Of a DNA stretch of 30,645 nt, positions 1-30,645 are shown piece by piece (within the stretch, counting starts at the first letter, position 1; the number at the start of each line of letters is the position of its first letter). This DNA is from a virus: positions 1 to 30,645 of the IMG/VR virus record IMGVR_UViG_3300032053_000340, one strand, 5' to 3'. Position numbers and translations under genes: made by a program. A model generated the notes under the pieces. The model was not told the DNA's origin. It did no database searches and saw nothing but the letters and a program-made list of their open reading frames with translations.

Positions 1-181
1 CATAAGCATCCTGAAATGTTTTATTTGTACACATAGCAGATACTTTCTTCTCTTCCCACTCTAGACCTTCTACCAGTCTCTTTTCCACCATATCAACAAT
101 AACCTTCCAATCACCATTTTCATCTTTAGTTGCTACAGTGCCACTACTAAAAGCACGACCAACTACATTAAGTTTTGACAT
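1..181 (-). CDS. Hypothetical protein, N-terminal part only
   Basis: The gene enters from the left edge, so only about 60 N-terminal residues are visible and the end is missing. The start codon ATG (179-181) has a good ribosome binding site, AAAAGGAG, a few bases upstream. The visible part is mixed charged and hydrophobic with no motif I recognise. It is the last visible gene of the leftward replication block, directly downstream of the DnaQ-like exonuclease gene (16-base gap). Confidence 0.7.
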   Translation of the reverse strand, partial: MSKLNVVGRAFSSGTVATKDENGDWKVIVDMVEKRLVEGLEWEEKKVSAMCTNKTFQDAY

Positions 182-196
182 ATATAAAATCTCCTT

Positions 197-1090
197 TTAT
201 TTTGATAATCCTACTAACAAAGTCTTTCCTACGCTTTTAGGTAGTATTGATTTTCTTACTCTACCATAAGCACCACACTTGCATCTAAACAATGGGAACT
301 TACTTACCTGAGTATATGAATACTTATCGGGTATCATTTGAATATCAGAGCTTCCACAGTTAGGGCAAACTTCCTCATCAGATTCTACATACAAACCCAA
401 GTTTGGGTGTCCCTTAATCCAAGGGCGTAACTTCAAATATACATCCTCAAGTGTATCAACATCTCCATTATTATATTTCTGCATGTAAGCAAGAGCTTCA
501 TCGTCTCCAGCCACACATCTTTTCCATAGTTCAAAGGTGGTTTCCATTTTCTCTTGAAAACCAAATATCTTAGCTAGACCGTTTAAGCTGTTATGTGTAA
601 ACCCAAACTGCTTTCTAGCTACCAACATTGTATCAATTGTTTGGTATGGGCTTGTTGGAGGTAATCCATGAACGATAAATCTTGTGTTCATGTTAGGAAC
701 ATCAAAGCTATCACCGTTATGGGCAATGATAATATCTGCCTCATCAAGTAATTTCCAAAGACTTTTAACTATCCTACCATCATCCTCTTTTATAGCTTCC
801 TTACCAGTTAACCTATCAGTTAAAATTTCATCCCCAAATAACCACTTAGCACTCCATGTAAGCATGAACCATTCTGATATAACTTGGTCAGCACCTACAT
901 TTGCTTTCCACACGCTCTTCTGAAATATGAAAGCCTGTAGAGGTGATGTTTCAATATCAAATAAAAGAACCTTTGGAAGTTTCTTTTCTTCTGTATCGCC
1001 ACGCAAATATTTTATATAACATTTTGGATGTGACATTGCTGAATGTCTATGCTTACATCTAAATGTAAGTATACTTTCGTCTTTGCTCAT
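197..1090 (-). CDS. DnaQ-like (DEDD) 3'-5' exonuclease with C-terminal zinc ribbon
   Basis: The 297-residue protein carries the three exonuclease motifs of the RNase H-like DEDD superfamily: FDIETSP at 44-50 (acidic D45 and E47), HNGDSFD at 124-130, and a final Asp motif in YNNGDVDTLEDVY at 206-218. The C-terminus has a CPNC pair (242-245) and a CKC pair near 269-271, which should bind zinc. A Cys/His-rich stretch at 12-24 is a second possible metal site. There is no polymerase domain, so it is a stand-alone nuclease. Its place at the end of the replication block suggests a role in DNA repair, recombination or host DNA breakdown. The fold is confident; the exact substrate is not. Confidence 0.85.
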   Translation of the reverse strand: MSKDESILTFRCKHRHSAMSHPKCYIKYLRGDTEEKKLPKVLLFDIETSPLQAFIFQKSVWKANVGADQVISEWFMLTWSAKWLFGDEILTDRLTGKEAIKEDDGRIVKSLWKLLDEADIIIAHNGDSFDVPNMNTRFIVHGLPPTSPYQTIDTMLVARKQFGFTHNSLNGLAKIFGFQEKMETTFELWKRCVAGDDEALAYMQKYNNGDVDTLEDVYLKLRPWIKGHPNLGLYVESDEEVCPNCGSSDIQMIPDKYSYTQVSKFPLFRCKCGAYGRVRKSILPKSVGKTLLVGLSK

Positions 1091-1106
1091 TATTATTTTC
1101 TCCGTA

Positions 1107-1511
1107 TTACTTCTTTCTCATAAGCTTATGCTTAAATTTACCGGCTATATGCTTTTTAATTTCAGATATTTGCTCATCAGATAACTTGTAACTTTCCTTC
1201 ATACTGTCTAAAAATCCTTCATCAGTAAAATATCCTCCAAGAAAATATGAAATTCTATCACATAGTTGAATAAAAGTTATTGATATAGTTTTTCTACTTT
1301 TATCTATTAACACTTCTAAATCTTTAATTGGTCTACCATCAGAAACTAAGTCTAAGATATAAACATCAATGTCAGAAAGAAAACCTTCACTATGTAATTC
1401 TTTTATCTTACTTTCAATAATAAGAAGATTATTATACTCATCAGATTCTATGTCCTGAGTCGTCTTTATTGATACTTTATTCCTTAGTATATGCTGGACT
1501 ATCCATCCCAT
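1107..1511 (-). CDS. Hypothetical protein, possible helix-turn-helix
   Basis: This 134-residue protein has no family I can name. Residues about 45-85 (DVYILDLVSDGRPIKDLEVL and the helix after it) have the spacing of a sigma region 4-like helix-turn-helix, so DNA binding is possible but unproven. The C-terminus is basic (KFKHKLMRKK). Start ATG 1509-1511 is preceded by AAAGGAG with 7-base spacing. It overlaps the end of the upstream RecB/Cas4-like nuclease gene by 35 bases in another frame, so the two are probably translated together. Confidence 0.7.
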   Translation of the reverse strand: MGWIVQHILRNKVSIKTTQDIESDEYNNLLIIESKIKELHSEGFLSDIDVYILDLVSDGRPIKDLEVLIDKSRKTISITFIQLCDRISYFLGGYFTDEGFLDSMKESYKLSDEQISEIKKHIAGKFKHKLMRKK

Positions 1512-2184
1512 GCTGAAACTCCTTTAGGCAATCTTCTCTATAGGAGCATTGAAAACATGCCTTTCTAAATACTCCGTTCCTAACAAAATTTTTATTTTTG
1601 ATTGCCATAACTGCTTGTGGTATAATGTCATTAAATAGTGTTCTTGTAGCCGATTCATCATTGGTGTATCTAACTAAATTTCCAGTTGAAAGAGCCGCAT
1701 AGTAAACACCGGATGGAACAATATTATATAATTTCTTATAAGCCCAATTATAAAGAATGAATTGAATACTTTTTGATATATTGACTTGAGGTTTTCTTGC
1801 AGTTTTCCAATCAAATACTTTCCCATTGGAAATTCTATCCATCTTCCCAACAACAAATATATCATTATGAATTTCTATTTTAAATCTGAATTCTACATCA
1901 TCACCAACAGAAAGATATTTTTGAAAATGTTCGTGAAAATTATGTAAACACATTGAACCATAACTTAATGACTCGTTAGGTAATCTTTTTGCCATTTCGC
2001 CATAAAAATAACCCTGAGAAAATACTTCATTATCCCAATATGTTTCTATTGCACTATGAACAATTTCCCCAATAATCATTTCATTACTCGGAAGTGCTCT
2101 TTCTGGTTTGGATAATCTGTAGTATACTTTCCTATTGCATGAAATAAAATCTTCTAATAAAGAAGCTGAAATATATATTGACAC
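1477..2184 (-). CDS. Cas4/RecB-like PD-(D/E)XK exonuclease with predicted Fe-S cluster
   Basis: The 235-residue protein has the PD-(D/E)XK layout: an N-terminal CNRKVYYR region, GEIVHSAIE (about 39-47), GKMDRIS supplying the motif Asp, FDWKTARKP supplying the D/E-x-K pair, and QFILYNWAYKKLY as the QxxxY motif. One Cys near residue 16 and a C-terminal CFQCSYREDC group supply four cysteines, the pattern that holds a 4Fe-4S cluster in Cas4 and AddB-type nucleases. Start is GTG (2182-2184), directly after the stop of the preceding gene, with no strong ribosome binding site, so coupling is likely. There is no CRISPR array or other Cas gene here; a role in phage recombination is more plausible than adaptation. 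Confidence 0.85.
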   Translation of the reverse strand: MSIYISASLLEDFISCNRKVYYRLSKPERALPSNEMIIGEIVHSAIETYWDNEVFSQGYFYGEMAKRLPNESLSYGSMCLHNFHEHFQKYLSVGDDVEFRFKIEIHNDIFVVGKMDRISNGKVFDWKTARKPQVNISKSIQFILYNWAYKKLYNIVPSGVYYAALSTGNLVRYTNDESATRTLFNDIIPQAVMAIKNKNFVRNGVFRKACFQCSYREDCLKEFQHGMDSPAYTKE

Positions 2185-2559
2185 CTATAAACCAGCCGTT
2201 CTTTGATTTGAACATAAAGTTCTCCAAACTTCAATCATGGTTTTATAGACATCCATTAAAGATTTCTTTCCCTCAAGTTTAGCTATAACCTCGGCTAGTT
2301 TTATTCTTAGTGGCATTATTTCCCCATTCAAACCTCTAAACTTATATGTATTATCTATATAATTTACGGCAGGTGGTTTTCCTCCCTGAAAATATTGTTC
2401 GTCTGTGGTAGCTGTTTTAAATGTGTGTGCTTCCCATTCTTTTATTTCATTGTCTAATGTGAGCTTTTCATACATCAATTGGGATATTTCCTGTGTCAGT
2501 TTAATAAGTTCATCAAAATCTGGGATACTTTTTAGTACATCTTCTGGGCTAGTTTTCAT
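2185..2559 (-). CDS. Hypothetical coiled-coil protein
   Basis: This 124-residue protein is rich in charged heptad-like segments (about 15-45 and 80-110) and is probably helical or coiled coil. The family is not recognised. It is the first gene behind the sigma-70-like promoter at 2582-2610, with ribosome binding site AAGGAG before ATG 2557-2559. Its stop abuts the GTG of the Cas4/RecB-like nuclease gene, so a partner role for that nuclease is possible by position only. Confidence 0.7.
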   Translation of the reverse strand: MKTSPEDVLKSIPDFDELIKLTQEISQLMYEKLTLDNEIKEWEAHTFKTATTDEQYFQGGKPPAVNYIDNTYKFRGLNGEIMPLRIKLAEVIAKLEGKKSLMDVYKTMIEVWRTLCSNQRTAGL

Positions 2560-2581
2560 AATTTCTCCTTATTCTAAGGGT

Positions 2582-2610
2582 ATTATACCACATATATTAG
2601 ATTTTGTCAA
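2582..2610 (-). promoter_or_regulatory. Sigma-70-like promoter
   Basis: On the minus strand, TTGACA (2605-2610), a 17-base spacer and TATAAT (2582-2587) are both perfect consensus boxes, with a TGG extended -10 element just upstream of TATAAT. It would start transcription near 2575 toward the genes at 2559 and below. It lies just downstream of the upstream gene's stop. Confidence 0.9.
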
Positions 2611-2614
2611 GGGT

Positions 2615-3013
2615 TTATACCCACCCAATTTCTAGTTTTTCTTCTATGGATTTGTATATTTCACAGATTCTAAACATTAAGTCTATGTCTGATATGGTGA
2701 TTGTGGTTTCTTTTCCAATTCGTGTTTCTGCTATTGCCCCAACAAAAGATATATAGGAATTATCCTGCTCATACACATGTAAAGGATTAATATCTAAATC
2801 TTCTTTCCATCCACTAAAGTCAAAGATGGTCAATATTATTTCAGAAATTGAATCCTCATCTATGTTTAAGATTTTCGACATGCTCGAATTTGATGACCCA
2901 GATACGCACATTAATAGAATCTCGTTTGATGCCATAAGGTCAACGAGTTCCGGTGCTATCCCAAAACTTTCCATGTAGAACTGTCTAACTACTTCCCATC
3001 TCTTTTCGTTCAT
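2615..3013 (-). CDS. Hypothetical protein
   Basis: The protein has 132 residues from the start I prefer, ATG 3011-3013, because AGAGGTG sits at proper spacing upstream. The alternative ATG at 3031 contains that ribosome binding site within its own coding. Residues 50-70 (ILNIDEDSISEIILTIFDF) look helical; no family recognised. It overlaps the end of the Hjc-like nuclease gene in another frame. Confidence 0.7.
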   Translation of the reverse strand: MNEKRWEVVRQFYMESFGIAPELVDLMASNEILLMCVSGSSNSSMSKILNIDEDSISEIILTIFDFSGWKEDLDINPLHVYEQDNSYISFVGAIAETRIGKETTITISDIDLMFRICEIYKSIEEKLEIGWV

Positions 3014-3422
3014 TTTTAAGCACCTCTTCATGTAGCTCTGTTACTTTATTTATTATTTCACAGAAGGTATCTAAGTCCATAGCTACAAACACCTTTATGC
3101 CCTCTCTTGCTCCTGAAAACTTACCCATCATTAAAGGAATTGAATTAGAGTTTGACGAGTCTTCTATTATCTTATCAAGCCATTCCTTCTTTAATGTAAG
3201 TTGAGTAGCCCCTCCGTACCCCACTTTTGCCTCTATCCTAAACTTTTTTTCAAACGATTCTATAGTACCAACAACATCACCCTGTAGGTCTGGTTCGTGG
3301 AGAGCAGTACCAATAGCCCCGCTTAGGGGTATCCTCTTCCACGAACTTTTCCTAATGTTGTTATTTAAGATTTCCGCTATTAATCTTTCAAATGAACTTC
3401 CTTTTTGTTTACCTTTTAGCAA
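2985..3422 (-). CDS. Hjc/RecU-like Holliday junction resolvase family nuclease
   Basis: The 145-residue protein begins KGSSFERLIAEIL, the N-terminal Glu-bearing helix of archaeal-type Holliday junction resolvases, followed by DLQGDVVG (active-site Asp about 50-54) and RIEAKVGYGG (E-x-K). These form the PD-(D/E)XK catalytic set, and the length fits the family. The start is TTG (3420-3422), supported by AGGAG 7 bases upstream. A junction-resolving or structure-specific nuclease fits its place next to the helicase. The specific activity is inferred. Confidence 0.75.
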   Translation of the reverse strand: MLKGKQKGSSFERLIAEILNNNIRKSSWKRIPLSGAIGTALHEPDLQGDVVGTIESFEKKFRIEAKVGYGGATQLTLKKEWLDKIIEDSSNSNSIPLMMGKFSGAREGIKVFVAMDLDTFCEIINKVTELHEEVLKNERKEMGSS

Positions 3423-3432
3423 TGTTAATCTC

Positions 3433-4716
3433 CTATTTGTTTTCTATTCTATTAGACTCAGGGTCAAACTTTAAAGTCACCGTTCCTACCGGCCCATTTC
3501 TTGCCTTTAGAATTAGAAACTCCATAGAATTTTTATACTTGGTTTCTTTATTATAATACTCATCTCTATATAAACCAATTACAAAATCAGCGTCTTCTTC
3601 TAAGTTTCCTGATTGTCTAAGGTCTGACATTACTGGACGTTTATTCTCTCTAGCCTCAACACCACGATTTAGCTGTGATACGCCTACTACGCATATCTTC
3701 TGATCATTTGCTATTAACTTGCACATTCTTGAAATTTGACCAAGTTCCGCTGTTTGATTATCTCCACGTTCAGCAAGAAGCTGTAAGTAATCTATATAAA
3801 CAACTTCGATACCCTTAGTGGCTCTGAATTTATAGATGGTTGATTCCATATAATGAATATCAGAATTAAACTTTGTATCAATGTAGATTGGGTACTCCCT
3901 AATTCTTCTCATCGAAGCACCTATCATTTCTATCTGTGGTTTATCTAGTATTCCTAATCTTATGTTCTGAATAGAAACGCCTGATTCTATAGCAACTAAT
4001 CTTTCAACTAGAGATTGATAATTCATTTCCTTTTCAAAGAAAAGAATTGGAACTCCTGCTCTTCCATCCGCTATAATTGAATTACAAAGTAACGCTGTTT
4101 TACCACTACCGGGTCTACCACCTATTACCCACCAGTCTCCCTGTGACTTTCCTCCAGTGGTAACATTAACATCTTTTAATCCCCAAGAGTGACCACGTAC
4201 ACCAGGATTTCCTGTTCTAGCTACAATATCATCAAAGGATTTCTTAATCCCATCCCCAATGTGAACCGTAGCACCTCCACCAGATGTCTCAGTTAAGTCA
4301 TCTAATGTCTTTCTAAAATCTCTAATTGAGTCTTCTACATTATCTAGTGTTAGATTATTAGCCTTTACTTTAGCGGCTGATTCGGCAAAGACTCTTCCTT
4401 TATATGATAGTATTAATTGATTACAATACTCTTTTAGATTGTCTTTATTCCATTCCTGTGCTACAATCCAGTCTAGATATTTTTTATCCCCGACTTTAGA
4501 TAAGTTACCTGAGCTTTCTAAAGAGCTAGACACCATTTGTAAATCTGGAACTAACTGCTTATCGTTTAATAACTCTATTTCCTGGTATATAAGTTGATTT
4601 GGTACAGAGGACATCATAAAAAATCGAACATCTGTTCCATAATACAAATCAGGGTATTTTAATAGAGTAGATAATACCGCAATCTCATGGTCCGTAGAAA
4701 ATAGTTTATCTGCCAT
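3433..4716 (-). CDS. dnaB: DnaB-type replicative DNA helicase
   Basis: The 427-residue protein has the DnaB two-domain layout: an N-terminal helical domain (about 1-105) and a RecA-like ATPase domain. Walker A is GGRPGSGKT at 199-207 and Walker B is VVYIDYLQLL at 305-314. Downstream are SQLNRGVE and DLRQSGNLEEDAD, the DnaB H3/H4 motifs. It should unwind the fork 5'-3' as a hexamer. GGAGG precedes ATG 4714-4716, which abuts the stop of the upstream gene. It is close to the usual DnaB length with no truncation. Confidence 0.93.
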   Translation of the reverse strand: MADKLFSTDHEIAVLSTLLKYPDLYYGTDVRFFMMSSVPNQLIYQEIELLNDKQLVPDLQMVSSSLESSGNLSKVGDKKYLDWIVAQEWNKDNLKEYCNQLILSYKGRVFAESAAKVKANNLTLDNVEDSIRDFRKTLDDLTETSGGGATVHIGDGIKKSFDDIVARTGNPGVRGHSWGLKDVNVTTGGKSQGDWWVIGGRPGSGKTALLCNSIIADGRAGVPILFFEKEMNYQSLVERLVAIESGVSIQNIRLGILDKPQIEMIGASMRRIREYPIYIDTKFNSDIHYMESTIYKFRATKGIEVVYIDYLQLLAERGDNQTAELGQISRMCKLIANDQKICVVGVSQLNRGVEARENKRPVMSDLRQSGNLEEDADFVIGLYRDEYYNKETKYKNSMEFLILKARNGPVGTVTLKFDPESNRIENK

Positions 4717-5127
4717 TTACTTATCCTCCTTTGGACCTTCTAGATATTTGTTAGCCTTTTCAGGGTCAATCTTTTTTACCTTAGCTATATCTTTTTCCAT
4801 GTCAGATATTCTTTTTTCTAGGCTAAACATAGAAGTCATAGCCATATTAGATTCAAGTGTTTTTTCTAGCTTGTTCTTACATATTGTAAATAATAATCCG
4901 TATGGAAATTCGGTTGGGGTATCTATACGAGATGCGTCTATTATAGAAAAGAATACTGATGTTTTCCCAAATAGTTTTACTAGTTGATTAAATCTTATAA
5001 TCTCTGAACGTCCTACATCAAGTCCCATCACAACTCCGTAGAATTGTGCTAAAACTACTCCTGCATTTGGAGCTGTATTTAATCTAGAGAAATATAATTC
5101 TGATAAATTTTCAGGCAATTCTGTCAT
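4717..5127 (-). CDS. Hypothetical protein upstream of helicase (possible loader)
   Basis: The 136-residue protein has a globular N-terminal two thirds and a charged, coiled-coil-like C-terminus (about 98-136). Family not recognised. Its stop abuts the dnaB-like start, so the two are co-translated. A helicase loader or accessory protein is a positional guess only, since no AAA+ motif is present. AAAGGAG precedes ATG 5125-5127. Confidence 0.65.
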   Translation of the reverse strand: MTELPENLSELYFSRLNTAPNAGVVLAQFYGVVMGLDVGRSEIIRFNQLVKLFGKTSVFFSIIDASRIDTPTEFPYGLLFTICKNKLEKTLESNMAMTSMFSLEKRISDMEKDIAKVKKIDPEKANKYLEGPKEDK

Positions 5128-5418
5128 TTACTTCTCCTTTAGGGGGTTTAAATCAACTCCTGCATCATTTAAAACCTGATGAATTCCCACCTCAATGCCC
5201 ATTATTTGATTATGTTTTAAATCTAATTCTAGGTGATAGTTAAGTGCTTCTATTATTTCGTGGATAAGAGTACTATTAAACAAATCAGATTCAATATCAT
5301 TAGCAACCGAAATGGTTTTATCCTTAAAGCTACAAAAACCTACGTTACCAATGCTTTGTTCATATGTCTTAGAAAAATCTAAGTTGTACTCATATCCCAG
5401 TATATTTATTTTTTTCAT
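5128..5418 (-). CDS. Small phage metallopeptidase-like protein (HEIIE)
   Basis: The 96-residue protein has HEIIEALN at 53-60 followed by a leucine- and His-rich helix and the C-terminal GIEVGIHQVLND. This layout is typical of short phage proteins annotated as metallopeptidase-like. The third ligand position of HExxH is Glu (E57), so catalysis is uncertain. The start ATG 5416-5418 has no ribosome binding site at normal distance. The only good one (AAGGAG, overlapping the upstream stop at 5455) lies beyond a 10-bp hairpin, listed separately. Confidence 0.7.
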   Translation of the reverse strand: MKKINILGYEYNLDFSKTYEQSIGNVGFCSFKDKTISVANDIESDLFNSTLIHEIIEALNYHLELDLKHNQIMGIEVGIHQVLNDAGVDLNPLKEK

Positions 5419-5423
5419 GGGTA

Positions 5424-5447
5424 GGGGGCTACTATTAAGTAGCCCCC
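5424..5447 (-). promoter_or_regulatory. Hairpin between Shine-Dalgarno and start codon
   Basis: GGGGGCTACT (5424-5433) and AGTAGCCCCC (5438-5447) form a perfect 10-bp stem with a 4-base loop. On the minus-strand mRNA it lies between AAGGAG (near 5451-5456) and the ATG at 5418. Looping it out leaves about 7-9 bases between them. No U-run follows on either strand, which argues against an intrinsic terminator. Confidence 0.75.
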
Positions 5448-5454
5448 AATCTCC

Positions 5455-6264
5455 TTACTTATTTTTAAATAAAGCTTCAACTTCACTATTAACTGAGTCC
5501 ATTAATTCTTTAGGAAGAACTGTGGCTCCGGCTTCTGATGCTTTTTGTCTAGCACGTCTAGCGGAGAATATATCCTTTAAAGATACTCCTCTTTGTAAAT
5601 CAACTAGTTCGGTAGCCGTTAGTTTAACAGTTACTGAATCTAAATCATATAAATCTTTTTCATCTTTTACAACTGGTTTCTCAGATGTTTGGCCGGCTAT
5701 AGGAGTAATGATTTTATTTTTACCTGAACCTGATATAACAAAGGTTAAATCATATCCAGTAAGACCTACACGCTCTCCTTTACTATCCAAGATTGCGTTA
5801 TTAATCGCGTCTAATTGGTCAAATAAGGTTACTCCTCTGGAAAGAACTTTGATCTTCATAGAGGGTGTTGATTCTCCAGTAACAATCTCACCACACTTAC
5901 TACATGCGGTTGGTCCTTGATTTGATGGGGCGTGCGATTCTGCACCACATTTAGAACATGTTCTAACTAATGTCTTATCTAGTACATTGACTAGATTTAC
6001 TGTTCTACGTGGAGACCATTTAGCCTCGTCTTTATAGGTATCGGGAAACTGCATCATAATCATTTTATTATTAGCACATACTGGGCAATCCTCTCCAATA
6101 CACTGAACAGTAGCTCTGTTAATATAGTGGGTCTGAATTGCTAAATAACCGTCTGTAAGAATTCTTACAGTTGATGTGGAATTCATATCTAAAAATAATG
6201 TTTTCTTAAATTCGGATGTGAAAGCCTGTTTTTCTCTTGTTGTTCCAAATGATGTTAGCGGCAT
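5455..6264 (-). CDS. Zinc-binding protein, probable single-stranded DNA-binding protein
   Basis: The 269-residue protein lies between the recA and helicase genes. It has a CPVC-type cluster (C55, C60, C63) followed by a second Cys pair set (C103/C106 and C121/C124), then a beta-rich region with TPSMKIKVLSRGV and GYDLTFVISGSG. Zinc-binding ssDNA-binding proteins of the T4 gp32 type have a comparable arrangement, and position supports that role. I see no acidic tail at the extreme C-terminus, which is unusual for an SSB. A different zinc-ribbon DNA-binding function is the main alternative. AAAGGAG precedes ATG 6262-6264. Confidence 0.6.
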   Translation of the reverse strand: MPLTSFGTTREKQAFTSEFKKTLFLDMNSTSTVRILTDGYLAIQTHYINRATVQCIGEDCPVCANNKMIMMQFPDTYKDEAKWSPRRTVNLVNVLDKTLVRTCSKCGAESHAPSNQGPTACSKCGEIVTGESTPSMKIKVLSRGVTLFDQLDAINNAILDSKGERVGLTGYDLTFVISGSGKNKIITPIAGQTSEKPVVKDEKDLYDLDSVTVKLTATELVDLQRGVSLKDIFSARRARQKASEAGATVLPKELMDSVNSEVEALFKNK

Positions 6265-6265
6265 T

Positions 6266-6574
6266 TTATTTTTCTCCTTTTTGTGAATTCATTGATTTTA
6301 GAAGATTTTCAAACGTTATACGTCTTTCCTCTTCTAGGAATTCATTGGCTGATTCTATTGCTTCTAGGCTAGTTAACTTAGGCTCTGAGGCTCTTAACTT
6401 AGCGTACTGCATATATGTCCATTCTGTATCTATAAGTTGAAGGTATCTTAGTAACCTCATTGCCTCTGGGTTAGATGCGACTATTTCAGGTATTTCTGTT
6501 ATTGTGTCTGATACTCTTAGTGGCTCAAACTGAACCAACTGCCATGTTCTTTCTAATGTAATTGATTTATTCAT
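6266..6574 (-). CDS. Hypothetical helical protein
   Basis: From ATG 6572-6574 the protein has 102 residues, begins MNKSITLERTW, and is predicted helical and acidic at the C-terminus. GAGGAG lies 7 bases upstream, and the longer in-frame start at 6595 would contain that site. It overlaps the end of recA by 8 bases and ends 1 base before the SSB candidate. Conserved placement suggests a recombination accessory role, but no family is recognised. Confidence 0.7.
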   Translation of the reverse strand: MNKSITLERTWQLVQFEPLRVSDTITEIPEIVASNPEAMRLLRYLQLIDTEWTYMQYAKLRASEPKLTSLEAIESANEFLEEERRITFENLLKSMNSQKGEK

Positions 6575-7595
6575 CCTTTTTCTCCTCGTCTTCATCCTCT
6601 AGTTGCGCCTCTATAGCGTCTACATCAATAGATGTATACTTATTAAGTACATTATACACCCCTTCTTTGATTTTGTCAAGGGTCTCAGGGTTCTTCTCTA
6701 GGTAAGCTCCAGCAGCTATTTTACCTTGACCAAGAGTAATGTCATCAAATCTATAGTAAGAACCTTTCTTCTTAATCACCCCAATCATAGAACAGAAATC
6801 CACAGCATCCGAATATATATCTATTCCCTTTCCAAATATAATTGGAATAGTATAACTTCTAAATGGTGCAGATAACTTGTTCTTCTTTATAACAAATTTA
6901 GTGGTAATTCCGACTATCTCATTACCAACTTTCAGGTCTTGAGCCTTTCCCAAGGAAATTCTTAGGCTAGCGAAGTGCTTTAATGCATGACCACCAGGAG
7001 TTGTGAACGATGGCATGTATGCCCCAATCTTATCTCTAACTTGATTTAAAAGGATAAGAGCTACATTATTTTTATCAATACTATCCACGTTTCTACGTAA
7101 GAATTTTGTAAGCATTCTAGCTACTAGTCCTACGTTAGCGTCTGCAAACTCATCATCCTTTTCTTTAAATGGAGCAAGAGCGCCAATAGAGTCTAGTATT
7201 ACTACAGCAAATTCTTTTGAGTTAATTCCAGATTCCATCATAATAAAAGCATCTTCAGCAGTATCTGGATTTAAGATTACAAACTTATTCTTATCAAACT
7301 CCTCACCTATCATGTCCTTTAGTAAGGTGTAGTCTAACATATGTTCTGCATCTACATAGAGGACTTTTAATTCCATCTTCAAAGCTTCTTTAACTACTGA
7401 TAAACATAAGGTTGTTTTACCACCGCCCTCGCTTCCATATATTTCTGTAATTTTTCCTCTTGGAATACCTCCTACTCCTATTGATACATCTAAAGATAGG
7501 CTACCTGTAGATATAACGTCTATCCTATCTGTATCTTTCTTTAGTACAATATCACCAAACTGCTCTATAATCCCGTCAATAAAATCTGAATTCAC
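6567..7595 (-). CDS. recA: RecA-family recombinase
   Basis: The 342-residue protein has GSEGGGKT at 54-61 (Walker A), VVILDSIGAL at 131-140 (Walker B), the LLNQVRDKIG motif, and TTPGGHALKHFASLR matching the RecA L2 region. It catalyses homologous pairing and strand exchange on ssDNA filaments. The length is near bacterial RecA and the C-terminus is acidic (EDEDEEKKDE). Start is GTG (7593-7595) with AAGGAGG just upstream, overlapping the previous stop as GTGA. A promoter is embedded in its 3' part. Confidence 0.95.
   Translation of the reverse strand: MNSDFIDGIIEQFGDIVLKKDTDRIDVISTGSLSLDVSIGVGGIPRGKITEIYGSEGGGKTTLCLSVVKEALKMELKVLYVDAEHMLDYTLLKDMIGEEFDKNKFVILNPDTAEDAFIMMESGINSKEFAVVILDSIGALAPFKEKDDEFADANVGLVARMLTKFLRRNVDSIDKNNVALILLNQVRDKIGAYMPSFTTPGGHALKHFASLRISLGKAQDLKVGNEIVGITTKFVIKKNKLSAPFRSYTIPIIFGKGIDIYSDAVDFCSMIGVIKKKGSYYRFDDITLGQGKIAAGAYLEKNPETLDKIKEGVYNVLNKYTSIDVDAIEAQLEDEDEEKKDE
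6651..6679 (-). promoter_or_regulatory. Sigma-70-like promoter inside recA
   Basis: Minus-strand TTGACA (6674-6679), 17-base spacer, TATAAT (6651-6656). Both boxes are perfect although the DNA also codes for the RecA C-terminus. It would give extra transcription of the SSB candidate and helicase genes relative to recA. Confidence 0.8.
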
Positions 7596-8149
7596 TCGAC
7601 CTCCTTTAATACGTACATCTTAAAACCTGACGCCTCTACTAAACTTCCATATCTTTTGTTTAATGTTTCTGACAATCCTTTTACACCTTCTTTCGATAAT
7701 GTTGTTAAGTATAGTAAATCCATAGCGGCTGACTCTGTAGAGTCTGTGTCTATGGCATAACCTGAAATTACTTTTAGTTTACATATTCTTTTAATGTATT
7801 TTATGTCTATATTATCTTCTGACATAGAAGAGCATCCAGCTAGGTGTAGTATTTTTCGAGTGAGGGATGCTTTATTTCTTTTTATGATAGATGGTATACT
7901 TGTAATGAATTGACTTTTATATCCAGAAGTTACATTTCCATCTTTCATGTGTGACGCTATATAAAATAGGTCGTACTTACTTTCTCTAAACATTGTGAAT
8001 AAGTGGTCTAATTCCTCCGGAGTGTTAAATGTAAAGTACGATATTATGTCACCAGTTTCATTTGAAACTAGTTTCATTAAAGCCTCATAAGAGACTCTAG
8101 TTGATGATACGTTACTGTCCCAAAGAGTCTCCGCACAAAATATTTTCAT
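7592..8149 (-). CDS. Caspase-fold-like protein with His/Cys pair
   Basis: The 185-residue protein begins KIFCAETLWD and contains YIASHMKDG (H67) and ILHLAGCSSM (C106), followed by VISGYAIDTDSTESAAMDLL. The strand-His-Gly and strand-Cys order is that of caspase/CHAT-type peptidase folds, and the ETLWD and GCSS signatures resemble a bacterial family of uncharacterised proteins (DUF6642-like, from memory). Activity is not proven. It is co-translated with recA (GTGA overlap) and lies directly downstream of polA. GGAG precedes ATG 8147-8149. Confidence 0.55.
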   Translation of the reverse strand: MKIFCAETLWDSNVSSTRVSYEALMKLVSNETGDIISYFTFNTPEELDHLFTMFRESKYDLFYIASHMKDGNVTSGYKSQFITSIPSIIKRNKASLTRKILHLAGCSSMSEDNIDIKYIKRICKLKVISGYAIDTDSTESAAMDLLYLTTLSKEGVKGLSETLNKRYGSLVEASGFKMYVLKEVE

Positions 8150-8162
8150 ACATACTTATCTC

Positions 8163-10055
8163 CTATGATTCTTTAGTCCATCTTTTGCTAATTTTAGCGT
8201 CTGTAATGGCAGGTATTTTTCCGAGTAGCGGTTGAAAAGCTGTAACCATTTCATATCTCATAAAATCTTCTGCCTCCTTTAGGATGGAATCCTCTACCTC
8301 AGCTACAACTTCATCATGCACTTGTAATAGTAAAGAAAATTTGTTACCGAATGGGTTATTATTTTCCATATTTATTATTGATAGCTTTGTTACGTCTGCT
8401 CCACCTCCCTGAATAACCATATTGAAGCCTTCCCTTTTCATCTGAGATGTAATCTTTTCTATTTCATATGGTGTTCCAAATGAGGGTATTGGTTTGAAGT
8501 AACGCTTTCTACCCATAGGAGTAATTGAGTATCCTAGTTCCATAATCTTAGATTCTATTTTTGTTTTTAGTGCAAACAGTCTTGGATAACCTGCCCAGTA
8601 TTCGTCTAATAGGTCTTGGGATTCTTCTAGAGATATCTTAAAGTTTCTCTTTAATCCCCAAATTGTAGTACCATAAATAATAGCGAAGTTCATTGTCTTA
8701 CCAAATTTACGCTCATCTTTGGTTATATCGTGAAAATCTTTTTTAAATTTTAGAGCCGCAGTAGCTATATGCATATCAGCCCCTCTAAGATAAGCGTCTA
8801 AAATTACAGGTTCACCACTCAATGCTCCCGCTAATCTATACTCTTGTTGGCTATAGTCCATCGCTATAAAGCTATATCCCGGTCTAGATATAAATCCCTC
8901 TCTAAATCCATTATCAATTGGTATATTCTGAAGGTTTGGATTCTTAGATGAAAATCTTCCGGTCTGTGTCCCAACCTGGAAATACTCCGTATGAATCTTA
9001 CCAGTTACTGGATTTATAAGGTCAATGATGTTCTGACCGTAGGTACTTAATCTTTTTTCGTAGTCTCTGTATTCTAATATTACATCTATAATATCATTTT
9101 GTGGTAGTTTATTCAGTGTTTTTTCATTTGTATCTGGAGTATCTATTCCACATAGATGTAAAGCTGTTAGTAATTGTTTATGTGAACCTATATTAAAGTT
9201 TTCATTAATCCAAATCATTGATACTGATGGGTCTACTATAGACTCTAATATCTTTTGAAGCTTCTTTGCTTTAACTGGTATTGCTAGGGCTCTAGCGAAT
9301 TGGTAGGCGTTTCCATATGATGCCACTGGAACTGAATTAAATATTAAGTCCTTCATGACTTTAGATAGTCTAACTATATTGCTTTCTGAGTCTTTAATTA
9401 ATCCATTCCAATGCTCAACATCTAATAGTATACCCTGTAATTCCATTTTAGCTACTGCTGGAACTAGGTTCATTTCTAATTCTATAGTAGGTAATAATCC
9501 CTCTTTTGTAGCTAATTCTATTTGGCTGTTATATATTTTGTCTAAGTATAAAATGTCTGTTCCGGCATAGGTTATCTGTTGATCTGTAAATGTTGAATTC
9601 CAATCCATATCAATGAATTCTAGGCGTGTATCTTTAACTAATTCTTCACCGCAATATTTACTTACCAACTTAGCTAGTGATGATAATTTATCACCAACTC
9701 CCGCAGTTAGTACAGATTCTACAATCATGGTATCGTGTAAGTTTCTTAGTAGAATACCTGTATCTGTATGTAATATTTTTATATCGAATTTTATATTATG
9801 ACCAATACACTTTATATTATTTTCTTTAATGATTTCTAATAATTTAGTAAAGAATAATTTACCTAAATTTCCCCTATGCATTACATAGACGTTATCCCCA
9901 ACCCCAATCTGAACAAGAAGTATTTTACTAATGAGTGGGTCTATACCAGTTGTTTCAGTATCTAATCCTATCATAGATACATTTGACAAATCAGATATTA
10001 AACCACCAATCTCTTTCTTATTATTTGCCAAACTTTCTATGAAACATATAGTCAC
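8163..10055 (-). CDS. polA: Family A DNA polymerase with 3'-5' exonuclease
   Basis: The 630-residue protein lacks a 5' nuclease domain. Its exonuclease domain carries LDTET (31-35), HNIKFD (86-91) and YAGTD (163-167). The polymerase domain has TGRFSSKNPNLQNIP (365-379), motif A DYSQQEYR (400-407), motif B RKFGKTMNFAIIYG (449-462, with R449, K453, F457, Y461) and motif C QVHDE (578-582). All catalytic residues are intact. Start is GTG (10053-10055) after AAGGAG. The leader upstream is highly structured (10077-10216). It is the likely replicative polymerase of the phage. Confidence 0.96.
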   Translation of the reverse strand: MTICFIESLANNKKEIGGLISDLSNVSMIGLDTETTGIDPLISKILLVQIGVGDNVYVMHRGNLGKLFFTKLLEIIKENNIKCIGHNIKFDIKILHTDTGILLRNLHDTMIVESVLTAGVGDKLSSLAKLVSKYCGEELVKDTRLEFIDMDWNSTFTDQQITYAGTDILYLDKIYNSQIELATKEGLLPTIELEMNLVPAVAKMELQGILLDVEHWNGLIKDSESNIVRLSKVMKDLIFNSVPVASYGNAYQFARALAIPVKAKKLQKILESIVDPSVSMIWINENFNIGSHKQLLTALHLCGIDTPDTNEKTLNKLPQNDIIDVILEYRDYEKRLSTYGQNIIDLINPVTGKIHTEYFQVGTQTGRFSSKNPNLQNIPIDNGFREGFISRPGYSFIAMDYSQQEYRLAGALSGEPVILDAYLRGADMHIATAALKFKKDFHDITKDERKFGKTMNFAIIYGTTIWGLKRNFKISLEESQDLLDEYWAGYPRLFALKTKIESKIMELGYSITPMGRKRYFKPIPSFGTPYEIEKITSQMKREGFNMVIQGGGADVTKLSIINMENNNPFGNKFSLLLQVHDEVVAEVEDSILKEAEDFMRYEMVTAFQPLLGKIPAITDAKISKRWTKES

Positions 10056-10076
10056 TATTTCTCCTTATAATGAGGA

Positions 10077-10216
10077 AGGACATGTTCAGGTCGCTCTATT
10101 GTGTGATGAATGCTCAATCAGTTAACAGCTCGAAAGCTCCGATTTTTTAGGTATTGGATGAACCCTATACCGCCTCACACTACGTCTTAGTGACGATAGC
10201 CCTCAATGCATGTCCT
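10077..10216 (-). ncRNA. Structured polA leader or small RNA closed by an 8-bp stem
   Basis: AGGACATG and CATGTCCT (10077-10084 and 10209-10216) form a perfect 8-bp terminal stem around about 125 bases. Inside are CACTA/TAGTG and AGCT-TTCG-AGCT hairpins, a GGTAT/ATACC stem, and a possible GTGTGA/TCACAC long-range pair. It starts 3 bases after the tRNA-Pro 3' end and stops shortly before the polA ribosome binding site. It could be a processed RNA or a regulatory leader; no known riboswitch class is recognised. Confidence 0.5.
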
Positions 10217-10218
10217 AG

Positions 10219-10291
10219 TCGGGAAAAGTGGAGTCGAACCACCATATCCTCGCTTCCAAAGCGAGTCCTCTATCCATTAAGGTACTTCCCG
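10219..10291 (-). tRNA. tRNA-Pro(TGG)
   Basis: Acceptor stem CGGGAAG pairs over 7 bp with one G-U. The anticodon stem CTCGC/GCGAG holds loop TTTGGAA, giving anticodon TGG. The T arm has TTCGACT. Discriminator A; CCA is not encoded. It is the last tRNA before polA. Confidence 0.93.
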
Positions 10292-10615
10292 ATAATGTTC
10301 AATATTATGGCATCTAGAGTATAAACTCTATTAACCATTATTCCTTTGTTTCTAGAAGAGGTTTGTAATCTATTAACCAATCTTTAGATTGGTTAAGAGA
10401 AGGCTCTTCTCTTTAAGTACTTAAGCTCTTAGAGCTCTTTATGCTAAAATTCACTATGCGAGTAGGCAACTCTAATTAAACTATTAATTAGATAGTCTAT
10501 ACTCGCAGATGTTTAGGTTGACTGGTTAACCATATGGAATATGCATCTGCGAAGAACATATTTCCACTCATCTCCACCAGGAGGTAGTGACCCGAATTCT
10601 AAGTTTCGGTAACTT
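10292..10615 (-). ncRNA. Highly structured RNA read from its own promoter
   Basis: No convincing gene lies here, but stems are dense: an 11-bp hairpin (10373-10383 with 10386-10396), a 7-bp hairpin (10395-10401 with 10407-10413), a 7-bp stem (10458-10464 with 10500-10506) enclosing an 8-bp hairpin (10472-10479 with 10484-10491), and an 8-bp stem (10504-10511 with 10544-10551). An 11-base direct repeat, TGGTTAATAGA, occurs twice (10327-10337 and 10369-10379). The promoter at 10622-10650 would start the RNA at about 10615. It lies between tRNA-Asp and tRNA-Pro. The RNA class is not recognised. Confidence 0.6.
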
Positions 10616-10621
10616 ATACAC

Positions 10622-10650
10622 ATTATACCACACTCTTGATTATTTGTCAA
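10622..10650 (-). promoter_or_regulatory. Sigma-70-like promoter within the tRNA array
   Basis: Minus-strand TTGACA (10645-10650), 17-base spacer ending in TGG, and TATAAT (10622-10627). It is a perfect consensus with an extended -10. The predicted start near 10615 coincides with the beginning of the structured RNA, followed by tRNA-Pro and polA. Confidence 0.92.
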
Positions 10651-10663
10651 GAGGCAATTTAGG

Positions 10664-10735
10664 CGGTTCTACGGGGAATTGAACCCCGGTTACTTCCTTG
10701 ACAGAGAAGTGTAATGTCCATTATACCATAGAACC
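10664..10735 (-). tRNA. tRNA-Asp(GTC)
   Basis: GGTTCTA/TAGAACC acceptor, anticodon loop CTGTCAA with anticodon GTC, T arm CGGGG TTCAATT CCCCG. Discriminator G, as expected for Asp. CCA not encoded. The promoter at 10622-10650 begins just downstream. Confidence 0.94.
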
Positions 10736-10739
10736 GTAA

Positions 10740-10843
10740 AGCTACACAGAGAAAGTCAGATTCCATTTATCGGTAATAAAAGTGATAGTGAATCCAAGTC
10801 CTATCCCAATTGTTCTGACCATCTATTACCGCCCTGTGTAGCT
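10740..10843 (-). ncRNA. 104-nt pseudoknotted RNA element
   Basis: AGCTACACAG (10740-10749) and CTGTGTAGCT (10834-10843) close the element with a perfect 10-bp stem. Inside, CGGTAATA (10771-10778) pairs with TATTACCG (10824-10831), 8 bp, and GTCAGA (10755-10760) pairs with TCTGAC (10814-10819), 6 bp. These two stems interleave, so they form a pseudoknot. A 5-bp hairpin, GATAG/CTATC (10784-10788 with 10801-10805), sits in the middle. It fills the gap between tRNA-Leu(TAA) and tRNA-Asp. No known RNA class is assigned. Confidence 0.65.
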
Positions 10844-10845
10844 AG

Positions 10846-10927
10846 TGCTCAAGAAGGGAGTCGAACCCTTACGCCCGAAGGCACATGATTTTAAGTCATG
10901 AGCGTATACCAGTTCCGCCACATGAGC
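10846..10927 (-). tRNA. tRNA-Leu(TAA)
   Basis: Class II tRNA with a long variable arm (TGCCTTCGGGCG). Anticodon stem CATGA/TCATG, loop CTTAAAA, anticodon TAA. Acceptor GCTCATG/CTTGAGC has one T-T mismatch at pair 6. T arm TTCGACT, discriminator A, no CCA. Confidence 0.93.
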
Positions 10928-10929
10928 AT

Positions 10930-11946
10930 TTATTCGTGACATGGGTGCTGTATATATTCTTTATGCACCTTTAATCTAGTTTGTCCAAAAGCTTCATAAA
11001 CTGGAATTCCCTCCCAGTCTGGTTGAAGAGTTAAATCTAAAGCATAAGCAACTGTAGCGGCTGTATCCATTGTCTGTATTGGTACTGTAAGTTCTCCAGG
11101 AACAATCCCAGGTCCATATATAATCCAGGGGATACGGAAGTCTTGAATAACAGTTCCCTCATGATTTTTATCGTGTCCACCGTGATCTGCAGTAACAATA
11201 ATTAAAGTGGTTTCTCTTAAACCGTTATCGTCTAGTGCAGTTAATATGTCTCTTAAAGCATCGTCTCCAAAAGTTAAAACTTTTAGATATGAGTACCCCA
11301 TCCAAGTATATTTATGACCTACCTTATCAGGAGTTGGAAAATGTACAAACATTAATCCAAAATCCTTTTGTATTTCTTCTACTGCTATCTTAGATATAGA
11401 TGCCTCATCGTACCGTATTTCAAATACATCCGTTGTCTCTGGTTCAGCCAACTGCCTCAACTTGTCTTTTCCAACTATCATTACAGTACGCATTCCAGCT
11501 TTATGGGCAAGGTCGAATATATCAACCCCTTTTGAATATCCCATGTATTTGAAATACCTATCGAATACTATTCCAGTATCCTGCATACATAGTCCAGATA
11601 GCATTGATGCGTGACTTGGAAGTGTAGATGGGTATGCAATAGTTTCCGCACTCGTTAGGGAATAAGCACTATTCTCCATTAACTTTAATAAGTTAGGCAT
11701 GGGTGCTTTTGATATTGCATCCGGCCTCATTCCATCATAGCTTATTACAAGTACCCGTTCTATTTTTGGTACTGGTATGGGAGTTTGAGTCGGAGTTTGA
11801 GTTGATGTTGAAGTAACTATAGGAGTTACAGCCACATCTACTAATACAGGAGTTTGTAAAATACTGGTAACTAATAAAGCAGTTACCATTACAAAATCTA
11901 CCACAAATAATACAGGTTTAACTAGTCGTCTATTTAATTTTTTCAT
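10930..11946 (-). CDS. Exported or membrane-anchored phosphodiesterase, alkaline phosphatase superfamily
   Basis: The 338-residue protein has a basic N-terminus and a hydrophobic segment (about 10-45), then a Thr/Pro-rich linker (44-60). The catalytic domain matches type I phosphodiesterase/nucleotide pyrophosphatases: ISYDGMRPD (metal Asp D71), YPSTLPSHASMLSG (nucleophile T108), HFPTPDKVGHKY (Asp and His ligands) and TADHGGHD (metal ligands). It should hydrolyse phosphodiester or phosphonate bonds outside the cytoplasm. Its ATG comes 2 bases after the tRNA-Leu(TAG) 3' end with no good ribosome binding site, and its stop is 2 bases before tRNA-Leu(TAA). It is rare cargo in a phage tRNA array; substrate unknown. 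Confidence 0.85.
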   Translation of the reverse strand: MKKLNRRLVKPVLFVVDFVMVTALLVTSILQTPVLVDVAVTPIVTSTSTQTPTQTPIPVPKIERVLVISYDGMRPDAISKAPMPNLLKLMENSAYSLTSAETIAYPSTLPSHASMLSGLCMQDTGIVFDRYFKYMGYSKGVDIFDLAHKAGMRTVMIVGKDKLRQLAEPETTDVFEIRYDEASISKIAVEEIQKDFGLMFVHFPTPDKVGHKYTWMGYSYLKVLTFGDDALRDILTALDDNGLRETTLIIVTADHGGHDKNHEGTVIQDFRIPWIIYGPGIVPGELTVPIQTMDTAATVAYALDLTLQPDWEGIPVYEAFGQTRLKVHKEYIQHPCHE

Positions 11947-11948
11947 AG

Positions 11949-12022
11949 TGCTTCCGAGAGGAGTCGAACCTCCAGATTTCTGCTTCTAAGGCAGTTGCCT
12001 ATGCCAATTCGGCTACGGAAGC
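11949..12022 (-). tRNA. tRNA-Leu(TAG) without long variable arm
   Basis: GCTTCCG/CGGAAGC acceptor, loop CTTAGAA with anticodon TAG, D arm with the Leu-like GAATTGGCATA. The variable region is only about 5 bases, unusual because bacterial Leu tRNAs are class II. Outer anticodon-stem pair is A-A. Discriminator A, no CCA. Confidence 0.88.
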
Positions 12023-12071
12023 TTATAATGTCTCTCCATCAGTCAAGCCTGGTTAGAGCGGCTTTCCCTCG

Positions 12072-12156
12072 TGGGTAAAGTAGGATTCGGACCTACTGAG
12101 ACCATCGGCCAACTGTTTTACAGACAGCTACGACTCTCCAACTTCGCCGTTTACCC
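12072..12156 (-). tRNA. tRNA-Tyr(GTA)
   Basis: GGGTAAA/TTTACCC acceptor, anticodon loop CTGTAAA with anticodon GTA, long class II variable arm typical of bacterial Tyr, T loop TCCGAAT. Discriminator A, no CCA. Confidence 0.93.
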
Positions 12157-12161
12157 ATAAA

Positions 12162-12407
12162 CTATCTATCAAATATTTCGTCTACATGGTAGATAGATAT
12201 TGAGTTATCCTCATTGTCTACCCACCAGAAATCTCCTTTACTACCTTCAACCATACTATTGAAAGTACCATTACCATTCATTCTATGTTTAATATAGAAA
12301 TCCATTACTCTTCCCTCAGGTAATTTAACTTCTTTAGACATGATAGTTGCTAATACGGTTCCAGGAGCGGGAATAATTTTGTATCGCTTACACTCAGAAA
12401 TTTTCAT
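12162..12407 (-). CDS. Hypothetical protein
   Basis: The 81-residue protein begins MKISECKRYKIIPAPG and ends with an aromatic, acidic stretch (GDFWWVDNEDNSI). It looks like a small beta-rich domain; no family recognised. ATG 12405-12407 overlaps the TAA of the zinc-binding gene upstream as TAATG, so it is translationally coupled. It ends 6 bases before tRNA-Tyr. Confidence 0.75.
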   Translation of the reverse strand: MKISECKRYKIIPAPGTVLATIMSKEVKLPEGRVMDFYIKHRMNGNGTFNSMVEGSKGDFWWVDNEDNSISIYHVDEIFDR

Positions 12408-12571
12408 TACTTATCCTTTTCCTTAGCATCTTTCTTTTCTGTCCCAGTTAAAGCCTTGGTAGCTTTACATACGGTGCATTTATAGTTAGTCTTACCCTCA
12501 TTGAAAACTCTGCGACCCTTACCATATAACTTATCTTGGTATTCATGAGTACAAGTACATGATATTATCAT
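12407..12571 (-). CDS. Small zinc-binding protein (CxC..H, CxxC)
   Basis: The 54-residue protein reads MIISCTCTHEYQDKLYGKG at the start, with a later CTVC pair (residues 32-35). The CxC-x-H plus CxxC spacing suggests one zinc site, and short proteins of this type are common in tailed phages. A strong AAAGGAG precedes ATG 12569-12571. It overlaps the next gene by one base. Function unknown; nucleic-acid or protein binding is possible. Confidence 0.8.
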   Translation of the reverse strand: MIISCTCTHEYQDKLYGKGRRVFNEGKTNYKCTVCKATKALTGTEKKDAKEKDK

Positions 12572-12686
12572 AGTTTCTCCTTTAGTATAAATATAGTAGC
12601 TTAGATTTCCTCACGCATTTTCCCGATATTTGACCTCGGAGACGGGTAATCCACCATTTTAAGGTTGTTCAGATCACTACTATAAG

Positions 12687-12757
12687 AGAGAATAGAGGTA
12701 GTCGAAACCTCGTAGCTAGTTTGGAAGACTAGTGCATGACCGTTCTGCCATATTCTC
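12687..12757 (-). tRNA. tRNA-Gly(TCC)
   Basis: GAGAATA/TATTCTC acceptor, CTAGT/ACTAG anticodon stem, loop CTTCCAA with anticodon TCC, T arm GAGGT TTCGACT ACCTC. Discriminator T, as usual for Gly. No CCA. The 115-base gap between it and the gene at 12571 holds no gene or tRNA I can support. Confidence 0.93.
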
Positions 12758-12802
12758 ATAATTAATGAGCGGTGTTTTTTACGTGGTTTCGCCTCCACCA
12801 GT

Positions 12803-12873
12803 AGCGGGTAAGGAAATCGAATCCTTCTTATCAAGTTTATGAGACTTGTTAGACTACCTTGCCTACCACCCGC
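12803..12873 (-). tRNA. tRNA-Met(CAT), elongator
   Basis: GCGGGTG/TACCCGC acceptor, CAAGT/ACTTG anticodon stem, loop CTCATAA. The G1-C72 pair and the lack of three G-C pairs in the anticodon stem exclude an initiator. A lysidine-modified Ile tRNA is the alternative, but tRNA-Ile(TAT) is also present. Discriminator T is unusual. Confidence 0.88.
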
Positions 12874-12878
12874 ATCAG

Positions 12879-12951
12879 TGCTCCGAGAAGGATTCGGACC
12901 TTCAACTAGCCGCGTATAAGACGGATACTCTGACCGTTGAGTTACCGGAGC
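12879..12951 (-). tRNA. tRNA-Ile(TAT)
   Basis: GCTCCGG/TCGGAGC acceptor, loop CTTATAC with anticodon TAT reading AUA, four good anticodon stem pairs, T loop TCCGAAT, discriminator A. The TAT anticodon is rare in bacterial genomes and suits an AT-rich phage. Confidence 0.9.
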
Positions 12952-12955
12952 GTTG

Positions 12956-13030
12956 TGCCCTCAGAGGGACTCGGACCCTCAACCAATGGATTAAAAGTCC
13001 ACTGCTCTAAACCAATTGAGCTACGAAGGC
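12956..13030 (-). tRNA. tRNA-Lys(TTT)
   Basis: GCCTTCG/TGAGGGC acceptor with two wobble pairs, GTGGA/TCCAT anticodon stem, loop CTTTTAA with anticodon TTT, T loop TCCGAGT, discriminator A. Four bases separate it from tRNA-Ile. Confidence 0.93.
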
Positions 13031-13034
13031 ATTG

Positions 13035-13110
13035 TGGATATGGGAGGATTTGAACCTCCAGTCAGGATATTTTGAGTATCCCAGGTATGCCAGTTTCCCA
13101 TCACATATCC
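13035..13110 (-). tRNA. tRNA-Leu(CAA) without long variable arm
   Basis: GGATATG/CATATCC acceptor, GGATA/TATCC anticodon stem, loop CTCAAAA with anticodon CAA, Leu-like D loop AAACTGGCATA, T arm GGAGG TTCAAAT CCTCC. The variable region is short (about TGACT), a second Leu tRNA that has lost the class II arm. Confidence 0.88.
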
Positions 13111-13293
13111 TTATATTCTATGTTCCTTATATTCAAATGTACATACAGGTCTATCGTAGTTATTGACTACTGGACTGTATTGTTTCATACCAAATAGAAC
13201 TCCCATAACCATTATTATTAATATACATATAAAAAATGCTACCAGAGATAGAAAGAACATTCTAATGTTGTATCTGTTAGTTTCGTCTATCAT
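13111..13293 (-). CDS. Small single-pass membrane protein
   Basis: The 60-residue protein has one strong transmembrane helix (about 12-35, MFFLSLVAFFICILIIMVMG) between polar ends. AAGGAG precedes ATG 13291-13293. Its stop codon touches the 5' end of tRNA-Leu(CAA) with no gap. Function unknown; possibly a moron acting at the host membrane. Confidence 0.75.
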   Translation of the reverse strand: MIDETNRYNIRMFFLSLVAFFICILIIMVMGVLFGMKQYSPVVNNYDRPVCTFEYKEHRI

Positions 13294-13305
13294 AATATCT
13301 CCTTG

Positions 13306-13379
13306 TGCAGATAAAAGGATTCGGACCTTTAATCTCTCGTGTATCAGACGAGGGCTTTGACCAGTTAAGCTACATCTGC
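13306..13379 (-). tRNA. tRNA-Ile(GAT)
   Basis: GCAGATG/TATCTGC acceptor, CTCGT/ACGAG anticodon stem, loop CTGATAC with anticodon GAT, T loop TCCGAAT, discriminator A, no CCA. Confidence 0.93.
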
Positions 13380-13380
13380 A

Positions 13381-14100
13381 TTACTTACAATTCTTTCCAC
13401 TCATAGCACATGTTCTTACATTTGGAATACCAGTGAAATAGAAAGTGCCGATTCCTTTTTCCTGAGTTTGAATATACGGACCAGGCCATTTTCCCCTAGG
13501 AGTAACAACCTCAGTTTCTGACCACCAGTACATATATGCCCCATCTTTCTTTTTTACTTCTAAACTGTATACATAATCTACTATTTCAATGTATTCAGAT
13601 AAATCTGGAGGATTTATAATCTCATTCCAATCGTCCATTCCCAAATCCGTATCAGCATCTGTATTAAAAAGTGGAGTAAATGCTGATAATTGTTTAATAA
13701 ATTTATCTGGAGTATCTCCAAAATATTTAAATCTATATCTAATACCCTTACCCATATTTACCTTATCTGTATAAGAAAGAGTAGCACCCTCTTCATAAAT
13801 AAGCCACGCAACTAGATCTCTTTCTGTTGGAGCGCCATCTCCCCACCACCCACCTGATTTTGAAATGGTATCATATATGATTTTTGTTCTATCCTCTCTC
13901 GATAGAATCCACCACTCCGCATCTATTGGAAAATAAATCTCAACAGTTTCTTCAAGTGTTGTTTCATACATGGAAACATAAAGTTCTTTATTATTAAGAG
14001 TGCCAACTGGTATAGGTTGCTGTACAGCTATTGGCTGTAAGGCTGTTAGTAATGATAGTTCAATAATCAATATTAATTTTAATATAATTTTTTTAATCAT
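13381..14100 (-). CDS. Exported protein, possible SleB-like cell-wall hydrolase
   Basis: The 239-residue protein has a signal-peptide-like N-terminus (MIKKIILKLILIIELSLLTA). Residues about 94-150 resemble the SleB/CwlJ hydrolase fold: LVAWLIYEEGATLSYTDK (candidate catalytic E103/E104) and later KQLSAFTPLF in the place of the family's FSAF motif. This is a distant match by eye. Export plus peptidoglycan cleavage would fit a lysis or wall-remodelling role. Its ATG lies 1 base after the tRNA-Lys(CTT) 3' end and its stop 1 base before tRNA-Ile(GAT); no clear ribosome binding site outside the tRNA. Confidence 0.6.
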   Translation of the reverse strand: MIKKIILKLILIIELSLLTALQPIAVQQPIPVGTLNNKELYVSMYETTLEETVEIYFPIDAEWWILSREDRTKIIYDTISKSGGWWGDGAPTERDLVAWLIYEEGATLSYTDKVNMGKGIRYRFKYFGDTPDKFIKQLSAFTPLFNTDADTDLGMDDWNEIINPPDLSEYIEIVDYVYSLEVKKKDGAYMYWWSETEVVTPRGKWPGPYIQTQEKGIGTFYFTGIPNVRTCAMSGKNCK

Positions 14101-14101
14101 G

Positions 14102-14174
14102 TGGCTCTACCGAGACTCGAACTCGAATTTACTGTTTAAGAGACAGTTACTCTAACCAATTGAGTTATAAAGCC
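14102..14174 (-). tRNA. tRNA-Lys(CTT)
   Basis: GGCTTTA/TAGAGCC acceptor, ACTGT/ACAGT anticodon stem, loop CTCTTAA with anticodon CTT, T loop TTCGAGT, discriminator A. The next ORF's ATG follows after a single base. Confidence 0.93.
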
Positions 14175-14181
14175 ATTCTAG

Positions 14182-14250
14182 CAGTGAGTGAACGAATCGG
14201 ACGCTCGCATACGATTTTGGAGATCGGTTTGTCACCATGACATACTCACC
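14182..14250 (-). tRNA. tRNA-Trp(CCA)
   Basis: GGTGAGT/ACTCACT acceptor with a terminal G-U, loop CTCCAAA with anticodon CCA, T loop TCCGATT, discriminator G as expected for Trp. At 69 bases it is short but complete. Confidence 0.9.
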
Positions 14251-14253
14251 ATA

Positions 14254-14326
14254 ATTAATTTCTACGCCAACTCCTCTACGTATATATGAATACGTTTTCT
14301 GTTTTCAGAAGTACTATGAAATTAAT
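14254..14326 (-). ncRNA. Terminal-stem RNA element between tRNA-Ala and tRNA-Trp
   Basis: ATTAATTTC (14254-14262) and GAAATTAAT (14318-14326) form a 9-bp closing stem. Inside are hairpins TTCTG/CAGAA and ACGTAT/ATACGT. It begins 3 bases from the tRNA-Trp 5' end and 12 from tRNA-Ala. It is too short and lacks T-loop features for a tRNA. Confidence 0.45.
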
Positions 14327-14338
14327 AAACAGTCATTG

Positions 14339-14409
14339 TGGACATCCAGGAAATCGAATCCTGATTTTTACATTGCAGGTGTAAAGTAATCCCATTATAC
14401 GAGACGCCC
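14339..14409 (-). tRNA. tRNA-Ala(TGC)
   Basis: GGGCGTC/GATGTCC acceptor carries the G3-U70 wobble pair that identifies Ala tRNAs. Anticodon stem TTACA/TGTAA, loop CCTGCAA with anticodon TGC and C33 in place of the near-universal U33. T arm CAGGA TTCGATT TCCTG, discriminator A. Confidence 0.88.
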
Positions 14410-14492
14410 TTGGCAAATTTTTTGGTCAGGAGAAACCTGCTAAACTCCATCCGTTTTTCTAGACCTTGTTGGCTTTCGGATACCAACTTAAG

Positions 14493-14565
14493 TGAACTTG
14501 AGAGGATTCGGACCTCCAACACCCTGTATGTAACGCAGGTGCTCTGACCGTTGAGCTACAAGTTC
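14493..14565 (-). tRNA. tRNA-Val(TAC)
   Basis: GAACTTG/CAAGTTC acceptor, CCTGC/ACAGG anticodon stem with an inner C-A mismatch, loop GTTACAT with anticodon TAC, T arm GGAGG TCCGAAT CCTCT, discriminator A. Confidence 0.92.
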
Positions 14566-14568
14566 ATG

Positions 14569-14640
14569 TGTGTTCCGTTGGTATCGAGCCAACCTTCTCT
14601 GCTCTTCAGGCAGAAGCTAATCCGTCTCAGCTAGGAACAC
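14569..14640 (-). tRNA. tRNA-Phe(GAA)
   Basis: GTGTTCC/GGAACAC acceptor, TCTGC/GCAGA anticodon stem, loop CTGAAGA with anticodon GAA, T arm GTTGG CTCGATA CCAAC, discriminator A. The 5' end is the boundary of the GC-richer integron-derived patch, and the reading frame from that patch runs 14 bases into this tRNA. Confidence 0.92.
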
Positions 14641-14884
14641 ATTCTCCTGCCTTAGCCACGTCAGGTGCATGCTTTGTTAGGTGGCGCACATATTTAAACG
14701 GCTCATCGCTATGCTTGTACAAAGTTTGCGGGATTGACTTTCCAGCCCACAACCAACCTTCGACAAGTATAAACTCACAATCTGGCGCGTCGTAAATAAA
14801 AAGAACATCTCCAACATCATCGCCTACATCAAAGGTGTGATAATCCCAATCAAGAACAATTACGGGGCAACTCTCATTTTGCAT
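14627..14884 (-). CDS. Integron-cassette ORF, hypothetical acidic protein
   Basis: From ATG 14882-14884 this gives 85 residues (MQNESCPVIVLDWDYHTFDV onward); a GTG at 14891-14893 inside the attC end is an alternative start. It begins just after the attC R' core site, where integron cassette ORFs normally begin. The likely native protein ends near PFKYV. The last 18 residues or so (RHLTKHAPDVAKAG and after) are a read-through of a second, truncated attC and of tRNA-Phe. Family not recognised. Base composition and codon use are richer in G+C than the flanking phage genes. Confidence 0.65.
   Translation of the reverse strand: MQNESCPVIVLDWDYHTFDVGDDVGDVLFIYDAPDCEFILVEGWLWAGKSIPQTLYKHSDEPFKYVRHLTKHAPDVAKAGECVPS
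14650..14682 (-). other. Truncated attC, 5' half
   Basis: On the minus strand, the R'' core ACCTAAC (14676-14682) is followed by AAAGC and an L''-like segment ATGCACCTGACGTGGC. The matching L' and R' half is absent: the sequence runs into tRNA-Phe instead. Confidence 0.65.
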
Positions 14885-14891
14885 ATTAGCC

Positions 14892-15014
14892 ACCTAACGG
14901 TTTGCGTTAGCGGCGGCGATTAAAGCAATGCGTACAAATATCGAGCGCATTAACATTTTGATAACCGCATTCCGCACAAGCCCAAAAGCCGTCCGCCTGC
15001 ACGCTGGGTTGGGC
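14892..15014 (-). other. Integron attC recombination site
   Basis: On the minus strand the site opens with R'' GCCCAAC (15008-15014) and L''-like AGCGTGCAGGCGGACG, and closes with L'-like GCCGCCGCTAACGC and R' GTTAGGT (14892-14898). The cores match RYYYAAC and GTTRRRY, the arms are imperfectly complementary with extra-helical bases, and the 123-base length is within the known attC range. The central part is coding for a zinc ribbon of the overlapping ORF. Confidence 0.8.
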
Positions 15015-15302
15015 TTCGTCATTGCCAAGCGGGACACTTTGAGCAAGCACAGTCAATTTGTCAAGGTCTAATTCCATATATTCAGATAAATCAATTAAAT
15101 CAGTGGGGTCTATAAAACCTCTATGAAGATATAAAGTACCTCCATCGGTAAAGATACGACCACATTTACACTGTACAAAATCATGTCTATGTTTACTTTC
15201 TATTATATCTTTACATACAGAACATTGACACCGATTGCGAACTATCTTTCTTTCTGTTTGCATGGCAATCCTTCTAGCCTGTGACTTACTTTTTATCTCC
15301 AT
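14907..15302 (-). CDS. Chimeric zinc-ribbon protein with attC-encoded C-terminus
   Basis: The 131-residue protein has two parts. Residues 1 to about 88 (CQCSVCKDIIESKHRHDF, CKCGRIFTDGGTLYLHR) match a small phage zinc-binding family with CxC..C and CxC sites (DUF7695-like, from memory). From about residue 90 the composition changes, and AQPSVQADG is a direct translation of the attC R''/L'' arm. The end, WACAECGYQN...CTHC, is a RanBP2-like zinc ribbon coded inside the attC centre. AAAGGAG precedes ATG 15300-15302. A cassette end appears to have been fused to the phage gene. Confidence 0.75.
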   Translation of the reverse strand: MEIKSKSQARRIAMQTERKIVRNRCQCSVCKDIIESKHRHDFVQCKCGRIFTDGGTLYLHRGFIDPTDLIDLSEYMELDLDKLTVLAQSVPLGNDEAQPSVQADGFWACAECGYQNVNALDICTHCFNRRR

Positions 15303-15318
15303 ATCATTTCTCCTTTAG

Positions 15319-15390
15319 TACACCTAGTAGGAATTGAACCCACATCCCAAAGTTCGTAGCTTTGTATCCTATCCGTTGAACGATAGATGC
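15319..15390 (-). tRNA. tRNA-Arg(ACG)
   Basis: GCATCTA/TAGGTGT acceptor with G1-U72 and another wobble, CAAAG/CTTTG anticodon stem, loop CTACGAA with anticodon ACG (needs A-to-I editing for CGN reading), T loop TTCAATT, discriminator A. Confidence 0.9.
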
Positions 15391-15394
15391 ATAG

Positions 15395-15466
15395 AGAGCC
15401 TAACTGGATTTGAACCAGTGATGGGAGTTTTGCAGACTCCTGCCTTAGCCACTTGGCGATAGGCTC
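15395..15466 (-). tRNA. tRNA-Cys(GCA)
   Basis: GAGCCTA/TAGGCTC acceptor, GGAGT/ACTCC anticodon stem, loop CTGCAAA with anticodon GCA, T arm ACTGG TTCAAAT CCAGT, discriminator T as required by CysRS. Confidence 0.94.
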
Positions 15467-15470
15467 ATAG

Positions 15471-15544
15471 CACTCCATCCAGGACTCGGACCCGGAACTT
15501 CTACGTTAGAACCGTAGCACTCTATCCAATTGAGTTAATGGAGT
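15471..15544 (-). tRNA. tRNA-Arg(TCT)
   Basis: ACTCCAT/ATGGAGT acceptor (A1-T72), CTACG/CGTAG anticodon stem, loop GTTCTAA with anticodon TCT reading AGA, T loop TCCGAGT, discriminator G. Confidence 0.94.
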
Positions 15545-15552
15545 AAATATTA

Positions 15553-15675
15553 TTATCTAATTTGTACTACTTCATAACCAAGCTGAGAATAGTAAGCGGC
15601 CTCATCATAAGTTAACCACTCAGACCATACTCTACCTTTTCCGGTTATTAAGTACTGTTTGGGTCTATCCGTCAT
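15553..15675 (-). CDS. Small hypothetical protein, 40 aa
   Basis: The protein starts MTDRPKQYLITGKGRVWSEW and contains DEAAYYSQLGYEV. GGAGATTCT precedes ATG 15673-15675, and that ATG overlaps the TGA of the upstream 44-residue ORF (ATGA). No family recognised, but the coupling, ribosome binding site and phage-like composition support a real gene. Confidence 0.65.
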   Translation of the reverse strand: MTDRPKQYLITGKGRVWSEWLTYDEAAYYSQLGYEVVQIR

Positions 15676-15806
15676 AGAATCTCCACTATATAGCCACGAT
15701 TAACATAATCGTCTATTTGATTTTGATATAGATAATCTTCCCACCCATCAGAACCATCTGAAAGAGTTATTCTACACAATTTAGTTTCTTCATTTCTAAC
15801 TGACAT
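15672..15806 (-). CDS. Small hypothetical acidic protein, 44 aa
   Basis: The protein starts MSVRNEETKLCRITLSDG and continues with an aromatic, acidic stretch (WEDYLYQNQIDDYV). GGGAG lies upstream of ATG 15804-15806. It ends in an ATGA overlap with the next small gene. Family not recognised. Confidence 0.65.
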   Translation of the reverse strand: MSVRNEETKLCRITLSDGSDGWEDYLYQNQIDDYVNRGYIVEIL

Positions 15807-15817
15807 ATTACATCTCC

Positions 15818-16051
15818 CTAGTAGTTTGTAATTTTTACTGGAGGTTCAGCAGATTCTACAGCCACAATTTTAATAAGTTCAGTAACTATATATCTATAAT
15901 CCTTACTTAAATTCTTGGCACGTCTGGTAGCCTCTTCCATAGCATCATCAAAATTTTTATATAGATGATTTGGATTACAGCAAAAAAATCTTCTATCTGA
16001 CTTTCTTTCCATAGTTATAACAAACAAGCCTTCTTTATCCTTATAATTCAT
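15818..16051 (-). CDS. Hypothetical protein
   Basis: The 77-residue protein has an N-terminal strand-rich part (GLFVITMERKSDRRFFCCN) and a following amphipathic helix (FDDAMEEATRRAKNLSKDY). AAAGGAG precedes ATG 16049-16051. It heads a three-gene run with the 44- and 40-residue ORFs between tRNA-Ser(TGA) and tRNA-Arg(TCT). Function unknown. Confidence 0.7.
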   Translation of the reverse strand: MNYKDKEGLFVITMERKSDRRFFCCNPNHLYKNFDDAMEEATRRAKNLSKDYRYIVTELIKIVAVESAEPPVKITNY

Positions 16052-16085
16052 AATTACTCCTTTGTTAATAGATTTTTATTACTAG

Positions 16086-16168
16086 CGGAAAGCGGAGGAA
16101 TCGAACCCCTCTCTTGTTAGAGACCCCGGTATTCAACGCCGGTTGCCGACCATTCAGCGGCGCGATCC
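16086..16168 (-). tRNA. tRNA-Ser(TGA)
   Basis: Class II tRNA with long variable arm. Loop GTTGAAT gives anticodon TGA; discriminator G is typical of Ser. Acceptor GGATCGC/GCTTTCC has two adjacent mismatches (pairs 4 and 5) and the T stem one weak pair, so it may be decaying. Confidence 0.85.
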
Positions 16169-16189
16169 ATATGTACTTCTATAAAACAG

Positions 16190-16233
16190 ACTGTCTCCAG
16201 TTGGTTAATCTACATCAGGCGGTTATAGACAGT
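16190..16233. repeat. 7-bp inverted repeat in tRNA spacer
   Basis: ACTGTCT (16190-16196) and AGACAGT (16227-16233) bracket a 30-base loop between the two Ser tRNA genes. It resembles the other terminal-stem spacers in the array but is weaker. Confidence 0.4.
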
Positions 16234-16239
16234 ACAAGG

Positions 16240-16325
16240 CGGAAGATGCGAGACTCGAACTCACACAGCACTTATCATGCTGGAAGGTTTAGCAAACCTC
16301 TCTGATACCATTACAGCAATCTTCC
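16240..16325 (-). tRNA. tRNA-Ser(GCT)
   Basis: GGAAGAT/ATCTTCC acceptor, AGGT/ACCT anticodon stem, loop TTGCTAA with anticodon GCT, long variable arm, T arm GTGAG TTCGAGT CTCGC, discriminator G. Its 5' 37 bases are also the 3' end of the upstream ORF. Confidence 0.93.
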
Positions 16326-16516
16326 AATACATTAAATTCTAAAAGACTACATACCTCATCATCAGGCATCCCATTCCTAATTCCAGTAAATAAAGCAGAC
16401 TTAGTTAAAGTAGTAGTACCATCATCTTGCTCTATATTTGAATCATAGAACTCAGTTAATGGATACGCCTCTGACCCCTCATCAAACCAACTTATATTAT
16501 TTGCTATGTATTTCAT
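16289..16516 (-). CDS. Hypothetical phage protein overlapping tRNA-Ser(GCT)
   Basis: The 75-residue protein contains TLTKSALFTGIRNGMPDDEVCSLLEF, a pattern I associate with short phage proteins, shown here only by its key parts FTGIRNG and PDDEVCS. ATG 16514-16516 begins 1 base after the tRNA-Gln(CTG) 3' end. The only ribosome binding candidate (AGGCAGG) lies inside that tRNA. The frame continues 37 bases into tRNA-Ser(GCT), with the TAA formed by its anticodon loop. Function unknown. Confidence 0.65.
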   Translation of the reverse strand: MKYIANNISWFDEGSEAYPLTEFYDSNIEQDDGTTTLTKSALFTGIRNGMPDDEVCSLLEFNVLEDCCNGIREVC

Positions 16517-16517
16517 G

Positions 16518-16588
16518 CTAGCCTGCCTGGATTCGGACCAAGACTAAGAGTTTCAGAGACTCTCGTACTACCGTTATACTACGGGCTA
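16518..16588 (-). tRNA. tRNA-Gln(CTG)
   Basis: TAGCCCG/CAGGCTA acceptor with U1-A72 and a C-A mismatch at pair 6, AGAGT/ACTCT anticodon stem, loop CTCTGAA with anticodon CTG, discriminator G. U1-A72 and G73 fit Gln identity. Confidence 0.92.
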
Positions 16589-16591
16589 ATA

Positions 16592-16640
16592 AGTAGACTA
16601 CTGGTTTTACCAATCATTTAAGCCGTCTGCGACATCTACT
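16592..16640. repeat. Inverted repeat spacer between tRNA-Asn and tRNA-Gln
   Basis: AGTAGA (16592-16597) and TCTACT (16635-16640) close a 49-base element with an inner TGGT/ACCA hairpin. It is another weak member of the terminal-stem spacers. Confidence 0.35.
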
Positions 16641-16642
16641 AG

Positions 16643-16714
16643 CTCACCTAGATGGATTCGGACCACCAACCTTAGAGTTAACAGCTCTCTGCTCCGCCGT
16701 TGAGCTATAGGTGA
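16643..16714 (-). tRNA. tRNA-Asn(GTT)
   Basis: TCACCTA/TAGGTGA acceptor, AGAG/CTCT anticodon stem, loop CTGTTAA with anticodon GTT, T loop TCCGAAT, discriminator G as in bacterial Asn tRNAs. Confidence 0.93.
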
Positions 16715-16721
16715 ATATTTA

Positions 16722-16829
16722 TTATCTGTATTTATTAATTATAAATCCTCCAATAATAATTAAACTAATTGGAATTAATATACGAACAATTCCCATACAA
16801 CTTATAATTAGTATCTGTTCACAGCTCAT
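16722..16829 (-). CDS. Very small hydrophobic protein, 35 aa
   Basis: The product begins MSCEQILIISCMGIVRIL and continues PISLIIIGGFIINKYR, essentially one membrane helix with a basic end. AAAGGAG precedes ATG 16827-16829, directly after the tRNA-His CCA. Its size makes it tentative; it could be a membrane-acting moron or lysis-related peptide. Confidence 0.55.
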   Translation of the reverse strand: MSCEQILIISCMGIVRILIPISLIIIGGFIINKYR

Positions 16830-16843
16830 ATAAACTCCTTTGG

Positions 16844-16916
16844 GGTAAGCACTGGGAATTGGACCCAGCTCTTCTCTTTCACAGAGAGACATAATAGCCA
16901 CTATACCATGCTCACC
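16844..16916 (-). tRNA. tRNA-His(GTG)
   Basis: GTGAGCA/TGCTTAC acceptor with the extra G-1 opposite discriminator C73, the His identity pair. TCTCT/AGAGA anticodon stem, loop CTGTGAA, anticodon GTG. CCA follows the discriminator (16841-16843), so this is one of two tRNAs here with an encoded CCA. Confidence 0.94.
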
Positions 16917-16921
16917 ATAGG

Positions 16922-16993
16922 TGTTCTCTACGGGAATCGGACCCGTTATTTCTCCTTGAAGGGGAGGCGTCTTAGCCAGTAGACCAAGAGAAC
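16922..16993 (-). tRNA. tRNA-Glu(TTC)
   Basis: GTTCTCT/AGAGAAC acceptor, CTCC/GGAG anticodon stem, loop CCTTCAA with anticodon TTC and C33 instead of U33, Glu-like D arm GTCTACTGG, T loop TCCGATT, discriminator A (G is usual for Glu). Confidence 0.87.
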
Positions 16994-16998
16994 GCTTA

Positions 16999-17058
16999 CT
17001 CCAGTGAGGGATATCTCCCTTTGTTATCCGTTAGATGAGAATGACTCATCAACTGGAG
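16999..17058 (-). ncRNA. 60-nt terminal-stem RNA element between the Glu tRNAs
   Basis: CTCCAGT (16999-17005) and ACTGGAG (17052-17058) close the element with 7 bp, like an acceptor stem. Inside are GATGAG/CTCATC (6 bp) and GGGA/TCCC hairpins, but no T loop and no anticodon arm. It may be a degenerate tRNA or a spacer RNA. GATGAGTC recalls the hammerhead core, but the matching GAAA is absent. Confidence 0.45.
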
Positions 17059-17061
17059 GTG

Positions 17062-17134
17062 TGCTTTCACTCGGTTTTAAACCCAGTTTCCTACCTTGAG
17101 AGGGTAGAGTCCTAATCGCATAGACGATGAAAGC
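17062..17134 (-). tRNA. tRNA-Glu(CTC)
   Basis: GCTTTCA/TGAAAGC acceptor, CTACC/GGTAG anticodon stem, loop CTCTCAA with anticodon CTC, Glu-like D arm. The T stem has a G-G mismatch and the T loop TTTAAAA lacks the usual TTC, so it may be weakly functional. Discriminator A. Confidence 0.87.
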
Positions 17135-17138
17135 ATAT

Positions 17139-17267
17139 TTACTTCTTTTTCTTTTCACCACGTTTAATTATAGTCTGTTGTATGATAAATACACTCTTAG
17201 AATCTACAACCATCTTATTTCTTTTCAATCTTTTCTTATCTCTTTTTAATGCTTTAGTTATTTTCAT
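17139..17267 (-). CDS. Small basic protein, 42 aa
   Basis: The product is Lys/Arg-rich: MKITKALKRDKKRLKRNK, then a short hydrophobic piece and KRGEKKKK. It could bind nucleic acid. ATG 17265-17267 shares its A with the encoded CCA of tRNA-Gln(TTG); AGAGG inside that tRNA is the only ribosome binding candidate. It ends 4 bases before tRNA-Glu(CTC). Family not recognised. Confidence 0.6.
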   Translation of the reverse strand: MKITKALKRDKKRLKRNKMVVDSKSVFIIQQTIIKRGEKKKK

Positions 17268-17269
17268 GG

Positions 17270-17343
17270 CTGGCCTCTGAGGGTACGATCCTCAAACCTC
17301 CTGGTTCAAAGCCAGACGCTCTATCCATTTGAGCTAGGGGCCA
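17270..17343 (-). tRNA. tRNA-Gln(TTG)
   Basis: TGGCCCC/GAGGCCA acceptor with U1-A72 and a C-A mismatch at pair 6, CTGG/CCAG anticodon stem, loop CTTTGAA with anticodon TTG, discriminator G followed by an encoded CCA whose A belongs to the next ATG. The T loop ATCGTAC is atypical. Confidence 0.9.
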
Positions 17344-17348
17344 ATAAG

Positions 17349-17422
17349 AGCCAGTGATCAAGAATCGAACTGATGACCTTCTCGTTACAAAGGAGACGCT
17401 CTACCAACTGAGCTACACCGGC
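17349..17422 (-). tRNA. tRNA-Thr(TGT)
   Basis: GCCGGTG/CACTGGC acceptor with one G-U, loop TTTGTAA with anticodon TGT, discriminator T. The T stem ATCAG/CTTGAT needs one bulged T, suggesting a one-base change. It is the first tRNA of the array in transcription order. Confidence 0.9.
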
Positions 17423-17429
17423 TTATAAG

Positions 17430-17720
17430 CTAGACTTTTCTAGCTGTCTTAATATATTCATTCCATATGAGAGTTCTAAACTTTTTAGATGCACCTTCTA
17501 ATGCTCTAGCAAGGGCTACTTTTCTACCAGTTACTTTATTAAATCTGTCATTTAAACCACAGTATCCAGACCCATCCCTAATACATTCATCATTCTCTGT
17601 GATAGTACATTCCGTTCTTCCGTAGTAGGGAAGCTTTTGTCCAGTGATAAGAGCCTCTACTTCTCCAACCTCATCTGGATAATGCTTGAAATACACCTCA
17701 AATTTACCTATTTTAAACAT
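17430..17720 (-). CDS. Hypothetical protein
   Basis: The 96-residue protein begins MFKIGKFEVYFKHYPDEVG and has Cys residues at about 38, 46 and 54 (ECTIT, ECIRD, GYCG) that may bind metal. The C-terminal half is basic (KVTGRKVALARALEGASKKF). AAAAGGAG precedes ATG 17718-17720. It lies just downstream of the promoter at 17753-17782 and is the first gene before the tRNA array. Family not named. Confidence 0.75.
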   Translation of the reverse strand: MFKIGKFEVYFKHYPDEVGEVEALITGQKLPYYGRTECTITENDECIRDGSGYCGLNDRFNKVTGRKVALARALEGASKKFRTLIWNEYIKTARKV

Positions 17721-17752
17721 ATTTTTCTCCTTTTTTATTTACTGATATTCTC

Positions 17753-17782
17753 ATTATACACCATTTTTAACGACTGAGTCAA
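17753..17782 (-). promoter_or_regulatory. Sigma-70-like promoter for the tRNA array
   Basis: Minus-strand TTGACT (17777-17782), 18-base spacer, TATAAT (17753-17758) preceded by GTG. It lies in the 3' end of the methyltransferase gene and points at the 96-residue gene and the tRNA array. Confidence 0.75.
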
Positions 17783-18521
17783 GTCTTTTATTGGAAATTT
17801 CCACATATTCTGGGCTAATTTCAAATCCAATGTAGTTTCTATCTAGCTTTTTTGCCACTAGTGCAGTAGTTCCCACCCCAGAAAATGGGTCTAAAATCGT
17901 ATCCCCTACCCAAGAGAACATCTTGACAAGTCTCTTGGGTAGTTCCTCAGGAAAAGCTGCTGGATGTCCTAATTTTCTCATGCCAGTTTCGGGAGGAAAA
18001 TTCCAAAGAGATAAACTCCAATCTATAAACTCTTGCTTCACAAGGTCTGACACTCCTTTATGAATCAACTTCTTACTGTTCTTATAGAAACAAAGTATAT
18101 ACTCAAATGGAACTGGGAACGATGGACAACTTGGAGAATTGAAACTTCCCCAAGAAGTTCTATTACCTACCTGATGCTTGTGCCATACAATACTCGTATA
18201 AGATTTGTATCCTATTTGATGCATTATGTTGATTATATCATTATGTAGCGGGTCTTCTCCATTCTTTCTATCTCCTACATTTATACAAACTCTTCCATCA
18301 TCTTCTTGAACATTCCATATCTTTCTAAACGTTTCACTAATAAAGTGATGATACTCTCCAGAAGTCATATTGTCGTTGTGAGTATCATAGCCTCTCTTAT
18401 TTAGCTTATTATTACCTAAGTCTACATTGTAAGGAGGAGATGTAATCACGAGATGAACTGGAAAATCTATCTTCTCAATACCCGTTAAGCAACTCTCATT
18501 ATAAATCTGGTTCTTCTCCAA
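17754..18521 (-). CDS. Beta-class DNA methyltransferase (TSPPY)
   Basis: The 255-residue protein has motif IV TSPPY at 27-31 near the N-terminus and the S-adenosylmethionine motif DPFSGVGTT at 211-219 near the C-terminus. This order defines beta-class N4-cytosine/N6-adenine methyltransferases; SPPY favours N4-cytosine. It would methylate phage DNA, perhaps against host restriction. The start is TTG (18519-18521) with GGAGG at good spacing, overlapping the upstream 58-residue gene by 23 bases. No partner endonuclease is seen. Confidence 0.9.
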   Translation of the reverse strand: MEKNQIYNESCLTGIEKIDFPVHLVITSPPYNVDLGNNKLNKRGYDTHNDNMTSGEYHHFISETFRKIWNVQEDDGRVCINVGDRKNGEDPLHNDIINIMHQIGYKSYTSIVWHKHQVGNRTSWGSFNSPSCPSFPVPFEYILCFYKNSKKLIHKGVSDLVKQEFIDWSLSLWNFPPETGMRKLGHPAAFPEELPKRLVKMFSWVGDTILDPFSGVGTTALVAKKLDRNYIGFEISPEYVEISNKRLDSVVKNGV

Positions 18522-18675
18522 TGTAGCCCTCCTCGTTCAAAAGTCTTATACCTTCTTCCAAGGAAGCAACTGGATAGCCATTTTGAGGAATGTAATAATC
18601 AGATTTTATCTGAATTAGACCATCCTCGAAAAACCATAGTTGTCCAGCATTGTCTCTAATGTAAAGTCTAACCAA
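18499..18675 (-). CDS. Small hypothetical protein, 58 aa
   Basis: A TTG start (18673-18675) follows GGAGG at proper spacing. The product begins with a beta-rich stretch (VRLYIRDNAGQLWFFEDGLI) and ends in an acidic helix. It overlaps the methyltransferase start, suggesting coupling. It is the first gene behind the leftward promoter at 18768-18796. Family not recognised. Confidence 0.65.
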   Translation of the reverse strand: MVRLYIRDNAGQLWFFEDGLIQIKSDYYIPQNGYPVASLEEGIRLLNEEGYIGEEPDL

Positions 18676-18693
18676 ATTGGCCTCCTTTAGGTA

Positions 18694-18722
18694 TTGACAA
18701 ATAGTACAAAGTGTGATATAAT
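18694..18722 (+). promoter_or_regulatory. Sigma-70-like promoter, rightward
   Basis: TTGACA (18694-18699), 17-base spacer, TATAAT (18717-18722). It would start near 18729 and read through the opposing promoter toward the methyltransferase gene at 18836. Confidence 0.88.
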
Positions 18723-18729
18723 TAGGTCA

Positions 18730-18761
18730 ATAGTCAGGAAAAGTGTTTCTTATTTGACTAT
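18730..18761. promoter_or_regulatory. Palindrome between face-to-face promoters (candidate operator)
   Basis: ATAGTCA (18730-18736) and TGACTAT (18755-18761) form a 7-base inverted repeat with an 18-base centre. Each arm sits at the predicted start point of one of the two opposing promoters. Confidence 0.55.
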
Positions 18762-18767
18762 GCCCCA

Positions 18768-18796
18768 ATTATACCATCAAACCCAAAACCTGTCAA
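18768..18796 (-). promoter_or_regulatory. Sigma-70-like promoter, leftward
   Basis: Minus-strand TTGACA (18791-18796), 17-base spacer ending in TGG, TATAAT (18768-18773). It drives the 58-residue gene, the beta-class methyltransferase and probably the tRNA array. Confidence 0.9.
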
Positions 18797-18835
18797 GGGT
18801 TAGGGAACACCAATTTCAAAAGTCGAAAGGATACT

Positions 18836-19546
18836 ATGGACATAGGCGAAATAGTAGAAATAGAACGAAGTCAGACAATAGGTACAGACGGGTACAAAAT
18901 ACGTGCTAAACCCGTCACAACGGCACGTAAAGCCCCCGATGAACAACAGATAAGGGATACCTTCCAAACCCCCAACTATGCCATAGATTTGCTGATTCCC
19001 TTCATACCCAAGCATATTACCCATGTGTGGGAATGTGCATCGGGGGGTCGGAAAATTTCCAGACGACTCATCGAGGCCGGTTATACGGTTTCGGAAAGTG
19101 ACATCCAAGAGGCAGAACCCCACGTTGGGAAATTTAATTTCATAACAGAAAAACTTGGATTTAAATTAAGTGAATCCTGGTCAATAATTACTAATCCGCC
19201 TTTCTCCATAAAAGACCTTTTTATTTCTAAATGTTTTGACTATAAAGTACCCTTTGCATTACTTATTAATGCAGACTATTCTCAATGGCAAATAGATTTA
19301 ATTAGAAGGGGATGTGAAAAGATTATCCCAACTTCTCGTATAGCCTACATTACTCCTCATACGGTAAAGAGGGTTAACGATGCTGAGGGAACAGACTTTA
19401 TATCCATAGACCAAATACCTATGGAGTTTTTGTACAAATATTCCAATGCACAGTTTCATTCAATGTGGCTGACATACGGTTTCAACTTGGGAAAAACTGA
19501 GACGTTTGTAGACCTCACATCAGAACAAAGGAGATTTAATATATGA
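18836..19546 (+). CDS. N6-adenine methyltransferase-like protein (NPPF)
   Basis: The 236-residue protein has a nucleotide-binding strand-turn region (VWECASGGRKISRRLIEAG, 64-82) followed by an acidic SESDIQ, and motif IV NPPF at 120-123, as in phage DNA N6-adenine methyltransferases. AAAGGA precedes ATG 18836. The first 300 bases or so are rich in C/G-ending codons, the remainder AT-rich like its neighbours, so the gene looks mosaic. Target sequence unknown. Confidence 0.75.
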   Translation: MDIGEIVEIERSQTIGTDGYKIRAKPVTTARKAPDEQQIRDTFQTPNYAIDLLIPFIPKHITHVWECASGGRKISRRLIEAGYTVSESDIQEAEPHVGKFNFITEKLGFKLSESWSIITNPPFSIKDLFISKCFDYKVPFALLINADYSQWQIDLIRRGCEKIIPTSRIAYITPHTVKRVNDAEGTDFISIDQIPMEFLYKYSNAQFHSMWLTYGFNLGKTETFVDLTSEQRRFNI

Positions 19547-19728
19547 GTAATGCATATAAAGATCAATTTGATGAGATAATTACAGCAGATGAATTTAAAT
19601 CATGGATGGAAAATAACTCTAAACATTTCGTAAATAATTTAAAAGCCTTGCATGGAGATGCTTCTCTTAGATGGTGGATAGAAACATTTCTAGCATGGTC
19701 AGAATATGAGGATAATAAGGATGAGTGA
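19543..19728 (+). CDS. Hypothetical protein
   Basis: The 61-residue acidic helical protein begins MSNAYKDQFDEIITADEFKS. AAAGGAG precedes the ATG, which overlaps the methyltransferase TGA (ATGA). Family not recognised. Confidence 0.7.
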   Translation: MSNAYKDQFDEIITADEFKSWMENNSKHFVNNLKALHGDASLRWWIETFLAWSEYEDNKDE

Positions 19729-19834
19729 AGTTATTTTAGAAGCGTGGTTATTCTGTAAGGATTGTTATAGATGGGGATGGTCAGTTAAAATTGGACATAC
19801 CTGGTTTTGTAGTTATTGTGGAAAGAAACATTAA
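19721..19834 (+). CDS. Small zinc-ribbon protein, 37 aa
   Basis: The product begins MSEVILEAWLFCKDCYRWGW and has a second pair, CSYC, before GKKH. Two CxxC pairs make a minimal zinc ribbon. The ATG overlaps the preceding gene by 8 bases, and its TAA overlaps the next ATG (TAATG). Confidence 0.7.
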   Translation: MSEVILEAWLFCKDCYRWGWSVKIGHTWFCSYCGKKH

Positions 19835-20517
19835 TGTGGAGCTACTACGGGACTAAGAAAAGACTAGCTAAGTACTATCCTAAACCGATTCATGATAGAA
19901 TAATTGAGCCATTCTGCGGAGCCGCTCAATATTCTCTTTATGATAACAATTGGCAGAAGGAAGTAATTCTATATGATTCCTATAAGGTAATAACCGATGT
20001 GTGGTCATATCTAATTCACTATGCAAGTAGAAAAGATATACTATCTCTGCCGGATGTTGATTACGGAACTAACCTAGACAGTATCAAAAGTTTAGCTGAT
20101 GTGGAGAAATATCTTATTGGATTTAGTATAAATACAGCATCAGCTATGCCTAAGAAAACTGTTATGAAAAGAAGTATATGGAATAAGGATAAAATTAGAA
20201 TAGCGGATAATCTTTATAAGATAAAACACTGGATAGTAAAGAGACTAGATTGGGTTGAGATTACACATAACTATACAGCCACATGGTTTATAGACCCACC
20301 ATACCAATTTGGAGGACAATATTATCACGATAATAACTCTAAAATAAATTACTGGGATTTGAGTGAATGGTGTAAATCAAGGAACGGACAGGTGATTGTA
20401 TGTGAGAATACCAAGGCTACTTGGATGGACTTTAAACCTCTCGTGGAATTGAATGGTCAACTTCATAAGACAACAGAGGCTATATGGTATAAGGAGAATA
20501 ATGGACTGGATTCTTAG
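19834..20517 (+). CDS. D12-class (Dam-like) adenine methyltransferase
   Basis: From ATG 19834 the protein has 227 residues. WSYYGTKKRLAKYY is the N-terminal motif X of D12-class enzymes, IIEPFCGAAQYS is motif I, and FIDPPYQFGG is motif IV (DPPY). It should methylate adenine N6. An upstream in-frame ATG at 19816 falls in the previous gene; the TAATG junction favours 19834. With two other methyltransferases in the window, multi-site DNA modification is likely. Confidence 0.88.
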   Translation: MWSYYGTKKRLAKYYPKPIHDRIIEPFCGAAQYSLYDNNWQKEVILYDSYKVITDVWSYLIHYASRKDILSLPDVDYGTNLDSIKSLADVEKYLIGFSINTASAMPKKTVMKRSIWNKDKIRIADNLYKIKHWIVKRLDWVEITHNYTATWFIDPPYQFGGQYYHDNNSKINYWDLSEWCKSRNGQVIVCENTKATWMDFKPLVELNGQLHKTTEAIWYKENNGLDS

Positions 20518-20710
20518 TATAACAACATGGTTTGTAAACAGTAATCTGGGATGGTCTAAAGGTAAAAAATGGGCTTGGGCAATTCACGCTGTTAACGCTG
20601 GAGCTTGGATAATTTATGCAGTTTATATAAAACAATATGGTTTAATTTTATTATCGGCAATAACAATTCTAACAGATATAATATCTGGATTTAAATCAAA
20701 GGAGATTTAA
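20501..20710 (+). CDS. Small membrane protein
   Basis: From ATG 20501 (AAGGAG upstream) the protein has 69 residues: an N-terminal helix MDWILSITTWFV, then two hydrophobic segments (about 23-40 and 45-62). The longer frame start at 20453 lacks a ribosome binding site. Topology resembles small phage membrane proteins of the PnuC-like shape, but no function is assigned. Confidence 0.7.
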   Translation: MDWILSITTWFVNSNLGWSKGKKWAWAIHAVNAGAWIIYAVYIKQYGLILLSAITILTDIISGFKSKEI

Positions 20711-20711
20711 T

Positions 20712-20933
20712 ATGGCAGTTAAGGTATTCAATGGATGGGCATGTGGTCAATGTGGGACAGTATATAATGACCAAGCTAAAGCCGATGTGTGTAGAGACAA
20801 TCATAATTTAATATATATAGCCTTTACATCAAAAGATTTAAACAGTCTTTTGCACTATGTTCGCACTGGAGATCAACAACATCTAACAGAGTCCTTAATG
20901 AATACCCTAGATAGATATTTAAGAGGTAATTAA
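20712..20933 (+). CDS. Zinc-binding hypothetical protein
   Basis: The 73-residue protein has ACGQCGTVYNDQAKADVCRDNH (here by parts: CGQC and CRDNH), a CxxC-x(n)-C-x3-H zinc site, followed by a helical tail (LNSLLHYVRTG). AAAGGAG precedes ATG 20712. Family not named; zinc binding is likely. Confidence 0.75.
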   Translation: MAVKVFNGWACGQCGTVYNDQAKADVCRDNHNLIYIAFTSKDLNSLLHYVRTGDQQHLTESLMNTLDRYLRGN

Positions 20934-20936
20934 TGA

Positions 20937-21155
20937 ATGGGAACTAGTGGTAAGAAATGTTTAGAATGTAATGGATGTTGTGATATAATCTATAGGGAAA
21001 ACAGAAGATTTTTTCATTGTGAATTCTGTGATATATACTATGATATTATAGACAATAAACTTACTAAAATAGATGTTGATGAAACAATGAGATTATACAC
21101 TGAAATTCTAATGCAACAGCAGAGAGAAAAGGATAAACTAAATGAAAGATTCTAA
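20937..21155 (+). CDS. Zinc-ribbon protein
   Basis: The 72-residue protein has CLECNGCC and HCEFC, a four-cysteine ribbon, then an acidic helical tail. ATG 20937 is used; the ATG at 20933 hits a stop after four codons. AGAGG lies upstream. Function unknown. Confidence 0.7.
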   Translation: MGTSGKKCLECNGCCDIIYRENRRFFHCEFCDIYYDIIDNKLTKIDVDETMRLYTEILMQQQREKDKLNERF

Positions 21156-21267
21156 TAAAAGTAAGAAAGATTTTGATAAGGAAGAGTTAAAAAGAAAGAA
21201 GCAGGAGAAGCAAAAAGCTCTTAATTTAAGAAAGAAGAGAAAGCAGAAGGATGAAGAAAGAAAATAA
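21142..21267 (+). CDS. Small highly charged protein, 41 aa
   Basis: The product is almost entirely Lys, Glu, Asp and Arg (MKDSNKSKKDFDKEELKRKK and similar), so it is probably a helix binding nucleic acid or a partner. It overlaps the previous gene by 14 bases and the primase ATG by one (TAATG). Confidence 0.6.
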   Translation: MKDSNKSKKDFDKEELKRKKQEKQKALNLRKKRKQKDEERK

Positions 21268-22139
21268 TGCCAAATATAGTAGACCTGGTTAGTGAAGATT
21301 TTGGAATATCAGGACATGGAAGATGGTTAAGGTCTGATGTACATTCCTCACTTGTTGTAGATACAGAGAAGGATGTGTTTTTCTTCAATGCCCGAGGACT
21401 TCGGGGTAACGCCTTTGACTACCTTGTAAACGTCAGGGGAATGAATGAAAAGACCGCCCACGACCTAATTAGAAATCAAACGGCTGGTATGCCTGTGGAT
21501 GTCAAGGGCAATAGCTTACAGGTCAAGTTTGAAAAATTGGTTGACCTATTCCACAACGCGGGTCGAAAAGATAGAGAGTATTGGTACGCTAGATGCTTGA
21601 ATGACTCGACTATAGATAGATACAGACTTGGGAATTTTGATGAGTGGAATTTAATTCCAATATATGATGATGGGCTATTTATCAATTTTCAATGTAGACG
21701 TGATAAGCCAGATAAAAGAATGAGATTTTGGTATACAGATAAGGACTTTAATCCTATCCTTTTTAATAAGGACATTATTCCTTTTGTTAACGTTATATAT
21801 ATAACAGAGGGAATGGTTGATTGTTTACTTCTTAATCAACTAGGTATGCCATGTGTATGCTCAACGAATGGAGCACTTTCATGGAATCCTGGTTGGATTA
21901 AATACTTTACAAAAATAGAGGAGATATATTATATAGCAGATAATGATAAAGCAGGCGTTATATCAGCAAAGAAAACATCAGATTCTCTAGGTTCATATAA
22001 GGTAAAGATACTAAGATTTAAGGATAAGGTTGAAAAATATGGAGCTAAGGACTTCTTTGTAGATGGAGGAACCGTAGATGAGTTTAAATCTTTATTACAA
22101 ACCAATTCAGTTTATGGATTTGAAAAGGAGCTAATTTAA
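21267..22139 (+). CDS. DnaG-type primase (Toprim) without zinc-finger cysteines
   Basis: The 290-residue protein begins with a CHC2-like fold (FFFNARGLRGNAFDYL, about 38-53) lacking the zinc cysteines. The Toprim domain follows: YITEGMVD (E181) and YYIADNDKAG (D225 and D227) supply the metal ligands. It should make RNA primers for the DnaB-like helicase and family A polymerase. It is shorter than DnaG and lacks a helicase-binding domain. The first third is GC-richer than the rest. TAATG overlap with both neighbours. Confidence 0.85.
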   Translation: MPNIVDLVSEDFGISGHGRWLRSDVHSSLVVDTEKDVFFFNARGLRGNAFDYLVNVRGMNEKTAHDLIRNQTAGMPVDVKGNSLQVKFEKLVDLFHNAGRKDREYWYARCLNDSTIDRYRLGNFDEWNLIPIYDDGLFINFQCRRDKPDKRMRFWYTDKDFNPILFNKDIIPFVNVIYITEGMVDCLLLNQLGMPCVCSTNGALSWNPGWIKYFTKIEEIYYIADNDKAGVISAKKTSDSLGSYKVKILRFKDKVEKYGAKDFFVDGGTVDEFKSLLQTNSVYGFEKELI

Positions 22140-22669
22140 TGACAGCACTTGGCCTAGACATGGATGGAGTACTTTACGGATGGCACGAATCTGTACATGA
22201 ATACTTTAAATTAAACAGAGGGTATGAAGGAACTTTTACAGAATTTTGGAGTAGAGAGTATTTAAAGTTTAGCGATGAGGATTGGAAATTTCTTGTAGAA
22301 ATAGATATTCTTTATTCAGATAGAATGCCAACTGATGATTGTATAAACTTTTTAAACTATGCAAAATATAGATTTGATTTATACTATATAACATCTAGAC
22401 CTGCATACGTAAAAACTACAACAGAACAATATTTGAGAAGACATCATTTTCCATTCCAGGAAAACCTTATCTTCGTATCTGATAAAGTAAATACTGCTAG
22501 AAGATTGAGGTTGGATTATTTTATAGATGATTTACCTAAGCATTTGGAAGGTTTATCTGAAGTGTGTAAGGTAGTAATGATTGAGCGTCCGTATAATTTG
22601 GACTGTAGGGATAAATATAATACGTCTAAAACCCTCATGGGTACACTAAAATATTTGGAGGAAAGATGA
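22139..22669 (+). CDS. HAD-family 5'(3')-deoxyribonucleotidase-like phosphatase
   Basis: The 176-residue protein has the HAD motifs LDMDGV (D7, D9), YYITSRP (motif II Ser/Thr), a Lys in VSDKVN, and YFIDDLP (motif IV acidic pair). It should dephosphorylate nucleoside monophosphates or a related substrate, fitting its place between primase and nucleotide-pool genes. Overlaps TAATG with primase and ATGA with the MazG-like gene. Confidence 0.85.
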   Translation: MTALGLDMDGVLYGWHESVHEYFKLNRGYEGTFTEFWSREYLKFSDEDWKFLVEIDILYSDRMPTDDCINFLNYAKYRFDLYYITSRPAYVKTTTEQYLRRHHFPFQENLIFVSDKVNTARRLRLDYFIDDLPKHLEGLSEVCKVVMIERPYNLDCRDKYNTSKTLMGTLKYLEER

Positions 22670-22977
22670 GTTTAGTACAGTTAATAAAGGATTATTACGT
22701 AGCCAGAGGGTTAACATTTCCTAATTTTGATAATGCAATTAAGTTTGTTATAACAGAAATAGCAGAGGTGCTGGAACTAGATTTAGATCGGTCTGGTACA
22801 TGGGTAAGAAATAACCCGGAGAATAAGCCTAAATACAACAAAGAGGATATGGCTGAAGAACTTGGAGATGCTATATTCATGTTAATTGTAGCTGGAATAG
22901 CGGACGGAGTAGACCCCCTCGAAGCACTAACAAATAAGATAAATAGGAAGATGTCTAAAACTAACTCCAAAGTGTAG
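22666..22977 (+). CDS. MazG-like nucleotide pyrophosphohydrolase
   Basis: The 103-residue helical protein has ITEIAEVLELD and MAEELGDAIFMLIVAGIADG, the EIxE and EExxD metal-binding motifs of the MazG/all-alpha NTP pyrophosphohydrolases. It would hydrolyse dNTPs or alarmone-related nucleotides. GGAGG overlaps the start region (ATGA with the HAD gene). A hairpin lies just downstream. Confidence 0.85.
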   Translation: MSLVQLIKDYYVARGLTFPNFDNAIKFVITEIAEVLELDLDRSGTWVRNNPENKPKYNKEDMAEELGDAIFMLIVAGIADGVDPLEALTNKINRKMSKTNSKV

Positions 22978-23005
22978 ATAATGTTATAATTAGTAAAATA
23001 CAAAA

Positions 23006-23028
23006 AGCCCCTCGAAAAAAGAGGGGCT
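23006..23028. terminator. Intrinsic terminator-like hairpin
   Basis: AGCCCCTC (23006-23013) pairs with GAGGGGCT (23021-23028), loop of 7 bases. On the plus strand only ATCTTTA follows, so rightward termination would be partial. On the minus strand TTTTTG follows, so it is better as a leftward terminator. Confidence 0.65.
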
Positions 23029-23052
23029 ATCTTTATCTACTATGGAGGCTAT

Positions 23053-24729
23053 ATGGTATTTCAAAAGAAGGGAGAGTTATCTCCAACAGCTTTAAATATT
23101 TTACAGAAAAGATACTTTAAGGACGGTGAAACCTCCTGGGAAGAAGTTACAGATAGAATTATAGAACACGTATGCGTAGATGAACCTCAAGAAACCAAAG
23201 AAATACTAACAGAGATGATAGAAAATAGGTATTTTATACCCAATAGTCCATGCATAGTTAACTCTGGAACTAAGGGAGGAGGATTAAGTGCCTGTTTTGT
23301 AGTAGATTTAGAAGATACAATAGAGGATATTTACAAGACCAAATTAAACTTTGCTTTAATAGCGAGAAAGGGAGGGGGATGTGGAACTACCCTTACAAAA
23401 TTACGTCCAGAAGGTAGTAAAGTAAGTGGAAGTACTCATGGATATTCAGCTGGTCCAGTCAATTTCTTTAATACAATATGTCATGATATGGAGATAATAG
23501 CTCAGGGGGGATTTAGAGCTATGGCTATGATGGGTACAATGTCTGTATATCATCCAGACATACTAAAGTTTATCCACGCTAAAACAGATGAAGGTAAAAT
23601 GAGTACTACAAACATCTCTGTAACCGTAGATGATAATTTTATGAATAGAGTTAAAGAGGATAGTACATACGAAACTAATTTCAATAAGAAGTCCCACGCT
23701 ATTCTACAGGCTAGAGATGTATTTAACTCCGTAGTAGAGGGTGCATGGAAAAATGGAGAGCCTGGATTACTATTCTATGACAGACTAAATGATTCTCCAT
23801 ATAAACATACAGATCAGGAGATACTTGCTACTAATCCATGTGGAGAGCAACCACTTCCTCCTAATGGAGTTTGTAATCTAGGAAGTATAGATATATCAAA
23901 GTTTTTAGATCCAGATAACACAATGGATATGTGGTTATTGGAGACGGCTATAAGACATGCAGTTAGATTCTTAGATGATATAGTATCAGTATCTAGTTAT
24001 CCAACACAAGAAATAACAAAGTGGGCTAAATTTAATAGACCAGTCGGACTAGGTATTATGGGTCTAGCGGATTACTATCTAAAGAGGGGAGTAGCTTACG
24101 GAAGTGATAAGGCACTAGAAGAGTTAGAATTTATTCTATCTTTTATGAAAACAATAGCAGAGGACGAGTCCATATCACTTGGAGAGGACAGGGGAATTCC
24201 TTTTGAATGTACTAAGCTACCAATTCCTCGTAGAAACATAACACTATTAACAATAGCGCCTACTGGAACCATATCACTCCTCGCTGACTGTAACTCAGGA
24301 ATAGAACCATTCTTCTCAGAAATAACTATACGGAATGATAAGACTGGTACTTACGAGTTGGGAGATTTGAATAATATTCCAGAACACTTTAGATGTGCCG
24401 TTTCAGCTAATGGTGCTACTGAGGTTACTTGGGAGGAGCATGTAAGAACACAGGCTAGTGCTCAAAAATTTGTTGATAGTGGAGTTAGTAAGACTATTAA
24501 TTTCCCCAATTATACCCATAGAGATACCATCGCTAAGGCATTTATGCTAGCATGGGAACTAGGATGTAAAGGTATTACTGTTTATAGAAATGGAAGTAGA
24601 GACGTGGAAGTGCTGTCTCCGAAAAATATTAAAAAGGATTTATGTCCCGTATGTGAGAGCCCTCTCATAAAGGAATCTAATTGTAAACATTGCTCAAGTT
24701 GCGACTGGAGTATGTGTGAAACTGGATAA
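23053..24729 (+). CDS. nrdJ: Class II (B12-dependent) ribonucleotide reductase
   Basis: The 558-residue protein has PCIVNSGTKGGGLSACFV (C81, redox Cys), NPCGEQPLPPNGVCNLGSID (261-280, radical Cys C263 and C274) and IAPTGTISLLADCNSGIEP. It lacks an ATP-cone and the class I partner gene, fitting an adenosylcobalamin-dependent enzyme that makes dNTPs without oxygen. The C-terminal CPVC...CKHCSSC cluster could serve for electron transfer or zinc. GGAGG precedes ATG 23053. No cobalamin riboswitch is visible upstream. Class II activity implies a host with B12. Confidence 0.9.
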   Translation: MVFQKKGELSPTALNILQKRYFKDGETSWEEVTDRIIEHVCVDEPQETKEILTEMIENRYFIPNSPCIVNSGTKGGGLSACFVVDLEDTIEDIYKTKLNFALIARKGGGCGTTLTKLRPEGSKVSGSTHGYSAGPVNFFNTICHDMEIIAQGGFRAMAMMGTMSVYHPDILKFIHAKTDEGKMSTTNISVTVDDNFMNRVKEDSTYETNFNKKSHAILQARDVFNSVVEGAWKNGEPGLLFYDRLNDSPYKHTDQEILATNPCGEQPLPPNGVCNLGSIDISKFLDPDNTMDMWLLETAIRHAVRFLDDIVSVSSYPTQEITKWAKFNRPVGLGIMGLADYYLKRGVAYGSDKALEELEFILSFMKTIAEDESISLGEDRGIPFECTKLPIPRRNITLLTIAPTGTISLLADCNSGIEPFFSEITIRNDKTGTYELGDLNNIPEHFRCAVSANGATEVTWEEHVRTQASAQKFVDSGVSKTINFPNYTHRDTIAKAFMLAWELGCKGITVYRNGSRDVEVLSPKNIKKDLCPVCESPLIKESNCKHCSSCDWSMCETG

Positions 24730-24740
24730 AAATTGATAAC

Positions 24741-24769
24741 AAAAAGCCCCTCTATTTGAGGGGCTTTTT
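24741..24769. terminator. Bidirectional intrinsic terminator
   Basis: AAAAAGCCCCTC (24741-24752) pairs with GAGGGGCTTTTT (24758-24769) over 12 bp with loop TATTT, followed by more T. It lies between the convergent ribonucleotide reductase and membrane-protein genes and can stop both. Confidence 0.92.
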
Positions 24770-24785
24770 TATTTCCTAAAATATT

Positions 24786-25151
24786 TTAGTAATTACTGGC
24801 CATCCACGCCTCCTCAAGCCAATCCCTATATATCTCTGGAGTATCTGTGAGACCCTCTTTTCTAGCGTTTTCACACCAACTCTCAAAAAATCTATCAAAT
24901 CTTATTAATGAGATTACCTCTTTTTTTTCCGCTCTTTTTATATTACTTCTCCATTGCATATCCATCAATAGTGCCATGAGTATAAAAAATACTGGTAAGA
25001 CTAGAGCCTCTACGTACGCAGATGTTATTACGTATCTCATATCATTTCCAGTTAGAAATGCTCCAATAACCAGACCGGAAATAGCAGAGAATATCACCAT
25101 AGCTATATATAGCATAAAATGTGCAAATACAAATCTCATGTTAATCTTCAT
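24786..25151 (-). CDS. Membrane protein with two predicted helices
   Basis: From ATG 25149-25151 (GAGG 6 bases upstream) the protein has 121 residues: helices at about 10-32 (FMLYIAMVIFSAISGLVIG) and 45-64 (ALVLPVFFILMALLMDM), then a cytoplasmic acidic/aromatic tail ending WLEEAWMASNY. Starts at 25169 or 25139 are alternatives. It overlaps the end of the upstream gene. Function unknown; last gene of the right-hand minus-strand block. Confidence 0.7.
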   Translation of the reverse strand: MKINMRFVFAHFMLYIAMVIFSAISGLVIGAFLTGNDMRYVITSAYVEALVLPVFFILMALLMDMQWRSNIKRAEKKEVISLIRFDRFFESWCENARKEGLTDTPEIYRDWLEEAWMASNY

Positions 25152-25920
25152 CTTTAACCTCATACTCATTTTTCATTCCTCTCCAATTTACAATACCACA
25201 CGCATGAGCTAGACCCATATTACTTAATTTATCCCAGGAATACTCAATACGACCTCCACCTAGCAGATAGAGAAGCTTAGTATAGGTACTACTTAATCTA
25301 CCTACTTCTACATTCATATAACTAGGAAATTTCTGAATAGTCTTATCTGTCAAATCTCCTAAATACTTATCCGGCTTACCCCCCTCATAGACACCACTAA
25401 TTCTAATCAGAGTGGTAAGAGCACTTATAAGAGGACCGCTACTAGTCCACTCCTTAGAAAATCTTACTATGATACGATTATTATTATTGGTCTCCATTAC
25501 TTCTGTAGGTTTAAATCCCTGAGCCAGATCAAAATAGCTAATGAGCTCCTTCATAAATGGAATTCTATCTCTCATAGTTTCTTTTCCTCCATCAATGCAT
25601 AAACTAAAATAGTCAGTATCTATATTAAGCATTTCTGGTTTCCATGTAAGACCATACTGAGTACCTTCTTTTTTAGTATATTCAGACCAGAAAATATCCT
25701 GTATATAGTCTTTACAATAGAATGGGGTATGGAGGTATACATTATCGTTATTTAGTAAAGCAAATGAGAAATTGTGATTAGGTATCTGATTGTATGAGAA
25801 TTTATAAACTGGAGTAGTAATCACTTTAATTTCACTAGCCTCTGTAATAGGTTCAGAGACCTCAGCCTTAACTACTTTTTTACGGACAACTGGTTTTTTA
25901 ACTAGTGGTTTTTTATTCAT
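25141..25920 (-). CDS. Hypothetical protein
   Basis: The 259-residue protein has a basic, low-complexity N-terminus (MNKKPLVKKPVVRKKVVKAE) and a globular body with no motif I recognise. ATG 25918-25920 overlaps the end of the paralog gene. The neighbours are also unassigned, so a virion or host-interaction role cannot be told apart. Confidence 0.7.
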   Translation of the reverse strand: MNKKPLVKKPVVRKKVVKAEVSEPITEASEIKVITTPVYKFSYNQIPNHNFSFALLNNDNVYLHTPFYCKDYIQDIFWSEYTKKEGTQYGLTWKPEMLNIDTDYFSLCIDGGKETMRDRIPFMKELISYFDLAQGFKPTEVMETNNNNRIIVRFSKEWTSSGPLISALTTLIRISGVYEGGKPDKYLGDLTDKTIQKFPSYMNVEVGRLSSTYTKLLYLLGGGRIEYSWDKLSNMGLAHACGIVNWRGMKNEYEVKDED

Positions 25921-26392
25921 GTAATTTTTTCCACGTAGAAAATCTTATTCCATACTCTTCACAATCAAATTCTGTATTAGCACTCTCAAATAAATCATGA
26001 GATCTAAATACAGTTCTCTCAACTTTATGACAGAATTGACCGCATATTTCCCTTCTCTCACAAAGATCAAAAGAGGCTTCCATTAGCCTTAAAATACCCA
26101 GACCTGGATATAGATATATAGCATGTCTCCATATATCAATAATGCTCCTATTTCTTCCTGGTTCTGTTTCAATATCTCCAGTAACCGTATTTTTAGAGTA
26201 CCACTCGTAGGTATAATCTAAAATTACCTTTACCAAATTTCTTCTATGTGGAGTTCCACTAGGATTAAATTTTAGATCATCCTTCGATATTTTAATCTCT
26301 TTACCTCTTGAGTTACAAAAACATAGAGGACTATCAAGTTGTAGTGAATTATAATCCTCTATCTTTCCTAGTCTTTTTTCCAGCATTGTCAT
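25913..26392 (-). CDS. Hypothetical protein, paralog of the adjacent gene (copy A)
   Basis: The 159-residue protein shares a core with its upstream neighbour: ET-x-P-x-R-x-RS-x2-DIWRH-x2-Y-x2-P, then MEA, ICG-x-F-C and VERTVF (about residues 77-130). The conserved Cys (ICG-x2-C) may bind metal. ATG 26390-26392 overlaps the neighbour's TAA (TAATG). No known family recognised. Confidence 0.75.
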   Translation of the reverse strand: MTMLEKRLGKIEDYNSLQLDSPLCFCNSRGKEIKISKDDLKFNPSGTPHRRNLVKVILDYTYEWYSKNTVTGDIETEPGRNRSIIDIWRHAIYLYPGLGILRLMEASFDLCERREICGQFCHKVERTVFRSHDLFESANTEFDCEEYGIRFSTWKKLHE

Positions 26393-26874
26393 TATACTGT
26401 CTCCTTTTTTGTTCTAACTTTTCTTTTCATTTTCTCCCAATCTGTAAATCTTAGATACACACCACCATTAGAGAATTCTAAAGTTCTCAAACCTCTCCTA
26501 ATCCCATTAAACTGACTTAAGGAATCAATATATACATGAAATACAGTCCTCTCTACATTCCCACAATAAGAACCACAGATTCTTTTTCTCAATCTATGCA
26601 TAGCCTCCATAGTATCAAATATATCAACATCCGGTTTTACATATAAAATATGTCTCCAAATATCAAACACACTCCTTCTTCTACTCGGTCTGGTCTCAAC
26701 AGCATTAGATTTGGAGTTGATAGATGGTTCTGAAATACATACTAATAGTACTCGTAGTACCAGATTATCCAAACTATCGGCTCCATTTAAAACAGTATTT
26801 ATAAATTCTAGCGGTTGTTTATTTTTACCTCGCATCCACTTTTTAACCAATTCTCTTTTTTCTTCTTGTTTCAT
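26392..26874 (-). CDS. Hypothetical protein, paralog of the adjacent gene (copy B)
   Basis: The 160-residue protein carries the same core (ETRPSRRRSVFDIWRH, MEAMHRL, ICGSYC, VERTVF) at about 60-112, embedded in a different N-terminus and a basic C-terminus. GGAGG precedes ATG 26872-26874. It looks like tandem duplication followed by divergence. Function unknown. Confidence 0.75.
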   Translation of the reverse strand: MKQEEKRELVKKWMRGKNKQPLEFINTVLNGADSLDNLVLRVLLVCISEPSINSKSNAVETRPSRRRSVFDIWRHILYVKPDVDIFDTMEAMHRLRKRICGSYCGNVERTVFHVYIDSLSQFNGIRRGLRTLEFSNGGVYLRFTDWEKMKRKVRTKKETV

Positions 26875-27115
26875 ACCTTATTACCTCCTTGTTGGGAAAT
26901 TTTTTTCTCCATATTTTAATTATTCTATGTTTCTCGCATTTTAGACAATACTCATATACTTTAAATCTATCAAAATAATCATACTGAGGTTTCCAGCTAA
27001 GAAAACTAAATCCCACGAGTCTATTAGCACTGTAGAGATAGCGTTTATCGCTGGAGTTATACCATCTGTGTTTACACCAGTTTATTTTTCTTACTATCCG
27101 CAGTACCCATTCCAT
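26843..27115 (-). CDS. Small zinc-binding hypothetical protein
   Basis: The 90-residue basic protein has WCKHRWY near residue 14 and CLKCEKH near 57, a CxH plus CxxCxxH metal site. GAGGTG precedes ATG 27113-27115. It overlaps both neighbours in other frames. Family resemblance to short phage CKHxW proteins is noted by eye. Confidence 0.7.
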   Translation of the reverse strand: MEWVLRIVRKINWCKHRWYNSSDKRYLYSANRLVGFSFLSWKPQYDYFDRFKVYEYCLKCEKHRIIKIWRKKFPNKEVIRYETRRKKRIG

Positions 27116-27648
27116 ATTCCACCTCTATATCCATAATCATCAAAGTCATCATAAAAATCATCTAGAAACTTCTCTGCTCCCTGTACTTTAGAATCTAGAT
27201 TATCTGCATACCATTTAGGCTCGAAATAGGCTTTCTCATATCCTTTTGGAGGATTCATAGCCATTTTCAATAAATTTAGATTGTCCTCTACTGCAAGTCT
27301 AAATGAGGTAAGCTTGGTTTTCTCTATCTCAGTTGCAGTAGTGTGGGCAATTGTCAATCTAGATACTACAGTACCCGCTTTATTTATTATTGAAGATATT
27401 GAGTCACTAATCTCCGAATCCTCTCCACAATCATTAAACAGCATTTTTGATAGAGAGAATTTAGATATGGATATATCAGAATCTCCTTCTATATGTATTA
27501 TTACATCTGAGCTAAAATGCTCTATGGCTACACATATTTCACCTAGTTGAATATTAGCTCCTCTAGATAGAAGATTAGAAAACATATCTAGTACTATTAG
27601 TCTAAATTTAGAACTTACTTTATCTGGATCATATACTTTAGGTATCAT
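27094..27648 (-). CDS. Hypothetical protein
   Basis: From ATG 27646-27648 (GGGAG at 7 bases) the protein has 184 residues beginning MIPKVYDPDKVSSKFRL. The first 100 residues are mixed strand/helix, and the C-terminus is aromatic and glycine-rich (DDYGYRGGIWNGYCG). No family recognised. The start at 27654 leaves too little room for the ribosome binding site. Confidence 0.7.
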   Translation of the reverse strand: MIPKVYDPDKVSSKFRLIVLDMFSNLLSRGANIQLGEICVAIEHFSSDVIIHIEGDSDISISKFSLSKMLFNDCGEDSEISDSISSIINKAGTVVSRLTIAHTTATEIEKTKLTSFRLAVEDNLNLLKMAMNPPKGYEKAYFEPKWYADNLDSKVQGAEKFLDDFYDDFDDYGYRGGIWNGYCG

Positions 27649-27659
27649 ACTCATACTCC

Positions 27660-27941
27660 CTAAACATCATCGATCTCAAAGAAATCCACCATATCGTCCT
27701 CATCATCAGAATAGAATTCTAATGATAATGCTGGAACATTTCTGGCAATTTTATTAATTAAACTCCCGTCAGTAGAATCAACAGACTTAACATCCACACT
27801 CCCATCATCATTTATGGAGACAATGCTACAAATTTTATTTTCATAGAGATAGAGACTATTTCTATCTAGGATAACAACATCTACATCATCCTGGAATCTA
27901 ACTTCATTATCCTCTATTACTACTAGTGGTTTATTCTTCAT
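27660..27941 (-). CDS. Small acidic hypothetical protein
   Basis: From ATG 27939-27941 (GGAG upstream) the protein has 93 residues: a beta-rich N-terminus (KPLVVIEDNEVRFQDDVDVV) and a strongly acidic C-terminus (YSDDEDDMVDFFEIDDV). It overlaps the preceding gene by 11 bases. The longer frame to 28004 is shadowed by that gene. Function unknown. Confidence 0.65.
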   Translation of the reverse strand: MKNKPLVVIEDNEVRFQDDVDVVILDRNSLYLYENKICSIVSINDDGSVDVKSVDSTDGSLINKIARNVPALSLEFYSDDEDDMVDFFEIDDV

Positions 27942-28605
27942 CATGAATCTCCATTTCTTCATCATTATCCTCATCATCAATAGGTAATCCCATACCACTA
28001 TCATCTAGTACATCATATACAAAAATATCGCAAAGACTGGGATTTCTATACAGCATACTAGCTATGAGATCCACAATCTCCACTCTATTAGCTATTCTGA
28101 ATGTTGATACATCCGTAGACATCACATTTCCAGTTGATCCTCTAGATGTATAGAAAACATTTCCAACTGAAGTATTTACAATTGAAGCTCCAAGCTTATA
28201 ATTATGACCTCCAAGTTGGGCTAGTGGAACTATACAGGAATAGGCTGGAAATTGAGCCTTGGATTTTCTGGATATTTTAATAAACCTATTAGTATCTATA
28301 TTTTGCAACAGAGAAACTAAATCGGCTATATTTCTCTGATCCTCTGTGGTATGAAATTGATGGTCTTGAAAATATCTTTTCCATTTAATCTCAGATAGAG
28401 ATAGATTTTCATCCTCCTTTTTATTCTTACTTTCTAGAAGACCCATATACTTAGCTGTCTCTTTTCCTATAATCTCCAATTTAGATACTAAATTTTGGAA
28501 CTCTTCGATGGAAGTTATATTTTCATAGTAAGCAGAGAAATCAGAAGAGGTCTCTCTAAGATTATAAACTTTTTGTAAAAATTCTTTATTTTTTGCTGAA
28601 GTCAT
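27931..28605 (-). CDS. Hypothetical protein with acidic tail
   Basis: The 224-residue protein has a helical N-terminal half and a beta-like region around 115-165, ending with an acidic tail (DDEDNDEEMEIHDEE). AAAAGGAG precedes ATG 28603-28605. No family recognised. Acidic tails recur in several genes of this block. Confidence 0.7.
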   Translation of the reverse strand: MTSAKNKEFLQKVYNLRETSSDFSAYYENITSIEEFQNLVSKLEIIGKETAKYMGLLESKNKKEDENLSLSEIKWKRYFQDHQFHTTEDQRNIADLVSLLQNIDTNRFIKISRKSKAQFPAYSCIVPLAQLGGHNYKLGASIVNTSVGNVFYTSRGSTGNVMSTDVSTFRIANRVEIVDLIASMLYRNPSLCDIFVYDVLDDSGMGLPIDDEDNDEEMEIHDEE

Positions 28606-28607
28606 TT

Positions 28608-29507
28608 TTATTTGGTCTCCTTTTCTTTACTATAGTTTTGAATAAGTTTATTTAATATATAGTTTTGAATATTAATCCATTTATGATAGAAAGAAATGAA
28701 TTCATCCATCACCTTTGGAGTCTCTCTTAGAGTGCTAAAGACGTAAGTCCAGTTGTCAGTACTAAAATTTCTATGAATATACTTAGTTGGACCATTTGCT
28801 CCATATAAGAACCCATTAGTACCTGGTCTAAATACATCTGATAGTAGATAGATTCCAAGAAAAACTATATCAGATTCTGGAACATCACTATACTCATGGA
28901 GAAAACGAGTTTGTTCTATTACCAGATTAAAAAAGGCTTTGGGGTTGCAGATAGACTCAAAACTCGGAGCTATTTTCATAAGATTTGAAAATATCCTTAG
29001 AAATAGAAGAACCGCTGATATGGATATTGGAGATACTGACGATGTTTCCCAAAAATAAAGCTTAACTCCCTCACCCTCTTTAGGATCTCCACACTTTAGT
29101 TTTAATTGTGTTTTTATAACTCCCGCAAGCATTCTCTCAAGAGCTATTTTTTGATCAGCATCTAGAAGATTTATTGCATCTCTAGTTTTCCTATCCGCAT
29201 TGGAGTTACAACATATCTCAACGAATGGAATATACCCAGCCTGCTTTAGAAATTCTTGTCTAGGATAGTTATTCGCTAGATAACCCACAATCCTTTCTCT
29301 ACAATTTTCTGATCGAATTTTTAGAGTATATACCAATTCTTTAGACTTGAGAGTTTCCATCATTATCTGATTTATGCTTATAGCCGCCAGTGAAAAATGA
29401 CTTTTATAGAAATCAATGATAGAATCTGACAGCACAGGAGTACCTCTGTTCAGACTCTCAGAAGTACAATTTATACAGAAACTAGTTATATCGTAGTAAT
29501 TACTCAC
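28608..29507 (-). CDS. Hypothetical protein
   Basis: The 299-residue protein from GTG (29505-29507), chosen because GGAGG lies 6 bases upstream and because the longer frame would overlap the amidotransferase by 140 bases. It begins (V)SNYYDITSFCINCTSE; the CINC pair and later Cys (about 108-112) may bind metal. The body is largely helical. It overlaps the amidotransferase stop by 8 bases, suggesting coupling to that enzyme. Family not recognised. Confidence 0.7.
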   Translation of the reverse strand: MSNYYDITSFCINCTSESLNRGTPVLSDSIIDFYKSHFSLAAISINQIMMETLKSKELVYTLKIRSENCRERIVGYLANNYPRQEFLKQAGYIPFVEICCNSNADRKTRDAINLLDADQKIALERMLAGVIKTQLKLKCGDPKEGEGVKLYFWETSSVSPISISAVLLFLRIFSNLMKIAPSFESICNPKAFFNLVIEQTRFLHEYSDVPESDIVFLGIYLLSDVFRPGTNGFLYGANGPTKYIHRNFSTDNWTYVFSTLRETPKVMDEFISFYHKWINIQNYILNKLIQNYSKEKETK

Positions 29508-30282
29508 TATCTTCCTCCTCCTCATCACTATCAAAAAGATTATTAATATTTTGCTCCTGTTGTACAAAATCTGTTGAAATTGTTGAGGATACTGTAGTAA
29601 AGATACTAGGTATATCCATAACCGATACGGGACTACTAGCAAATTTGAAGGAGGGTTCCGGTTCCTCTGCTATTTTAATTTCTCCACTAACCCAATCCTT
29701 GATTTGAGAGAAAAACTTATCTCCGATATCTTTAGAGAACATCTCTGGATGAAATTGAACCCCCAAACTCCGTCTTCCAAAGGTAGCAATCTCACAGATA
29801 CCAGTCTTAGGTTCTGTAGCCAGTGATCGAGGATTACCTCCTAGCACACCAAAGTTTTTAACGGCTTGGTGATGAAGAGAGTTTACTACTTTTAGCCAAG
29901 AAAATGCATTTGGAACTGAATGTTCCAGCTGGTGGACTCCCTGATGCCCTAAGTTCTCAGAGCCCAAATCTTGAAAAAGATTTCCAGCGTAAAATACATT
30001 AAGAAGTTGCATACCTCTGCATACTCCAAGTACCTTAATAGATGGTATGCTTTGTAAAACTCTATCCAAAATACCAAACTCGATAGTATCTCTTTCGTTA
30101 TTCCAACCCATAGCACCATCCGGCGCCTCATGATACCTTTCTGGATTTACATCAGAGCCCCCAGTTAATATAAGTAAATCCAATTTTTTAGGTACTTTAC
30201 CAACATCTCCTATAACACTCATATCTTTAAACCAGGTTTTATAGTACCCAGCCATGTGAGCAGTTGCACATGCTACTTTCAT
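29500..30282 (-). CDS. Class I glutamine amidotransferase (peptidase C26-like)
   Basis: The 260-residue protein has LLILTGGSDVNP (39-47), nucleophile motif GVCRGMQ (C88) and QFHPEM (H178, E180), the complete triad of class I amidotransferases/gamma-glutamyl hydrolases. The C-terminus is a Ser/Glu-rich acidic tail. GGAGG precedes ATG 30280-30282. Together with the amidoligase directly upstream it forms the amidoligase-amidotransferase pair described in phages (phiEco32-type), thought to make or remodel amide/peptide links. Substrate unknown. Confidence 0.88.
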   Translation of the reverse strand: MKVACATAHMAGYYKTWFKDMSVIGDVGKVPKKLDLLILTGGSDVNPERYHEAPDGAMGWNNERDTIEFGILDRVLQSIPSIKVLGVCRGMQLLNVFYAGNLFQDLGSENLGHQGVHQLEHSVPNAFSWLKVVNSLHHQAVKNFGVLGGNPRSLATEPKTGICEIATFGRRSLGVQFHPEMFSKDIGDKFFSQIKDWVSGEIKIAEEPEPSFKFASSPVSVMDIPSIFTTVSSTISTDFVQQEQNINNLFDSDEEEEDSE

Positions 30283-30293
30283 TTATTAACCTC

Positions 30294-30645
30294 CTATAAA
30301 TTAGTTTGAATGTAAGCCAGTAACTCTTTAGCCTTAGTCTGGTCTACGTCTAGTATAGCTTTCTTAGCATCCTCCATTATATCTGATTCCACCCTATCCA
30401 GAATATTTTCAGCTAATAGAGCATTGATACCAATTTCTGCCCAGGAGAATATCTTTTCAGCCATATCAAAATTACTCGTCCACCTAGTAGATGGAGTTCT
30501 ATATTCAACTCCAACTTCTTTATTACTATATTTCTGAAGTCTAAACTTTCCAGGTCTTCCATAGAGATAGAGACGTTCATGTTCTAGATCTGGAACATCT
30601 GAGTATGCAGTACAGGCTAATCCAGCCGTCAGTACCATACTTTTA
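30294..30645 (-). CDS. phiEco32-type COOH-NH2 amidoligase, C-terminal part
   Basis: The reading frame is open to the right edge, so only the last 117 residues are seen; the internal Met at 30638 is probably not the start. YLYGRPGKFR and VGVEYRTPSTRW match the conserved end of phiEco32-like amidoligases (YGKAGAFR and GVEYRTLSNFW in that family, from memory). These are glutamine-synthetase-fold enzymes that use ATP to form amide bonds. It lies 11 bases upstream of the amidotransferase gene. Confidence 0.75.
   Translation of the reverse strand, partial: KSMVLTAGLACTAYSDVPDLEHERLYLYGRPGKFRLQKYSNKEVGVEYRTPSTRWTSNFDMAEKIFSWAEIGINALLAENILDRVESDIMEDAKKAILDVDQTKAKELLAYIQTNL

Follow-up and report, generated by a model that had tools for sequence, protein, structure and literature searches.

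The locus raises the question of how a short segment resembling part of an integron gene-cassette array came to lie within a phage tRNA array, where it came from, and what it has done to the genes beside it. The window, by which we mean the whole stretch of DNA that was analysed, is a 30,645-base viral record of IMG/VR. It holds 26 tRNA genes on the minus strand (ARAGORN, Rfam) and, by Pfam, replication genes for PolA, a DnaB-type helicase, RecA and ribonucleotide reductase, an endowment that makes the phage look virulent. A contig of the same species, L002, is 99.96% identical to the window in nucleotides over 9.7 kb, which shows that the population is real; since L002 ends at window position 9874, the insert is not spanned by a second contig. 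At window 190-202 the population varies, L002 having about 466 additional bases there. Among other features of the window, a tRNA with a UCA anticodon (16920-16993, minus strand), called SeC and only 74 nt long, is possibly a UGA-reading tRNA; a TGA stop occurs in only 3 of the 29 window genes checked. A type I phosphodiesterase/nucleotide pyrophosphatase gene (10930-11946, minus strand), with no close relative in IMG/VR, lies between two tRNA-Leu genes, and the phage also has a glutamine amidotransferase (Peptidase_C26) gene (29500-30282, minus strand).

An earlier note on this DNA, made by reading the letters, had described a full 123-base attC with R'', L'', L' and R' on the minus strand, and had proposed a covariance model (CM) as a check. 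All four boxes are present, and the site, here called attC1, is a genuine attC (Table 1). Our own model, CM R1, was built from 34 aligned bacterial attC, none from the window, with the R and L pairs included. The bacterial sites were found by R-box and palindrome rules in 80 integron loci gathered with a consensus probe for integron integrase, the rows of which were composed from conserved blocks and not from records. Pair covariation in the alignment was strong, with 86.8% of cells paired vs 72.4% when shuffled, and the model recovered 160 sites in the bacterial integron loci, scoring 16-59 bits; all those listed were minus-strand sites, the orientation to be expected when arrays lie upstream of an intI carried on the plus strand. 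With an E cut-off of 10, attC1 was the sole match in the window, found in the cassette-sense orientation alone, and a repeated scan of the whole record returned the same single match. Related viral DNA gave no match in 0.11 Mb and, in 0.99 Mb more, only one at 12.3 bits (E = 4.7), and thus nothing significant in 1.1 Mb. The R'' and R' boxes, GCCCAAC and GTTAGGT, conform to RYYYAAC and GTTRRRY and form six of seven pairs, and the CM R1 score reflects an imperfect L''/L' stem with extrahelical bases. The attC-constrained fold of the bottom strand has -17.8 kcal/mol vs -18.7 for the unconstrained fold; free RNA or DNA folding of the strand gave no significant z-score, a measure that is uninformative for long-loop attC.

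Table 1. Positions of the insert, its parts and its borders in the window
Feature	Position	Strand	Basis and remarks
tRNA-Phe, downstream insert border	14568-14640	-	ARAGORN and Rfam
Cassette ORF, 85 aa	14630-14884	-	Translation; reads through attC2 and ends 11 nt inside tRNA-Phe
attC2, truncated second attC	14641-14682	-	R'' ACCTAAC 14676-14682, spacer, L''; without 3' half
attC1, complete attC site, 123 nt	14892-15014	-	CM R1 32.6 bits, E = 7.7e-7
R' box GTTAGGT of attC1, recombination point G^TT	14892-14898	-	Sequence
L' arm of attC1, GCCGCCGCTAACGC	14904-14917	-	Includes the TAA that ends the 131-aa ORF
Variable loop of attC1	14918-14987	-	Translation: RanBP2-like zinc ribbon FWACAECGYQNVNALDICTHC in frame
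L'' arm of attC1, GCGTGCAGGCGGACGGC	14988-15004	-	Constrained bottom-strand fold; pairs with L', leaving extrahelical bases
R'' box GCCCAAC of attC1	15008-15014	-	Sequence; CM alignment
131-aa ORF, DUF7695 protein with attC-encoded zinc-ribbon tail in frame	14907-15302	-	Pfam DUF7695, 1.7e-22, residues 19-75
Upstream phage/cassette junction zone (approximate)	15015-15071	-	End of DUF7695 homology; GC/GC3 rise
tRNA-Arg(acg), upstream neighbour	15318-15390	-	tRNA calls; order conserved in L003

What follows attC1 has the order of an integron array. The ORF noted right after R' begins with an ATG 8 nt downstream of it, and the AGGTGG of R' is a plausible and likely ribosome site for this frame. 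Across the second R''/L'' (HLTKHAPDVAKAGE) the frame resembles other cassettes of the attC lineage defined below (LTKRAPDVAKSGE). The second R'' and truncated arm, here attC2, are also as described: the R''-spacer-L'' fits the lineage pattern RYCYAACNNNGCRTGCANNNGACG at every specified base, aligns with an attC of the phage array L274, and stops at the first base of tRNA-Phe, without L' or R'; it is too short for the CM. The succession of attC1, ORF and half attC2 thus supports the cassette-attC order that had been read here, and the GC-richer patch is borne out by windowed GC, which over 14641-15050 is 0.476 vs 0.358 for the whole window, a value reached by 0.1% of 410-nt windows. Searches of plasmids, viral and genome contigs, 50 integron-bearing genomes and 201 genomes of one order gave no homologue of the cassette ORF; the sole weak match, at E = 0.04, contains stops.

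The segment is less than any of the integron structures to which it might be assigned. A mobile gene cassette is an ORF between two complete attC recombination points, and because attC2 is without L' and R', cassette 2 presumably cannot be excised as a circle. A CALIN has two or more attC within a few kb and no intI, whereas the window has one complete site and one half. A complete integron has intI and attI beside the array; the window holds no such arrangement, and the listed and scanned ORFs of the window include no recognised integron integrase. With a single complete attC and no intI detected, we take the segment to be a probable relic. As a separate observation, the bases at 14644-14659, at the end of attC2, are identical over 16 nt to the phage tRNA-Cys (15437-15452, minus strand). 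This identity may be a recombination scar or a coincidence, and we do not rely on it as the former; the same bases align with the attC of L274.

On the upstream side, attC1 sits within the 3' end of a 131-aa phage ORF, an overlap that the earlier note had overlooked. The final residues of this protein, FWACAECGYQNVNALDICTHCFNRRR, are encoded by the attC1 loop and L', and its stop is the TAA within L'. The tail has the spacing of a RanBP2-like zinc ribbon, but its Pfam match is weak (E = 0.1); it is closest to an in-frame tail within an attC of L294 (tblastn E = 1e-5). Phage homologues of the DUF7695 protein have no such tail and either stop after the domain or continue differently. Thus, gp64 of Geobacillus virus E3 and a protein of Acinetobacter phage Ab3 have the conserved Cys-rich domain in common with the window protein, but gp64, at 62 aa, ends after the domain, and the Ab3 protein has an unrelated C-terminus. 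The GC3 of the 131-aa ORF climbs from 0.23 to 0.48 at residue 85, and the join of phage and cassette DNA therefore lies between about 15071 and 15014. AlphaFold, run on single sequences, gave a pLDDT of 35-38 for both the fusion and the cassette protein, too low to be informative. Both proteins are presumably expressed.

The place of the insert is defined by a relative, L003 (86 kb), whose PolA is 51% identical to that of the window. The two agree in their order of tRNAs, Cys - Arg(acg) - slot - Phe - Val - Ala, the L003 tRNA-Cys gene being truncated where its contig ends. The Arg-Phe slot of L003 contains two other ORFs and neither the DUF7695 gene nor an attC. The earlier note had named, as evidence against its reading, the absence of an attC model match and related phages with the same sequence outside any cassette context. 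Neither was observed: the model does match, and this syntenic relative does not have the sequence at all.

Sites of the same kind recur on other phage contigs. Scans of IMG/VR with two attC patterns returned 43 and 83 stretches, in many of which the CM confirmed arrays; the pattern modelled on attC2 gave at least 56 loci with CM-confirmed attC, 43 of them with two or more. The lineage is defined by arms of the form ..GCRTGCA..GACG / ..TAACGCAAACCGTT.., together with a frame that stays open up to the TAA in L'. attC1 falls within this definition, with one extra G in L'' that is common to L238 and L294, and its arms are closest to those of L238, L283 and L295. By gene content several of these contigs are phages: their arrays neighbour genes for terminase, portal and minor head proteins (L316, G270), a phage integrase and terminase (L314), a distal tail protein and DnaB (L313), DnaB and a tail fibre (L312), and a primase, an integron integrase and terminase (L315). 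These five contigs are a non-random sample chosen for mid-contig arrays; other arrays are situated at the ends of contigs. In a sample of 77 large ORFs of lineage loci, terminase large subunit was the commonest match, and portal, coat, tape-measure, endolysin and integrase were also matched. L316 has two attC arrays, at 4513-5167 (minus) and 13057-15021 (plus), one of them between portal and minor head genes. Different cassettes carry homologous attC loops ..NNFMVLRSRPCG in L239, L278, L275 and L262 (attC starts at 3401, 4235, 5229 and 11311, respectively), as if these loops had been exchanged or homogenised. An integron integrase ORF occurs together with attC on L315 (G257; 9457-10437 and neighbours), L270 and L289; on L315 both lie between phage primase/partition genes and terminase, and L315 seems to be a phage carrying a whole integron. 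The three integron integrases from lineage contigs group in a single clade (100/94), whose neighbour is an integrase of Planctomycetota (98/81). We dropped the notion that the lineage is restricted to phages, as Methylococcaceae and a few Planctomycetota also carry it.

Our reading, held with considerable confidence, is that part of an integron gene-cassette array, of a lineage from the arrays of other phages, entered illegitimately and was stranded in a phage tRNA slot. The segment would consist of the 3' end of cassette 1 with its complete attC, then cassette 2, then the 5' half of the cassette 2 attC, and would occupy a variable slot between tRNA-Arg and tRNA-Phe that swaps genes between relatives. 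It probably came in by illegitimate recombination, for neither of its ends resembles an IntI product, with a clean G^TT junction. The upstream join would have placed the phage DUF7695 gene in frame with a cassette tail from the attC loop, and the lasting effect would be an in-frame zinc-ribbon tail on DUF7695 and an extra small ORF. The bottom strand of attC1 could fold, and an IntI supplied by the host, or an integrase from another phage, could then recombine it. The donor was probably a phage-borne array, since the closest match to attC1 sits in such a phage, and on sequence grounds phages appear the likelier source; the donor array itself was not found. Thus, the capture of part of a cassette array, as the earlier note had it, holds up, but the donor need not be bacterial as that note supposed.

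A chromosomal integron of a bacterium, for example that of the phage host, is nevertheless a possible though rather unlikely donor, one that would leave the rest of the account the same. An attC of Methylococcaceae L020 has 22 of the 26 bases of the 3' arm in common with attC1, the lineage pattern occurs in 4 of 392 Planctomycetota genomes (with a CM match of E<0.01 at three such loci), and, as noted, the integrases of the phage contigs group beside one from Planctomycetota. However, the loop and arms nearest to attC1 are on phage contigs, the bacterial attC of at least 100 nt that were examined have neither coding frame bias nor zinc motif, and no bacterial homologue of the cassette ORF was found. 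A chimera, formed in assembly or library construction from phage and integron-bearing contigs, is improbable. The composition does change sharply at the insert, and the locus is known from a single contig with no independent one across it; but the insert has phage tRNA genes in conserved order on either side, the phage/cassette join is in frame, the sole shared stretch near a junction is, at 16 nt, below usual assembly k-mers, and the same attC type is present on many phage contigs. Finally, that a zinc-ribbon coding sequence merely looks palindromic, as the position of attC1 inside an ORF and its lack of special stability in free folding might suggest, can be dismissed with near certainty in the face of a strand-specific CM match (E = 8e-7) that is the only one in the window, a second R''-L'' half site in correct order, and near-identical arms in attC arrays elsewhere.

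Of 93 distinct lineage sites of at least 100 nt, 73 have the frame ending at the L' TAA open through the loop, vs about 34 after shuffling, and the other two loop frames are open in 34 and 49 of the same sites. In the L'-TAA frame of 146 sites, C-x2-C...C-x2-C is found in 9 and a single C-x2-C in 23; shuffled sequences gave 0 and 4, respectively. At 44 sites the attC is entered, for at least 20 codons, by an upstream ORF with a length of 40 codons or more. Neither frame bias nor zinc motif was seen in 26 bacterial attC of at least 100 nt (9, 13 and 6 open in the three frames), in further bacterial sites or in the other viral pattern set, a comparison that rests on few bacterial sites and on a lineage set chosen by similarity to the window site, and that confounds lineage with phage context. 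A codon-position test for selection on the tails showed a slight third-position excess, on an alignment that was protein-guided and hence biased. We regard as evenly balanced the proposition that this attC lineage of uncultivated phages is dual-purpose: the hairpin loop would also be a translated exon that supplies cassette proteins, always in the same frame, with short tails at the C-terminus that are often zinc ribbons; illegitimate joining could graft such tails onto ordinary phage genes, DUF7695 being an example; and the recombination site would double as a protein-tail module.

The occurrence of attC in phages is already known, and the coding loop of the window site is a variant. Qi et al. 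2023 (PMC9892861) reported attC clusters without intI (CALINs) in virulent and temperate phages, and IntI1 used 5 of the 6 virulent-phage attC tested there. The window resembles those CALINs in having attC and cassettes in a phage without a nearby integrase, and differs in its tRNA-array setting, the overlap with a phage gene and the coding loop; the main text of that paper mentions neither tRNA nor zinc, and no paper joining attC with zinc ribbons was found in the literature searched, where the two papers that contain both attC and zinc finger concern, by their titles, other subjects. As to the claim that attC are unusual in phage tRNA arrays, a tRNA array is present at none of the 60 surveyed lineage loci, which makes the setting of the window an unusual one in that sample; attC in phages, however, are not new (PMC9892861), and the lineage recurs. 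Closest to the window are the IMG/VR phage arrays L238/G261, L294 and L274, with near-identical arm stretches, the same attC reading frame and zinc-ribbon tails; lineage arrays mostly have several complete sites, and three have an integron integrase, whereas the window has one complete site and no integrase was found in it. The chromosomal attC of Methylococcaceae L020 and Chloroflexi L080, at 124-125 nt, are like attC1 in R and L boxes and hairpin pairs; unlike attC1, the chromosomal bacterial sites examined have no loop coding bias and no zinc motif.

For phage biology, the window supports the view that integron cassettes are carried by phages in uncultivated populations, and it presents a cassette fragment within a tRNA array. 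The lineage-wide claim of coding loops is the part worth testing. If true, integron recombination sites would also write the C-terminus of the proteins that they move, and phage cassette arrays would be a large, nearly unexplored gene pool.
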